From Natrinema sp. SYSU A 869 (GTDB taxonomy: Archaea > Halobacteriota > Halobacteria > Halobacteriales > Natrialbaceae): a stretch of DNA of 64,000 nucleotides. Location: positions 2,418,001 through 2,482,000 of the forward strand of contig NZ_CP082249.1 in NCBI RefSeq assembly GCF_019879105.1, written 5' to 3'. The notes below the pieces were generated by a model that was given only the letters and a program-made list of their open reading frames with translations, searched no databases and was not told the DNA's origin. Shown here piece after piece: positions 1 through 64,000 of this stretch (position 1 is the stretch's first letter; every line of letters begins with the position of its first letter). The translations under genes and the position numbers were made by a program.

Positions 1-660
1 GACACGCTCTACTCGCTTTTGCGGGCCCACGAGGAGTATCCTGGTGCGAAGATCGGCGTCGCCGTCGTCTCTTCGGACCCCGCACTCGACGTGATCGACG
101 AACTCGACTCTCGGGTCCAGAGCGTCTTTCGGCCGGAGGACGTCTACTTTCCGGTCTACGACCAGCCCGAGATCGTCGATATCCTCGAGGAACGCGTGAA
201 CCGCGGCTTCCACGAGGATGTCATCGACCGGGACACGCTGGAGTACGTCGCCGAACTCACCGCCGAAAGCGGCGATCTGCGGGTCGGGATCGACCTGTTG
301 CGTCGGGCCGGACTGAACGCGGAGATGCGGGCCAGCCGCACCGTCGAGCGCCAGGATGTCGAGGACGCCTACGAGAAATCCAAGTACATCAACCTCTCGC
401 GGAGCCTCTCCGGGCTCACCGACACCGAGCAGGCGCTACTCGAGGTCATCGCCGAACACGACGGCGAGCAGGCCGGCGAGGTCTACGAGGTCTTTCACGA
501 CCGGACCGACCTCGGCTATACGCGCTACTCCGAAATCGTCAACAAACTCGACCAGCTCGGGCTGATCGACGCTGACTACGCCGAGGTCGATGGCCGCGGC
601 CGCTCGCGGTCGCTCACGCTGTCCTACGAGAAAGACGCAGTGCTCGAGCGCCTCGAGTGA
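1..660 (+). CDS. Orc1/Cdc6-type replication initiator, C-terminal part
   Basis: The reading frame is already open at base 1, so the N-terminus with the ATPase Walker motifs lies outside the window. What remains is the end of the AAA+ module (VDVID-type 'DELDSRVQSVF' lid region, then 'LRVGIDLLRRAG') followed by a C-terminal winged-helix domain ('GYTRYSEIVNKLDQLGLID'). This order is that of archaeal Orc1/Cdc6 proteins, which bind origin repeats and load the MCM helicase. Haloarchaea carry several paralogues, often beside an origin; any origin for this copy would be upstream, outside the window. No symbol is given because the paralogue cannot be told from the C-terminus. Confidence 0.9.
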   Translation, partial: DTLYSLLRAHEEYPGAKIGVAVVSSDPALDVIDELDSRVQSVFRPEDVYFPVYDQPEIVDILEERVNRGFHEDVIDRDTLEYVAELTAESGDLRVGIDLLRRAGLNAEMRASRTVERQDVEDAYEKSKYINLSRSLSGLTDTEQALLEVIAEHDGEQAGEVYEVFHDRTDLGYTRYSEIVNKLDQLGLIDADYAEVDGRGRSRSLTLSYEKDAVLERLE

Positions 661-761
661 CGGACCGCTGAGACGTCGAACGGCTGTTCTCGAGCCTCGA
701 CGGTCCGCTGCCGATGGCTATCTGGCCCGTTGCTTATCCGCCGACGAATCGTACGCAGCAT

Positions 762-1853
762 ATGCCGTCGCTCCTCATTTACGGCTCGTACGGCTTCGTC
801 GGGGACCTGATTGCTCGCGAGGCGACCGACCGCGGACTGGATCCGATTCTCGCCGGCCGTGACGGTGATCAGCTCCGCGAGCAGGTCGACGACCTCGAGC
901 AACCGGGCCGTCGGTTCGCCCTCGAGGACCCCGAAATCGTCGCGGACGCACTCGAGGACATCGACTGCGTCCTGAATTGTGCCGGCCCGTTCTCGAACAC
1001 TGCAGCGCCGCTCGTCGAGGGCTGTCTGCGGAGCGGGACGGATTACGTCGACATCACAGGCGAGATCCCCGTCATCGAGTCGATCGAAGATCGGGACGAC
1101 GAGGCGACCGAGGCCGGTATCACGCTCCTACCGGCCGCCGCGCTCTCGACGGTACCGATGGACTGCCTCGCCGCACACCTCGCCGAGCGGCTCCCGGCGG
1201 CGACCCACCTCGCGCTGGGCGTCGACTCGTTCCGAGTGCCGTCAGTCGGCACAGTGCGGACGGTGCTCGAGGGTGCTGATACCGGCGGGGCCGTCCGTCG
1301 CGACGGCCGCATCGAGGGCGTGCCGACGGCGTGGCGAACCCGCGAAATCGACTTCGGTCGCGGGACCCGGCCAGCCGTCACGATGCCGATGGGCGATATC
1401 TCAACCGCCCACTACACGACCGGAATTCCGAACGTCGAGATGTACGCGGTGATGCCCCAGCCCGCACGACTGGCATTGAAATCGCATCGCTACCTCGCGC
1501 CGCTGTTCGAGTCGATGCCGATCCGATGGGCGCTGAAGCGATTGGCCGGGATCCGCGAGGGGCCGTCGAAGCGGGCTCGCCAACGCGGCTCGGCGTACGT
1601 CTGGGGCGAGGCCAGGACCGGTGACGGTGAGCGCGTCGTCTCCAGACTACGGACGCCGGATCCGTACGTCGTCACCACCGACGCGGCCGTGACGGTCGCC
1701 GAACGAGTGCTCGAGGGCGGCGTCGAGAACGGGTTCCAGACGCCCGCCGGCGCGTTCGGCCCCGAGTTCGTCTTCGAACTCGACGATGTGGCGGGCTTTT
1801 TCGACGAGTCGACGCCGGACGAGACATCGCCGGTGAGTCCGCTGCTCCAGTGA
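762..1853 (+). CDS. Saccharopine dehydrogenase-like NAD(P)-binding oxidoreductase
   Basis: A 363-residue protein starting MPSLLIYGSYGFVG, a Rossmann dinucleotide loop of the form GxxGxxG at residues 8-13. This is the layout of the saccharopine dehydrogenase/trans-acting enoyl reductase family, where a second domain holds the substrate. The ATG at 762 was chosen over an upstream in-frame ATG at 714 because the Rossmann strand begins right after it. Family members act on varied substrates, so no specific reaction is inferred. It stands alone between the orc1 end and the TrkA-C protein, on the same strand. Confidence 0.8.
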   Translation: MPSLLIYGSYGFVGDLIAREATDRGLDPILAGRDGDQLREQVDDLEQPGRRFALEDPEIVADALEDIDCVLNCAGPFSNTAAPLVEGCLRSGTDYVDITGEIPVIESIEDRDDEATEAGITLLPAAALSTVPMDCLAAHLAERLPAATHLALGVDSFRVPSVGTVRTVLEGADTGGAVRRDGRIEGVPTAWRTREIDFGRGTRPAVTMPMGDISTAHYTTGIPNVEMYAVMPQPARLALKSHRYLAPLFESMPIRWALKRLAGIREGPSKRARQRGSAYVWGEARTGDGERVVSRLRTPDPYVVTTDAAVTVAERVLEGGVENGFQTPAGAFGPEFVFELDDVAGFFDESTPDETSPVSPLLQ

Positions 1854-1961
1854 GGAGTGGCATTCGATCCTCGAGATCGGATTTGGGACGCTCTCGTTGA
1901 CTGGCTTGAGTAAGCCAGCACTGGATACAAACGACCGTTCCCCCCTACTTCCCGGAGACGA

Positions 1962-2738
1962 ATGTACGCACTCGTCTCCCTGATCATCATCATCTCGCTG
2001 TCGATGCTCGTCGTTCGAGTGGGCACCGTCGCGCTGACGATGACCGGGCTCTCGACGGAGGTCGCCTCCTTCCAGTCGCTGTCGGCCTACTCGGGGGCCG
2101 GGTTCACGACCGACGAGGCCGAGGAGATCACCGAGTATCCCAGCCGCCGCCGAACGGTCAAGATGCTCATGCGGCTGGGCAACGTCGGCCTCGTCACGAC
2201 GATCGCCTCGCTGGTCATCTCCTTCGCCGATCCGGTGACGCGGCTCCGACGATTGGGTATTCTCGTCGTCGTCTGTCTCCTTCTGCTCGCGCTTGCTCGC
2301 AGCACGTGGTTCAACGACCTGCTCACGCCCGTCATCAAACTAGGGCTGTCCCAGTCCGCGCGGTTCCAGCTCCGCGACTACACCGGTCTCCTGAACCTCG
2401 ACCGGGAGTACTGCGTCGGCGATTTCGCCGTCGACGAGGGCGAGTGGGTGGCCGGCGAGCGCCTCGGCGACCTCGAGTTGCGCTCGTCGGAGGGAGTGAC
2501 GGTTCTCGGCATCGAGCGCGAGGACGGCACGTACATCGGCGCGCCGTCCGGCGAACACAGAATTCACGCCGGCGATCGGGTCATCGCGTACGGGCAGGAA
2601 GAACGGCTGCGGGAGCTGGCCGATCGCGGCGAGGGCGACGACGCGGCTCACGAGGCGGCCAAGCGATCCCACGACCGCCAGCTCGACCGCGAGCGTGACA
2701 TCGATCCGAAGCGGCCACTGTCCGCGATTCGAGAGTGA
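1962..2738 (+). CDS. Membrane protein with C-terminal TrkA-C (RCK_C) domain
   Basis: 258 residues. There is an N-terminal hydrophobic helix (about 1-28), a segment 'LSAYSGAGFTTDEAEEI' and two further hydrophobic stretches (about 70-115). The soluble part from about 140 ends in a TrkA-C fold ('GVTVLGIEREDGTYIGAPSGEHRIHAGDRVIAYG'). TrkA-C domains bind small ligands or nucleotides and gate ion transport. The 'SAYSGAGFTTDE' motif is typical of haloarchaeal proteins annotated as potassium-channel-like TrkA-C proteins. The transported ion is not shown by sequence. Confidence 0.75.
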   Translation: MYALVSLIIIISLSMLVVRVGTVALTMTGLSTEVASFQSLSAYSGAGFTTDEAEEITEYPSRRRTVKMLMRLGNVGLVTTIASLVISFADPVTRLRRLGILVVVCLLLLALARSTWFNDLLTPVIKLGLSQSARFQLRDYTGLLNLDREYCVGDFAVDEGEWVAGERLGDLELRSSEGVTVLGIEREDGTYIGAPSGEHRIHAGDRVIAYGQEERLRELADRGEGDDAAHEAAKRSHDRQLDRERDIDPKRPLSAIRE

Positions 2739-2829
2739 CCCGTCGCTGCCTCGCTGTCGCGGTCGGCCCGTCTCCGCTGCCGGCAGTCGCCGGCCAAGTC
2801 CCAAGGGTAGGCTCCGTTCAACGGCCGGT

Positions 2830-3228
2830 ATGGAGCGCAACGATTTCTACCAATCCGTCGAACAGCAGGCGAATCTCGGAGACGAAGCCGACGCTCGAGA
2901 CGCGACGCAGGCGGTGCTGTCTGCCCTCGGCGAGCGGCTGGACGACACCCGTTCGCAGCGTCTCGACGGCGACCTGCCCGCTGAGATCGGCGACCACCTC
3001 GCCGAGGGGCCGTCGGGCCGAGCACTCTCCGCCGACGAGTTCCGCTCGCGCGTCGCGGAGCGAACCGACCGCACCGACGGGCGCGATCCGGACCAGCTCT
3101 CGCGAGCCGTCATCGGGGCGCTGCTCGAGCACGTCGACGAGGACGAAGCCGACGGGCTGCGCGAGCGACTCGAGGAGTTCGGCTACGACGAAATCGTCCC
3201 CGAGTCCGGCCCGGGTGCCGAACGCTAA
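2830..3228 (+). CDS. DUF2267 protein (first of a tandem pair)
   Basis: A 132-residue acidic, fully helical protein starting MERNDFYQSVEQQA at the ATG 2830; the longer open frame upstream lacks family similarity. It has two similar halves, each with the pattern 'A..AL..LG.RL....S..L...LP.E....L.EG..G...S.DEF..RV', as in DUF2267. The function of the family is not established. The next gene is a paralogue 72 bp downstream, so the pair probably arose by duplication. Confidence 0.75.
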   Translation: MERNDFYQSVEQQANLGDEADARDATQAVLSALGERLDDTRSQRLDGDLPAEIGDHLAEGPSGRALSADEFRSRVAERTDRTDGRDPDQLSRAVIGALLEHVDEDEADGLRERLEEFGYDEIVPESGPGAER

Positions 3229-3300
3229 CGACTCGACGGCGGCGCGAACCCGGCAGTTGCCGCCCGAACCGTGAGGGGCTTCATCGCCGTGGCCTCGGCT

Positions 3301-3717
3301 ATGGAACGAGCGGAACTGCTCGAGCGAGTGAGCGACCGGACCGCCGCTGATGAACAATCGGCAGCCGACGTCACGCGGGCGGTCCTCGAGACGCTCGGCG
3401 AACGATTGAGTGAGGACGAGGCCGAGGATCTGGCTGCACAGTTGCCGGGAGAGCTGAGCCAGCACCTCACCGAGGGCGAATCGGGCCAGCGCTTCTCCGA
3501 GGAAGAGTTCGTCTCTCGGGTCGACCAGCGCATGGACACCGTCGACGTTCCCGGACAGGAGGCGGCGACGACTGTTCTGGGGACGGTCCTCGAGGCGGTC
3601 GACGAGAGCGAGCGCGCGGCGGTCGTCGACCAGTTCGAACACTACGGCTTCGAGGAGTTGCTCGCGGAGACGGACGCGGACGTCGACGTGGGTGATCGAA
3701 CGCCAGGAGAATACTGA
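3301..3717 (+). CDS. DUF2267 protein (second of a tandem pair)
   Basis: 138 residues starting MERAELLERVSDRTAADEQ. It shows the DUF2267 pattern 'VTRAVLETLGERLSEDEAEDLAAQLP' and the 'GQRFSEEEFVSRV' segment that matches 'GRALSADEFRSRV' of the preceding gene. The C-terminal half repeats the fold and ends in an acidic tail. A start at 3301 is chosen because family similarity begins there; an upstream start at 3271 is possible but unlikely. The role is unknown. Confidence 0.75.
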   Translation: MERAELLERVSDRTAADEQSAADVTRAVLETLGERLSEDEAEDLAAQLPGELSQHLTEGESGQRFSEEEFVSRVDQRMDTVDVPGQEAATTVLGTVLEAVDESERAAVVDQFEHYGFEELLAETDADVDVGDRTPGEY

Positions 3718-3737
3718 CCGTCGCACCGACGCCGCTT

Positions 3738-4007
3738 CTATGCCTGATCGAGGCTCTCGCGGTAGTCTTCGACCGTTTCGATTGCCGATCCGACCTTCTC
3801 CTCGGTGTTGCCGTCCGCCCGCTGTTGAACCTGCCGGAGCGTGTTGAGTCGCTCGTCGAGGATGGCGTGATCGGGCGCGGTATCGCTCATCACGTAGTCG
3901 GCAAACGCGTCCGTCGTTTCGCGGATGTCCTCGCGGATATCGTCGCTATCGGCCGACTTCGCTGCCTCCTCGAGGTCGTCGCGGGCCTGCTGGAGTTGCT
4001 CCGTCAT
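3738..4007 (-). CDS. Small helical haloarchaeal protein
   Basis: 89 residues beginning MTEQLQQARDDLEEAAKSAD. The sequence is acidic and predicted almost entirely helical with heptad-like spacing, so a helical bundle or coiled coil is likely. The start is the ATG at 4007; the upstream in-frame extension to 4058 is basic and hydrophobic and unlike the rest. It converges with the DUF2267 gene. I recognise it only as a kind of small conserved haloarchaeal protein; no function can be given. Confidence 0.7.
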   Translation of the reverse strand: MTEQLQQARDDLEEAAKSADSDDIREDIRETTDAFADYVMSDTAPDHAILDERLNTLRQVQQRADGNTEEKVGSAIETVEDYRESLDQA

Positions 4008-4285
4008 ATCCCACACCACCACGAGTCGGCCCATAATGATTTGGCGAGCAGTGGCCACGTTCGGATGTGATCCGGCGCTGTTCGGATCATCCCTGAATCA
4101 ATACGATTGAGATCACCACGAGAGCGTCAGCCCCTTTCAGTCCCCCCCGCGGTGGCTCGATTGACCAGCCGGAACAGGTGGACTTTCATGGTGGTCATAA
4201 GTATCACAGCGATCACGACAGTGCATCTGAACGTGAATTTACCTAATGCGAGCGCGTAAAGTACCTTGATACCCTGAACTCGATA

Positions 4286-6346
4286 ATGAGTGACTCCGAT
4301 TCTCGCGGTCCCCTCCAGCCGGACCGGCCGGATGTCGACCGACCGTTCGACGTCGACGCGCCCTTCGAGCCTGCGGGCGACCAACCCGAGGCAATCGAGC
4401 AGTTAGTCGACGGCTTCCAGTCAGGGATGGACAAGCAGACCTTGCTCGGCGTGACCGGCTCGGGCAAGACCAACACCGTCTCCTGGGTCACCGATGAGAT
4501 CCAGAAACCGACGCTGGTGATCGCCCACAACAAGACGCTGGCGGCCCAACTCTACGAGGAGTTCCGGAGCCTGTTCCCGGAGAACGCCGTCGAGTACTTC
4601 GTCTCCTACTACGACTACTACCAGCCCGAAGCCTACGTCGAGCAGAGCGACACCTATATCGACAAGGATGCCTCGGTCAACGACGAGATCGACCGCTTGC
4701 GCCACTCCGCGACACGGTCGTTGTTGACCCGCGAGGACGTCATCGTCGTTGCGAGCGTGTCCGCAATTTACGGCCTCGGTGATCCGCGCAACTACATCGA
4801 CATGTCCCTGCGCCTCGAGGTCGGCGAGGAGATCGGCCGCGACGAGCTACTGGCCCGGCTCGTGGACCTGAACTACGAGCGCAACGACGTCGACTTCACG
4901 CAGGGAACGTTTCGGGTGCGGGGCGATACCATCGAGATCTACCCGATGTACGGCCGCTATGCCGTCCGCGTCGAACTCTGGGGCGACGAGATCGATCGTA
5001 TGGTCAAGGTCGACCCACTCGAGGGTAAAACGCAGGGCGACCAGCAAGCGGTGCTCGTCCACCCCGCGGAGCACTACTCGATTCCCGAGACCACGCTCGA
5101 GGAGGCGATGGACGAAATCCGGGACGATCTGGACTCCCGGATCTCGTACTTCGAACGCACGGGCGACATGATCGCGGCCCAGCGTATCGAGGAGCGGACC
5201 ACCTTCGACCTCGAGATGATGCAGGAGACGGGCTACTGTTCAGGGATCGAGAACTACTCGCTGTACCTCTCCGACCGCGAGTCGGGCGAGGCTCCCTACA
5301 CCCTCATGGACTACTTCCCCGATGACTTCCTGACCGTGGTCGACGAGTCCCACGTGACCCTGCCTCAGATTCGGGGCCAGTACGCCGGCGACAAGTCCCG
5401 GAAGGACTCGCTGGTCGAGAACGGGTTCCGGTTGCCGACGGCCTACGACAATCGGCCGCTCACGTTCGAGGAGTTCGAGGAGAAGACCGATCAGACGCTG
5501 TACGTGAGCGCGACGCCGAGCGACCACGAGCGCGAGGAGAGCGAGCAGATCGTCGAGCAGATCGTTCGGCCCACCCACCTCATCGACCCGTCGATCGAGG
5601 TCTCGGACGCGACGGGGCAGGTCGACGATCTGATGGACCGCATCGACGAGCGCATCGAGCGCGAGGAGCGCACCCTTGTCACCACCCTCACGAAGCGCAT
5701 GGCCGAGGACTTGACCGAGTTTCTCGAGGAGGCCGGTGTTGACGTGGCCTACATGCACGACGAGACGGACACCCTCGAGCGCCACGAAATCATCCGCTCG
5801 CTCCGATTGGGTGAAATCGACGTCCTCGTCGGGATCAACCTCCTGCGGGAGGGGCTCGACATCCCCGAGGTCTCGCTGGTGGCCATCTTGGACGCCGATC
5901 AGGAGGGGTTCCTCCGGAGCGAAACGACGCTCGTCCAGACAATGGGGCGGGCAGCCCGGAACGTCAACGGCGAGGTCGTCCTCTACGCCGACGAGCCCTC
6001 GAACGCCATGGAGTCCGCGATCGAGGAAACCAAGCGCCGTCGCCGGATTCAACGGGCGTACAACGAGGAACACGGCCTCGAACCCACCACGATCCAGAAG
6101 GAAATCGGCGAGACCAACCTGCCGGGCAGCAAGACCGACACCAGCGAGGTTTCCGGCCGGGAGATCGAAGACGAGGACGACGCTGCCCGCTACATCGACG
6201 AACTCGAAACCCAGATGGAAGAAGCCGCGAGCAACCTCGAGTTCGAACTGGCAGCCGATATTCGAGATCGCATTCGGACGGTGAGAGAGGAGTTCGAACT
6301 CGAGGGAAGTGACGAGGGGATCGCGCCGCCGACCGAGGAGTTCTGA
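4286..6346 (+). CDS. uvrB: Excinuclease ABC subunit B
   Basis: 686 residues, the normal length for UvrB, the helicase-like damage verifier of nucleotide excision repair. The Walker A motif GVTGSGKT is at 55-62. The aromatic beta-hairpin that clamps DNA ([10 protein letters not shown]) is at about 109-118. Helicase motifs 'DESH' and 'MGRAARN' follow, and a UVR domain that contacts UvrC lies near the C-terminus ('[20 protein letters not shown]'). The system is bacterial in type and thought to have reached haloarchaea by transfer. uvrC is about 9 kb away on the other strand. Confidence 0.98.
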
Positions 6347-6432
6347 GCGGGACCGACCCTCCACGAGAATCGGCGCCGCTCGTCGAGAATTCACGATCTT
6401 ATTGGAGCGTCCGGTCGTTGATAATACGGTAG

Positions 6433-6702
6433 CGCTTTCACGGAGCTTCGACGGCCCGAGGTGAGATCCCGAGACAGCAGGTCGTCCGAGTATCGATCAC
6501 AGATCGGATCACCGAAACGAATGAGATATATCCGTCATTGCTCGATGAGTTCATCGACTGCAGCGAGTATCAAGAAATCGAATCTATGTCGTACGACGGC
6601 CATTTTCGCTTCCTCTTTTCGTCGAAACGGTGGTGTGAGCGTCTACTGAGAAACCATAGTATTGATTTTAAGCGGATGATTCATGCGGCCGTTCTCATCT
6701 AG
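6433..6702 (+). pseudogene. Unrecognised open frame without a start, possible gene remnant
   Basis: Between uvrB and the toxin region one frame stays open for about 90 codons between the stops at 6430 and 6700. Its translation looks protein-like ('EIYPSLLDEFIDCSEY', 'MSYDGHFRFLFSSKRWCERL'). The DNA is more AT-rich than the flanking genes and the expected N-terminus is missing. It may be the tail of a former gene of the toxin island, for example an old immunity gene. No family is recognised. Confidence 0.3.
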
Positions 6703-6751
6703 GAACAATTAACGAGAAACTGGGTATTCACCGTCTGGGACGCTACTTTAG

Positions 6752-8077
6752 CAGACAGCTCATAACAGATCTCTCGGATACGCATACGATACGAACTCGA
6801 CCAGAGGCGTCTACCTCAACATCGCGAGTGACCCGACGGAGGGAGACTCCGACAACGACGAACTTGACGATCAGACTGAACGAGTCGAGGGGAGTACAGT
6901 CGTTAAGACGACCAGCGCTAGCGAGGCTGAACGCGCCCTTGAGGGAGCGGATATCGATACCCTGTCGAACGCCTACGAGACGTACAACACGACCAGCAAC
7001 CCGTGGAGCGTCGATACGGATGGTGACGGACTTAACGACACCCGCGAACGCGAACTCGCGACGGATCCGACCGGGAGTGACACCGATCGTGATGGGATTT
7101 TCGATCGTGAGGAAGCCGAAGGCGAGGGCGATCCGACGCTGTTCGACACGCGACCGCCGAAGATCGATGTCCGGAGTTCGGGATATCATATCCCAGAGAC
7201 GAGCCTCGACACTACGTACTGGGTCAGCGTTCGTATCGATAGCCCAACGGGTGTCGATCGAGCCGCACTGATAAAAGACGGGAACGAAGAGACATCAGAG
7301 ACCTACGACGGTGACGATACCGTCTATGACTCTCTCAAGTTCACCGAGGAGTTCGCCGAGTCGGAGACCGAACTCGATACGAGCAGCAAGAAGTCGACGT
7401 TCGTCTCCGCCTTCAAGAAGACTACAGAAACGGTCGGGAGTGTCAGCGAGAGCATCGGTGATACCGTCGCAGGGACAACGGTCCACGTCAAATCGAGTGA
7501 TACCAACGGAAATAGCCAACGGGTCGTCGGCGTTCAACGAAAGAACTTCTACAGCTAAGTCGCCGACGGGCTTTACACGGACACGATCTTCGATTACGCG
7601 GTAGCCAGCGAGTTCGGTACGGTCTCGGGGTTCTCTTCGAGTCTGGGTGTCGCTTTCCAAGACGTCTCCCAGTTCATCGACGACCCCGCTGCCGTCGTCG
7701 AAGGGATCGAAATGCTCCTTGAGCTGGTCAAAGAGGAGCGACTCGGAGCCGCGAAAACGCTGGTCGACGTGATGGTCCAGAGCGTCGAGCAGAAGCAAGC
7801 GTTGAACAACCCCTACGGCTCACTCGAGGAGAAAGATCATCCACGGCTGTACAACACGTTCGAACGGAACTGGTACGAGGGGTACGCAGCGGGCTTCCTC
7901 GCAAAGGCGGCGCTCGGCGGCGGGGCCTCGAGCAGCGCCAAGAACACGATCAAGAGCACGAAGACGGCGCAGAAAGTCGGCTCGAAACTCTCGGACACGA
8001 AAGCGCTTCGAGCCCTCTCGCGCGTCAGCGATGCCAAAAAGGCGCGAAAGGCCGTGCGACCGCCCGCATTCTACTGA
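6752..8077 (+). pseudogene. Broken N-terminal/central part of a polymorphic toxin-like protein
   Basis: One frame runs from a stop at 6749 to 8077 without an ATG in its first part and is cut by TAA at 7556. On both sides of that stop the translation is continuous in character. First come Ca2+-binding thrombospondin type 3-like motifs ('SVDTDGDGLNDTRE', 'SDTDRDGIFDREE', about 7010-7120). Then follows a beta-rich extracellular-type region, and after the stop a helical region ('VSQFIDDPAAVVEGIEMLLELV', 'WYEGYAAGFLAKAALGG'). The frame then shifts by one base near 8050-8065 into the frame of the next entry. The gene is therefore 5'-truncated, has a nonsense codon and a frameshift. The architecture fits a secreted or surface toxin delivery protein. 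Confidence 0.6.
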
Positions 8078-8163
8078 CTGTCGACGGTGACGCTGCCGAA
8101 CCGCTACTGAGCCAAGCCGATACCGCTGGTAGTGCGTTCCGGCTCTGGCGTCATCAACGTGCG

Positions 8164-9156
8164 ATGGACGCCGACGTCGACGCGATGCCCGAGGCACGGC
8201 AGCAGCGGTTAGGCGAGTACCTCGCGCGGACCGGTGACGACGGGGCGAGGTTGGTCGACGACCTCGATCCCGAGGTGCGCGACGACTTCCTGGGGACGCC
8301 GTGTCGCCGCCAGTCGCTGTCGATGCCCGTCGGGGCCGGCGTCGGACCGGCGGGCGGGTGCGGCGATATCGGCGAAGACCTCCGCGAGCAACTGACAGCC
8401 GTCGACAGCCGCAGCGACTCATTCGATGCCAATCAGTTCCTCAAGGACACCGACGCCGACAGCCGGCAGGCGCTCGGGACGGTCGACGATGCGACCGCTA
8501 CTCGGATGCTCGTCCGCTACGGTGAGGGCGACCTCGAGGCCGATCATCTCCGCCGAATGAACGAACTGCTGGACAGCGGCGACATGGACCAGGCCGACGC
8601 CCAGCGGATGATGGGGGTGCTCGAAACGAAAGCCGATAATCCATTAATCGAGGACACCATTCAAGCAAATAATCTCCTCGAAATCCCGGAACAAGGTTAC
8701 GATCTGAGCACAACTCGACTCGCCGTCACCGATGACGATGGGAATATCCGTTGGCTCGAGCGAGGTGTCTTCGACCCGAATACTGGCGGAACAGACTATG
8801 GGTGGACCTATCTGGAAGCACGTCATATCGATGGTAAGTTGATGGAGAAGAAAGATGCAACTACGTTCTGGCCGATGGGTCAGGATTTCGACTCAAAAAC
8901 GCAGCCAATCCCGAACTCGATGTCGGAAAAAGACATCAGTGAAGCCATCTACAAAGCTCTTGAAGACACAGAAACGACTCCACAGGACTCGTTCAGATAC
9001 AGCGACTTCGATCAAAGTTTCGTCGATAGAACAGGCGTTTCAGATATTGAAGTCATAATTAGAAACGGTAACGTCCGGACTGCATATCCGAAAAAGGGGC
9101 CAGCAGTCTGGAAGTACATCAGTCAGAACGACGTTGGCTGGAGACATCAGGGGTGA
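8164..9156 (+). CDS. C-terminal portion of polymorphic toxin with candidate RNase domain
   Basis: 330 residues from the first ATG, but the frame is open and protein-like further upstream (to about 8041), so this is probably the end of the broken gene before it. Residues 1-155 are GC-rich and helical. From about base 8637 the DNA turns AT-richer and the protein changes to a compact C-terminal domain with 'WTYLEARHI', an Ile/Ala helix and a final 'VRTAYPKKGPAVWKY'. A His in an early 'ARHI' motif plus a late 'TAYP' motif resembles BECR-fold RNase toxins (Barnase/EndoU/ColicinE5-D/RelE); that is inference. The next gene, translationally coupled, fits an immunity protein. Confidence 0.55.
   Translation: MDADVDAMPEARQQRLGEYLARTGDDGARLVDDLDPEVRDDFLGTPCRRQSLSMPVGAGVGPAGGCGDIGEDLREQLTAVDSRSDSFDANQFLKDTDADSRQALGTVDDATATRMLVRYGEGDLEADHLRRMNELLDSGDMDQADAQRMMGVLETKADNPLIEDTIQANNLLEIPEQGYDLSTTRLAVTDDDGNIRWLERGVFDPNTGGTDYGWTYLEARHIDGKLMEKKDATTFWPMGQDFDSKTQPIPNSMSEKDISEAIYKALEDTETTPQDSFRYSDFDQSFVDRTGVSDIEVIIRNGNVRTAYPKKGPAVWKYISQNDVGWRHQG
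9150..9156 (+). promoter_or_regulatory. Shine-Dalgarno site of the immunity gene
   Basis: GGGGTGA at 9150-9156 lies 4 bases before the ATG at 9161 and includes the stop codon of the toxin gene. It fixes the immunity start at 9161 rather than the upstream ATG at 9134 and implies coupled translation of toxin and immunity. Confidence 0.6.
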
Positions 9157-9160
9157 AATC

Positions 9161-9661
9161 ATGGGAGACAAATATAGTCAGATCGAACTCGAAATGCAAT
9201 CTCCGGGGACCGATGACCTAAAGAAAGCGCAGATGCCATCTACCAGCCTTCGAATACACCCCGGTGGAATTGAAGGAGGAGAGGACCGGGTCTGGCACGA
9301 TGCGAGCCTTCCGAACGAAGTGTTCCCTGATCTCCTCCGATGTATGGTTGCGATTCTCGAGAACGAGGAGTGTGCTGCAGCGTTCGATATGGGGGAACTC
9401 GAGTTCACACCGGTTCCGGGGAACGACGCCGTCGGCGTGTACTTCCACATTGATGGGGTGCCGCGAGAGAGCCGAGATGATTCGCCGGATCTCGTCGACC
9501 GCACTGCTCTCGTCGAGGAAATCTACACGACCATTCGATGGTGGGTCGACGAGGCGCTGTCAGTCAACGACGATTTGACGGACACCGAGTGGTTCCAGGA
9601 GATCGATGCGGCACTCACAGAAGCTGAACGGGTCCTCGAGGAGGAGGAGGGGATTCGATAA
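9161..9661 (+). CDS. Candidate immunity protein for the upstream toxin
   Basis: 166 residues starting MGDKYSQIELEMQSPG, acidic and soluble, with no signal peptide. It is predicted alpha/beta and ends in a charged helix rich in Glu ('ERVLEEEEGIR'). I do not recognise a family. The call as immunity protein rests on context: it begins 4 bases after the toxin stop, has its own Shine-Dalgarno, shares the lower GC of the toxin C-terminus in its first part, and stays intact while the toxin gene is broken. An intact immunity gene beside a decayed toxin is common in polymorphic toxin loci. Confidence 0.5.
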   Translation: MGDKYSQIELEMQSPGTDDLKKAQMPSTSLRIHPGGIEGGEDRVWHDASLPNEVFPDLLRCMVAILENEECAAAFDMGELEFTPVPGNDAVGVYFHIDGVPRESRDDSPDLVDRTALVEEIYTTIRWWVDEALSVNDDLTDTEWFQEIDAALTEAERVLEEEEGIR

Positions 9662-9847
9662 CCTCCAGCGTCCGCTAGCTGGTCGTTGGGAGTGAGTCCA
9701 CTGTCGTGTGAGACGTTTCTCTCCCGAGAGAGGTACCCAATATGGCTTTTGAAGCCTTCCGGCTTGAAGCACGTCTCGCTACTTGGGACGGGACGGAAAC
9801 TATTGCAAGTGGCTCGAGATACGAGAATAATTGAAATCGACGGGATA

Positions 9848-11073
9848 TCACAGCACGCCGAACCCGAACTCCGCCATCCCGAAGACCGGGCCCCACAGGA
9901 AGTGGAGCGCGACGCCGACGACGACGGCGGGCAGGAAGTTGTAGATCGTCGCGACGATCGCCGCCTTGGCGTCGACGGCCAGCAGCGGGAACAGGGCGTC
10001 GCCATCCTGGGCGATCGCGTTGGCCGACAGCGCCGAAAAGGGCAGGCCGCCCTCGGCGTAGACGCTTGCCAGCAGGATCTGGGGGCCACAGCCGGGGATC
10101 AGGCCGACGACCGCGCCGCCGATCGGGGCGAGTACGCCCGCTGTTGCCGCGAGGGTCGCGACGTTCACCCCGCTGAGGAGGACGACGTACTCGTAGACGA
10201 GAAAAGCCACGAGCACCCAGACGGTGACGAAACTGGTCTCCATCGCCGCGTGGGTGAGCGTATCGTACACCGATCCGAAGGAGTCTCGAGCGCGGGCGAT
10301 CTCCCCTCGCCGACGTAGTGACGGCCGACCGCGTAGAGGTACAGCGATAGCACCGCGCCGACGATGCCGGTGATCGTAAACAGCCCGTCGAAGCCGAGGT
10401 CAGCGGCCAGCGCGACCTCGGGGCCGCCGCGGAGCAGGTAGAGGCTGCCGAGGACAAGTCCTGCGACGGCGGTGACCCACCACACAACGTGTGCGAGGTG
10501 CGAGAGCGGGGTGAGCACTCGAGAGTGGTGATCCGGGCCGGTCTCGTGAGCGTGTGTCGGAGCCGGGCCGCCGTAGTCGTGGGCCGGGTTCGGCCCGACC
10601 CCGCCGTTGACGACAGTGCCGCCGTCGGGCGTCGCGGCGGGCGAGAGCTGCGCGACGGCGGCGTCGACGCGGGAGACACCCAGCCCGACCGAGTCGACGA
10701 GGTAGCCGGTCGCGACCGAGGCTGCGAAGGCGATGGCGTAAGCATACAGCGCGGCTTCGGGCGCGAGCGCGAGGATGACGAAGGCCGAATCGCCGGCGGT
10801 TGCACCCAGTGTCGCGACCACGGTCCCGAAACTGACCGTGCCGCGGACGTACAGCGGCATCACCACGATCGCACCGCCACAGCCGGGCGTCAGCCCGAGC
10901 AGGCCGCCGAATAGTACCTGCAGACGCTCGTTGCCCTCGATCGCCCCGATTACCGCACCGTCGGTCCAGTACTGGAGCAGTCCGAACGCCAGTACCGTGA
11001 CGGCGACGAACGCGCTCACCTGTACGTAGCCGTCTCGCAGCGACTCGAGGAGGACCGTGAAGAGTTCGTTCAA
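9848..11073 (-). pseudogene. ArsP_2-type putative heavy-metal/manganese exporter, frameshifted
   Basis: Two overlapping frames together give one protein of about 410 residues with about ten membrane helices. Each half carries a matching motif, 'GLTPGCGGA' in the first and 'GLIPGCGPQ' in the second, the signature of the ArsP_2 family (putative 10-TM metal exporters). A His-rich cytosolic loop ('HDYGGPAPTHAHETGPDHH') lies between the halves. The frame breaks at a C4 run at 10303-10306; one extra base would join '...HYVGEG' to 'IARARDSFGSVYDTL' without a gap. The break could be a real mutation or a sequencing error. A palindromic operator lies upstream. Confidence 0.75.
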
Positions 11074-11112
11074 GGGGCGTCACCCGGGGATTGGGACCGG
11101 CCGAACCGAAGA

Positions 11113-11126
11113 TTAGACATCTCTAA
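11113..11126. promoter_or_regulatory. Palindromic candidate operator upstream of the exporter
   Basis: TTAGA-CATC-TCTAA is a perfect 5-bp inverted repeat 40 bp before the exporter start at 11073. On the minus strand it adjoins an AT-rich TATA-like stretch (CTATTTTTAG). The placement at the core promoter suits a repressor. DtxR/MntR/SirR-type metalloregulators of haloarchaea bind short palindromes of similar size, so metal-dependent repression is a reasonable inference, not a demonstration. Confidence 0.4.
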
Positions 11127-11339
11127 AAATAGGATTAGCACCATTGGGTAAATATCTGCTGGTGGCGACAATCTGGAACCGAATCGGGGCAGAGCGGTCG
11201 TCCGAAGGGAACCGTAAGCGGGAGACCGAGTCCTGACACTACAGTCCCGACGGCAGGGGGCTCGAGCAAAACGGACTGAGCAGGTCCTCCGCGGGCTCGC
11301 TCGAGCCGGAATCGTCGCAAAGCGGAGGTCCGCCCGTCG

Positions 11340-12656
11340 CTACTCGTGATCGTCTCGCAGGTGTTCGATCGCGTGAAGTTCGACCACCGGGAAGATCTTG
11401 GCCACGGTGAGGAAGAGGAGCGTCACCATCCCGATGGTCCCGATGATCGACAGGAGTTCGATCAGACTCGGGACGTAGCGGCCAGGCGTCGCGTGGTAGA
11501 TGTCGAAGGTAGGGTGAAGGAACCCCTCGACGACGAACAGCACCTTCTCCATGATCGTCGCAGTGAGGACAGCGAGGCCGGAGACGACGGCCCGCTTCTT
11601 GGTGAACAGGGTCGGCCGGATCGACTGGGCGAAGATGTACGACAGCGTCAGGAAGACCAGCGACATCGAGGTGAGGTAGATCGGGTTGGTGGCTCTGGCG
11701 ACGGCGGCGTGGGTCAGGTCGACTGGGGCCACGAACAGCCCGGTGATGTTCTGCTGGAGCTGTAGCCACAGGAAGAGTAGACAGAAGAAGCCCAGCCATA
11801 GGAGCAACCCGCGGAAGATGTCGTCGGTGAAGATGTGGTCCCAGTCGTAGGCGTGCCGGAACGAATAGGCGAGGATGATCACGCCGCTGATAGCCGAGGT
11901 GAGCGCGATGGTGAGGAACTGCGGCCCCTGGACGCCGCCGAACCAGGTCGGCATCGTCGGGAGCACCGAAAACAGCCACGGAATGACCCCGCCGTGGAGC
12001 AACAGTGGAGCCATGATGATGATCGCCAGCGCAAGCCACCAGACCATCCGCTCGACGACGCGGTCCTCCGTCTCGGTGTAGCCGATCGTCATGGCGCTGT
12101 ACAGCGGACCGAGGCGGTCCGGTAACTGATCGCGCAGTCGGCTGATGTCATAGCGCAGCGTCAGTGAGAGGTAGGTCGCCGTCAGCACGAAGTAGGCCGT
12201 GATGACGGTCACGTCCCACACCAGCGGCGAGGCGTGAACCGTGACGTGATAGTGGCTGATGACGCTCGTGACCATCCGATCCGGCCGCCCGAGGTGGACG
12301 ATGATGTAAAAGCCCGCCGCGGAGAGTCCGCCGATGGTCAGCAACTCGGCGAGTCGCGCCACGGGCATGTACCGGTCCATCCCGAGGAGTCTGACCGCCG
12401 CTGAGAGGATGATCCCGCCGTGGGCGATACCCACCCACCAGATGAACGCACCGATGTACACGCCCCAGGTCGCGCCGCCGCCGCTGCCCCAGTCACCGAG
12501 GGCAGTAACGGCTAACCCTTGCTGCAGTTGGTAGGCCCAGCCGATCAGGAAGGCGACGAACGCCAACCCTGCCACCCCAACCAGGATGAAGTACGTTTTC
12601 GACACTGCTCCGATCGGCCGCAAGATGTCGGCCTCACTCGGCGTTTTCGTCCCCAT
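11340..12656 (-). CDS. NrfD/PsrC-like polytopic membrane protein of an oxidoreductase complex
   Basis: 438 residues with about ten hydrophobic helices. Landmarks are 'WWVGIAHGGIILSAAVRLL', 'HLGRPDRM' and 'WDVTVITAYF', typical of the NrfD (polysulfide reductase C/ molybdopterin-complex) membrane anchor that exchanges electrons with quinone. Long family members of this kind also occur in alternative complex III. No partner iron-sulfur or catalytic subunit is adjacent, so the complex is unknown. The start is the ATG at 12656 ('MGTKTPSEADILRPIG'); the longer upstream frame adds only ten residues. Confidence 0.85.
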   Translation of the reverse strand: MGTKTPSEADILRPIGAVSKTYFILVGVAGLAFVAFLIGWAYQLQQGLAVTALGDWGSGGGATWGVYIGAFIWWVGIAHGGIILSAAVRLLGMDRYMPVARLAELLTIGGLSAAGFYIIVHLGRPDRMVTSVISHYHVTVHASPLVWDVTVITAYFVLTATYLSLTLRYDISRLRDQLPDRLGPLYSAMTIGYTETEDRVVERMVWWLALAIIIMAPLLLHGGVIPWLFSVLPTMPTWFGGVQGPQFLTIALTSAISGVIILAYSFRHAYDWDHIFTDDIFRGLLLWLGFFCLLFLWLQLQQNITGLFVAPVDLTHAAVARATNPIYLTSMSLVFLTLSYIFAQSIRPTLFTKKRAVVSGLAVLTATIMEKVLFVVEGFLHPTFDIYHATPGRYVPSLIELLSIIGTIGMVTLLFLTVAKIFPVVELHAIEHLRDDHE

Positions 12657-12784
12657 CGTGCTACAGTGCAACTCACCGGCCGTCAACTTGCGTCCGCGCT
12701 ATGAATTTGCAAGGTCAAGGTCGTTCGACGGTCGATCGCTTGCACTCGAGTATACCGACTTTCACCGAGCAGTGGCGTGTCGGG

Positions 12785-13267
12785 TCACAACTCGAGCGTG
12801 TAGACCACTTCCCGTCGCTGCTCGCCGCCGATCTCGACGTCGTCCTCGTCGGTCGGTTCGAACCCGTGGCCCTCATAGAACTCCCGACCGCCGTCGTTCG
12901 ACGCGAGGTCGATCGCACGCATCCGCTCCATGTTGAAGTCCTGCAGGTCCTCGCGTAAGTGCTCGTATAGTGCCGTCCCGATCCCCTCGCCCTGGTGGTC
13001 GGGGTGGACGGACATGCGGAGCACGTCGCCCTCGTCTTCGGCGACGACGCCGTGGGTGAAGCCGACGATTTCGCCGTCGCGCTCCGCGACGAGGAAGGCG
13101 GTTCCCGGTTTCGACAGCGCCGTCTCGAGGGCTTCGTCGCCGTACCACTCGTCGATCGTCCGGTCGATGGTCTCAGCGTCGAGCTCGTCGTAGGTGTCGT
13201 GCCACGTCTCGCGGGCGACGGTCCTGATGCGCTCGCGGTCCTCGAGGGTAGCCGGTCTGATCTCCAT
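12785..13267 (-). CDS. GNAT family N-acetyltransferase
   Basis: 160 residues starting MEIRPATLEDRERIR. The acetyl-CoA binding motif A is clear ('LRMSVHPDHQGEGIGTALYEHL', with the QxxGxG/A loop), followed by 'GREFYEGHGFEPTDE'. The enzyme would transfer an acetyl group to an amine; the substrate is not predictable. A close paralogue lies directly upstream on the same strand, with matching 'TWHDTY.EL' and 'VVYTLEL'-type ends, so the two are a tandem duplication. Confidence 0.9.
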   Translation of the reverse strand: MEIRPATLEDRERIRTVARETWHDTYDELDAETIDRTIDEWYGDEALETALSKPGTAFLVAERDGEIVGFTHGVVAEDEGDVLRMSVHPDHQGEGIGTALYEHLREDLQDFNMERMRAIDLASNDGGREFYEGHGFEPTDEDDVEIGGEQRREVVYTLEL

Positions 13268-13344
13268 ACCGCAAGCTACGATAGCGAGTAACAAAGCTTT
13301 TCCACCGTCTCAGTGAGGCCCGGCCGGTCTCCGGTAGGCGCGGC

Positions 13345-13821
13345 CTACAGTTCGAGCGTATAGACCGCTTCGGGGTAGTACTCACCGTCGATCTCGACCT
13401 CGCCCTCGTCGGTCTGCTCGAAGCCCAGCCCTTCGTAGAAGGCGCGGCTGGCGTCGTTGAACGCGAAGTCGAACGAGCGGACGCGCTCGGCGTTGGCCGC
13501 CTCGAGTTCCGCCATCAGCCGCCCGTGGAGCGCCGAACCGATCCCCTCGCCCTGCTGTTCGGGGTGGACGTACATCCGGAGAATGTCGGCGGTCTCGCCC
13601 TGCGCGACCGCGTGTGTGAAGCCGACGACCGTCCCCTCATCCTCGGCGACGAGGACGATGGTCCCGGGGGCCTCGAGCGGCATCGAGTCGTCGGTGTACC
13701 AGTTGTCGACGGTCCGGTCGATCACGGCTGCCTCGAGTTCATTGTAGGTGTCGTGCCAGGTGGCGCGAGCGACGGCCGTGATCGCCTTGAAGTCGTCGGC
13801 TGTCGCAGATCGAACGTTCAT
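13345..13821 (-). CDS. GNAT family N-acetyltransferase (paralogue of the next gene)
   Basis: 158 residues starting MNVRSATADDFKAI. Motif A reads 'LRMYVHPEQQGEGIGSALHGRL' and the C-terminus 'RAFYEGLGFEQTDEGEVEIDGEYY'. It parallels the GNAT at 12785-13267 over the whole length, including a shared 'ATWHDTYNELE' N-terminal segment and final 'AVYTLEL'. The two genes are 77 bp apart on the same strand. Substrate unknown. Confidence 0.9.
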   Translation of the reverse strand: MNVRSATADDFKAITAVARATWHDTYNELEAAVIDRTVDNWYTDDSMPLEAPGTIVLVAEDEGTVVGFTHAVAQGETADILRMYVHPEQQGEGIGSALHGRLMAELEAANAERVRSFDFAFNDASRAFYEGLGFEQTDEGEVEIDGEYYPEAVYTLEL

Positions 13822-13977
13822 ACCTCATTATTGAACGTGATGCATAAATAACTCGCTGACACGAGGTCGAGGAATCCGACGGCGAGCGGTATTCGAGCGG
13901 CCGGGCGAGCGGGTCGTCCGGAGCGGCCCCGAAGTTGGGTCCCTCGACCCCTCCCCTCGCGAACATCGGACCCTCGT

Positions 13978-14274
13978 TCACTCCCGAACGTCGAATCCCC
14001 GCTCGCGAAGGAGGTCAGGCACCCGATCCCGGTGGTCGCCCTGCAGTTCGATCCGGCCCTCGTCGACGGTCCCGCCCGTTCCCATCGAACTCTTGAGGTC
14101 AGACGCAATCGATTTGATCTCGTCCGACTCGAGGTCGAAGCCCTCGACGATCGTCACCGGCTTGTCGTACCGACGACTCTCCGTCCGGACCGACAGGACT
14201 TGTTGGGAGGTCTCGAGGTCGCCCTGGCTGTCGAGTTCGTCGAGCAGGTCGTCGAGGTCGTCGTCGTTTGACAT
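13978..14274 (-). CDS. Translation initiation factor aIF1 (SUI1 family)
   Basis: 98 residues with an acidic, Asp/Leu-rich N-terminal tail and the SUI1 core: 'YDKPVTIVEGFDL', 'SDLKSSMGTGGTVDEGRIELQGDHRDRVPDLL'. The 'GTGGTV..G.IE.QG' block is the conserved basic surface that meets the small ribosomal subunit. aIF1 helps select the start codon. Length and order are normal for the archaeal factor. Confidence 0.93.
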   Translation of the reverse strand: MSNDDDLDDLLDELDSQGDLETSQQVLSVRTESRRYDKPVTIVEGFDLESDEIKSIASDLKSSMGTGGTVDEGRIELQGDHRDRVPDLLRERGFDVRE

Positions 14275-14358
14275 GCCGTAACATAGGATCGGTACGAGGG
14301 ATAGCCCTGTCCTTGCTTTCGCAACGGTCGGAATACGACGTCCCGCCGGCGGTATCGG

Positions 14359-14958
14359 TCACTCCTCGAGATCGAAATCCAGGACGTCCCCCTCGCTGAC
14401 GCCGTGATCGCTCGTCCACTCGTAACCGACCTCGAGCACGTACTGTCCCCGACCGGGGTAGCGCTGATCGTCTCCGTCCTCGTCCGGACCCGGTGCCGGC
14501 GCGTGATGGATGCCGGTGACCGTTCCGTCTCCGTCGGCGTACACGATGTCGATGCCGAAGTCCATCTCCCGCATGACGAAGGTGCGCTCCTCGACCGACT
14601 CGTAGACGAACAACATACCGCGGTCGGACGGCAGTTCATCAGTGTCACTGAGTCCGAGATACCGGAGGTCGTCCGTGTCGGCAATCGCCGCCGTCACCGT
14701 CCCAAGTTCGTCGCCGTCCGTCGTCACGGCCCGGACCTCGGTCGTCTCGTAGTCCTCGTGAACCGTTTCCGCGACGGCGTCCGTCTCGTTCGCGGTCGAC
14801 TCGTTCGTCGTCTCCGCGTCGTCGCCCGTCGTCTCGTCGGTCGGTTCGACCTGCCCCTGGCTGTTCGCCTCGCCCGAATCGTCCGCGTCGAGACAGCCAG
14901 CGATTGCGACCGCGCCGGAGGCGCCGAGAAGATGTCTCCGGGTTAACTCGTCGTTCAT
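14359..14958 (-). CDS. DUF192 Tat lipoprotein
   Basis: 199 residues. The N-terminus 'TRRHLLGASGAVAIAGC' has the twin arginine and a lipobox ending at Cys22 or so, so the protein should be exported by Tat and lipid-anchored. An acidic Thr/Glu-rich linker follows. The rest is a DUF192 domain ('DLRYLGLSDTDELPSDRGMLFVY', 'FVMREMDFGIDIVYADGDGTV'), a small beta-barrel family of unclear function found in many archaea and bacteria. The gene stands alone. Confidence 0.88.
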   Translation of the reverse strand: MNDELTRRHLLGASGAVAIAGCLDADDSGEANSQGQVEPTDETTGDDAETTNESTANETDAVAETVHEDYETTEVRAVTTDGDELGTVTAAIADTDDLRYLGLSDTDELPSDRGMLFVYESVEERTFVMREMDFGIDIVYADGDGTVTGIHHAPAPGPDEDGDDQRYPGRGQYVLEVGYEWTSDHGVSEGDVLDFDLEE

Positions 14959-15063
14959 ATCTGTGCCACCAACGATGTAGAATAAGTCACTTCTGTACGC
15001 TCGAGTGAATGAGCCGTTCGGATGGAAGTAACGGTCGACGTCTGTGTCGCCATCGAAAACGCG

Positions 15064-16881
15064 TTAGAGTCGTGATTTGATCGTCTCCGCCGTCTTCTCG
15101 CCGATCCCCTCGATGCTCCGGAGGTCCTCGAGGCTCGCCTCGCGGACGTTCGTGACGCTGCCGAAGCGGCCAAGCAGTCGCTTTCGCGTCTCGGGGCCGA
15201 TCCCCTGTACGTCGTCTAACACCGTCTTAACCTCATCGCGGACGGTCTGGTGGTACTGCACCGCAAAACGGTGGGCCTCGTCGCGCACGCGTTGGAGGAG
15301 ATGCAAGTGCGGCGCATCACTGGGCCACGAGAACGTCCGGTCGGGCGTGACCACGCGCTCCTCAGCCTTCGCCAGCGCGACCGCCGGCACGTCCCAGCCG
15401 ACCGCGGACAGCGCGTCGCGGGCGGCCTCGAGTTGGCCCTCGCCACCGTCGATCAGCAACAGATCAGGGTTGGGCCGGTCGTCTCGATCTTCGACGGCGC
15501 GGCGCGCGCGCCACTCGAGTAAGGCCCGCATGTTGTCGTAGTCGTCGTTCTGGTCGGTGAGCTTTTTCCGCCGATAGTCTGCTTTCTCGGCGCTGCCGTC
15601 AACGAAGGTGACATCGCTGCCGACTGCTGCTTTCCCCTGCGCGTGGCTCACGTCGAATCCCTCGATCCGCCGGGCCGACTCGATCTCGAGGGCGTCGGCG
15701 AGCATGCCACACTCGTCGCGCCGACCGACGTTGCGCCGGGCGTTCTTCAGGGCGAGTTCGACGAGTTTGGCTTCCCGACCCGCGCCCGGGACGCGGACGG
15801 AGACGCCCTCGGCCTCGAGCCAGGCGGCGACCTCTTCGCCGCCGTGGCGTTCAGGTAACAGGAGGGCGTCGGGGAGGTCGCGTTCGGCGTAGTACTGGAC
15901 GATGAAGGCGGCGAGGACGCTGGGGACGCCGTCCGTCTCGCCGGCGATGCCGTCCCCCGCGGAGCCGGGTGCCTCGAGCGTGTGTCGGTCCCGGTCGACC
16001 AGTTTGCCGTCCTCCGCACGCAGCCGGGCGACGGTCGCGTCCTCGCCCTCGATGGCGACACCGAGGACGTCGACGCCCCGCTCGTCGCCGATCGACTGGA
16101 CCGCCTCGCCGCCCTCGCCGTGGAAGGCCTCGACGGTCTCGAGGCGGTCCCGCAGGTTCGCCGCGCGCTCGAAGTTCTGCTCCTCGGCTGCGGCCTCCAT
16201 CTCACGTCGCAGCGGATCGGCGAGGATACCGGTCTCGCCCTCGAGGAAGCGCTCGACCGCGGTAACGTCCTCGCCGTAGCTCTCGAGGTCGATCTCGCGG
16301 GTACAGGGCGCGGTACAGAGCCCCATCTCGTAGTCCAGACACGGCCGGTCGCGGCCCGCGTACTTGTGGTCCGAACAGCCCCGGACGCCGTACGTCTCCC
16401 GGAGCGCCTTCACGACGGTTTCGACCTGTGTCTTGCTGGTATAGGGGCCGAAGACAGTCGGCCCGCTCGAATGGTCCGCGGAACGTCGTTCCGCGCTACT
16501 CGCAGTCGAGTCACCTTGCACCTCGCCGTCCGGATCCCGCGTGATCTCGATCCGCGGGGCGTCGTGGGCCGTCAGCTGCACCATCGGATACGACTTGTCG
16601 TCCTTGAGCCGGACGTTGTAGCGGGGCTGGTGGCGCTTGATCAGGTTCGCCTCGAGCAACAGCGCCTGTGTCTCAGTGTCGGTGACGGCGATCTCGATAT
16701 CGTCGGCGCGATCGACCATCCGGCGAATCCGCGCACTGCGCGGATCGGCATAGGACCGAACACGGTCACGCAGCTCGACCGCTTTTCCGACGTAAAGGGT
16801 GGTATCTCCCTCGCGAAACTGGTAGATCCCCGGCTCGCGAGGCAACGACCCGCCACGCTCACGAACCCCATCGGCGTTCAT
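15064..16881 (-). CDS. uvrC: Excinuclease ABC subunit C
   Basis: 605 residues. The N-terminal GIY-YIG nuclease ('[18 protein letters not shown]', residues 17-34) makes the 3' incision. A Cys-rich linker ('[13 protein letters not shown]'), a UVR domain for UvrB contact ('[18 protein letters not shown]'), the RNase H-like 5' nuclease ('[18 protein letters not shown]', '[10 protein letters not shown]') and two C-terminal helix-hairpin-helix motifs ('[16 protein letters not shown]', '[17 protein letters not shown]') follow in the usual order. A low-complexity Ser/Ala insertion sits at about 125-140. It acts with UvrB encoded in this window. Confidence 0.98.
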
Positions 16882-16907
16882 CGACCGACCTACGGAGTCA
16901 GGAGGTT

Positions 16908-17600
16908 TCAGCCTGACTCCTCGGCCCCGGCCCGTTCAGCGGTCGGTCCGTTACTGTCGCTCTCGGTCGTCTCCGCGATCACCGTGGCCGATCCCGGTCG
17001 AATCGCCTGCTCGAGATCGGCGACCGTCCCATCATCTAGGTCGGCGTCGCCGATCGGAAGCACGAGGTCGTTTCCACCGCTCACCCGGAGCACGAGCCGC
17101 CGCGAGCGCGATCGCAGATAGGAGCCGACGAGGGCGGCGGCGATCGCGAGCGCGGCGACGCCGATCAGGAGCACGCCCCACTCGACCAGCACGAGGGCGG
17201 TCTCGACGACCCCGAGCGTGATTTCAGAGAGGCGCGTCAGGACGTCCGCCCCCGGAACCGAACTGATGCCCTCGAGGTCGACGCCCGGGACCAGCGTCGC
17301 GACGCTGACGTCCGTCGCTACCTCGAGGACAACGACGCTGACGAACGCGGCGGCGATCCCCGCACAGAGGTGGCTCAATCGCTCGCTCGTCTCGATGGTA
17401 ACGGTCCCGACATTCGGCCGGTCGACACAGCGAAAGTTCCCGTCGCTCGAGCCGGCTGTCAGCGCCAGAACGCGCTGGTTCGTGACGGCGACGGTCGCGT
17501 CCTCGAGGTCCGTACGGTGTTCGACGCGTTCCCCGTCGTGGCACAGTTCGTCGACGTGGTCGCGCCACTGCTCGACACGCTCGCGTCGGGTTTTGGCCAT
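16908..17600 (-). CDS. Membrane protein with N-terminal PH-like region
   Basis: 230 residues. The soluble N-terminus ('[26 protein letters not shown]') looks like the small PH-like beta domain often seen in prokaryotic membrane proteins. Two or three membrane helices follow at about 85-105 and 145-175, then an Arg-rich segment ('[11 protein letters not shown]') and an acidic tail. No family could be named with certainty. It begins 27 bp after uvrC in the transcription sense but its stop precedes uvrC's region; both lie on the minus strand with this gene upstream, so co-transcription is possible. Confidence 0.7.
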
Positions 17601-17725
17601 CGGTAGTCGTCACACCTCCGACGCCAGCCCCCAAGTACGTCGGGGCTCGTTCGAGCGAGTAAGGGCCGCCTTCTCGCGGAATTGACTCGGTACCTTCTCG
17701 GTGCTCGACCGCCAACACGCTGCGT

Positions 17726-17995
17726 ATGAGTGACTCGACGGTCCAGTGCTGGCTAGCCGAACGAACGTTCGACGACCGCAACCTCGTGACGATCGTCTAC
17801 GCGACGCCCGACGGCTCGCGCTACCAGCAACGGGAACGATCCTCGACGTCGCTGCAAACCGGTGCCGCAGTCACCGCAGCCACCGAGATTCCCGACGACG
17901 AACTCGAGCCAGTCTCCGACGAGGAGACCCGGGAGCGCTACGCCCAGGAAGTCGACCGGACCGCCGAACGGTATGACCCTGACGATCCGATATAG
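17726..17995 (+). CDS. Small conserved haloarchaeal protein
   Basis: 89 residues starting MSDSTVQCWLAERTFDDRNLVTIVYATPDG. The N-terminal half is predicted to form beta strands carrying 'LVTIVYATPDGSRYQQRERS'; the second half is acidic ('EIPDDELEPVSDEETRERY'). No catalytic or metal motif is evident and there is one cysteine. It is the type of small protein widespread in haloarchaea, but I cannot assign a function. It precedes the ABC exporter by 125 bp. Confidence 0.65.
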   Translation: MSDSTVQCWLAERTFDDRNLVTIVYATPDGSRYQQRERSSTSLQTGAAVTAATEIPDDELEPVSDEETRERYAQEVDRTAERYDPDDPI

Positions 17996-18120
17996 GCTTT
18001 TATCCACAATCTATAAGAGGGAAATAACGATCCTCCGGCGTCGAAACGGGGTATTTCGGTGCCCTCGCCTATAGCGGTGATGTCACAAACCTTTTCGGGC
18101 AACGCTGCGACCACACAGCT

Positions 18121-19047
18121 ATGCCTGCTATCACAGTCGACAATCTGACCAAATCCTTCGGTCAGACCCTCGCGCTCGACGACCTCTCCTTTCAGGTCGA
18201 AGAGGGCGAAGTGTTCGGCTTCCTTGGTCCCAACGGTGCTGGCAAGTCGACGACGATCAACATCGTTCTCGATTTCGCCCGTCCGACGGCGGGCGAGGTC
18301 AGCGTCCTCGGAATGGACGCCCAGCAACACAGCCGAGCGATACGGCAACGAACTGGCGTCCTCCCCGAAGGCGTGCAACTGTACGACCGCCTGACCGCCC
18401 GCCAACACCTCGAGTTCGCCATCGAGTCCAAACACGCCGACGCTGACCCCGAACGGCTGCTCGAGCGAGTCGGCCTCGTCGACGCGATCGACAAGAAAGC
18501 CGGCGGCTACTCGAAGGGGATGGCCCAGCGACTCATGCTCGCGATGTCGCTAGTCGGCGAACCCGACCTGCTGATCTTAGACGAGCCCTCCACCGGCCTC
18601 GACCCCAACGGGGCCCGCGAGATGCGCGACATCGTCCGCGAGGAGAACGAACGCGGCGCGACCGTCTTCTTCTCGAGTCACATCATGGAGCAGGTCGAGG
18701 CGGTCTGTGACCGCGTCGGCATTCTGCGCGACGGCGAGATGGTCGCCGTTGACTCCGTCGAAGGGCTGCGCGACTCCGTTGAGGGCGGCACAACGCTGCG
18801 CGTCACTGTCGACCGGATCGACGACGACGCCATGCAGGCGATCCGCTCGCTGCCCGACGTCAGCGACGCCACCGTCGAGGATCAGAACCCGCCGACGATC
18901 ATCGTCACGGTCGACGGCTCGAAGACCGCCGTTCTCTCTGCACTCGAGGACCACGGCATCGAGGTGCAGGACTTCTCCACCACCGAGGCGTCGCTCGATG
19001 ACGTCTTCCAGTCGTACACGACGGACGCGGAGGTGCACGCGCGATGA
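18121..19047 (+). CDS. ABC exporter ATP-binding protein
   Basis: 308 residues. Walker A GPNGAGKST is at 36-44, the signature reads 'YSKGMAQRL', Walker B 'LLILDEP', and the H-loop 'FFSSHIMEQV'. A C-terminal extension of about 90 residues is usual for ABC-2 type exporters of drugs, lipids or antibiotics. It overlaps the permease gene by 4 bp (ATGA), so the two are translationally coupled and should form one transporter. The substrate is unknown. Confidence 0.95.
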   Translation: MPAITVDNLTKSFGQTLALDDLSFQVEEGEVFGFLGPNGAGKSTTINIVLDFARPTAGEVSVLGMDAQQHSRAIRQRTGVLPEGVQLYDRLTARQHLEFAIESKHADADPERLLERVGLVDAIDKKAGGYSKGMAQRLMLAMSLVGEPDLLILDEPSTGLDPNGAREMRDIVREENERGATVFFSSHIMEQVEAVCDRVGILRDGEMVAVDSVEGLRDSVEGGTTLRVTVDRIDDDAMQAIRSLPDVSDATVEDQNPPTIIVTVDGSKTAVLSALEDHGIEVQDFSTTEASLDDVFQSYTTDAEVHAR

Positions 19048-20003
19048 GCTCCGAGACCGGAACCGGCACCGACGCGACGGCTGCGAGCGGCTCGGCGTCG
19101 AGTTCGATCAATCTCGAGAGCGTGCGTGCGGTCGCGAAGAAGGACTTTCAGGACTCGATCAGGTCGTGGCTGTTCTGGGGACTGAGCGTGTTCTTCTTCA
19201 CGCTGATGGCGATGCTGGCGGGCTTTCTCTCGTGGGCGAGTCCGAACGAATTCACGACGATCAGCTTCATCTCCCTCGTCAGTCAGGTATGTAAGCTCGT
19301 CATCCCGCTGATCGCGCTCATACTCGGCTGGAAGTCCATCGCCGGCGAGCGCGAGACGGGGAGCATCAAAGTCTTACTGTCGCTGCCCCACTCCCGGAAG
19401 GACGTCCTCGTGGGCAAGCTGCTGGGCCGGACGGCCGTGCTCTCGCTGTCGCTCGGCATCGGCTTCCTCATCGGGATGTTCGCCGTCGCGTTCGCCGTCA
19501 CCGAGTTCTCCTTCCCCGCGTACATCGCCTTCCTGGCGATGACGATCGTCTACGGACTCGCGTACATGGCCATCGCCGTTTCGCTCTCCTCGGTGACGCG
19601 ATCGACGACGATGGCCGGTGCGGCGATGTTCGGCGTCTTCGTCCTCTTCTATATCGTCTGGAACTCGCTTCGGCGCGGGCTCACCATCCTGATGAACAGG
19701 GGACACATCGAGGGCGTCTCCTACACGACAACGAACTTCGCCGGACAGCAAGTCGAACCGGAACGATTGCCCGACTGGGCCCTCTTCATCGATATGATCG
19801 ATCCGGGGAACGCGTATCAGAACACCATCACGCTGTTCAGTGGCCTCTCGGGCGAGAACATCGGGACGACGTTCAACGAGGCCGCTTTCCCCAACGGACT
19901 CCCGTTCTATCTGCAAGACTGGTTCTCCCTCGTCATCCTGCTGTTCTGGATCACCGTGCCGATCGCCATCGCCCTCTATCGATTCGACCGCGTCGACATC
20001 TGA
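19044..20003 (+). CDS. ABC-2 type permease
   Basis: 319 residues with an acidic/Ser-rich start, an amphipathic stretch ('VRAVAKKDFQDSIRSW') and six hydrophobic helices. The motif 'LGWKSIAGERETGSIKVLLSLPHSRKDVLVGK' is the conserved cytosolic loop of ABC-2 permeases (NosY-like). It overlaps the ATPase gene by 4 bp and is its membrane partner. An extracytosolic domain lies between helices 5 and 6 (about 215-285). Confidence 0.92.
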   Translation: MSSETGTGTDATAASGSASSSINLESVRAVAKKDFQDSIRSWLFWGLSVFFFTLMAMLAGFLSWASPNEFTTISFISLVSQVCKLVIPLIALILGWKSIAGERETGSIKVLLSLPHSRKDVLVGKLLGRTAVLSLSLGIGFLIGMFAVAFAVTEFSFPAYIAFLAMTIVYGLAYMAIAVSLSSVTRSTTMAGAAMFGVFVLFYIVWNSLRRGLTILMNRGHIEGVSYTTTNFAGQQVEPERLPDWALFIDMIDPGNAYQNTITLFSGLSGENIGTTFNEAAFPNGLPFYLQDWFSLVILLFWITVPIAIALYRFDRVDI

Positions 20004-20071
20004 TCGCGGACCGTTCCGGTTCGACTGCTGCAAGCGGCGTTCGATCGGGAACTCGTTTTATCGCACCAGCC

Positions 20072-21040
20072 GTGGTAGACGTGCCCGTGACCGACTGCAT
20101 CTTTTACGGCGGCAAGGGCGGTGTCGGGAAGACAACCTGTGCGGTCGCGACCGGCCTCTCGCTGGCCGCCGCCGGTCGAGAGACACTCGTCGTCTCGACC
20201 GACCCAGCCCACTCGCTGTCAGACTCGCTCGAGGCCGATATCGGATCGGAACCGACCGAACTCGAGGGGGCCGAGCTACTCGGAAACGAATCGGAGCGTG
20301 CGGGGAGCCTGTGGGCCGTCGAGATCGACCCCGAGACACAGCGGGAGCGCTACGAGAAACTGGCGCGGGCGCTGGCCGCGGACCTCCGGAGTGCCGGTAT
20401 CCGTCTGTCCGATGAGGAGGTCGAACGGCTCTTCGCGACGGGTGCGCCGGCCGGCAGCGACGAGATTGCAGCACTCGATTTACTGGTCGAGTACGTCGAC
20501 TCGGGGGAGTGGGATACCGTCGTCTTCGACACCGCGCCGACGGGCCACACCCTGCGGCTGTTCGACATGCCCGAGGTGATGGGCTTGGCACTCGAGACGG
20601 CCCGATCGCTTCGCGGACAGGCCAAGCGGATCGGGAACGCGGCCAAGACGGCGATGCTCGGCCCGATGTCGATGATGACCGGCAATGATGGCGACGAGGA
20701 GGAGAGCCTCGCGGTATTTCAAGCACGTCTCGAGCGCGCTCGGGAGATACTCGTCGATCCCGAGCGGACCGAGTTTCGCGTGGTTCTCATCCCGGAATCG
20801 ATGGCGATTTCGGAGACCCGGCGGCTCGTCGAGCGGCTTCGCGAGGCTGGCGTGCCGGTCGAACGGTTACTCGTGAACCGCATGCTCGAGGACCCCCACG
20901 AGGGCTGTCCGCGCTGTCGGTCACGGCAGGAACGCCACGAGGAACGGCTCGCGGAGGTTCGGGCGACGTTTCCGGACCTCGAGGTCGTGACGCTGCCGGA
21001 CCTCGAGGGGAGGTGCAGGGACGCGAGTCGCTCGCGGTGA
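20072..21040 (+). CDS. ArsA/Get3-family ATPase, C-terminal frame disturbed
   Basis: 322 residues as read. A deviant P-loop GGKGGVGKT lies at 13-21, switch I 'VSTDPAHSLSD', and 'FDTAPTGHTLR' is the A-loop of this family. A CxxC pair ('GCPRCRSRQ') near the C-terminus is the Get3-type zinc-dimer motif, so a tail-anchored-protein or similar client role is likelier than arsenite efflux. At the G4 run 21007-21010 one extra base would replace the tail 'RCRDASRSR' by 'EVQGRESLAVIAGRLAD' ending at 21063, which is what relatives have. Start is GTG 20072, 20081 or 20087; a TATA-like TTTTATC at 20054 favours a leaderless start at the later ones. Confidence 0.85.
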   Translation: MVDVPVTDCIFYGGKGGVGKTTCAVATGLSLAAAGRETLVVSTDPAHSLSDSLEADIGSEPTELEGAELLGNESERAGSLWAVEIDPETQRERYEKLARALAADLRSAGIRLSDEEVERLFATGAPAGSDEIAALDLLVEYVDSGEWDTVVFDTAPTGHTLRLFDMPEVMGLALETARSLRGQAKRIGNAAKTAMLGPMSMMTGNDGDEEESLAVFQARLERAREILVDPERTEFRVVLIPESMAISETRRLVERLREAGVPVERLLVNRMLEDPHEGCPRCRSRQERHEERLAEVRATFPDLEVVTLPDLEGRCRDASRSR

Positions 21041-21119
21041 TCGCCGGTCGACTGGCGGACTGAGCGTTCGCCGAGCAACTGACGCCCGAATTATTATGTT
21101 GGACGAACGACAATATATC

Positions 21120-21308
21120 ATGGCACTCTCACTCGGTCGAACCTCCTCCTCACTGGTCACGGCGATCGGCGTTGCCGTCGCGCTCGTCGCGATCGTCGGC
21201 ACGCAGGTCCTCGGCTGGGAGTGGGGCTCCGGACGGCTCGTCCCAACGTTGATCGGCGTCGTCGCTGCCGGTATCGCCGTTGTCGTGTTTCTCAGCCGTC
21301 GCAGGTGA
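21120..21308 (+). CDS. Small two-helix membrane protein
   Basis: 62 residues starting MALSLGRTSSSLVTAIGVAVALV. Two hydrophobic helices (about 11-29 and 40-57) are joined by a Trp/Gly loop ('GWEWGSGRL'), and the protein ends in a basic 'LSRRR' that would stay in the cytosol. An AT-rich stretch just upstream ('attattatg', 21091-21099) could be its promoter. No function is known. Confidence 0.6.
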   Translation: MALSLGRTSSSLVTAIGVAVALVAIVGTQVLGWEWGSGRLVPTLIGVVAAGIAVVVFLSRRR

Positions 21309-21502
21309 TCCCGTTTTCGTCGTCACTTCTCGTGGCGGGATCGGCGAGAGTGACTTCATCATTCGTCGCTTCGATTCGGGTATCGACCGTCCGAATATCG
21401 CCATATTATCTCCGTTGATATTGTAATATAAACTATACTATCTACGAAGCTTTACTCGGGCACTGACTGCTCGACTCCGTAGCTGGCACGCTACTGATCC
21501 AC

Positions 21503-21613
21503 ATGAGCCGTATCGAGACGTACTTGAAACGGCTGTATCGGACGAAAACGGAACAGCGGATCTATCGATGCTCGAACTGCGAGTGTACGTACGAGTTCAC
21601 CGAGACGACCTGA
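21503..21613 (+). CDS. 36-residue microprotein with C-x2-C-x-C
   Basis: A short open frame reads MSRIETYLKRLYRTKTEQ and then 'YRCSNCECTYEFTETT'. The basic helix followed by a CxxCxC cluster and aromatic residue suggests a zinc-binding stub like the many tiny zinc-finger proteins of haloarchaea. It is preceded by an AT-rich promoter-like stretch (about 21415-21450). Without tools I cannot test conservation, so the call rests on its composition. Confidence 0.45.
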   Translation: MSRIETYLKRLYRTKTEQRIYRCSNCECTYEFTETT

Positions 21614-21718
21614 CCTGTCTGGAGTATTGGAACGAATGACTCGTCCGAATCAAATAGCCCGCGCCGCTTCAACAGGCCGTTCGATCTCTGATTTCGGCTC
21701 GTTCGGGTCGAATAACGC

Positions 21719-23845
<2,127 letters not shown>

Positions 23846-23897
23846 CTACGTGTCGGCCGTTTCGCGTCGGTATCGGCTCGAGTCGGGTCGAAACGCG

Positions 23898-24275
23898 TTA
23901 CTTCCACGGGTTGTCCACCAGTTCGGCCTGGACCCTCGAGCCGACCGCGATCCGACAATCGGCCCGCGGTGTAGCGATACACAACAGCATGTAGCCGTCG
24001 TCCCGGTGTCGATCCTTCAGGGCTCGGGGCGGCCGACGATACGCGAATGCGGCCTCGATATAGTCACCTCCCGTGTCGCCGTCGCTGTCTCCCGGTTCCG
24101 TCGCGTCGGTCTCGAGTAGCCGACCCGTACAGGTCCCGCAGGCCCCGGTACGACAGCCGTACGGGAGTCCGATATCTGCCCGTTCGGCGGCCTCGAGGAC
24201 CGTCTCGTCTTCGCGAACCTCGATCGTCCGTGTTCGGCCATCAGGCCACTCGAGGGTCACGTCGTGGCTCGTCAT
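23898..24275 (-). CDS. [2Fe-2S] ferredoxin, downstream copy
   Basis: 125 residues starting MTSHDVTLEWPDGRTRTIEV. The plant-type cluster motif is 'CRTGACGTCTG' (C-x4-C-x2-C) with the fourth ligand in 'YMLLCIATP'. An acidic insertion sits between them, as in halophilic ferredoxins. The ATG at 24275 is chosen because the longer frame upstream is out of family. It starts 31 bp after the selenium-binding protein gene and is a paralogue of the ferredoxin at 25797-26177; all three are on the minus strand and form a probable operon. Confidence 0.9.
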   Translation of the reverse strand: MTSHDVTLEWPDGRTRTIEVREDETVLEAAERADIGLPYGCRTGACGTCTGRLLETDATEPGDSDGDTGGDYIEAAFAYRRPPRALKDRHRDDGYMLLCIATPRADCRIAVGSRVQAELVDNPWK

Positions 24276-24306
24276 CTGCTCGACCGAGTACCGGTTTCGC
24301 GGCTGA

Positions 24307-25721
24307 TCACTGCCAGACGTCGCTCGTGCAGTCGCCGTCAGGCCACCTGATTTCGTGGGCGCGGGCCGGCCCCTCGGGGCACTCGCCCCAATCGACGAGG
24401 AAGTCCTCGTCGAGCTCGAGCGTGCCGTTCCGGGGGTCAACGTCGGCTTTCAGCATCACTGAGCCGCGTTCGGCCTCCTCGGGGTAGAACTGGTTGTCCC
24501 ACGAGGAGAACAGCGAGGTGGTCCAGTAGAGGCGCTCCCCGTCGAGCGAGAGCTGGATCATCTGCGGGCCGGCGGCCAGTTCGCGGCCCTGGACTTCCTG
24601 TACCTCGCCGAAGGTGCCACCGACCGAGAGCGAGTCGGCCCGCCGCGGGTTCGACGGATCCGAGATGTCGTACATCCAGACGTCTCCGTGGAGCCAGTTC
24701 GAGCCGAACAGGTAGCGATCGTCCATCGAGATGAGGATATCCGTCGGCAATGCGGGGACCGGCATATCCCAATCGTCGTGCTCCCGGCTCTCGAAGTCGA
24801 TCACCTTCTCGGCGCGGTACTCTCCCCGCCCGTCGCCCGCGCTCTCGTCGCGCCAGAAGTGGAAGACGTTCGACGAGAGCGCGGCACCGACGAACCCGTG
24901 CGTCGATTCGGGCGTGTGGAGGAATCGCACCTCGAGCGGGATCAGTCCCTCCTCGCCGAGATCGATGGTCTGCTCGACGGTGCCAGCCTCCCAGTCCCAG
25001 AAGTGGAGTTTCTGCCCGTAGTTTCCCGCTTCGACGTCGTCGAGGTCGAATCCCGGATAGTAGGTCTTCGGCGCGGCCCACTCGCTTGAAACCATCACGT
25101 TCTGGCGTGGCTGGTACCAGTAGTCGTAGTTCATCTCGATCTCACCCGGGGCTCCCACCGCCCCTCGATCTCGAAGTCCTCGTTTAACTCGAGGAATCCG
25201 CCCGGAAGCTCCCCATCGGCGTCGCCGAGCATGCTGATCAGGATCTCCCCGTCCGGGATGCAGTGGACGGTGTGTGGGGCCGAGAGGTCGTACTCGAAGA
25301 CCTCCTCGGGTTCGATTACGGTCTCCAATTCGGGATTCCGCCGGTCTTGCGCGTCGATCACGTGGATCCGTGAGGAGCGCTGGCCGGGGACGATCAGGTG
25401 TCGCCGCTCGAGTCCCTCGACGTGACATGACGACGAGCAGGCGTTCCACCCGAAATGGTGGAGTTCGTCCCCGCGATTCGGCAGTTCGATTCGGTCGACG
25501 ATTTCGCAGTACGTGTCCGAGTCGGGATTGAGGTCGACGACCGCCACGAAGTCCGACGCGTCGACGTCCGTCCCGACGTAGAGGCTCATGACGTAGGCTA
25601 ATTCCTCTCGATCACCCTCCTCGATGGCGGCCTGTGGCGTTGCGTAGCCGGGTCCCTCGTGGTGGTCGTGATCGTGGTCGTGCTCCGCCGTTGCGTCTTG
25701 TTGTGTGGGGCTATCACTCAT
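24307..25721 (-). pseudogene. Selenium-binding protein / methanethiol oxidase, frameshifted
   Basis: Two frames together give a full SBP56-family beta-propeller of about 470 residues. The N-terminus has a His/Asp cluster ('HDHDHDHHEG') and the family's 'GWNACSSSCH' motif; the C-terminal half continues with 'NYDYWYQPRQNVMVSSEW' and ends 'WPDGDCTSDVW'. Relatives oxidise methanethiol to formaldehyde, H2S and H2O2 with a copper centre. The frame breaks at a G4 run (plus strand 25148-25151); one more base would give '...EPPGEIEMNYDYW' in phase. It is probably functional if that base is a sequencing error. It lies between two ferredoxin genes. Confidence 0.8.
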
Positions 25722-25796
25722 GGGACACTCCACCACAAGCACGAAGATAAATCTGGTCGGGGAGGGGGGAGGGAAGGGGCCGTGACGGAGCAGGAG

Positions 25797-26177
25797 CTAC
25801 GCCCAGGGACTGTCGCCGACTTCGGCGCGGACCCGCGGACCGACCTCAATGCGACAGTCGGCTCGCGGGGACGCGATACAGAGCAGGACGTAGCCGTCCG
25901 CCCGTTCGTCGTCGGTCAGCGCCTGCGGCGGCCGCCGATAGGTGAACGCGTCGGCGGCGTCGCGCGGCCGCTCCGTCCCGTCCGCGTCGGACTCGGTCTC
26001 GCCGCCCTCGATCGCGAGCAGCCGACCGACACAGGTGATGCAGGTCCCTTTCCGGCAGTCGTATGGCAGCCGGATGCCGGCCCGCTGGGCCGCCTCGAGT
26101 ACCGCCTCGTCGTCGGCGACCTTGATCGTCCGGTTCGGGCCGTTGGCCCACTCGAGCGTCACGTCGTATCGCGTCAC
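25797..26177 (-). CDS. [2Fe-2S] ferredoxin, upstream copy
   Basis: 126 residues starting MTRYDVTLEWANGPNRTIKV. The cluster ligands are in 'CRKGTCITC' and 'YVLLCIASP'. It matches the ferredoxin at 23898-24275 along its length, including 'AFTYRRPPQAL' against 'AFAYRRPPRAL' and a shared 'SPW/NPW' end. It is the first gene of the probable operon ferredoxin - selenium-binding protein - ferredoxin, with 75 bp to the next gene. It would carry single electrons for that system. Confidence 0.9.
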   Translation of the reverse strand: MTRYDVTLEWANGPNRTIKVADDEAVLEAAQRAGIRLPYDCRKGTCITCVGRLLAIEGGETESDADGTERPRDAADAFTYRRPPQALTDDERADGYVLLCIASPRADCRIEVGPRVRAEVGDSPWA

Positions 26178-26356
26178 CGTTCGATCCCCACGGGGCGGCG
26201 CTCAGTCGATCTATTCACAGTCGGTGCTACTACGGACAGCGCAAAAAGTGTAGCTGAGGTGGTCGTGTGACCGTCGTCGATGCCAGCGTGGGTCGGATCG
26301 GGGCCGCTCGAGCGAGTCCCAGTATTTACCCACACTCGGCACGTAGAGCCGAACAG

Positions 26357-27232
26357 ATGGGACAGGGAACGGAATTCGGACTGGTCGACCTCGAGGAAGC
26401 CGACACCCCGGGCGACGAATGGGAGGAGATCGACGTCTCGGAGACCGAGGCCGATCGGATCGCTCGCAAGCGCGACCGCGAGTTCGAGCAGTTCGAGGAG
26501 CGCATTAAGGACGCCGAGCAGTTCAAGGTCGAGCAGTCGGTGTTCGACGATGCCACCTTCGCGGCGCTGTACAAGCTCGTCCAGGACGGCTACGTCGAGG
26601 CCTTCGGCGGGCCGCTCTCGACTGGCAAGGAGGCGAACGTCTACCACGCGCTGGGAGACGACCGCGAGGTCGCGGTCAAGATCTACCGGATCAACGCCTC
26701 GAACTTCACACAGATGCGCGACTACCTCGAGGGCGACCCCCGTTTCGAGGGCTTAGGCGGCAAGAAGAAAGACGTCGTCCTCGCGTGGACGAAAAAGGAA
26801 CTGGCGAACCTCCGGCGAGCGCAGGCGGCCGGGGTGCGGGTTCCAGAGCCGATCGCCACCGAGCGCAACGTCCTGGTTATGGAGTATATCGGCACCGAGG
26901 ACGGCCGCGCGAAACGGCTCGGCGAGGTCCAGATCGAGAACCCCCAAACCGCCTACGAGGTCATGCGCGAGTACATGCGCCGGCTCTACTCGGCCGGGCT
27001 GATCCACGGCGATCTCAGCGAGTACAATGTCGTCTTCGACGAGACCGAGGGCCAACTCGTGTTCATCGACCTCGGACAGGCCGTCACCGTCCACCACCCC
27101 AACAGCCGCAAGTTCTTGGAGCGCGACTGCCGGAACGTGGCAGGGTTCTTTTCGCGACAGGGTCTCGCGGTGACCGAGGACGACTTACTCGAGTTTGTCA
27201 CGAATCCTGAGCCGGATCCCTCGCGGGACTGA
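26357..27232 (+). CDS. RIO1-type atypical serine kinase
   Basis: 291 residues. The P-loop is 'STGKEANVYHA' (88-98), the catalytic lysine 'VAVKIYR' (K108), the RIO1-specific 'NFTQMRDYLEGDPRF', the catalytic loop 'HGDLSEYN' (217-224) and the metal loop 'FIDLGQAV' (D238). RIO1 kinases are ATPases needed for maturation of the small ribosomal subunit. The ATG at 26357 is used; the upstream frame to 26267 is not family-like. A KH-domain Dim2-like partner is encoded about 6 kb away at 33037. Confidence 0.95.
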   Translation: MGQGTEFGLVDLEEADTPGDEWEEIDVSETEADRIARKRDREFEQFEERIKDAEQFKVEQSVFDDATFAALYKLVQDGYVEAFGGPLSTGKEANVYHALGDDREVAVKIYRINASNFTQMRDYLEGDPRFEGLGGKKKDVVLAWTKKELANLRRAQAAGVRVPEPIATERNVLVMEYIGTEDGRAKRLGEVQIENPQTAYEVMREYMRRLYSAGLIHGDLSEYNVVFDETEGQLVFIDLGQAVTVHHPNSRKFLERDCRNVAGFFSRQGLAVTEDDLLEFVTNPEPDPSRD

Positions 27233-27282
27233 CCGCGCCAATCTCGACCGAGACCGACCGATAGTACTTACTGCCGTTCGTC

Positions 27283-28920
27283 TCAGACCGTTTTGATGCG
27301 CCCCTCCGTTTCGGGTGCGATAACATCTTGCTCTCGAATGGCGTCGATCGCGAGCGTGGACAGGAGCGTCCCTTCGTCCCCGTGGACGAGCACCTCGCCG
27401 TCCGCGAGCATCTCGTACCCGTCGCCGCCGCCCGCAACGAAGTCGTTCGTGGCGAGTTCGTACGTCGCGTCGTCCGCGACCGGTTCGCCGCCGACCGTGA
27501 TCTCCGCGACGCGATCGCCCGCCGATGCGTCCGGATCGTAGGCATAGCTCATCCCGCTGACCTGCGGGAAGCGGCCGTGGCCGTTTTCGACCGTACTGAC
27601 ACCGAGTTCGATCGCCTCGCGGAGAGTCGCGCCCGACACCTCGAGTTTCACCGTGCGGTTCGGGAACGGTAAGATGTCGACGATCATCCGTCGGGTGAGT
27701 TCACCCTTCTCGTACAGCCGATCGCTACGGATGCCGCCGGCGTTCTGGAGCGCGATCTCGGCGTCGACGTCGTCCCGGACGATATCCGCCAGCCAGTTTC
27801 CGAGGTTCGACTCTTCGCTCCGGACCGTCTCGGTCCGCGCATCCAGCGGGACCGCCGTCTCGCCGATCACCACGTCGAGTTCCGCCTCGAGGTCACTCTC
27901 GTAGTTCTCGAGGCGGGACAAGACGTCACCGTGTGGTTCTACCGCGCCGCTCTCGACCTGTTCCGCGAGGTCGTACCGCTGGAACGAGTAGTCATCGAGG
28001 CCGTCGCTTCCGACCTCAATGTCCAGTTGGCCGACATACTCGAACTCGTCGCCGACGACCGAGACGACGGTGTCGTTTACGTCTCTGGGCTCGTCGTACA
28101 CCATCGCGGCGTGGTCACCGACAGCGACGTCGATGCCGTCGACCGCCGCGACGAGGTCCTCCGCGACGGGACTGGCGAGGTGGGAGAGCAGGACGATCAC
28201 CTCCGCTCCCTCGTCCTGCAACTCGCCAACGACCGACTCGGCGGCTGACGCCGGCTCGAGTACCGTGACGTGCTCACCGACCGAGGTCACGTCGGGTGTG
28301 TCCGCTGGCGCGAGGCCGGTGATTCCGAACGTGACGCCGTCGATTTCTTTGAGGGCGTATCGTGTTGCTCCCTCGTCGGCCGCGAACACGTCGTCGGTCC
28401 GGTCGTCGCGGACGTTCGCGCTCACCCAGGTAAACTCGCTGTCGGCGACGTTTTTCCGGAGGCTCGTCGGTCCGTTGTCGAACTCGTGGTTGCCGAAGGT
28501 GTCGTAGGCAAGCGGACTCGCGTCGAGCAGCGAAACCATGTGCGCTCCGTCGAAGACCGACGACTCGACGGACGTGTGCAGGTCGTCGCCGTTGCCGACG
28601 ACGAGCGCGTTGCCGTCGGGCGCGTCCGCTGCTCGGTCTGCCATGAGCCCGAAGTAGTTCGCGACGTTGAGCGGTTCGTTTGGCTCTCCCATCGATCCGT
28701 GGAAGTGGGTATCGTGGAGGAGCCGAACGGTCGTTCGCTCGGACTCGGTTTCGCTCGAGTCAGTTGATTCTTTGTCGTCGGAGTCCACCGTCTCGGTCGG
28801 CTCCTCGTTGTCTGCCGTTTCGTCGTCGAACATGCATCCTGCAAGCGCGACGACGCCCGCGGATCCAGTGTATTCCAGCAGTCGTCGCCTGTCGATTTCG
28901 ACTGGCCGTTCCAATGGCAT
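27283..28920 (-). CDS. Metallophosphatase / 5'-nucleotidase lipoprotein
   Basis: 545 residues. The N-terminus has twin arginines (11-12) and a lipobox ending at Cys29, so it is a Tat-exported lipoprotein, with an acidic Thr/Glu/Asp linker after it. The metallophosphatase core shows 'LLHDTHFHGSM', 'VVGNGDDLHTS' and 'DTFGNHEFDNG'. The C-terminal 5'-nucleotidase domain has 'LGNWLADIVRDD', 'ALQNAGGIRSD' and 'ATNDFVAGGGDGY'. It should hydrolyse extracellular nucleotides for phosphate or nucleoside uptake. AT-rich stretches (28945-28970) upstream could hold its promoter. Confidence 0.93.
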   Translation of the reverse strand: MPLERPVEIDRRRLLEYTGSAGVVALAGCMFDDETADNEEPTETVDSDDKESTDSSETESERTTVRLLHDTHFHGSMGEPNEPLNVANYFGLMADRAADAPDGNALVVGNGDDLHTSVESSVFDGAHMVSLLDASPLAYDTFGNHEFDNGPTSLRKNVADSEFTWVSANVRDDRTDDVFAADEGATRYALKEIDGVTFGITGLAPADTPDVTSVGEHVTVLEPASAAESVVGELQDEGAEVIVLLSHLASPVAEDLVAAVDGIDVAVGDHAAMVYDEPRDVNDTVVSVVGDEFEYVGQLDIEVGSDGLDDYSFQRYDLAEQVESGAVEPHGDVLSRLENYESDLEAELDVVIGETAVPLDARTETVRSEESNLGNWLADIVRDDVDAEIALQNAGGIRSDRLYEKGELTRRMIVDILPFPNRTVKLEVSGATLREAIELGVSTVENGHGRFPQVSGMSYAYDPDASAGDRVAEITVGGEPVADDATYELATNDFVAGGGDGYEMLADGEVLVHGDEGTLLSTLAIDAIREQDVIAPETEGRIKTV

Positions 28921-29308
28921 GCCCGGCTATCTCGCCGGTCTCATAATATGTCTACTGTAATACATATATTGGACCAACAATACTGAAACGTATCCCCATA
29001 GAGACGACTGACTGAGACGCTGTCTCGATTCTGAGACGGTGCCGTCCGTAAGCGGTGGCGATAGCCGGGCGGCGTCGCGTCGGTACTTACGGCAACTGCG
29101 CCGAAACCCTCTTTATCGTCCAGCAGAAACTGTTTTGCAATAATGTCCGCTCTCGGGTGGCAATGGCGTTGGCACGTCCTTTCGAGAGTGAACAGTGTCG
29201 TCGCGGCGGGCGACGCGGCCTAACCCGGCGGCTGCGGCGGCGGACGCTCCCTCCACTCGTTTTTGATCCGCATCGTCTTCCAGCCGCTGCAGCCACCCCA
29301 CAACACGA
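28921..29308. other. Intergenic region between nucleotidase and trpS
   Basis: 388 bp between divergent genes. The part near 28945-28975 is AT-rich (contains CATATATT), as expected for a haloarchaeal promoter of the nucleotidase. CTCTTTATC at 29108-29116 could be a TATA box for a long trpS leader of about 165 nt, but other positions closer to trpS cannot be excluded. No RNA gene or credible small coding frame was seen. Confidence 0.4.
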
Positions 29309-30526
29309 ATGACAGAGCCGAACGAAACCGCTAACAGCACTGCCAGTACCGAATCCACTTCGACCGCCGACGAGTTCACCGTCACCCCGTATGCCGTCGA
29401 GGGCGAGATCGACTACGAGAAACTCCTCGAGCAGTTCGGAGCCGAGCCGCTCACCGACGAGCAGATCGCTCGCTTCCCCGATCACCCGCTGCTCCGTCGC
29501 CGGACGTTCTACGCGGGACGCGACGTCGACGACTACCTCGAGGCCGCCGACTCCGGTGCGCCACACGCGATCGTCACCGGGCGAGGGCCGTCGGGACCGA
29601 TGCACCTCGGCCATGTCCTCCCGCTGTATCTCGCCAAACGGTTCCAACGGGAAACGGAAGCGACGGTGTATATCCCGCTCTCCGACGACGAGAAGTTCCT
29701 CGCGAAGGACCAGTCGTTCGACGCCATCGGCGAGCACACGCGGGACAACCTGCGAGACATCCTCGCCGTAGGGTTCGATCCCGAACGGACGCGAATCGTC
29801 GTTGACACCGCCGACGCGGACGTGATTTACCCGATCGCGGTTCGCCTCGCGAAGCACCTCACGCCGGCCACGATCGAAGCCGTCTACGGCGATCAGGACA
29901 CCGTCGGCCTGCAGTTTTATCCCGCCGTGCAGGCGGCCCACCTCCTGCTCCCGCAACTCGTCGACGGACGGCAGCCGACCCTCGTTCCCATCGCCATTGA
30001 TCAGGACCCTCATGTCCGCGTCTGTCGCGATATCGCCGCAAAGGAAGCGCTTCCAGTGAAAAAGCCGGGTGCACTGCTCGGCCGGTTCCTCCCGAGCCTT
30101 GAGGGGCCGGGAAAAATGAGTTCTTCCGGCGATGCGCCCTCGATCGAACTCACTGCCGATTCCGAAACGGTCGCCGAGACGATCCGGACGCACGCCTACA
30201 CCGGTGGCCGGGCGACCATCGAGGACCACCGAGAGAACGGCGGTGATCCAACCGTCGATGTTCCCTTCCAGTACCTCCGATACTTCTTCGAACCCGACGA
30301 CGCCGAACTCGAGCACATCGCGGCCGACTATCGATCGGGTACCCTGCTCAGTGGCGAACTAAAGGAAATCGTGATCGAGCGAATTACCGAGTTCCTCGCC
30401 GACCACCAGCGCCGGCGCGCGGAACTGGGATCGCTCGAGGCCGAACTCGAGCCCTACCGGCTGACCGAACGGGAGCGGCAACGGGCGCTCGAGCGGGCGG
30501 GCGTACCGACGGGCCTCGAGATGTAG
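29309..30526 (+). CDS. trpS: Tryptophanyl-tRNA synthetase
   Basis: 405 residues, class I aminoacyl-tRNA synthetase of the archaeal/eukaryotic TrpRS type. The two nucleotide-binding motifs are 'MHLGH' (98-102) and 'KMSSS' (269-273). 'AIVTGRGPSGPMHLGH' and 'AIDQDPHVRVCRDIA' are TrpRS-specific pocket segments. A Thr/Ser-rich N-terminal tail of about 20 residues precedes the domain. It charges tRNA-Trp. The long upstream region may carry regulation but no element is recognised. Confidence 0.93.
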   Translation: MTEPNETANSTASTESTSTADEFTVTPYAVEGEIDYEKLLEQFGAEPLTDEQIARFPDHPLLRRRTFYAGRDVDDYLEAADSGAPHAIVTGRGPSGPMHLGHVLPLYLAKRFQRETEATVYIPLSDDEKFLAKDQSFDAIGEHTRDNLRDILAVGFDPERTRIVVDTADADVIYPIAVRLAKHLTPATIEAVYGDQDTVGLQFYPAVQAAHLLLPQLVDGRQPTLVPIAIDQDPHVRVCRDIAAKEALPVKKPGALLGRFLPSLEGPGKMSSSGDAPSIELTADSETVAETIRTHAYTGGRATIEDHRENGGDPTVDVPFQYLRYFFEPDDAELEHIAADYRSGTLLSGELKEIVIERITEFLADHQRRRAELGSLEAELEPYRLTERERQRALERAGVPTGLEM

Positions 30527-30549
30527 AGACGAATCACCGTTTCCTCGGG

Positions 30550-32190
30550 TCATCGAAGCGTGTACTCCGCGTACGACTCCACGGCGCGGTCGATGGCCGC
30601 CCTCGAGACGGCCAGCGCGATACCGATCGTCAGGAGGACGGCGGCGCTTCGAACGACTGACGCCGGAACGCCGAGTACCGCCGTCGCCGCCTCGGTGACC
30701 GCCGGGACGGACGCGACGACTGCCGGCAGGCAGACGACTCCGAGCGGCACAACGACAAGTCCGAGTCGGATGAACGACGTCCGCCCGATCTCCCCGTAGA
30801 TCATCGCACTGGTAAACGGATACGGCATCGGGTAGATATCCCGATACCGGACGTCCATTCCGAGCGCCGTCGCGACGGCGGCGCTACAGCAACACCACGC
30901 GACGCTCGCGACGGTGATCAGTACGGCCTCGAGGACGCCGACCGAACCGACCAGTCCGGCGCCCAGCGTGAGTAGCGCGGTCGGGGGTGCGCCGGCGGCG
31001 ACGCCGGCGAGGACGGTCCCCCGGACGAACTCCCGTCCGGAGACCGACGTGAGCGTCATCGGTAAGACGGGGTACTCGACGCTGATCACCTCGACACCGA
31101 ACCCCTGTCCGACGCCGATCGCACAGATGAGCGCGGTGGACACCAGCGCGATCGGAGGGATGTCTCTCACCGAGACCGCGTAGAGAATGATTCCGCTCAG
31201 ACCGAACAATGGGAGGCAGATAGCCATAAAGAACGCTCTCGACACACGCGACTCCTGAACCCATCGCTTCCGGGCGACGGTCAGGGCGGGTCGCGAGACG
31301 CGGCGTCCGAACAGTCGCCTCGAGAGCCCGTCGCCGACGAGCGACCGCGATCGGGACGTCGATTCGATACGGCCCGGTCCCTCGCCGAGGACTCGGTCAG
31401 CGATCGTGACCGCGGCGATCACGCCACCCGGAATGCCGACGGTGAGAATCACCAGTGCACCGAGGCCGCGGACCGAGGCGGTGTCGATCTCCGGGACGGC
31501 GAGCAACCCGAGATCGACGATCCACGCGCTCGGCGCTCGGCGAGCGATCTCCGTCACCCGATCGCGCGGGAGCACGACGACGACGACGGACGCGACCAGC
31601 CAGCCGACGCCGATCAACGCGTACCGCAGGACGGACCCCTGCCGAAAGACACCGGTAATGCGAGCGGGAACGAGGTCTCTGGCGAACACGCCCACGGCAC
31701 CGGTCACCGCCGCGAGCGTGAGGGCACCGCCGACCGCGACGGCGATGGTCACGGCAGTCGCCGGTGATCGAACGCCGGCGGCGAACCCGACGGCCCCGCT
31801 GCAGACGGGGACCAGCCATGGCAGCACCACGCGGCTATAGACGGCGAGGCCGATCCCGACCACGAACTCGCGGGTGGTGACCGTCGTGAGCAACAGGTCG
31901 GTTTCGGTACGCTCGAGTCGCCGCGACGTCGCCTGTGCGAAGACGACGATCGCGGTGAGAAATCCAACGGTCGCTCCCATTCGTACGGTCCCGAGTGAGA
32001 ATGTGAACTGTTCTCGGGAGACGGCCGCGCCGAGACCGTACGCACCGACGCCACAGCCGATCGAGAGCGCGATCAATGCGATACCGAGAACGAGACGCAG
32101 GCCTCGCGAGCGGTCCCGTTTCCGTCGCGTACACAACATTTCGATACGGGCGATTCGGACGCTGCGGCGCAGCGATCGAGGAGCGGCCAT
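30550..32190 (-). CDS. Large multi-pass membrane protein, permease-like
   Basis: 546 residues with about twelve hydrophobic helices. The short basic N-terminus is 'RSLRRSVRIARIEMLCTRRKRDRSRG', and a basic cytosolic loop in the middle ('LGEGPGRIESTSRSRSL...RPALTVARKRWVQESR') separates two halves of similar design. This layout is like the two-fold permeases of haloarchaeal ABC-2 exporters, but no ATPase gene is adjacent. The ATG at 32190 is chosen; upstream codons are hydrophobic and unrelated. The function is unknown. It converges with trpS. Confidence 0.65.
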   Translation of the reverse strand: MAAPRSLRRSVRIARIEMLCTRRKRDRSRGLRLVLGIALIALSIGCGVGAYGLGAAVSREQFTFSLGTVRMGATVGFLTAIVVFAQATSRRLERTETDLLLTTVTTREFVVGIGLAVYSRVVLPWLVPVCSGAVGFAAGVRSPATAVTIAVAVGGALTLAAVTGAVGVFARDLVPARITGVFRQGSVLRYALIGVGWLVASVVVVVLPRDRVTEIARRAPSAWIVDLGLLAVPEIDTASVRGLGALVILTVGIPGGVIAAVTIADRVLGEGPGRIESTSRSRSLVGDGLSRRLFGRRVSRPALTVARKRWVQESRVSRAFFMAICLPLFGLSGIILYAVSVRDIPPIALVSTALICAIGVGQGFGVEVISVEYPVLPMTLTSVSGREFVRGTVLAGVAAGAPPTALLTLGAGLVGSVGVLEAVLITVASVAWCCCSAAVATALGMDVRYRDIYPMPYPFTSAMIYGEIGRTSFIRLGLVVVPLGVVCLPAVVASVPAVTEAATAVLGVPASVVRSAAVLLTIGIALAVSRAAIDRAVESYAEYTLR

Positions 32191-32423
32191 TTCTATTATC
32201 GATAATAACGCCACTATTCGACAAAATATGTCTATTATAATGTGGGATATTAAAGGAGTTGGTCCGCACCACAGGAAGCCACACAACTCGCACCGATCGC
32301 GCCTGTCGCTGCTAGCGAACGCCCGAACCGGCCGCGGCGGTCCGCTTCAGCCGCGTGGCACGCGACGGAGCGAGAAGCCGGGTCTCCGAACGCATTAGTG
32401 GCTCGCGCGTGCGTGATTCGATA

Positions 32424-32927
32424 ATGAATATCGGGATCATCTCCGACACCCACGACAACGTCGCGGCGATCGAACGGGCGACCGGGATCTTCGACGAGGA
32501 GGGCGTCGAGATCGTCATCCACTGCGGCGACTTCATCGCCCCGCTGATCGTCCCCTACTTCGACGAGTTCGAACTCCACGGCGTCCTCGGGAACAACGAC
32601 GGCGACGTCGCCAACCTGCAGGCCGCCTTCGACTCGCTGGGCGGCGAGAGCCAGCTTCACGGTCGGTTCGCAGACCTCGAGTTCGACGGTCTCTCGTTTG
32701 CGGTCCTCCACGGCGAGAGCAAAGCCGAGGTCGAAGCGATCGCGGCCGGCGAGACGTACGATTTCGTCTGTTACGGCCACCACCACGAGCGCGAACGCTC
32801 CGAAAAGGGCCAGACGACCGTTCTCAACCCGGGTGCCCATTTTCTGACGAAGTCCGAGGACGACCGAACCGTGGCGATCCTCGACACGCGCTCGGAGTCG
32901 GTGCGGTTCCGATCGGTGCTCGACTAG
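32424..32927 (+). CDS. YfcE/MJ0936-type metallophosphoesterase
   Basis: 167 residues starting MNIGIISDTHDN. The metal ligands are in 'ISDTHDN' (D8, H10), 'HCGDFI', 'GNNDGD', 'LHGES' and 'CYGHHHE', the standard calcineurin-like set. Small archaeal enzymes of this group hydrolyse phosphodiesters; the natural substrate is not known. It begins 97 bp before the KH-protein gene's upstream region and lies on the same strand. Confidence 0.93.
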   Translation: MNIGIISDTHDNVAAIERATGIFDEEGVEIVIHCGDFIAPLIVPYFDEFELHGVLGNNDGDVANLQAAFDSLGGESQLHGRFADLEFDGLSFAVLHGESKAEVEAIAAGETYDFVCYGHHHERERSEKGQTTVLNPGAHFLTKSEDDRTVAILDTRSESVRFRSVLD

Positions 32928-33036
32928 ACCGGATTCGACCGCCGCGTGACTCGAGATAGTCACGTGCGTCGGTGCCACGACCCACCCGGTGCTCGCGGAC
33001 CAAGCGCTTAACCTCACCCAGCCAGTAGCAGACCGT

Positions 33037-33585
33037 ATGCAGCACGTGAAGATTCCGCAGGACCGCATCGGCGTTCTCATCGGCGAAGGCGGCGAGACGA
33101 TGCGCGAGATTGAGGCGGAGGCCGAAGTGCGACTCGACATCGACTCGGAGAACGGCTCCGTCGCCGTCGAGACGGTCGGCGACCCTGTGCTCGGCCTCAA
33201 GGGTCCCGAGATCGTTCGTGCGATCGGCCGCGGATTCGCGCCCGAGGACGCCCTGCGACTGCTCGAGGACGACATGATGTTGTTCGACGTCGTTGATATC
33301 GACGCCGCCACGCGCAACAAAAACGATATGAAACGCAAAAAGGGCCGGCTCATCGGTGAGGGCGGCCGGACCCGCGAACTGATGGAGGAGCTGACCGGTG
33401 CCGACGTCGTCATCTATGGCTCGACGTTGGGTATCATCGGCGCGCCACAGGAGGTCGACGCCGTCCGCAGCGCCGCTGAGATGCTCTTAGACGGCGCGCC
33501 ACACGGCGCAGTCTACTCCTTCCTTGAGGAGAAACACAACGAGATGAAACACAAGGGGATGGAGTACCACCGGTTCTCCGGCTGA
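33037..33585 (+). CDS. Dim2/Pno1-like KH-domain protein
   Basis: 182 residues with two KH motifs: 'IPQDRIGVLIGEGGETMREI' (positions 5-24) and a second 'RLIGEGGRTRELMEELTGADVVIYG'. The C-terminus 'YSFLEEKHNEMKHKGMEYHRFSG' is typical of the archaeal counterpart of eukaryotic Pno1/Dim2, which binds the 3' end of 16S rRNA during small-subunit maturation. In many archaea it is next to rio1; here rio1 is 6 kb away. The ATG at 33037 was chosen at the domain start. Confidence 0.92.
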   Translation: MQHVKIPQDRIGVLIGEGGETMREIEAEAEVRLDIDSENGSVAVETVGDPVLGLKGPEIVRAIGRGFAPEDALRLLEDDMMLFDVVDIDAATRNKNDMKRKKGRLIGEGGRTRELMEELTGADVVIYGSTLGIIGAPQEVDAVRSAAEMLLDGAPHGAVYSFLEEKHNEMKHKGMEYHRFSG

Positions 33586-33680
33586 TCGCGAGCCGCTATC
33601 ATCGATCGCTGTCCCGCGGTCGTTCTCGGACGGCGAGTTGTGACTGACGGCCGTTCCGGCATCGAGTGTTCCACCGCGAG

Positions 33681-33986
33681 TTACATGTGTTTCGCGAGGT
33701 TATCGGGGAGTTCGACGGACTCCGGGTCACACATATTCTCGAGGCGGCGGGCGATGAGGAACGCGGCCACGTCGCCCGCTGTCGCCACGTACGCGTCGAC
33801 GAGGTCGCTGAGGACGGCTTTCTCGTCGCGTTCGACATCAATGACGGTCCCGTCACCATCGACGACGAGTCCGTCGACCGAGTCGGCACACTCGATCGCG
33901 TCGTCCGGTCCCAGAATGTCCGTCTCCCGGTCGATTGCAGCCTGGATCAGTGCGGTATAGCCGGGAGGTTCGTTCGTCATGGGCAT
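33681..33986 (-). CDS. Small haloarchaeal protein of unknown function
   Basis: About 100 residues (start at 33986 or at the second ATG 33980, 'MTNEPPGYTALIQAAIDRETDILG'). It is acidic and mostly helical, with a short beta hairpin in the middle ('GLVVDGDGTVIDV'). The end 'RRLENMCDPESVELPDNL' holds a single cysteine. I do not recognise a family. It lies 38 bp from the FIST gene, on the same strand and transcribed after it. Confidence 0.6.
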   Translation of the reverse strand: MPMTNEPPGYTALIQAAIDRETDILGPDDAIECADSVDGLVVDGDGTVIDVERDEKAVLSDLVDAYVATAGDVAAFLIARRLENMCDPESVELPDNLAKHM

Positions 33987-34023
33987 GGATTACGCGCTCT
34001 CGATCGCCGCGTCGGGCGGGAGG

Positions 34024-35274
34024 TTACAGCGACTCATTAGTGATGATCTCGATGGCGATGCTCTGGTGGTGGACGTCCTGACGCATGAGTGACCGCGGAT
34101 CGTCATTCCACAGCGGGTTCGGCGTCGCGATCTCCCCATAGCTGTAGAACCCGGCGACGGGAACGTCCGGTCCGACGCGCTCTCTGACGATGTCGAGTTC
34201 GGCGTTTCGAGTCTCCTCGTCCGACAGGTGGAACCACCGGCAGTTGCAATCGAACACCAGTACGGCCGCGATATCCTCCGGACCGCCGGCGGCCGTCAAC
34301 GCCCGATCGACCGCGGTTTCGACGCCGTCGAGGACCGCATCGGCCGACGTATCCATGACGGTGAGTTCCTGGCCCTCCTCGAGCGGTTTCTCGCCGACGA
34401 TCATCGACCCCTCCGCCTCGTCGACCTGGGTGAGCATTGCGATGTGGGTCTCGTCCCCGTCGTCGTCCGTTCCGAGCGGATGGGTCATCAGGAAGTGTTC
34501 CTGGGTCACCCGGTCACCGTAGCGGTCGCGGTAGGCCTCCAGTGCGGGTTTTCCGTCGAGTTCGTAGAGGCGGTTGTCCTCGGCTCTCGTCACGGTGAAC
34601 GTGTGTTCGGTCTCGCGCAGGCCGTTGGCGACGCCGATACCGGTCTTGACGTCGACGTCCATCGCAGTGACTGTCATCGAGTCCTCGACCGGTTCGCCGT
34701 CCCGGTAGACCCACGTCGAATCGAGTTTCCAGTCGTCCCCCGCGAACCCACCGGAGACGTGCGCCCAACCCAGTGCGTCCTGGACGCCGATCAGCGCCCA
34801 CTCCTTGCTACCCGTCAGGCCAGGTCCGAACGCGTTCACGAGCAGTTTCGGGTACCAGCGCCGGCGGCCCGACTCGGGCGTCGACACCGCCGTGGGGACG
34901 GCACCATCGCCAAGGTCGTCCATGGCCGCCGAAGCCGCCTCCATTCCCGCCCGTCTCGGGTGCTCAGCAAATCCCGGTGCGGAACCGATACCGGGACGAA
35001 CGCCGTTGCCCGCGAGCGCGAGCACGACGACGCTCTCCGTGTACGACTGGGCGTGGGCGATTTCGCCGGCCGTCGAACAACCGACGACCGGACAGTCGAG
35101 TTGGTCCTCGATACCACCAAGCAACGCAGCCTGGTCGTACTCGCTTGAGCCGAACGCGTATGCGAGCCGTTCCTCGTCACCGAGGTCGTCTCGTGCGGCA
35201 CGGGCTGCGCGTCGGCCAGCCGTTGTCGGGTCATCGTCGGTCACGTGGCCGACTCCGGCGAGAATTTCGCTCAT
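34024..35274 (-). CDS. FIST-domain signal-input protein
   Basis: 416 residues. The FIST N domain shows 'LAYAFGSSEYDQAALLGGIEDQL' and 'VVGCSTAGEIAHAQSYTESVVVLAL'; the FIST C domain ends with 'VPVAGFYSYGEIATPNPLWNDDP'. FIST modules bind small ligands, perhaps amino acids, and feed signalling proteins. The start ATG at 35274 (MSEILAGVGHV) is supported by a TATA box 31 nt upstream. It is divergent from the histidine kinase gene 185 bp away, which makes a functional link plausible. Confidence 0.9.
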   Translation of the reverse strand: MSEILAGVGHVTDDDPTTAGRRAARAARDDLGDEERLAYAFGSSEYDQAALLGGIEDQLDCPVVGCSTAGEIAHAQSYTESVVVLALAGNGVRPGIGSAPGFAEHPRRAGMEAASAAMDDLGDGAVPTAVSTPESGRRRWYPKLLVNAFGPGLTGSKEWALIGVQDALGWAHVSGGFAGDDWKLDSTWVYRDGEPVEDSMTVTAMDVDVKTGIGVANGLRETEHTFTVTRAEDNRLYELDGKPALEAYRDRYGDRVTQEHFLMTHPLGTDDDGDETHIAMLTQVDEAEGSMIVGEKPLEEGQELTVMDTSADAVLDGVETAVDRALTAAGGPEDIAAVLVFDCNCRWFHLSDEETRNAELDIVRERVGPDVPVAGFYSYGEIATPNPLWNDDPRSLMRQDVHHQSIAIEIITNESL

Positions 35275-35304
35275 CGATACTACTGCCAAGGATGGGAGCA
35301 CACT

Positions 35305-35312
35305 CATATAAA
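35305..35312 (-). promoter_or_regulatory. TATA box of the FIST gene
   Basis: On the minus strand TTTATATG lies 31 nt before the ATG at 35274. This spacing is typical of haloarchaeal core promoters producing leaderless or near-leaderless mRNA, and it favours 35274 over the upstream in-frame ATG at 35307. Confidence 0.6.
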
Positions 35313-35459
35313 CATACTGTCGTCCCGCCGCGCCAGCGGCGTATACTCCGGCTCGAGACGACGAAGAGCGAGGAGACGGACGGATTCGAACGCGGTCCGC
35401 CCGCGAGCAGTCTCGACGGCCCACAATGACTATGCCGTTTCGTTACTATCTGCAAGCCA

Positions 35460-36884
35460 ATGTCCGATCTCGACCCGCTGTCGGACACTGACGCCGTCGA
35501 GGCCGTACTGGCCGATGAATCGCCGGCGACTCAGGACGGCCTGCTGGTAGCACTGGCGTCTCGTCGGGGCCGTTCGACAGCGGAGATCGCCGCGCTCACC
35601 GGGCTTTCGATCGACGCCGTCGATCAATGGGTCGAGACCCTCGACATCGACGATCCGCCGACGGGGACGGACGACAGTGACGACGGTGTTGACCACGGTG
35701 GCGACGATGTCGTCGATCAGTCTCGATTCGAGATCGTCGACGCCGCTGTCCGATCGTTCGTCAAGTCGGAAACGATTGAGGGGATTACGGAGCCGATGAC
35801 CGATGTCGCGGACGAGTTCTTCGATACGACCGCGGTCGCCGTCTACCGGTACGACGGTCTCCGATCCGAACTCGTCCCCGAGGTCGTTACGCCCGACGCC
35901 GAAGCCCGCTTCGAGATCGAATCGATCGACGACGGTGTGGACCCGTTGTGGTCAGCGTTCCGATCGGACGAACCGACCACCGTGGCGTCTACCGAACTCG
36001 TCGTTCCGTCCGAGACACTGGGGATCGTCCGACTCGGCGACGTCGACACCGACGCAGTGAGCGAGATCGACGTCCGGACGTTCCGACCGATCGCGACGGC
36101 GGCCGTCGGCGCGATCGAGCGCCGCCGCCGAATCCGGTCGCTCGAGGACGACCGCGCCGAACTCAAAGGGAAAAACGAGGACCTCCAAGACTTCGCGAAC
36201 ATCGTCTCGCACGACCTGCGGAACCCGCTATCCGTCGCGGAGGGATACCTCGAGATGGCTGTCGAGACCGGCGACGAGGAGCACGTCCAGGAGGTCAAAG
36301 ATGCACACGAGCGCATTGATCGGATCATCGAGCACACGCTGACCCTGGCTCGGCAGGGCCAGGGGATCGACGACGCGGAACCGGTCGAGCTCGAGTCGGT
36401 CGCCCGACAGGCCTGGGGAACCGTCGAGACGCACGATGCGACGCTCTGCGTCGTGGACTCGACGACGTTCGATGCTGATCCGGATCGGCTCCGACAGTTG
36501 TTCGAGAACCTCTTTCGGAACAGTGTGGAGCATGGCTCCACAAGCAGTCAGCTCGGTTCCCGCGCTGACGACGCCGTAGAGCACGGTTCGACGGACAGTC
36601 AGCTGACGGTTGACGATGACAGTGAATGGAGTAGAGTGGACGAAGGGGTCGTCGTTACAGTTGGCACGATCGGTGACGGAGACGGTTTCTTTATCGCCGA
36701 CGACGGCCCCGGCATTCCGGTCCCGGAGCGGTCCCGAATCTTCGAGCGCGGGTACACCGACAGCGACGACGGGACCGGCTTCGGGCTCCACATCGTCCGC
36801 GAGATCGTCGACGCCCACCGCTGGAATATTTCCGTGACCGACGGCGATCACGGCGGTGCTCGATTCGAGGTCGACGGCGTATGA
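35460..36884 (+). CDS. Sensor histidine kinase with N-terminal HTH and GAF-like region
   Basis: 474 residues. Residues 27-61 ('[34 protein letters not shown]') look like a helix-turn-helix, unusual at the front of a kinase. A GAF-like sensor spans about 85-220. The HisKA box with phospho-acceptor H251 ('[11 protein letters not shown]') and the HATPase domain (N-box about 347-358, 'IADDGPGIP', '[16 protein letters not shown]') follow. No membrane helix is seen, so it is cytosolic. A duplicated 'VEHGST.SQL' segment sits in the N-box. No response regulator gene is adjacent; the divergent FIST gene may provide input. Confidence 0.93.
36525..36605 (+). repeat. In-gene duplication in the kinase N-box
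   Basis: The codons for [10 protein letters not shown] (36525-36554) recur as [10 protein letters not shown] (36576-36605), 51 bp later, joined by a spacer encoding 'GSRADDA'. The copies use different synonymous codons, so the duplication is not recent. It expands the loop next to the ATP site. Confidence 0.7.
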
Positions 36885-36928
36885 AAACCCCGTACGGAAC
36901 GGGGATCGTCCATCACACAAACAAAAGA

Positions 36929-36936
36929 TTTATATA
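36929..36936 (+). promoter_or_regulatory. TATA box of the thermosome gene
   Basis: TTTATATA lies 28 nt before the ATG at 36964, preceded by an A-rich stretch (36919-36928) suitable for TFB binding. This strong core promoter suits an abundant, heat-inducible chaperonin. The expected transcript has a leader of only a few bases. Confidence 0.75.
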
Positions 36937-36963
36937 GAACAACAAACAATCGTTCCCTTGACT

Positions 36964-38643
36964 ATGGCTCAACAGCAGATGGGCAACCAGCCCCTTATCG
37001 TACTCTCGGAGGACAGCCAGCGAACCTCCGGGGAGGACGCGCAGTCGATGAACGTGCAGGCCGGGAAGGCCGTCGCCGAATCGGTTCGGACGACGCTTGG
37101 CCCGAAGGGGATGGACAAGATGCTCGTCGACTCCTCGGGCAACGTCATCGTCACGAACGACGGCGTCACCCTGCTCTCGGAGATGGAGATCGATCATCCC
37201 GCGGCTGACATGATCGTTGAAGTCGCCGAGACGCAGGAGGAGGAGGTCGGTGACGGCACGACGAGTGCCGTCGTCGTCGCTGGCGAACTCCTCAGCCAGG
37301 CCGAGGACCTGCTGGACCAGGACATCCACGCAACCACCCTCGCCCAAGGGTACCGAGAGGCCGCCGAAGAGGCCACCGCGGCCCTCGAGGAGATCGCCAT
37401 CGACGTTGACGAGGACGACACCGAGATCCTCGAACAGATCGCCGCGACGGCGATGACCGGCAAGGGCGCGGAGAACGCCAAGGGCCTCCTTTCGGGGCTC
37501 ATCGTCGAGGCCGTTCGCGCGGTCGCCGACGACGACGGCGTTGACACGGACAACATCAAAGTCGAGAAGGTCGTCGGCGGTTCGGTCGAGAACTCCGAGC
37601 TCGTCGAGGGCGTCATCATCGACAAGGAGCGCGTCTCCGAGAACATGCCGTACTTCGCCGAGGACGCCGATGTCGCAATCATCAACGGCGACCTCGAGAT
37701 CAAGGAGACCGAGATCGACGCCGAGGTCAACGTCACCGACCCCGACCAGCTCGAGCAGTTCCTCGAGCAGGAAGAGGCTCAGCTGCGCGAGATGGCCGAG
37801 CAAGTCGCCGATGTCGGCGCTGACGTTGTCTTCGTCGACGGCGGCATTGACGACATGGCCCAGCACTACCTCGCACAGGAGGGCATCATCGCCGTCCGTC
37901 GCGTCAAGTCCAGCGACCAGGCCCAGCTCGCTCGCGCGACCGGTGCCTCGCCGGTCTCGAGCGTCGACGACCTGACCGAGGACGACCTCGGCGCTGCCGG
38001 TAGCGTTGCACAGAAGGAGATCGCTGGCGATCAGCGCATCTTCGTCGAGGATGTCGACGACGCGCGCGCCGTCACCCTGATCCTCCGCGGTGGCACCGAG
38101 CACGTCATCGACGAGATCGACCGCGCTGTCGAGGACTCGCTGGGCGTCGTCCGGACGACCATCGAGGATGGCAAGGTGCTCGCCGGCGGTGGCGCACCCG
38201 AGATCGACATTTCGCTCTCGCTGCGCGACTACGCCGACTCCGTCGGCGGCCGCGAACAGCTGGCCGTCGAGGCCTTCGCGGACGCACTCGAAGTCATCCC
38301 GCGCACGCTGGCCGAGAACGCAGGACTCGATCCCATCGACTCGCTGGTCGAGCTTCGCAGCGCTCACGACGGCGGCGACACCGCTGCCGGTCTCGACGCC
38401 TACACCGGCGACACCATCGACATGGATGCCGAGGGCGTCTACGAGCCGCTCCGCGTGAAGACCCAGGCTATCGAGTCCGCCACCGAGGCGGCCGTCATGC
38501 TGCTTCGCATCGACGACGTCATCGCCGCGGGCGACCTCGCAGTCTCCCACGATGACGACGACGAAGACATGCCCGCCGGCGGCCCCGGTGGCATGGGCGG
38601 CGGCATGGGCGGTATGGGCGGCGGCATGGGCGGCATGATGTAA
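36964..38643 (+). CDS. Thermosome (group II chaperonin) subunit
   Basis: 559 residues. Signature segments are '[18 protein letters not shown]', 'VTNDGVTLL', '[20 protein letters not shown]' (ATPase Asp and phosphate loop), '[12 protein letters not shown]' and the late '[20 protein letters not shown]'. The C-terminus is a Gly-Met repeat tail ('[13 protein letters not shown]'), as in haloarchaeal thermosomes, which lines the folding chamber. Subunits form eight-membered double rings that fold proteins. ATG 36964 is fixed by the TATA spacing. A strong hairpin follows the stop codon. Confidence 0.97.
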
Positions 38644-38645
38644 AA

Positions 38646-38694
38646 CTAAATTTTGCTCTGCGGGCCGCCGAAGGCGGCCCTCGGCAAAATTTAG
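38646..38694. terminator. Long two-part hairpin after the thermosome gene
   Basis: CTAAATTTTGC (38646-38656) pairs perfectly with GCAAAATTTAG (38684-38694), and inside it GGGCCGCC (38662-38669) pairs with GGCGGCCC (38673-38680) around a GAA loop. The outer AT-rich and inner GC-rich stems make a 49-nt structure starting 3 bases after the stop. It probably ends transcription or protects the mRNA 3' end. There is no long T-run directly after it. Confidence 0.6.
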
Positions 38695-39112
38695 TATAAA
38701 AGCACTCCTCCCTCCGTTTCGGGATGCTTCGCGTCCCTCCACATCGGTCGTCGGCCCGCGAGCGCCGATGCGCTCGCGGTGAACGGCGTCGTTCGGGTTC
38801 TCCGAACCGCTCACTCGCCGATAGAAGACCCGTGGGACGCGTCACCGGCACTTCGTCCATCGGGCTGCGGCCCTCGCGGTGAGAAACGGAGGACGCCACT
38901 CGCCTCGAACCGCCGTTCCGAATAGCCCATCTCGATTTCGTCGAGTCGGCCCACTTCTCGATATTTCGTCACCGCTCCCGAATCCCAATTCTCGCGATTC
39001 GATCCGCGATCGATATCCCTCGAGTCGATCCGTCGAATCCACCGTCGAGTCTCGTCCCCCTCGAGAGCCGCCCTCACACAACCTTCATGTATTTTCACCA
39101 CAAGAGTCGGCC
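38695..39112. other. Intergenic region after the thermosome hairpin
   Basis: About 420 bp without a gene I can support. It holds several short inverted GC-rich words (for example CGCGAGCGC with GCGCTCGCG near 38756-38778). A 96-codon frame on the minus strand (38811-39101) exists but has a GTG start, strongly biased composition and no recognisable family. A promoter for the methyltransferase may lie near 39080-39100, which is AT-rich. Confidence 0.35.
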
Positions 39113-39885
39113 GTGACGAACGACGCCGACAGAAAGTGCGACGTAGCGACGGCCTTCGGGGACGCCGCGGACGGCTATCGGGATGGTGACGTCCTCAAGG
39201 AGGGCGCCGACCTCAAGCGCCTCGTTGACTGGTGTCGCGACGCGACGCGTGCACTCGACGTGGCGACGGGCGCGGGACACGTCGCCGGCGCGCTCGCCGA
39301 AACGGACGTTTCGAGAGTCGTCGCGGCGGATCTCTCGCCAGAGATGGTCGCGACGGCGACGACCGAGTACGGCGGCCTCGAGGGGTCGTGTTCGACGCCG
39401 AGCGACTGCCCTTCGCGACGGATCGGTTCGATGCGGTCTCCTGTCGGTTCGTCGCGCATCACTTCCCGGATCCCGAGGCGTTCCTCGCGGAAGTCGAACG
39501 CGTCCTCGCGCCGGGCGGCGTGTTCGCGCTCGAGGACCTCTGCGTCCCGGCCGATCACGATCTTACGGCGTACGTGAATCGGATCGAACGGCTTCGGGAT
39601 TCGGGTCACGTCGAGACCTACTCCCGAGAACAGTGGCTTGACTGGCTCGCGGAGACGGGGCTGACGGTCGAAACCGTCCACGAGACGAGCCGTCGGCTCG
39701 AGGTCGACGCCTGGCTCGACCGGATGGACGTGCCGGTGGACAACCGTCGCCAGATCAAATCGCTGCTGTCGGATGCGCCGGTCGCCCTCGAGGAGGCGTT
39801 CGAGTTCCAGTACGTCGACGACGGCGACGGGCGGCGACTGGAATCGTATCGAGCCGGCGTCGTACTGTTTCGAGCACGGGGCTGA
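39113..39885 (+). pseudogene. SAM-dependent methyltransferase, frameshifted
   Basis: Two frames together give one class I methyltransferase of about 257 residues. The first carries motif I ('ALDVATGAGHVAGALAE') and 'VVAADLSPEMVATA'; the second continues 'VVFDAERLPFATDRFDAVSCRFVAHHFPDPEAFL' and 'VLAPGGVFALEDL'. The join is at a G4 run (39382-39385), where one extra G reads '...GGLEGVVFDAERL' without a gap. Relatives are UbiE/Coq5-like enzymes, but the acceptor is unknown. The start is GTG 39113. It may be intact in the organism. Confidence 0.8.
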
Positions 39886-40017
39886 CGGCCGTCTGCGGTG
39901 TCCGATCAAGTCCAGTATCGGTTCGAGAGACAACCGCGTTCCGAGGTGGCCCGACCCGTTTCACCTCCTGCCGGCTGATACTGACGAACTAAGTAGCGGC
40001 CCATGATATTCGGGCAT

Positions 40018-41010
40018 ATGAACACGCTTTTGCTGGACAGCGACGACGTCGACGAGCTCGCGCGACTGTCCGATGTCATCGACGCGGTCGAACAAGCCTT
40101 CGGAGCGTTCGAGCGGGGGACCACCCAGATGCCCGCCAAGTCCTATATCGACCTCCCGCAGTACAACGGCGACTTCCGGTCGATGCCCGCCTATCTCGAC
40201 ACGGGCGAGTGGGACGCCGCCGGGCTGAAGTGGGTCAACGTCCACCCCGACAACCCCGCGGACCACGACCTGCCGACGGTGCTGGGGACGATGATCTACT
40301 CCGATCCCGAGACCGCGTTCCCGCTGGCGATTATGGACGGGACGACGCTGACGATGAAGCGGACAGGGGCCGCCGCGGCCGTCGCCACTGACTACCTCGC
40401 CGTCGAGGACGCCTCGAGCCTCGGTCTCGTCGGGGCCGGCGTCCAGTCGTACACCCAACTCGAGGCGATCAGCGAGGTCCGTCCGATTGCGGAAGTCGTC
40501 GTCTCGGACCCCGACGAGGAGCGCGTCCAGCGGTTCGTCGATACCTTCGAGGACCGGTTCGACATCCGCGGAGGCTCGATTTCAGAGGCGGGTCACTGCG
40601 ACGTGCTCTCGACCGTGACGCCCGTCGAGGATCCGATCGTGGGACTCGAGGATATCGGCGAGCACACGCACATCAACGCCATCGGAGCCGACGCGGCAGG
40701 GAAACACGAACTGCACGACGAACTGTTGGGGGCAGCCCGGATCGTGATCGACGACCACGAGCAGTGTACTCACTCGGGTGAGATCAACGTCCCCTACGGC
40801 GAGGGGATCCTGACCGATGCGGACATCCACGGCGAGATCGGCGAACTCGTCGTCGGTGCGACGGACGGGCGGACCGAAGAGACCGGTATCACGGTTTTTG
40901 ATTCGACCGGGCTCGCGATTCAAGACGTTGCGGCCGCTCGAGTTGTTTACGAGACCGCCCGGGAGAACGACGCCGGTTACGGGTTCGGGATGATCGATAC
41001 CGGTCAGTAG
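40018..41010 (+). CDS. Ornithine cyclodeaminase / alanine dehydrogenase family protein
   Basis: 330 residues from the ATG at 40018 (MNTLLLDSDDV); an ATG at 40003 would add five. Landmarks are 'QMPAKSYIDLPQYNGDFRSMPAYL', 'AAGLKWVNVHPDNP', 'GTTLTMKRTGAAAAVAT' and the NAD loop 'LGLVGAGVQSYTQLEAI'. This is the mu-crystallin/OCD fold. Archaeal members are mostly alanine dehydrogenases, so NAD-linked alanine oxidation is the likeliest reaction, with ornithine cyclodeaminase as the alternative. It stands alone. Confidence 0.9.
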   Translation: MNTLLLDSDDVDELARLSDVIDAVEQAFGAFERGTTQMPAKSYIDLPQYNGDFRSMPAYLDTGEWDAAGLKWVNVHPDNPADHDLPTVLGTMIYSDPETAFPLAIMDGTTLTMKRTGAAAAVATDYLAVEDASSLGLVGAGVQSYTQLEAISEVRPIAEVVVSDPDEERVQRFVDTFEDRFDIRGGSISEAGHCDVLSTVTPVEDPIVGLEDIGEHTHINAIGADAAGKHELHDELLGAARIVIDDHEQCTHSGEINVPYGEGILTDADIHGEIGELVVGATDGRTEETGITVFDSTGLAIQDVAAARVVYETARENDAGYGFGMIDTGQ

Positions 41011-41089
41011 GCGGTCCGTTCGCCGGCCGACGAACAGACGATGCGACCCGCGCGTCAGTTCTTGACCGGAATGCTGTGCGTATCGACCG

Positions 41090-42529
41090 TTAGTCGTCCG
41101 ACTCCGTCACGCGGGGCTTCTCGCCGGCGTCGGCTCCAAACGCTGTTTCACGGAGATCAGCTTCGATTTCCTCGAGCGACCGTCCCTTCGTCTCGGGGAC
41201 GAGCCGATAACAGAAGACCAGCGCGAGCAAGGAGAGCGCGCCGTACAGCCAGAACGTTCCGGTCTGGCCAATGCCGTCGACCAGCCGGAGGAAGGTCAGC
41301 GAGACGAGCAGGTTGCCGGCCCAGTTGACGACGGTAACGACGCCCATCGCCGTGCCGCGAACCTCCATCGGGTAGATCTCAGAGATCATGAGCCAGAAGA
41401 CCGGTCCGAGCCCAATCGCGAAGAACGCGACGTACAGCATCAGGCTCCCGGTTGCAATCCAGCCGATCGCGCCCGAGAGGCCGGGCAGGTAGAACGCGAT
41501 TCCGAGGACGGCGAGCATGAGGGTCATTCCGCCGAGTCCTGTGAGTAAGAGCGGTCGGCGGCCGGTGCGGTCGATCAACAGCACCGCAACGATGGTCATA
41601 ACGACGTTGACGACGCCGATACCGACGGTCGCGAGGATCGAGGCGGTGTCCGCGAAGCCGGTCGACTCGAGGATCGTCGGTGCGTAGTACATGACCGTAT
41701 TGACGCCGGTGACCTGCTGGAATGCTGCCAGCCCGACGCCGACGATCAACATTGGCCGCACCCACGCCTCGAGCAGGTCACGGAGCGTTCCGGACTCGGT
41801 TCGGACCGTCTTTTTGATCTCGTGGAGTTCGTCCTCGACTTGCTGCTCGACGCGGGTACTGGCGAGTACCTCGCGAGCGTCGCTCTCACGACCGTGCTCG
41901 TAGAGCCAGCGGGGGCTCTCGGGCATGAACAGCATTCCAACGAACAGAACTGCGGCAGGGACCATGCCGAGGCCAAGCATCCAGCGCCACTCGCCGCCAT
42001 TGGAGAACGCGAAGTTTACGAGGTACGCGATGAGGATACCGCTGGTGATCGTCAGCTGATTCAGCGAGACCAGCGACCCGCGTATTTCCGGCGGTGAGAT
42101 CTCCGAAATGTACAGTGGACCGACGACTGAGGCGAAGCCAACGCCGATCCCGTCGACGATTCGACCGACGATCAGTACCTCGACGGTCGGCGCGATCGCC
42201 ATGATGAACGATCCGACGAAGAAGACGACGGCTCCGACGAGTATGAGGCGTCGTCGACCGAGCCGATCCGCGAGCCGACCGCCCAGCGCCGCCCCGATGA
42301 TCGCGCCGATCATCGCCCCGCTGACGATGATCCCCTCGATCAAGGAGGCGTTTATCGAATACCCGAAGACGGTCGCCAGTTCGAACGTATTTCGAATGTA
42401 CAACATCGCGCCGGAGATGACGCCAGTGTCAAACCCGAACAGTAGTCCGTTGAGCGCGGCCAACGCCGCGACGACGTAGATAAACGAGTTTCGCTCGTTG
42501 CCGGTCGCTCCTGTGCGTGTCGTTGACAT
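41090..42529 (-). CDS. Sugar-porter MFS transporter
   Basis: 479 residues with twelve predicted helices. Sugar-porter signatures are 'FGFDTGVISGAMLYI', 'GGRLADRLGRRRLI', 'GRIVDGIGVGFASVVGPLYISEISPPEIRG', 'PESPRWLYEHGRE', 'QQVTGVNTVMYYAPTI' and the final 'VPETKGRSLEEIE'. It should move a monosaccharide or inositol-like substrate with H+ or Na+. ATG 42529 was selected because the preceding frame (MWTRIV...) is unrelated. An AT-rich promoter region lies at 42537-42575. Confidence 0.93.
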   Translation of the reverse strand: MSTTRTGATGNERNSFIYVVAALAALNGLLFGFDTGVISGAMLYIRNTFELATVFGYSINASLIEGIIVSGAMIGAIIGAALGGRLADRLGRRRLILVGAVVFFVGSFIMAIAPTVEVLIVGRIVDGIGVGFASVVGPLYISEISPPEIRGSLVSLNQLTITSGILIAYLVNFAFSNGGEWRWMLGLGMVPAAVLFVGMLFMPESPRWLYEHGRESDAREVLASTRVEQQVEDELHEIKKTVRTESGTLRDLLEAWVRPMLIVGVGLAAFQQVTGVNTVMYYAPTILESTGFADTASILATVGIGVVNVVMTIVAVLLIDRTGRRPLLLTGLGGMTLMLAVLGIAFYLPGLSGAIGWIATGSLMLYVAFFAIGLGPVFWLMISEIYPMEVRGTAMGVVTVVNWAGNLLVSLTFLRLVDGIGQTGTFWLYGALSLLALVFCYRLVPETKGRSLEEIEADLRETAFGADAGEKPRVTESDD

Positions 42530-42709
42530 CGGTACTATGTAGAAATATTGTTTCATACCGTAGTTAACAAACCTAACGATACGCGTCCACACAGGGAAGA
42601 GGTGTAGCGGTCGTATTCAGCGCGCCATACGGGTCAGTATCGGTGTTCTAAAGGCAGCTCTGTGGCTCTGACTCGAATTAGGTACCAACGGATCCTCACT
42701 GAGACTCAG

Positions 42710-43465
42710 TCAGCTTTTGATCCGCCGCGGAATCGAGCCCGTCATCGATAGTTCGTCGGCGTAGTGGACGATCGGATCGCCAATCGGCATCGGTAATCCG
42801 TTGGCCTCGAGCATCGTGTTCTCGCGGATCGTCACCACGGCCGGCTGGAGCGGCCACGGATCGTGTGCGATCTCGCCGGTCAGGACCCCGTCGGCGTCCG
42901 GGGCGTAGAACCGACGACGCGCCGTAAGCCAGTGCTCGAGCGTATCCGGTTCGGTGGTGAAGACGTCGCCGTCGGGTCGGTAGGTCGCGGCGAATCTGGC
43001 GGGAACGCCGCCCGTCGTCTCCCGGCGTTCGCTTTCGAAGGCCACGTGGTTCTCAGTGGCCCCGACCCGTGTTCGGGCGTGATAGACGGGCAATCTCGTC
43101 GTCCGCCCGACAGTCGCGGCGACGAACGCGTTTCCAACGTCGATGCTGAAGAAAAACAGACCGGGATCGCCCCGATACCGAACGTATGTCCGGACATTGA
43201 GTTCAGCGAAGGCCAGCCGAGTGATCGACGGCGCCCCACGAAGTCCCACGTTCGTGAGCACGAACGGGAGGACGCTCACCCAGGCGTGACCATCCCGCGT
43301 CTCGAGCGTCAACCGGCTGGGCACGTGCGGGCGAAGGGCGTCCGGATCGACTGGCCAGTGGACGAACAATCCGTCACGCCAGGTCATCGAGACGACGTGT
43401 GGTGCTTTCGGCGACGACCCATCTGCGAATGTCCATCGAAAGGGGTCCGTACGTTGTGCGTTCAT
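42710..43465 (-). CDS. DUF2071 (YqjF-like) protein
   Basis: 251 residues starting MNAQRTDPFRWTFADG. Family motifs are 'MTWRDGLFVHWPVDPDALRPHVPSRL', 'AWVSVLPFVLTNVGLRG' and 'ELNVRTYVRY...GLFFFSID', the beta-rich acetoacetate-decarboxylase-like fold of DUF2071. The biochemical role is not established. It lies downstream of the rhodopsin gene on the same strand (98 bp gap), so co-transcription is possible. Start at 43465 because the in-frame codon at 43477 is TTG. Confidence 0.88.
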   Translation of the reverse strand: MNAQRTDPFRWTFADGSSPKAPHVVSMTWRDGLFVHWPVDPDALRPHVPSRLTLETRDGHAWVSVLPFVLTNVGLRGAPSITRLAFAELNVRTYVRYRGDPGLFFFSIDVGNAFVAATVGRTTRLPVYHARTRVGATENHVAFESERRETTGGVPARFAATYRPDGDVFTTEPDTLEHWLTARRRFYAPDADGVLTGEIAHDPWPLQPAVVTIRENTMLEANGLPMPIGDPIVHYADELSMTGSIPRRIKS

Positions 43466-43563
43466 CCTCGAATCCAACGGATGCTGTCCCGACTCTACGA
43501 CGGACCTGTGTATAAAATAGATAGCTTGCTGTCAGTTCCGATGGCGGTTCGGTCGAGTCGCTG

Positions 43564-44328
43564 TCAGTCGGCCGGCTCGACCGCGGACTCCTCGGACTTC
43601 TCGAGGGTGACGCCGTCCGAGCCGTCGTCGCCTCCATCGGTCGATTTGAGTCCGGCGATCACCTGATCGGTCGCGTCGGTCGCCCGTAACACCAGGACAC
43701 CGAACCCGATTCGGGCGAGGATGTCGAGATACGAGGCGACGAAGATACCGCCGAACGCGTCGAGTAGCCCCAGTCCCTGCCGCGAGACGAACCCCATGAC
43801 GAGGTAGAACACCCAGAGCAAGAGCAGCAGGTTCCGGAGCTTGCCGTAGAGGAGGACTCGCTCACCATTTTGCTGGCCGGAGCGTTTCGTGATCGGCCAG
43901 ATCATCAGGACGACGATCGCCACGAGGGAGACGATCGTTACGATCCCGGCGACGGTGTTCAAGGGAGGATCGAGGAGGTAGCGAACGGCTGTCGATCCGA
44001 CCCACGCCACGCTCAGGACGATCGCGACGGCCAGTTGCCGTCTGGTCGCCCCGGCGATCAGCCCGGCGACGAAGACCATGATCGGCGTCGCGATCACGTA
44101 GTCGACGTACCGGGTCAGCGGGATCGGCTGGCCGCCCGCCGTCGTGATGCGGAACAATTCGATCGACATGCCGAAGTTCGAGAGTGCGAGCGTCCCGCAC
44201 ATGATCGGTACGGGGAGGTAGTACCGCCGCTTTCCCGCGGGCATCCGGGCGATCCACACGAGGAAGCCGAGGGTCGCCGCCGTCATCGCGTAGAACGCGA
44301 ACTGATAGAGTTGGACTTCGGGTATCAT
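43564..44328 (-). CDS. Sensory-rhodopsin homologue lacking the retinal lysine
   Basis: 254 residues, seven helices, closest in layout to sensory rhodopsin II. Helix C reads 'LTRYVDYVIATPIMVFVAG': R73 and D76 match R72 and D75 of N. pharaonis SRII, and the proton donor position is not acidic. Helix F keeps W172 and Y175. Helix G reads 'ASYLDILARIGFGVLVLRA': Y200 and D202 match Y199 and D201, but the Schiff-base lysine (K205 in SRII, K216 in bacteriorhodopsin) is R206, codon CGA at 43711-43713. T204 is A205, P175 is L176 and W178 is G179. Retinal cannot form a Schiff base with arginine. It overlaps the transducer gene by 4 bp. Confidence 0.92.
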   Translation of the reverse strand: MIPEVQLYQFAFYAMTAATLGFLVWIARMPAGKRRYYLPVPIMCGTLALSNFGMSIELFRITTAGGQPIPLTRYVDYVIATPIMVFVAGLIAGATRRQLAVAIVLSVAWVGSTAVRYLLDPPLNTVAGIVTIVSLVAIVVLMIWPITKRSGQQNGERVLLYGKLRNLLLLLWVFYLVMGFVSRQGLGLLDAFGGIFVASYLDILARIGFGVLVLRATDATDQVIAGLKSTDGGDDGSDGVTLEKSEESAVEPAD

Positions 44329-46580
44329 TGGGACTCACCTCCCTGTCCCGCAGGGGCCACAGTCGAACCGGCCGGCGATGACGAGACGGTGAACTCGTCG
44401 ACGGCGTCAGCGAGATCCGCGGCTCGCTCGTCCAAGCGGGTCGCCTCATCGGAGACGTCAGTAATCGTCGCCGTCGTCTCTTCGGCGGCCGCCGCGGCCT
44501 GTTCGGCCTGCGACGTCGTTTCGTTCGCGACACTTGCGACGTCCTGGACGATCGTCGCCAGCTCTTCGGCGGAACTGGCCTGTTCGTCCGTTGCCTGATC
44601 GATCTCTTGGACGCCAGACGTCACCTGTTCGATCTCCGTCGCGATCCGGTCGAGTTTGGTCGAGAGCGAGTCCACCCGTTCGGTCGCCGACCCGATCGTC
44701 GACTCGGCTTCCTCGATCTGTGTCGCGCTCTCGGTCGCTCGCTGTTGTATCGATTCGATCATGATTTCGACGTCCTCGACTGCCGTCTGGGTCTGCTCTG
44801 CGAGTTCCTTGACCTCATCGGCGACAGCCTGGAACCCGCCGCTTTCGCTCGAGGCACTTTCCGATCGCGCGGACTCGATGGCCGCGTTCAGCGCGAGCAT
44901 GTTGGTCTGGCCGGCGATTTCGTCGATCACCTCGACGATTTCCTGAATCTGTTCGGCCTCTTCGTCCAGCGATCGGATCGTCTGTGCGACGGCTTCCGTC
45001 CGGTCGCTGGCCGCGTGCATCTCCGCGGTCGTCTCCGTCGCCGCCTGCTGACCGTCCGTGGCCAGATCGTCAACCTGACTCGACTGCTCGGCGATGTTAC
45101 TCGTCGCAGCAGCGACCTCCTCGACGGTCGCGGACATCTCCTTGACTTCGGTCGTTGCCACCGAAAGGTCCTCGGCCTGCTTCGAGGACCCGTCCGAGAT
45201 CTCCTGGACCGACGTGCTGACTTCCTGGCTGGCCCGACTGATCTCGTCGGAACTGGTCTGGACTTCGGTACTCGTCCGGGCGACCTCCGCCGAGATCGTC
45301 TTGACCTGTGCAATCGCGGTCTCCAGGTCGACGATCATCTCGTTGAACGCCTCGGCGATCGACACCATCGCCTCGTGGTCCGTTTCGGGCTCGAGGCGCT
45401 GCTCTAAGTTGCCGTCGGCACACGCCGCCATGACATCGCTGTAGCGTTCGGCCTCGGCCTCGAGTTCGCGGTTGCGCTCTTCAGTCTGGTGTTTGGCCTC
45501 GCGAGCGCGTTCGTGCTGGTCCTCGAGATCGGAGAGTGTTTCCCGCAACGAGTCCCGCATCGACGCGAACGAACCGTAGAGGGTCCCGACCTCGTCGACC
45601 CGGTTGGTCTCGAGGTCGACCGTGAGGTCGCCGTCGCCCATCCGTTCGGTCTTGTTCGCGAGTCGGCGGAGATACAGAGAGATGTTGCCGCCGAGGACGA
45701 CCCCGACAAGTCCGAGATGGAGGACGAAGAGCAACAGAACTGCGAGTAGCGACGATGTCGCCGTTTGCTGTGGTCCATAGACGGCTGCTGCGGTATCGTA
45801 GGTCATCACCGTCAGCGATTCGCCGCCGGTGTCGATCGTCGCCGCCGTCGCCGCGAACTCCGTCTCGGAGCCGTCGGGGACGTCGGTCGCGACGCCGTCG
45901 TCGCTCGGCGAGACCGCGGCGAGGACCGCCTCGTCACCGACCGACGCCTCCTGGCCGATCGTCGCGATCGTCTCCCCGTTGGCGTTCGTGACGACCGTAC
46001 GACGCGAGTCTCCCTCGGTCTCGAGGACCGATGCGAACGCGGCGGTCGAGGCGGAGACGGCCACGTACCGTTCGTCATTACCCTCGACGCTCGAGATGAA
46101 CGAGAACACGGACTCGTTGCTCGTTATCGCCTCGTGAGTGGCGCTGGGTCCGTCGGTGCCACCCTGCACGCCGGCCGCCTCGAAGACGTTCTCCCCGACG
46201 GCAGCGTCCGCACTGCTCGCGAGGACGTCCCCGTCGCCGTCGAGATAGTGAATCTCCGTGACTCGGTCCTCGCGCGCGGACTGAGCCGTCGCGAGTCGGT
46301 CACTGATCTCGTCGTTCGTTCCTGTTCGGACGGTCACATCTGCGGTGAGCCCGTCCGTCGTTTCGGCGGTGGTATCGAGCCAGGCCGCCGCGACGTCGCT
46401 GCGGTCGTCGGTTCGATCGCTGAAGTGCTCTTCCGCCGCCGGGCCGACCGTGCCGGAGACGTGACCGAAAAAGAGCGCCGAGACAGCGATCGTCATCACA
46501 ACGACCAACAAGAAAATCAAGCCGATCTTTACACTGTACGTTTCTCTGAACCGATCAGGGAGATAGTCCTCGAGTGCCAT
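44325..46580 (-). CDS. Htr-like methyl-accepting transducer, partner of the rhodopsin homologue
   Basis: 751 residues. TM1 is at about 19-39, an extracytosolic domain of about 235 residues at 40-275, TM2 at 276-298, HAMP from 299, then a long helical signalling domain. The hairpin tip reads 'GQTNMLALNAAIESAR...GGFQAVADEVKELAEQ', the CheA/CheW contact; it has a few extra residues between AR and GF ('SESASSESG'). Rhodopsin transducers of the HtrII group have this two-TM design, and some also sense a ligand outside. The stop overlaps the rhodopsin start (ATGA), so the two proteins are made together and should form a complex. Confidence 0.93.
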   Translation of the reverse strand: MALEDYLPDRFRETYSVKIGLIFLLVVVMTIAVSALFFGHVSGTVGPAAEEHFSDRTDDRSDVAAAWLDTTAETTDGLTADVTVRTGTNDEISDRLATAQSAREDRVTEIHYLDGDGDVLASSADAAVGENVFEAAGVQGGTDGPSATHEAITSNESVFSFISSVEGNDERYVAVSASTAAFASVLETEGDSRRTVVTNANGETIATIGQEASVGDEAVLAAVSPSDDGVATDVPDGSETEFAATAATIDTGGESLTVMTYDTAAAVYGPQQTATSSLLAVLLLFVLHLGLVGVVLGGNISLYLRRLANKTERMGDGDLTVDLETNRVDEVGTLYGSFASMRDSLRETLSDLEDQHERAREAKHQTEERNRELEAEAERYSDVMAACADGNLEQRLEPETDHEAMVSIAEAFNEMIVDLETAIAQVKTISAEVARTSTEVQTSSDEISRASQEVSTSVQEISDGSSKQAEDLSVATTEVKEMSATVEEVAAATSNIAEQSSQVDDLATDGQQAATETTAEMHAASDRTEAVAQTIRSLDEEAEQIQEIVEVIDEIAGQTNMLALNAAIESARSESASSESGGFQAVADEVKELAEQTQTAVEDVEIMIESIQQRATESATQIEEAESTIGSATERVDSLSTKLDRIATEIEQVTSGVQEIDQATDEQASSAEELATIVQDVASVANETTSQAEQAAAAAEETTATITDVSDEATRLDERAADLADAVDEFTVSSSPAGSTVAPAGQGGESQ

Positions 46581-46886
46581 AATGTCAAATGGGTGAGTGT
46601 AGCGCGGTACTGATTGCTGCCTTCGTCTCTACTGCTCACCCGTTCTAATTGAATGTATCGGTAGAACTAATTATCTTGAATGATAGATATTCACTATCCT
46701 GTATCTACGATGAGTACAGACAGTGATACCGGGGTGTACTCCTGCGTCCAAACCCATCAAATAAATGCCAATTGCGTTTTACTACGATGGTAACAGCTAG
46801 CGCTGGCGGATTCGATAGACAAGTGAGAGACGGGCCATCGCTACGGGTCGTCGACTCGGCGTTCGATGGCGAGACGTGGAGATCGC
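46581..46886. other. Upstream region of the transducer operon
   Basis: 306 bp, AT-rich in 46640-46800, unlike the flanks. It must hold the promoter of the transducer/rhodopsin operon, but no TATA box sits at the usual distance; AT-rich words around 46660-46700 suggest a leader of some 80-110 nt. A near-palindrome GAATGATAGATATTC is at 46679-46693. A 27-codon frame (46710) is too short and unsupported. Confidence 0.35.
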
Positions 46887-49589
<2,703 letters not shown>

Positions 49590-49691
49590 TTGCTTATATA
49601 CCTCTAGGATGGGACGCTGCCCTATACCTTTCCATACACTAGCCCGCTCTCCCGCGGTCTCCGGCGACCGTCCTCGAGAACAACGTTTACG

Positions 49692-50189
49692 GTGACCCGC
49701 TGTCAGCTCGAGCTCGTGGGCGAACTCGCACGCGAGACGCAGGAACGGATCCGCGATGCGCTTGCCGATCACATCCCGGCCTCGAGTGGCAGGTCGAACA
49801 CCGGCTCGCCGGCACGCCCGTCGACGTCGCGGGAATCGGTGACTCGCGGCTGGTTCTGATCGAACTCGAGTGGCGGCGGGCCGACCCAGCGGACAACGCA
49901 GCAAAGCTGTTTCGCCACCTCGAGGCGGGGCTTCTCGACGAGTTCGCATCGATCATTGTCTGTCACTGCTTTACCGGATATTACGATCTCGCCTCGGGCG
50001 GCGTCTCCTCGAAGCGGGAGAATGCCGAGTTCGTTGGCTCGACCGCGTCCGCGGCCATCGAGCGGTTCGCGTACTACCCCGTCGAACTGCCCCTTAATCC
50101 GCCCAAGCGGGGCGGCGACCGACCAGAGACGCTTCCCGCGGCCGTCGACGCCGCCGTCGAGGCGATTGCAGGGCACCTTGAATCGTAGC
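49692..50189 (+). pseudogene. Frameshifted small protein with nuclease-like motif
   Basis: Reading from GTG 49692, 'CQLELVGELARETQERIRDALADHIP' continues after a one-base shift at 49775-49780 as 'GLEWQVEHRLAGTPVDVAGIG' and ends 'EAIAGHLES' at 50189, about 165 residues. One more G in CCCGG would join the parts. 'PVDVAGIGDSRLVLIELEWRR' resembles the D-x(n)-E-x-E strand pair of PD-(D/E)xK nucleases; this is a motif-level guess. It lies divergent to leuS and just before the SDR gene. Confidence 0.5.
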
Positions 50190-50258
50190 CCGGACGACCG
50201 GCCGTTGGCGGTTCCGGGAAGCGGGACGTTTTATCCTCGTCCCGGTTCATCTCGAGTC

Positions 50259-51029
50259 ATGGTAGCAGACACCACTGTGTTCGTCACGGGAGCGAGTCAG
50301 GGACTCGGCCGCGAAATCGCTGTCGCGTTCGCCGACGAGGGCGCGAACGTCGCCCTCGCGGCCCGGAGCGACGGGATCGACGAGACTGCAGCGCTGATCG
50401 ACGCGCCCGATCGAACGCTGGCCGTCGAGACCGACGTGACCGATTTCGAGTCGGTCGCCAACGCCGTCGACGAGACCGTCGAGGCCTTCGGCGGCTTGGA
50501 CTGCCTCGTGAACAACGCCGGCATCGCCGGCCCCACCGCGCCGGTCGAGGAGACGACCGACGACGAGTGGCTCGAGACTCTGGACGTCAACGTCATCGGA
50601 ATCGCTCGCGTCACGAGGGCGGCGGCTCCTCACCTCCGCGAGTCGGCACAGGGGAGCGTCATTAACATCTCCTCGATCGGCGGCAAGCGACCGTACGCGA
50701 ATCGGACGCCTTACGCCGCCTCGAAGATGGGCGTGATCGGGCTGACCCGCGCGCTGGCGGCGGAGTTCGGCGACGACGGCGTGACGGTCAACGCGATCTG
50801 TCCTGGGCCAGTCGAGGGCGATCGCATTCGCAACGTCTTCGAACGGCAGGCCGAGAAACAGGGGGTTTCCGCCGAGGTCGTCGAAGACGAAATCCTTGAG
50901 AGCCTCATGATCGACGATCTGGTCCCGCCCGCGGAGGTCGCCGACATGGCCGTTCACCTCGCGAGTTCGGACTCACGGCACGTCACGGGGCAGGATATCA
51001 ACGTCTCCTCGGGCGGAGCGTGGTACTGA
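50259..51029 (+). CDS. Short-chain dehydrogenase/reductase
   Basis: 256 residues starting MVADTTVFVTGASQGLG, with the TGxxxGxG cofactor loop at 10-17, 'NNAGIAG' at 85-91 and the catalytic set S138/S139, Y152 and K156 ('INISSIGG', 'PYAASKMG'). The C-terminus 'VTGQDINVSSGGAWY' is typical of classical SDRs. It resembles 3-oxoacyl-ACP reductase-like and sugar dehydrogenase members; the substrate is open. The ATG at 50259 was chosen at the fold start. Confidence 0.93.
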   Translation: MVADTTVFVTGASQGLGREIAVAFADEGANVALAARSDGIDETAALIDAPDRTLAVETDVTDFESVANAVDETVEAFGGLDCLVNNAGIAGPTAPVEETTDDEWLETLDVNVIGIARVTRAAAPHLRESAQGSVINISSIGGKRPYANRTPYAASKMGVIGLTRALAAEFGDDGVTVNAICPGPVEGDRIRNVFERQAEKQGVSAEVVEDEILESLMIDDLVPPAEVADMAVHLASSDSRHVTGQDINVSSGGAWY

Positions 51030-51078
51030 AAAGTCGGCTCGAATCGGCGGCTCGAGCGACGGTCTATCGGCGAGCGAG

Positions 51079-51498
51079 CTACTCGATGTCGATCTGCTTC
51101 GAGTCCTCGCCGCCCGACACCTTCGGCAGTCGGACCGTCAGTACGCCATTCTCGAACCCGGCGGCCACCGATTCCTCATCGACTGGCTCTGGCAGTCGGA
51201 TCCGACGACTCGCCGATGTTTTGGTCCGCTCGCGCCGGAGATACGTTCCCTCGGCGTCGGCCTCGTCGTCCATCCGGTTGGCCTCGAGGCGGAGCGTGCC
51301 GTCCGAGAGAGTCAGTTCGATGTCGTCGGTCTCGTAGCCGGGCAGGTCGGCCGTGACGACGTACTCCTCGTCCGTGTCAGCGACATCGACGGGCACTGAG
51401 CCCGGTACTTGCAGTCCGCCAGCGGTCATACCCTCCTCGACCTGTCGGCTGACGCGATCGAGCATTTCCTCGATTTCGTTGAACGGGTTTCCTCGCAT
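51079..51498 (-). CDS. Hsp20/alpha-crystallin small heat-shock protein
   Basis: 139 residues starting MRGNPFNEIEEMLDRVSRQ. The alpha-crystallin domain shows 'VPVDVADTDEEYVVTADLPGYETDDIELTL' and 'VAAGFENGVLTVRLPK', the conserved A-x-x-x-n-G-V-L. It holds unfolding proteins under stress. TTTATC lies 25 nt upstream, as for a leaderless heat-shock transcript. Another chaperone, the thermosome, is elsewhere in the window. Confidence 0.95.
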   Translation of the reverse strand: MRGNPFNEIEEMLDRVSRQVEEGMTAGGLQVPGSVPVDVADTDEEYVVTADLPGYETDDIELTLSDGTLRLEANRMDDEADAEGTYLRRERTKTSASRRIRLPEPVDEESVAAGFENGVLTVRLPKVSGGEDSKQIDIE

Positions 51499-51522
51499 GT
51501 ATTGTAGTAGGGTCCCGACGGG

Positions 51523-51528
51523 GATAAA
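51523..51528 (-). promoter_or_regulatory. TATA-like element of the Hsp20 gene
   Basis: TTTATC on the minus strand ends 25 nt before the ATG at 51498. The distance suits a leaderless transcript. No heat-shock operator is recognised around it. Confidence 0.5.
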
Positions 51529-51560
51529 TTCTGCCCGCAGAACGACGACAGAAGGAGCGA

Positions 51561-52016
51561 CTACTCGGGGAGGGTCACGAGCCCGTCGTCGAGCGCATCG
51601 AGTAGGACCTCGCGGGCGTGGCCGTCCGGGTCGACGCCCTCATAGGCGGCTTTGACTTCGCCGTCGGCTATCAGGAACGTAGTCCGCGCAGTCGTGCCGT
51701 CCCGCAGTTCGACGTCGAAGGCCTCGGCTATCTCCGCGTCGGGATCCGCGAGCAAGTCGAACTCGAGGCCCTCGGAGTCACAGAACGACCGATGAGAATC
51801 CACGTCGTCGGTCGAGACGCCATAGACGTCGACGCCGGCATCCCGGTAGGTCTCGTGCTCTCGCTGGAACTGGTTCGCCTCGATCGTACAGCCGGGCGTG
51901 TCGTCTTTCGGATAGAAGTAGAGGACCGTCGGCTCCTCGAACGCGAGGCTGACGTCCTCGCCGTCCTGGTTCGGTGCAGTCACGGTTGGCGCGTCGTCGC
52001 CTGCATCGAGCGGCAT
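51561..52016 (-). CDS. Peroxiredoxin, Bcp/PrxQ type
   Basis: 151 residues starting MPLDAGDDAPTVTAPNQDG. The active site is 'YFYPKDDTPGCTIEANQF' with the peroxidatic Cys in the PGCT motif; 'VSTDDVDSHRSFCDSEGLEFDLLAD' follows. It reduces peroxides with thiol donors. The ATG at 52016 was chosen; the frame upstream does not match the family. It is downstream of and on the same strand as pheA but separated by a tRNA-like gene. Confidence 0.93.
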   Translation of the reverse strand: MPLDAGDDAPTVTAPNQDGEDVSLAFEEPTVLYFYPKDDTPGCTIEANQFQREHETYRDAGVDVYGVSTDDVDSHRSFCDSEGLEFDLLADPDAEIAEAFDVELRDGTTARTTFLIADGEVKAAYEGVDPDGHAREVLLDALDDGLVTLPE

Positions 52017-52197
52017 ACACGTGGTACCGTTGGACGCAGAGAAACAGTTTGCGGTACGGTGATCGACTCGCCCATCCCCGACCGTATGCCGTCGGTCGCC
52101 CTTTTCCGTCACGTCTTTCTCCGTGATTCACAGGCAATGAGGACTCTCCGAGCGTATTATAGGTCGGCCGTGGTAGCCCCGGGTGCACTGTGCTCGT

Positions 52198-52270
52198 GTC
52201 CGGGTTGGGGTAGTGGCCATCCTTCAGCCTGTGCAGGCTGAGACGCGTAGTTCGATTCTCGCACCCGGAC
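52198..52270 (+). tRNA. tRNA-His (GTG)-like gene with irregular arms
   Basis: The acceptor stem TCCGGGT/ACCCGGA (52199-52205, 52263-52269) is perfect, and G at 52198 opposite C at 52270 is the extra G-1:C73 pair that marks tRNA-His. The D arm (GGGT...ATCC), anticodon stem CAGCC/GGCTG (52225-52229, 52236-52240) and anticodon GTG (52231-52233) fit. Two oddities: the anticodon loop has 6 nt, not 7, and the T stem GCG-AG/CTCGC has a bulged T at 52248. They could be real degeneration or base-call errors. A TATTATA box is at 52155-52161. Confidence 0.6.
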
Positions 52271-52337
52271 TTTCGCGCTGTCCTGACGTTCGTTCGTACT
52301 GCCGCTCGTCGCCACACCGTCTCGAGGGGCAACAACT

Positions 52338-53150
52338 CTACTCGACGACGTGCTCGGTATCGTACGAGCCGAGCCGGCGGACCCAGCCGTCTTCGGCGAG
52401 GGCCTCGAGTTCTTCGATCGCTTCCGCCGTTCGCGACTCGTACAGTCCGGCCTCGACGTCGATATGGAAGACGTAGTCCCCCAGTCGCTGGCCGCTTGGC
52501 CGCGACTCGACGCGGGTCAGGTTGATATCCCGGTCCGCGAACGGCTCGAGCAACTCGAGCAACAGGCCGGGGTAGTTCGCGCTCGGATAGACCACTAACG
52601 AGGACTTGCCGCCGCCGTTCGAACGCTCCGCGGCGGGCGCAATCGCGAAGAAGCGCGTCGCGTTCGAGTCCTGATCCTGAATGTCCTCGGCGAGCACTGT
52701 GAGTTCGTCGCCGCCGAGTGCTGGGTGGCCGATACCCGCCACCGAGGGATCGTCGCGGGCGAACTCGACGCCCTGTGCCGTACTCGCGACGGCCTCTACG
52801 GTGGCCTCGGGGTACTCCCGCTCGAGGTAGGTCCGACACTGGGCCAGCGCCTGGGAGTGGCTGGCGACGGTGTCGAACGCTGGACCCTGAGCGAGCAAGG
52901 CGTGTCTGATCGGGGTGACGATTTCGCGGACAACGGCGACGTCGTAGTCGGCGACAGCGTCTAAACTCTCCGTGACGGAGCCCTCGATACTGTTCTCGAT
53001 CGGGATCACACCGCGGTCGTACTCGCCGCTCGCGACGGCGTCGACGATTGCGGTCACCGACTGTCGGAAGTCGATCTCGTCGTCATCGGCGATCGCACTC
53101 GCCGCTCTGTGAGAGTAGGTCCCTTCGGGTCCGAGCGTGACTGCAGCCAT
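52338..53150 (-). CDS. pheA: Prephenate dehydratase
   Basis: 270 residues starting MAAVTLGPEGTYSHRAA. The catalytic domain shows 'GVIPIENSIEGSVTESLD' and 'VASTAQGVEFA', with 'NATRFFAIAP' at its end (the TRF motif). A C-terminal ACT domain ('[36 protein letters not shown]') gives feedback control by phenylalanine. It converts prephenate to phenylpyruvate. There is no fused chorismate mutase, as usual in archaea. Confidence 0.95.
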   Translation of the reverse strand: MAAVTLGPEGTYSHRAASAIADDDEIDFRQSVTAIVDAVASGEYDRGVIPIENSIEGSVTESLDAVADYDVAVVREIVTPIRHALLAQGPAFDTVASHSQALAQCRTYLEREYPEATVEAVASTAQGVEFARDDPSVAGIGHPALGGDELTVLAEDIQDQDSNATRFFAIAPAAERSNGGGKSSLVVYPSANYPGLLLELLEPFADRDINLTRVESRPSGQRLGDYVFHIDVEAGLYESRTAEAIEELEALAEDGWVRRLGSYDTEHVVE

Positions 53151-53234
53151 TACCTCCCGATAGGAGCGAACGGGTCAAAAGACCGTCGGGTTTCGCGGAC
53201 TTTCGGCCCGCGGTCGGCCAGCGTCGGACGAGAG

Positions 53235-54547
53235 TCAGTCGTCGATCGGTGCGCGAGACGGGCTCTCGCTCGAGGCCACGAAGCCGTCGTCGGTCGCGCG
53301 AGCCGCGACGTGGGGCTGGAAGACCCACGCGCACAGCACGACGATAGGGATCATCGTGGCCGCGACGACGGCGTAGCCGGTGTGCAGGCTCGGCATCATC
53401 GGTGCGGCATAGACCAGCGGGTAGACGATCCCACCGACGGTCCCGACGCCGCCGACGCCGCCGACGACGCCGGCGACGCTGCCCGAACTGTCCGGGAACA
53501 TGGCCGGCACCTGCGCGAAGATGGCTCCCTCGGCGAACGCACAGCCCATCCCAACAACGAAGCCGGCCGCGACGGCCAGCAGTACCTGCCCGGTCAGGCC
53601 CGCCAGCGTCATCCCGACCATCGCGACGACGATGAAACACAGCGAGACGAACGTCCACTGCTCGCGGTAGCGGCCGGTAAAGACCGGTAGAATGTTCTTC
53701 TCTTTGCGTGCGAGCAGGTCGCTGACGTAGCCGCCGATCGGCCGCAGTAGGCCCGCAGCGACGGAGAACGTCGCAGCGAACGTGCTCGCGAGCACGAGGT
53801 TGTCCGTGTTGAAGCCCTCACGGTAGTAGGTGGCCAGCCAGCCGTTCATCGACAGCTCGAGGCCGAAGCTCATCACGTACGCCAGCGCGAGCACGACGAT
53901 TCCGTAGCGGGTTGCGGTGTGAAGCCATTGTTTGAGCGTCGCGCTTTCGGCGGTTGCCTGACGGCGTTCCTCGGATTTGGCGGCCTCGCCGATGGAGTAG
54001 TAGACGATCGCCAGCAGAATCGAGACGATCCCGGTGTAGAAGAAGGTGGCCCGCCAGTTGCTCTCGAAAAGGGGACCGCTCCAGCCCTCGCTGAACACGC
54101 GCGGGAGGATGAGCGCCCCGCCCGCCGCGCCAGCGTTCCCGACGCCGGCGTAGATCCCCTCGGCGGTGCCCAGCTCTTCTTCCTCGAACCACTCGGAGAC
54201 GTGCTGGATGCCGATGACGAAGGTAATCCCCGCCGTCGCGACGATCAGTCGCTCGACGAAGAAGACGGCGTACGATTGGGCGAACGCCGACGCCATCGAG
54301 AACACACCCACGTAGGCCAACACAATGGCAAACACGTCGGTGCGCCCCAGCGATCCGAGAGCCACCCGGTCAGAATTCGCCCGAACGGCGCGAGCCAGAT
54401 CGCTGCACTCGCCAGGATCCCGATTTCGGCCACCGAAAGGCCGAACTCTTCGGCCATCGGTCCCGTGAAGGGAGCGAAGGAAAACCAGATCAGGAACGAG
54501 AAGTTGAACCCGATCGTCGCCAGCATGAGCGTCCGCCACTTGGTCAT
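53235..54547 (-). pseudogene. NarK-like nitrate/nitrite MFS transporter, frameshifted
   Basis: Two frames give a twelve-helix MFS protein of about 437 residues. The first part '[24 protein letters not shown]...[11 protein letters not shown]' and the second '[25 protein letters not shown]' join if a C4 run at plus 54345-54348 had five bases. '[16 protein letters not shown]' and '[31 protein letters not shown]' are the glycine-rich NarK signature helices. It would move nitrate or nitrite. No nitrate reductase genes are in the window. The ATG at 54547 is used; a GTG at 54556 is in frame. Confidence 0.8.
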
Positions 54548-55092
54548 CTCGATCACGGCTCTTCACCCCCGATTGCACCGGAAATGTCCTGTTCCTCTTC
54601 CCCTACTATTTCGGCGTTATCGCAACAGTCGTTTGGATACTATCCGAAAAGACACCATCTACCACTCCTTATTTCTCACTTTCCTCGACGTACATCCACA
54701 TATTCGCTCGGGTTAACTGGCGACTGTCGTATAAACCTACTTATTAGTGTCCTTCCAACTATTGGGCACTGACCCAATAAGGATGCCCAGTATTATCCCA
54801 TTTATCCTTCGGACAAACGTGGCACTCTCAGCTATTATGGCAAGAATTCAAATTTAGCTGTCGCTGATGTTGACATCTATTCGAATTTACGTCGACCCAC
54901 TGACCGTGTCCTAATCCGGGGGAAGCGGGCTCATCGGCTCTCTCCGTCGGAGGCGAGGCGATTTCGCTAGCTGAGCGTCCGCCTACCGAACGACTTTCGA
55001 GGGGATACTCTTCGACAGACATACATCTCGAGACGGGCGACGGTACTGCTCGCGGACGAACTCGCCCCGGAGAAATCTACCGGGTTGACGAC
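54548..55092. other. AT-richer intergenic region upstream of the NarK-like gene
   Basis: 545 bp with no gene I can support, including short frames on both strands with unnatural composition. It is markedly more AT-rich than the flanks between about 54600 and 54880. It contains the NarK promoter, a palindrome at 54761-54778 and TATA-like words (ATAAACC at 54731, TTATTAG at 54741). A lost gene or an integration scar is possible, but no end repeats were found. Confidence 0.35.
54761..54778. promoter_or_regulatory. Inverted repeat, possible regulator site
   Basis: ATTGGG-CACTGA-CCCAAT is a perfect 6-bp inverted repeat about 210 bp before the NarK-like gene. A partly related GCCCAGT word follows at 54785. 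It could bind a dimeric regulator, for example of nitrate or oxygen response, but this is only inferred from position. Confidence 0.3.
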
Positions 55093-55401
55093 TTACTCCT
55101 CGAGGTGTTCGATCCCTTTCTTCGAGACGTTCGCCTCCGTGATCTCGCCGGGCATCCAGTCGGGCTTGTCGTCGGGAGCCGTCTCCTCCCACGCCCACCC
55201 GTCGTAGATGTGGACCTTGTCCGTCCCCTTCTCTCGGAGCTGCAGTTCAACCCGTTCCGCCTCGTCCTCGCTCGAGCCCGGCTCGAGCCGGCGAGCCGCC
55301 TTGAGCGCCGCCTGCCGGGGCGTGTTGCCCGAGAAGACGCTCGACTCGTCACCGCCCGATTCGCGCAGTGCAAAGTTTCGTTTCCCGTCTTCGCGTACCA
55401 T
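55093..55401 (-). CDS. Chromosomal protein MC1
   Basis: 102 residues: 'KRNFALRESGGDESSVFSGNTPRQAALKAARRLEPG', 'LREKGTDKVHIYDGWAWEE', 'DKPDWMPGEITEANVSKKGIEHLEE'. This matches the archaeal MC1 architectural DNA-binding protein, which bends DNA and substitutes for histones in methanogens and haloarchaea; here it is more acidic. A Shine-Dalgarno GGAGG lies 8 bases upstream (55409-55413 on the plus strand), and TTTATG about 36-42 nt upstream is a likely TATA box, so this gene, unlike most here, has a leader with ribosome binding site. Confidence 0.93.
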   Translation of the reverse strand: MVREDGKRNFALRESGGDESSVFSGNTPRQAALKAARRLEPGSSEDEAERVELQLREKGTDKVHIYDGWAWEETAPDDKPDWMPGEITEANVSKKGIEHLEE

Positions 55402-55597
55402 GATTTCGCCTCCGTGTCAATTCAGCACACGATCCGACATAAAGATATCCCCACAAATCGACCGACTGCGGCGGTATCTTTAAGTAAATCGCGCACGCCA
55501 TTTCCCCCGCACTATCTACGGTCTGCGCTCGTCGCCGTCTCGTGATTGTCGTGACAACGAGTGTGTATGCAGGTCATTCGTTGGGTCGTCGAAAACA

Positions 55598-55608
55598 CTT
55601 AAGTATAT
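55598..55608 (+). promoter_or_regulatory. TATA box of the AbrB-like gene
   Basis: CTTAAGTATAT lies 32 nt before the ATG at 55640, the usual distance for a short-leader haloarchaeal transcript. No Shine-Dalgarno precedes the start. Confidence 0.5.
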
Positions 55609-55639
55609 CCTACGGCGAAGTTCGGAATAGAATCCCGCG

Positions 55640-55837
55640 ATGGTACGGAAAAAGAAGCTGAGTCCAAGCGGTGCGAAAGACGACGACGGTAACTACCACA
55701 ACGTCCACCTCAACCTCCACGAGGACGAACTCGAGGTCGCGGGCATGGATATCGGCGACGAGGTCTTCGTCCGAGTCCGGGACGGGAAAATAATCATCCA
55801 GAAAGCCGACGAAGACGACGTGGAACACGAGTTCTAG
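55640..55837 (+). CDS. Small AbrB/SpoVT-like protein
   Basis: 65 residues starting MVRKKKLSPSGAKDDDGNYHNVHLNLHEDELEVAGMDIGDEVFVRVRDGKIIIQKADEDD. The alternation of short beta strands with 'GDEVFVRVRDGKIIIQK' matches the swapped-hairpin AbrB DNA-binding fold seen in transition-state regulators and antitoxins. A basic N-terminus and acidic C-terminus flank it. It may be a chromosomal regulator; no toxin partner is adjacent. Its stop overlaps the possible minus-strand gene at 55834. Confidence 0.75.
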   Translation: MVRKKKLSPSGAKDDDGNYHNVHLNLHEDELEVAGMDIGDEVFVRVRDGKIIIQKADEDDVEHEF

Positions 55838-56011
55838 GATAGGAACTTCTTCTCTCGACGTCTCGCATAGTCCATAGCCATTTCATTACTGTCATGTACA
55901 GCCTTTCGCGCTCGCTGAGCGTCATTCGGCAGTTCTGGGGCTATCAGTGCCCGTTCTGCTAGCCTTCGATATCATTTCTGCTATTTCTGCCCGCACCACG
56001 TTCGACTTCAT
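55834..56011 (-). pseudogene. Possible small gene with a frameshift
   Basis: On the minus strand ATG 56011 opens 'MKSNVVRAEIAEMISKA'; one base out of phase, the frame 'LAERALIAPELPNDAQRARKAVHDSNEMAMDYARRREKKFL' runs to a stop at 55834-55836. Both parts look protein-like and together give about 58 helical residues. Removing one G near 55963 joins them. The stop overlaps the AbrB-like gene's stop tail-to-tail, a common arrangement. The family is unknown. Confidence 0.3.
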
Positions 56012-56082
56012 AAATATACGCTTCTCAGAGACATTCACTTGTTCGTTACTGTATTTGTTTCACATCAGTGTGAGTTGTGATT

Positions 56083-56098
56083 GTGGGATAGCTCCCAC
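56083..56098. promoter_or_regulatory. Inverted repeat just before the M14 peptidase start
   Basis: GTGGGA-TAGC-TCCCAC is a perfect 6-bp inverted repeat ending 8 bases before the ATG at 56107. Its position would let a protein or an RNA hairpin block initiation. No regulator is implied by the neighbours. Confidence 0.35.
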
Positions 56099-56106
56099 GA
56101 TCGGTA

Positions 56107-58908
56107 ATGTCGAAAGGACCATACTATACGCAATCACAACGATCCGCCGATCGTCCGACTGACGATGCTGCCGGCCGCGGTTCGGACGACGCGTTCGTGG
56201 ACAGTGCCATCGACCGACGGACGTTCCTTTCCCTCTCCGCGGCGACGGGAGCCGCACTCACGCTTCCCGGCTCCGCTACCGCGGACGTCCACGGCAAACC
56301 GATGACCGACGAGTACGAGTTCGTCGTCAATCACACCCCCGAGGAGTACGAGGCGGCGACCGTCATCGAGTTCGCTGACCGAGCGGCACTCGAGGCCTTT
56401 GCAGCCGAATACGAGGAGACCCCCAATCCAAACCTATCCCGTGCACCGAAGGCAGTAACCCGAGACTCACCGACGCCAGCGGCACACGCGCATCTCACCG
56501 CCGATGAGGTCACGGACGTACTCGAGCGGGACGGGATCGAACTGATGGACTTCTCCCCTGGCGCGAACCCTTGGTGGAAACTCGAGGAGCCCTACGCCGA
56601 CGGCATCTTCCCGCCAGTCGAGGAGGCCCGGGAGTTCGTCTCCTATCGCGAGACTGGGCGGGGACTTGCCCACCTTGAAGCGACGTTTCCGGACCGCGTC
56701 CGCGTTCACACGCTCGAAGAATCGCCGGGCTGGCCGAACCGGGACACTGGAGAGAACCCCGATCCACAGGACATCTACGTCGTCGACGTCACGAACGGCG
56801 TCCGGGACGAGACATCGTTCGCTGAGAAAGAGAAGGTGGTCTACTCCCTCTCGATCCACGGCGACGAGCGCGCGGGCGCCGAGACCGGCGCTCGGCTTCT
56901 CGAGGATCTCGCTCGAGGCGAGGCCGACGGTTTCGAGGACCTACTCGACGACATCGCGTTCGTCTTCGTGTTCACGAACCCCGACGGCTGGGTGGCTCGC
57001 GACCCCGAGTTCGACATTCCGCGAGGGGAGACCAGGCTCAACTTCCGGCGCGGGAACGCTGCCGGCGTCGATACCAACCGGCAGTACCCGACGATGGGGT
57101 GGGTCGATCCGGCGTTCTGGCCCGCCGAACCCGACGGCGCACCCGACGAGTATTACGACGTCGTCCCGGACTCGCTGGCGGTCGTCGACCACTTCCGCGA
57201 GTACGAGAACGTGACGTACCTCTGTGACTACCACGGGATGTACACCGCTGACCACATGGTGTTCAACCTCGAGACGAACGCCCCGTTCGATCACGACGGG
57301 ACCCACGACCTTGACGAGGTCAACGTCCGCATCGGCGAGGGGATGGAAGCCCACTGGGACGGCATCGAGGCGATCGCGGACGATATCGAACGCGCGTGCG
57401 AGGAGCAGTACGGTGTCTCGGACTACGTTCCCAATGGCTTGTTCGATTACGGCACGGTTTACGATTCCCTCGCCTATCAGGTGACCGGCTCGCTCCTCGG
57501 GTGGGCCGGCCAGCCGGAGGAGTTCGGCGGGCTCGGAGCAATCACGGTCGTCCCCGAGATCATCTTTGCGAACCACTCTCCGGACGCCCGGATCCAGTGG
57601 AAACCCTACATCGAACGCCATCTGGTCACTGCCTACCGGATCTCGATGCGCGAGTACGCCGAGATGACCGCGACGGACACCGATGCGACCGTCGCGACCG
57701 GCGGTCAGGACACCGCATACGTGACGACGGACGAACTCACGCGCTCATCCGCCGATCTCCCGTACACCGACGAACACCCAGGCAAGGGCCGCGGGCCCGG
57801 CCGGGGCCGCGCGACTGAGGTCCGCCATCGTCACGAAGTCGTCCGGCCCGGCCCCGCCAATCGCGGGACCGTCGACACCGAGACGACCGCATCATCCCAC
57901 TCTCTGTCGGTCCAATTTACCGGCGTCGGCGACGCGACCGACGGTCACATCCACATCACCAACCCCGCCGGAACGATCGTTCACGAAATCGATCTCGCGG
58001 CGAAGGCTGACCCTGACACCTCGACGCCTCGGTCCCACGACTTCGAGGGATGGTTCCGCCATCGACCTGACGCCGGCCGGTGGGACGTCGAGGTCGAGAG
58101 CGATGCCGATGTCGAGGTCGATATGACCGTTCTGGACACCGACGACGAGTACCCCGATCCGCGAGAGGTACTCGGCTACGAGCAACGCGAGTACACGGTC
58201 AACCCGATGCAGTTCTTCGCTGATCTCTCCGATCATCTCGAGGACGGCAGCATGGACGGGTTCCGGGTCCACGACGTCCGAAACGGTCTATTGCTCCGCG
58301 GTAACTCCGGGAAGCGCCGCTACGATAAACTGGTCATCTCCCACGACGCGGGTCTCGACGACCCGAAGTACGCCGCGGAGATCGAGTCGTTCGTCGAGGC
58401 CGGCGGCGACCTCGTGCTGACCGATACGGGTGTGAACTTGCTCGGCGCGCTCGACGTCAGCGACGCGGCGACGATCGATCCTGACGACCTCGAGACCGTC
58501 GCGGTCCAGTTCGCGAACCTCGAGGACAGAGACTTCGATCATCCGCTACTCGATGGCGTCCGCCCGCGACAGCAGGAGATGTGGAAGGGCTCGCAACTCG
58601 GGTACACCACCGGGGTCGACCAGCCGGCAACGATCATCGACGGCGACGCGTTCGACGCGGCCGGCGGTCGCGCCGCCGGAACGACCGGCGGCGGCGTCAG
58701 CGCCGGGACCCTCATGGCAGGCGATGCCGAGATCAACGTTCTCGGATCGATTCTACCGCCCGCACAACAGACGGTCCTGCATCCGTTCGGCATGGCCGAC
58801 TACTCCCTCTCGTTCATGGGACATACGCTCGTATGCAACGCCCTCGGATTCGAGCAGCGGCGCTATCGCGAGGGAGAACTCATCCGGACCTACGGCGAGA
58901 TCCGGTAA
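56107..58908 (+). CDS. Secreted M14 zinc carboxypeptidase with extra C-terminal domains
   Basis: 933 residues. A Tat signal ('IDRRTFLSLSAATGAALTLPG', RR at 37-38, likely cleaved near 'ATA') exports it. The M14 domain has zinc ligands H251 and E254 ('SIHGDERAGAE') and H376 ('CDYHGMYTADH'), the substrate loop 'VDTNRQYP' (321-328) and a later Glu in 'VVPEIIFANHS'. A Pro/Gly/Arg linker (about 555-585) leads to a beta-sandwich ('GHIHITNPAGTIVHEIDLA') and a Rossmann-like GATase1-type domain ('LVISHDAGLDDP', 'FVEAGGDLVLTDTG'). It should degrade peptides outside the cell. Confidence 0.9.
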   Translation: MSKGPYYTQSQRSADRPTDDAAGRGSDDAFVDSAIDRRTFLSLSAATGAALTLPGSATADVHGKPMTDEYEFVVNHTPEEYEAATVIEFADRAALEAFAAEYEETPNPNLSRAPKAVTRDSPTPAAHAHLTADEVTDVLERDGIELMDFSPGANPWWKLEEPYADGIFPPVEEAREFVSYRETGRGLAHLEATFPDRVRVHTLEESPGWPNRDTGENPDPQDIYVVDVTNGVRDETSFAEKEKVVYSLSIHGDERAGAETGARLLEDLARGEADGFEDLLDDIAFVFVFTNPDGWVARDPEFDIPRGETRLNFRRGNAAGVDTNRQYPTMGWVDPAFWPAEPDGAPDEYYDVVPDSLAVVDHFREYENVTYLCDYHGMYTADHMVFNLETNAPFDHDGTHDLDEVNVRIGEGMEAHWDGIEAIADDIERACEEQYGVSDYVPNGLFDYGTVYDSLAYQVTGSLLGWAGQPEEFGGLGAITVVPEIIFANHSPDARIQWKPYIERHLVTAYRISMREYAEMTATDTDATVATGGQDTAYVTTDELTRSSADLPYTDEHPGKGRGPGRGRATEVRHRHEVVRPGPANRGTVDTETTASSHSLSVQFTGVGDATDGHIHITNPAGTIVHEIDLAAKADPDTSTPRSHDFEGWFRHRPDAGRWDVEVESDADVEVDMTVLDTDDEYPDPREVLGYEQREYTVNPMQFFADLSDHLEDGSMDGFRVHDVRNGLLLRGNSGKRRYDKLVISHDAGLDDPKYAAEIESFVEAGGDLVLTDTGVNLLGALDVSDAATIDPDDLETVAVQFANLEDRDFDHPLLDGVRPRQQEMWKGSQLGYTTGVDQPATIIDGDAFDAAGGRAAGTTGGGVSAGTLMAGDAEINVLGSILPPAQQTVLHPFGMADYSLSFMGHTLVCNALGFEQRRYREGELIRTYGEIR

Positions 58909-58923
58909 CTCCGGGCGAAAAAG

Positions 58924-59116
58924 CCGCTCGCTTCGCTCGCGGCCCTACTGGAGTGCCCCGAGGTCGAACTCGAAGACCGCACACCCACCTTTTTCCGTTC
59001 GGGTGGCTTGCGATGCTCGCCACCACTCACGCAAAAAATCTGGACCAAAAAAGAACCGCTCGCTTCGCTCGCGGCCCTACCGGAGCGCCTCGAGGTCGAA
59101 CTCGAAGGCCGACACC
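58924..59116. repeat. Duplicated pheT 3' end with hairpin
   Basis: The block at 59056-59116, which contains the pheT stop and last codons plus the downstream hairpin word CCGCTCGCTTCGCTCGCGG, recurs at 58924-58985 with only a few changes. In the outer copy the codons read 'FEFDLGALQ' and stop, against 'FEFDLEALR' and stop in pheT. The two copies are 132 bp apart, separated by unrelated DNA. The outer copy is outside any gene. Confidence 0.75.
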
Positions 59117-60840
59117 GGCACCTCGAGGTCGTGTTCGACGAGCACTTTCGGATGGACCTCGCCGATGACACCGACTTCCTCGCCGTCAATGACGATCGCC
59201 GCGGTTCGACCCGAAATGAAGGTCGGGTGGTCGGTCGGCGGCGTCTCGATATCGACGTCGAAGTTGCGAGTGAGTGTCTGTAGCCGCGCTTTGGCGTCCT
59301 CGTAGCCGGCCTCGTGGTGGGCGAGGACGGCTCCGACGCGGCGGCCCTCCGCGACGCCGGTGTTCTCCGACTCATCGACCTCGGCCGCGAAGCCAATTTC
59401 GGCGAGGTTCTGGGGATACGATCGGTGAGTGTTCCGCTCGAGGACCATCAGCAGCGAGGGCATGAGCCAGGTCCGCAGCATGGTAAAGTCCTCGCTGTAG
59501 GGCTCTTTGATGGTCGCCGGCTCGCCGGCCCCGTAGACATCGTCACCGGGGGACACGTTGAGGCGGTCGTAGTTCTCCCCCTCGCTGATCATGTGGAAGT
59601 TCAGCAGGTCCTCGAAGCCCAGCCCGACGAGTTGCGTGCGGGCGGCGTTCTCGAGTCGAGAGCGCTCGTGGCGGCCACCGACGGTCCCCACGTCGGGGTA
59701 GCGCGGCTCAAGTTCGTTGAAGCCGTACGCTCGCCCGAGATCGTCGATGACGTCCAACGGGTGGAGTACGTCGACGCGGTAGGGCGGGATCGTCACCTCG
59801 TAGACCAAGTTTCCGTCCTCGTTCTCCTCCTTTTCGGCCGCGAGCCCCGATCGCTCCGCGAGGTCGAGTACCTCGTCGGGGTCGAGCCCGATCCCGAGGA
59901 TGGTCTCGATGCGGTCGTGGGCGACCGTCTTCGTCTTCATCGAGAGGTCGGGCCGGATGAGTTCGTGTCCGCCGAGCTGCGTCCGGCTCCCGTCCAAGTC
60001 CACGTTCGCGGACTCGCTATCCGGGTATTCGACCCGCACCTCCTCGATCGTGGCTCCGCGGGCCGACAGCGCATAGCAGACGATGTTTAGCATCTTGTCG
60101 ATCGTCCACTGGTCGGTGCCGGTCATCTCGACGAACAGGTCTCTCGAGTCCGTCGAGACCTCGGTCCGCCGGCCATTAATGACAGGCGGGAACGAGAACA
60201 GTCCGATACTGTCGTAGATCGACGGATACCGTTCGTACTCGCTGACGAGGTCCGCGTAGGTTTGGCCCGTCTGGTGGTCCTCGAGCACGTCGGCCGGCGT
60301 CATCTCCTGATCGGAATCGAGGGGGACGAACCGGTCCTCGTCGGGTTCGACGCCGACGTACTGGATCGTCGGGTTGCCCTCCGTTACAGCAGTCCCCTTC
60401 AGCATTGTCAGGTCGTGAATCCCGATCGCGCCCTTCGCGCGCTTGCGACCCATCGTCGCGTGGAGCTTCTCCTGTAACTGGATGATCGACTCGAGACTCT
60501 CCTCGTCCAGATCCACGTCGCGGACGACCGCGCCCGTGACGTACGGCCGCTCGTCCGGAACTGACTCGTCGACCTCGATGGTCCACTCGGGAGAGTTCGG
60601 TGAGGGAACGTGGACGCCCCGTGCGTCGCCGTACTGATACCGCATCGAGCGGGCGACGCCCTCGACGGAGAGCCGGTCGAGCCGGTCCGGTGCGAACTCG
60701 AGTTCGAACGCGCCGTCCTCGGTGCGCCCCTCGAACTCGAGGCCGAGCCCGAACAGGTCCTCCTGTAGCTCTTCGTCGCTCTTCTCATCGTGACCGGTCA
60801 GATCTCGCAGTTCGTCGGGATCGATATCGACAGTGGGCAT
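59077..60840 (-). CDS. pheT: Phenylalanyl-tRNA synthetase beta subunit
   Basis: 587 residues of the short archaeal/eukaryotic PheT type (no C-terminal anticodon-binding domain). It begins MPTVDIDPDELRDLTGHD and contains 'DLTMLKGTAVTEGNPTIQY', 'FSFPPVINGRRTEVSTDSRDLFVEMTGTDQ' (B3/4 editing region) and 'PYRVDVLHPLDVIDDLGRAYGFNEL' (B5). The start overlaps the pheS stop by one base, so the subunits are coupled. The two form the alpha2-beta2 enzyme that charges tRNA-Phe. Confidence 0.96.
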   Translation of the reverse strand: MPTVDIDPDELRDLTGHDEKSDEELQEDLFGLGLEFEGRTEDGAFELEFAPDRLDRLSVEGVARSMRYQYGDARGVHVPSPNSPEWTIEVDESVPDERPYVTGAVVRDVDLDEESLESIIQLQEKLHATMGRKRAKGAIGIHDLTMLKGTAVTEGNPTIQYVGVEPDEDRFVPLDSDQEMTPADVLEDHQTGQTYADLVSEYERYPSIYDSIGLFSFPPVINGRRTEVSTDSRDLFVEMTGTDQWTIDKMLNIVCYALSARGATIEEVRVEYPDSESANVDLDGSRTQLGGHELIRPDLSMKTKTVAHDRIETILGIGLDPDEVLDLAERSGLAAEKEENEDGNLVYEVTIPPYRVDVLHPLDVIDDLGRAYGFNELEPRYPDVGTVGGRHERSRLENAARTQLVGLGFEDLLNFHMISEGENYDRLNVSPGDDVYGAGEPATIKEPYSEDFTMLRTWLMPSLLMVLERNTHRSYPQNLAEIGFAAEVDESENTGVAEGRRVGAVLAHHEAGYEDAKARLQTLTRNFDVDIETPPTDHPTFISGRTAAIVIDGEEVGVIGEVHPKVLVEHDLEVPVSAFEFDLEALR

Positions 60841-62366
60841 CAGTAGGTCACCTCCGTTTCGCGCAGCAGGTCGAGGTCACACAACGTCCCGTGGATGTCT
60901 CGAATGTCCTCGAAGCCATACATCAGCATGAGCAGTCGCTCTAAGGCCAGTCCCCAGGCCATCACGTCGCACTCCACGCCGAGGGGCTCGAGCATCTCCT
61001 CGCGGAAGATGCCCGAATTGCCAATCTCGACGAGCTCGCCGGTCGTTGGGTGGGTGCCGAACAGCTCGAAACTCGGCTCCGTGTAGGGGTTGTAGTGGGG
61101 CTTGAACTGGATGTCCGTGATCCCGAACTGGGCGTAGAACTCCTCGAAGGTGCCCATCAGATCGCGCACCGAGAGGTCCTCGGCCATCACCCAGCCCTCG
61201 ATCTGGAAGAACTCGAGCAGGTGCGTCGGATCGAGCGTGTCGTTGCGGTAGACCTTTTCGACGCTGAAGTACCGCTGTGGCGGCTCGAGGTCACCGACTT
61301 CCTCGCCCGAGAGGTAGCGCGTCGATAGCGAGGTGGTGTGCCCGCGCAGCGCGAGCGCCCTGGCGAAGTCCTCGTCCCACGGGGAGTGATAGCCTTCGCC
61401 GTCCTCGCCGACGCCCTCGCGGTGAGCGCGCTCGACGCGGTCGACAAGGTCCTCGGGGAGTTCGTCGATGTGGGTCGGCTGCTCGAGGGCGAACCGGTCC
61501 CAGTGCGTCCGCGCGGGATGGTCCTGAGGCATGAACAGGCAGTCGTTGATCCAGAAGTCCGCGTCGACGTGGGGGCCGTCCATCTCCTGGAACCCCATCC
61601 CGACGAGGGTATCTTTGACGCGCTCGGCAGTCTGGCGCAGGATATGGACCTTGCCGCCCTCGAACTGTTCTGCATCGGCCTCGACGTTGTACTCCGCGAA
61701 TTCGACGTCTTCCCACTCGCCGCTCGTGAGCAGTTCGGGCGTGACCTCGCCGACAGTCTCGGCGGTCTCGATGCCTGCCATCAGTTCTGTGACGGCGCGC
61801 TCGGTCAGCGTCACCTCGCGGACCGTCGACTCGTGTCGGTCGAGGAGTCCGCGGCGCTCGAGGGACTCGAGCGTCTCCGCGTCCACGTCGACGCTGTCGA
61901 CCGGTGCGTCGTCGACGTCGGCAAGCGCCTCGAGCGCGTTCGCCTCCGCGTCGGCATCCGGGTCCGCGTCCGGATCGGCTGTGATCTCGCCGCTATCGAT
62001 CACGCCGTAGCCCTTGCGCGCGTAGTTCGAGAGCGCGATGTCGACCGCACCGCCTTCGAGTCCCGACGCGCCGATGACCTGCCCCATCGAAACGGGGTCG
62101 GCGTCGGCACCGGCCTCGAGAGCGGCCTCGTAGAGCCGAATCTCGGGTAGTCTCTCCGCAACGTAGTCACGCCCCTCGTCGGTGAGCGCGACCGTTTCAT
62201 CGACACGTTCGCTGACGGCGACCAGCCCCTTGTCCTCGAGCTCGAAGACGGCCCCAGTGACGGTTTCGGGCGGGAGGTCGGTCGCCGCGGCGAGGGCGTC
62301 GACGGACGTTGCCTCGTCCGCATTCGCGGCCTCTACGACCGCGACCTGTTGTGCTGGAAGTTGCAT
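60840..62366 (-). CDS. pheS: Phenylalanyl-tRNA synthetase alpha subunit
   Basis: 508 residues. The N-terminal third is a set of small winged-helix DNA-binding-like folds ('DALAAATDLPPETVTGAVFELEDKGLVAV'), typical of archaeal/eukaryotic PheS. The class II core has motif 2 'RYFSVEKVYRNDTLDPTHLLEFFQIEGWVM' and motif 3 'MAWGLALERLLMLMYGFEDIRDIHG'. A Pro/Asp-Ala-Asp repeat lies near 130 ('DPDADPDADAEANA'). It makes phenylalanyl-adenylate. It precedes pheT in the same operon. Confidence 0.96.
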   Translation of the reverse strand: MQLPAQQVAVVEAANADEATSVDALAAATDLPPETVTGAVFELEDKGLVAVSERVDETVALTDEGRDYVAERLPEIRLYEAALEAGADADPVSMGQVIGASGLEGGAVDIALSNYARKGYGVIDSGEITADPDADPDADAEANALEALADVDDAPVDSVDVDAETLESLERRGLLDRHESTVREVTLTERAVTELMAGIETAETVGEVTPELLTSGEWEDVEFAEYNVEADAEQFEGGKVHILRQTAERVKDTLVGMGFQEMDGPHVDADFWINDCLFMPQDHPARTHWDRFALEQPTHIDELPEDLVDRVERAHREGVGEDGEGYHSPWDEDFARALALRGHTTSLSTRYLSGEEVGDLEPPQRYFSVEKVYRNDTLDPTHLLEFFQIEGWVMAEDLSVRDLMGTFEEFYAQFGITDIQFKPHYNPYTEPSFELFGTHPTTGELVEIGNSGIFREEMLEPLGVECDVMAWGLALERLLMLMYGFEDIRDIHGTLCDLDLLRETEVTY

Positions 62367-62720
62367 TCGCTTATCTGCATTGCCGTGGGTCGGTCAGTTA
62401 GCGGTTCCGACTCCGGTCGACGTCGACTCTCGACTATCTCCGCGACTGGGCGTCACGATGTCCGCGAACCGAACGCGGACGGCTCTCGAGCCGACGATAC
62501 TGCACGGACGGTTTCGCCGCGAGCGACCGAATCGGTCGCTCCCGGGTCCACCGGCCCGGACTCACCGGGCGAAGAAGAAGCCGAATCCCGACCGCTGGCG
62601 CTGTGGCTGAGTATCGACACTGGCACGGACGTGGGATTCGGGTGCCATACTCGGTGGCACTCGCGAGTCGACTAAAAACGTTGTGATACGTCTCACCACA
62701 CCACTACCGACGACCGCCGC
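62367..62720. other. Intergenic region upstream of pheST
   Basis: 354 bp, GC-rich, between pheS and the gene at 62721, both on the minus strand. It must contain the pheST promoter, but no clear TATA box is seen near 62390-62400. No credible coding frame, RNA gene or repeat was found; the frames present on the plus strand have biased composition. Confidence 0.35.
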
Positions 62721-64000
62721 CTATCCCTCGGACACCCGCGTCGTCTCGAGCGAGCCGCTATCGACCCACTCGAAGCCGGACTGTTCGGCGGTCGCGGTCG
62801 TCTCGGGGACCTCCACGGGCGCACACCCGTCGGCGAACTCGATGCGCGTCTCCGCGGACTCGGTGGCCGGCAGTTCCGGAAGGAAGTCGTCGTCCTCGAG
62901 TAGCCCGCGGACGGAGACGGTCCCGCCTGCGTCGAGCGCCGCGCCGAGCGCGCGGTACCGGTCGTCGTCGGCCTGTGGGTCGAGGTCCGTACCGAACGAG
63001 TCGTTGCTGACCCGTGCTCTTTGGCTGGTCCCCGAGAGTGTCCCGAACCCATCCGAATTCGTCTCGTCTTCGTCCGCGCTCGTCGCTCGATCCTCGCGAC
63101 TCGAGTCGTCCGCCGGTCCCGAGTCGCCGCGGTCACCCGTTGCGGAGTCGCGCTCTGCGGAGCGGTCTGAATCCTCATTGTGACGCCGCGACACGTCAGG
63201 CGAACCCCGAAGTTCGAATCCGTTGATCTCGCTCGCGGGCGCTGTCGTGGTCGATCGTTCCGAGGTGGCCGTCGACGCCGAGCCGGTCGTCGCGTCGCTC
63301 GAGAACTCCGCGGACGATGCCGTCGAATCTGATTCTGATTCCGGTCGCGCGGACGGTTCAGCTTCGTCGATGAGTGTGCCGATGTCGGATGTCGGTTCGC
63401 TCGGTCGACGCGTGTGCCCCTCGAGCGCCCACGGCGGCCACGGATCGTCGGCATCAGTGCCGGCTCCGATGTCGATCTGCCCGTCCGATTCGTCGCCGGC
63501 AGTGGGGACGTACGCTGCGAGTCCGTGCTCCGGAAGCAAGGGTCGATCGACGACCTCGATTCGCTGGCCGTAGCGATCGCGGAGTCGCTCGAGTTCGCTC
63601 CGTTCGACCAGTGCAGCGCGCCAGCGGTCAACGCCCGACGAAAGGAGGACGAACCGCGCGTCGGTTCCCGAAAGGATCGCGTCGTCGATCGTCCGGAGGA
63701 CGGCCGGGAGGTTGTCGGTCCCGAGCGGCGTCTCGGGAGAGGTGATCGTCGCCTCCCGTACTCGGCTGCGGGGATCCGTCGCAGTCAGTGCCAGCCCGTC
63801 TCGCGTAGCCGAGACCTCGAGCGACCAGCCGATCGCCTCGAAGACAGCCACGAGTTCGGACTCGAGGTCGGCCCGCGAGTATCGGGCCGCACACGCGAGG
63901 CCGCGGTCGCTCTGTGCAATCGTCCGGCGGAGCACCGTTGTCCGATCGACGCCCGTCGCGAGCGTGTTGGCCAGCGCCGCCTCGAGAGTGTCGTCACCGG
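62721..64000 (-). CDS. Haloarchaeal protein of unknown function, N-terminus outside window
   Basis: The frame is open to base 64000 and the true start lies beyond it. The visible 426 residues begin 'DDTLEAALANTLATGVDRTTVLRRTIAQSDRG'. An N-terminal alpha/beta domain ('FEAIGWSLEVSATRDGLALTATDPRSRVREATITSP', 'DDAILSGTDARFVLLSSGVDRWRAALVERSELERLRDRYG') is followed by a long Ser/Asp/Glu/Thr-rich low-complexity region (about residues 200-330) and a short C-terminal acidic domain. No family is recognised. The disordered acidic middle suggests a linker between two folded parts. Confidence 0.65.
   Translation of the reverse strand, partial: GDDTLEAALANTLATGVDRTTVLRRTIAQSDRGLACAARYSRADLESELVAVFEAIGWSLEVSATRDGLALTATDPRSRVREATITSPETPLGTDNLPAVLRTIDDAILSGTDARFVLLSSGVDRWRAALVERSELERLRDRYGQRIEVVDRPLLPEHGLAAYVPTAGDESDGQIDIGAGTDADDPWPPWALEGHTRRPSEPTSDIGTLIDEAEPSARPESESDSTASSAEFSSDATTGSASTATSERSTTTAPASEINGFELRGSPDVSRRHNEDSDRSAERDSATGDRGDSGPADDSSREDRATSADEDETNSDGFGTLSGTSQRARVSNDSFGTDLDPQADDDRYRALGAALDAGGTVSVRGLLEDDDFLPELPATESAETRIEFADGCAPVEVPETTATAEQSGFEWVDSGSLETTRVSEG

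Follow-up and report, generated by a model that had tools for sequence, protein, structure and literature searches.

The window, a 64,000-nucleotide stretch of the genome of Natrinema sp. SYSU A 869, holds an opsin gene whose product has an arginine at the position of the retinal lysine. Directly upstream lies the gene for a transducer, and the two genes overlap by 4 bp. The original prediction described an intact opsin gene overlapping a full transducer in this manner, and both reading frames are indeed open. The features of the locus are the following.

43564..44328, minus strand: opsin (opsin-related protein), 254 aa, seven helices, very probably retinal-free (PF01036, 70 bits; AF2 model; 22 orthologs)
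43711..43713, minus strand: codon CGA of Arg206, which replaces the Schiff-base lysine (K205 of NpSRII; alignment and coordinates)
44101..44103, minus strand: Asp76 codon, matching the counterion Asp75 of SRII, Asp/Glu in 23/23 (alignment)
44325..44328, minus strand: ATGA shared by the transducer stop and the opsin start (same -4 spacing in all 22 orthologs)
44325..46580, minus strand: HtrII-type transducer, 751 aa (open reading frame; Pfam; NpHtrII match)
44529..45065, minus strand: MCP signalling domain, residues 506-684 (PF00015, 4e-33)
45540..45695, minus strand: HAMP domain, residues 296-347 (PF00672, 3e-16)
45687..45770, minus strand: transducer TM2, residues ~271-298, with LHLGLVGVVLGG and His at the NpHtrII Asn74 position (NpHtrII alignment)
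45771..46457, minus strand: transducer extracellular domain, residues ~42-270, predicted dCache-like fold (AF2 model; fold comparison)
46458..46532, minus strand: transducer TM1 region, residues ~17-41, the homologous stretch starting from LPDR at residue 7 (NpHtrII TM1 alignment)
46647..46660, minus strand: upstream element CGATACATTCAATT, ~82 nt upstream of the common transducer start (conserved position in Natrinema and Haloterrigena)

An opsin with arginine at the Schiff-base position

The opsin matches the Pfam profile Bac_rhodopsin (PF01036) with 70.1 bits, against a cut-off of 24.6, and its best solved relative is the SRII of N. pharaonis (E 2e-18). The AF2 model has a pLDDT of 89, and it overlays archaerhodopsin-2, SRII, and bacteriorhodopsin with Z ~29 over 208-227 residues; among the matches listed, the scores are Z 29.4 to 1vgo_B and Z 28.9 to SRII (1h68). 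Thus the profile and the seven-helix fold of a microbial rhodopsin are present, and the helix G Schiff-base lysine is absent, the residue there being Arg206. That the retinal lysine is replaced by an arginine with codon CGA had been proposed from the sequence, and two lines of evidence agree on it: the alignment of 'YLDILARIGFG' in the opsin with 'YLDLVTKVGFG' in SRII, which puts R206 on K205, and the codon coordinates 43711-43713. We looked for an alternative Schiff-base lysine, and none of the protein's lysines is in the pocket, whether K33, K148, K163, or the ones of the C-terminal helix and tail. The other pocket changes in the prediction (A205 for T204, L176 for P175, G179 for W178, and Y77 for W76) and the retained residues R73, D76, Y200, and D202 can all be seen in the multiple alignment. 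Only the change at T204 has a narrower reach than the rest: the alanine is confined to the window's opsin and the two closest to it, and the other 20 members of the clade described below have threonine.

The transducer matches NpHtrII with an E-value of 3e-24, and the two align over TM1 and over TM2-HAMP. It has the elements of an HtrII-type protein, namely TM1 and TM2 homologous to those of NpHtrII, followed by HAMP and MCP domains. As for the HtrII interface residues, Ser62 is kept, and both Glu43 and Asn74 have become His. The His at the Asn74 position is found in Natrinema; Haloterrigena and a third genus have Asn. The model of the extracellular domain is nearest, among the matches listed, to KinD, DctB, and amino-acid chemoreceptor domains, the best being 5ere and KinD 4jgq (Z 16.9 each), with PctA, CtaA, and Mlp24 at Z ~16. 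The predicted dCache fold is common to the sensor domains of PctA, CtaA, Mlp24, and KinD, from which the transducer differs in sequence (8-16% identity) and in having a seven-helix partner. The Pfam dCache_1 profile matches 7 of the 23 orthologous proteins, with a best E-value of 9e-6, and gives no match to the window's own protein.

The distance from CGATACATTCAATT to the transducer is constant (~82 nt) wherever the common transducer start is used. Its 12-base core CGATACATTCAA is exact in the window and in 17 of the 22 orthologs, and over its 64 kb the window has a single copy of the full 14-mer, where 0.14 occurrences are expected allowing up to two mismatches. This element is probably a control element of the operon.

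Conservation and placement of the clade

We searched for orthologs in the window's genome (99% complete, 3 contigs) and in 124 others of its family. The search gives 22 close orthologs with 53-91% identity to the opsin, after which identity drops to 38% for the next opsins. Their hosts belong to Natrinema, Haloterrigena, and the third genus. An alignment-based scan of genome contigs allowed us to name Natrinema salsiterrestre, N. ejinorense, N. gelatinilyticum, and Haloterrigena salina as members; a single-sequence scan of genome contigs found no match. The clade, which is to say the window's opsin and its 22 orthologs, has Arg at the K205 position in 23/23 members. The codons are CGG in 15 genes, CGA in 6, and CGC in 2, a variety that is, on comparing the genes, silent change around a fixed arginine. 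In 22/22 orthologs the transducer is directly upstream with the identical 4-bp overlap, and the pair is flanked by leuS and a DUF2071 gene. All 22 ortholog opsin genes are open and intact.

Is the opsin gene simply decaying, or is the arginine a sequencing artefact? Loss of an essential residue commonly begins decay, and there are many clade genomes without another opsin. Against this, 22 independent genomes carry an open gene with the Arg and the transducer, the upstream element is conserved, and the dN/dS ratio is well below 1 in every usable pair. By the Nei-Gojobori method, the opsin's dN/dS is 0.21 relative to the nearest ortholog, with a clade median of 0.42 and a maximum of 0.60, higher in the C-terminal tail than in the core, and the transducer's median is lower, at 0.28; these ratios are rough at high GC, and lysine-bearing control pairs have a median of 0.64 over more distant comparisons. 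The orthologs refute the pseudogene or artefact reading, to which we give practically no credence. The original prediction had dismissed sequencing error, asked for lysine-less copies beside htr genes in other genomes, and named a dN/dS near 1 as the mark of plain decay; the error is excluded by the independent genomes, the copies exist, and the selection is purifying.

Ten positions are fixed in the clade (in SRII numbering): Arg72, Asp/Glu75, Tyr76, Trp108, Tyr174, Leu175, Gly178, Tyr199, Asp201, and Arg205. Five of them (Arg72, Asp/Glu75, Tyr174, Tyr199, and Asp201) are kept from SRII in 23/23, and W76Y, V108W, P175L, and W178G are fixed substitutions. Since W76 and W178 are replaced in all members, the aromatic residues that contact retinal have been lost. 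Signalling by SRII requires Tyr174 together with Thr204, and Tyr199 contacts Asn74 of HtrII (PMC3274258). Of this signal-relay set, the clade has Tyr174 and Tyr199 in 23/23 and Thr204 in 20/23, the window having Ala. Position 75 has swapped between Asp and Glu in two changes within the clade, with the charge retained. As for how positions 75 and 205 go together, an acid is found with Lys and with the clade's Arg, and Gly with Leu, Val, or Phe, which amounts to three independent pairs, and a sign test on them is powerless.

These fixed residues also bear on another reading, in which the role of the opsin is confined to structural or allosteric support, as an assembly factor that binds no ligand, and the dCache-fold domain of the transducer does all the sensing. 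The large size of that extracellular domain, its predicted similarity to ligand-binding chemoreceptor and kinase domains (Z ~16-17), the slower evolution of the transducer, the freedom of pocket position 127 to vary within the clade, and the fact that the HtrII of H. salinarum is itself a serine receptor (PMC3274258) are all in its favor. But the fixation of positions 76, 108, 174, 175, and 178, and of the 75/205 charge pair, exceeds what a plain scaffold needs. We consider this reading possible and somewhat doubtful.

To place the clade, we built a tree from 86 haloarchaeal opsins, leaving out columns 75 and 205. The lysine-less opsins all fall into a single clade (support 100/100), which is where the window's opsin sits, outside the lysine-bearing SRIIs, and within it the 23 Arg genes form a clade of their own (100/100). 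Haloarchaeal opsin-related proteins (ORPs), including Arg forms beside transducers, were described by Becker et al. in 2016 (PMC4915679), and the window's opsin, which lacks the lysine and shares a clade with the other lysine-less opsins of haloarchaea, is an ORP. Group A of these proteins has Arg205 with W76D and Y174L, and group B has Leu or another hydrophobic residue at 205 with Y174L (PMC4915679). The clade agrees with group A in Arg205 but not at the other two positions (Tyr76 and Tyr174 in 23/23), and it has neither of the group B features (Arg205 and Tyr174 in 23/23). In our set of 86, group B has Leu, Val, or Phe at 205, Gly at 75, and Leu at 174. The window's clade branches apart from groups A and B with good support, these groups being recognized by residue patterns rather than from Becker's own sequences. 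The placement suggests that the Arg arose twice independently, and a single Arg clade, made up of the window's clade plus group A, is still compatible with the data in an AU test (p 0.195).

Some other lysine-less opsins differ in residue and gene order. His occupies the retinal position at six loci, in four of which the transducer is downstream rather than upstream. Two lysine-less opsins occur together in one genome, one bearing Thr and the other Val at that position, and the Thr-bearing one likewise overlaps its transducer by 4 bp.

How much of this is new? The central idea, a retinal-free opsin that senses something other than light, is a hypothesis of 2016: Becker et al. proposed haloarchaeal opsins as GPCR-like receptors for other stimuli, and reported that several ORPs are transcribed and that two purified ORPs have no retinal absorption band (PMC4915679). 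Their list of ORP species includes Haloterrigena (PMC4915679), so some members of the clade were probably already counted there. Like those ORPs, the clade has no Schiff-base lysine, has lost the pocket aromatics, lies beside HAMP/MCP transducers, occurs in genomes without retinal genes, and belongs to the single lysine-less clade; it differs in having Arg with W76Y and in keeping Y174 and Asp/Glu75. The portions of the Becker text that we draw on (PMC4915679) give no description of an Arg group with Tyr76, Tyr174, and Asp/Glu75. What is new, judging from the alignments, is a separate Arg clade with 100% support that retains more SRII residues than groups A and B. Also new are the HtrII-type transducer with a predicted dCache-like domain and a probable control element, and, as far as the genome searches indicate, the maintenance of the clade in genomes without retinal genes, some of them without an archaellum. 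A literature search for the stimulus of haloarchaeal ORPs found no follow-up after 2016, and one on K205R/K216R found nothing directly relevant.

The comparison with SRII/HtrII of N. pharaonis and H. salinarum shows the same fold, adjacent or overlapping genes in an operon, transducer TM1/TM2, HAMP, and MCP domain, and the same residues Tyr199, Asp201, Arg72, Asp75, and Tyr174. On the other hand, Lys205 has become Arg, W76, P175, and W178 are replaced, and HtrII Asn74 is His in Natrinema. Rh-noK and the freshwater FArhodopsins (PMC10308929) also combine the fold of a microbial rhodopsin with loss of the retinal lysine, Arg being one of the FArhodopsin replacements, but they are bacterial, and they cluster without a transducer, beside proton pumps or flotillin genes.

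Retinal supply and chemotaxis output in the host genomes

In a profile search, the window's genome has one PF01036 gene, the opsin studied here, and no Brp/BCD. The Brp/BCD search is positive in 64 of the 125 family genomes, so the search works. We also found no RPE65-type cleavage enzyme in the window's genome, and a single weak match to the lycopene-cyclase-domain model TIGR03462, of a kind seen across the family, where Brp-bearing genomes typically have three; this pattern gives no sign of CrtY. The genome thus appears unable to make retinal. The same holds more widely: 16/23 clade genomes (the window's and 15 of the 22 orthologs') have no Brp and no opsin besides this one, and the remaining 7/23 have both Brp and other opsins. 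Retention of the opsin gene where the known enzymes cannot make the pigment is the strongest evidence for retinal independence. Together with the Arg in 23/23, it gives strong support to that part of the prediction, and we hold with high confidence, from the gene content and the alignments, that the opsin is retinal-free. In genomes of the same family without a Brp match, halorhodopsin-like proteins at four loci keep the lysine motif DVITK/DIITK.

Any retinal acquired externally would have to act non-covalently, as there is no lysine. A non-covalent retinal, or another carotenoid-derived chromophore, would leave the opsin a light sensor. This would agree with the retained seven-helix fold and Asp/Glu75, and lysine-less opsins can work, with reduced efficiency, when given aminated retinylidene compounds (PMC4915679). 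Yet the genome has no detected Brp, RPE65-type cleavage enzyme, or CrtY pattern, the pocket aromatics W76, W178, and F127 are replaced, and the two ORPs tested gave no visible band (PMC4915679), all of which makes a bound chromophore very unlikely.

The window's genome has CheA, CheB, a CheY-like receiver, two CheC, CheD, CheR, and CheW in one region (including C3:910001-930000). CheF was not seen among the che-region proteins scanned. Searches of the window's genome for archaellin (PF01917) and for ArlD/E (PF04659) found none, each with Haloferax volcanii as a positive control, and PF04659 is also absent from seven other genomes with this opsin. With no detectable archaellum, the classical output of taxis is missing in the window's genome. 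The prediction that the opsin partner controls a chemotaxis transducer therefore stands in its pairing (the 4-bp overlap in 23/23, the HtrII-type TM1/TM2) but is uncertain as regards taxis, there being Che proteins and no detectable archaellin or ArlD/E.

A PilB3-like type IV pilus pair, an ATPase and a membrane protein, adjoins the che genes, and one may conjecture that a type IV pilus is the output of the Che pathway. The idea that an arl deletion placed che beside pil finds no support, as no che gene was found in the 60-80 kb examined around arl in each of four archaellum-bearing relatives. A literature search on haloarchaeal Che systems without archaella found nothing directly relevant.

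A proposed role for the opsin

The reading we favor, and consider likely as a whole, is that the retinal-free opsin is an obligate seven-helix subunit of the upstream HtrII-type transducer. Its being a coupled signalling subunit of that transducer is very likely. That it senses a stimulus of its own through the old retinal cavity is a more tentative proposal, a little short of an even chance. The clade opsin probably senses a non-light signal through the transducer. Three points stand against the favored reading: Thr204 has given way to Ala in the window's opsin and the two closest to it, HtrII Asn74 has become His in Natrinema with Glu43 lost as well, and the window's genome is without a detectable archaellum.

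As a mechanism for the signalling subunit, conservation suggests that Arg206 would pair with Asp76, standing in for the pair of protonated Schiff base and Asp75 in SRII. A non-light stimulus, either a condition of the membrane or of the ions or a small molecule entering the space that W178G opens, would perturb Arg206-Asp76. The change would travel via helices F and G (Tyr175, Tyr200) to TM2 of the transducer, and from there through HAMP and the MCP domain to CheA. The dCache-fold domain would probably provide a second, chemical input, as in the serine-sensing HtrII of H. salinarum. The most extended version is a third retinal-free lineage on a branch of its own, with more of the SRII relay left than in other lysine-less opsins, in which a guanidinium-carboxylate pair, Arg206-Asp/Glu76, is the switch of a chemical receptor in place of Schiff base and counterion. 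In several species, this one among them, it would work through a Che pathway without an archaellum, maybe on type IV pili. This version we think rather unlikely.

Microbial opsins are generally regarded as a light-only family. This clade is a good test case, because most of the SRII relay is retained along with the counterion, which allows a direct comparison with the well-studied SRII, and because 16/23 hosts lack both Brp and any further opsin, so that the usual confounder does not arise. And the apparent absence of archaellum genes from the window's genome raises the question of what such a pathway controls.
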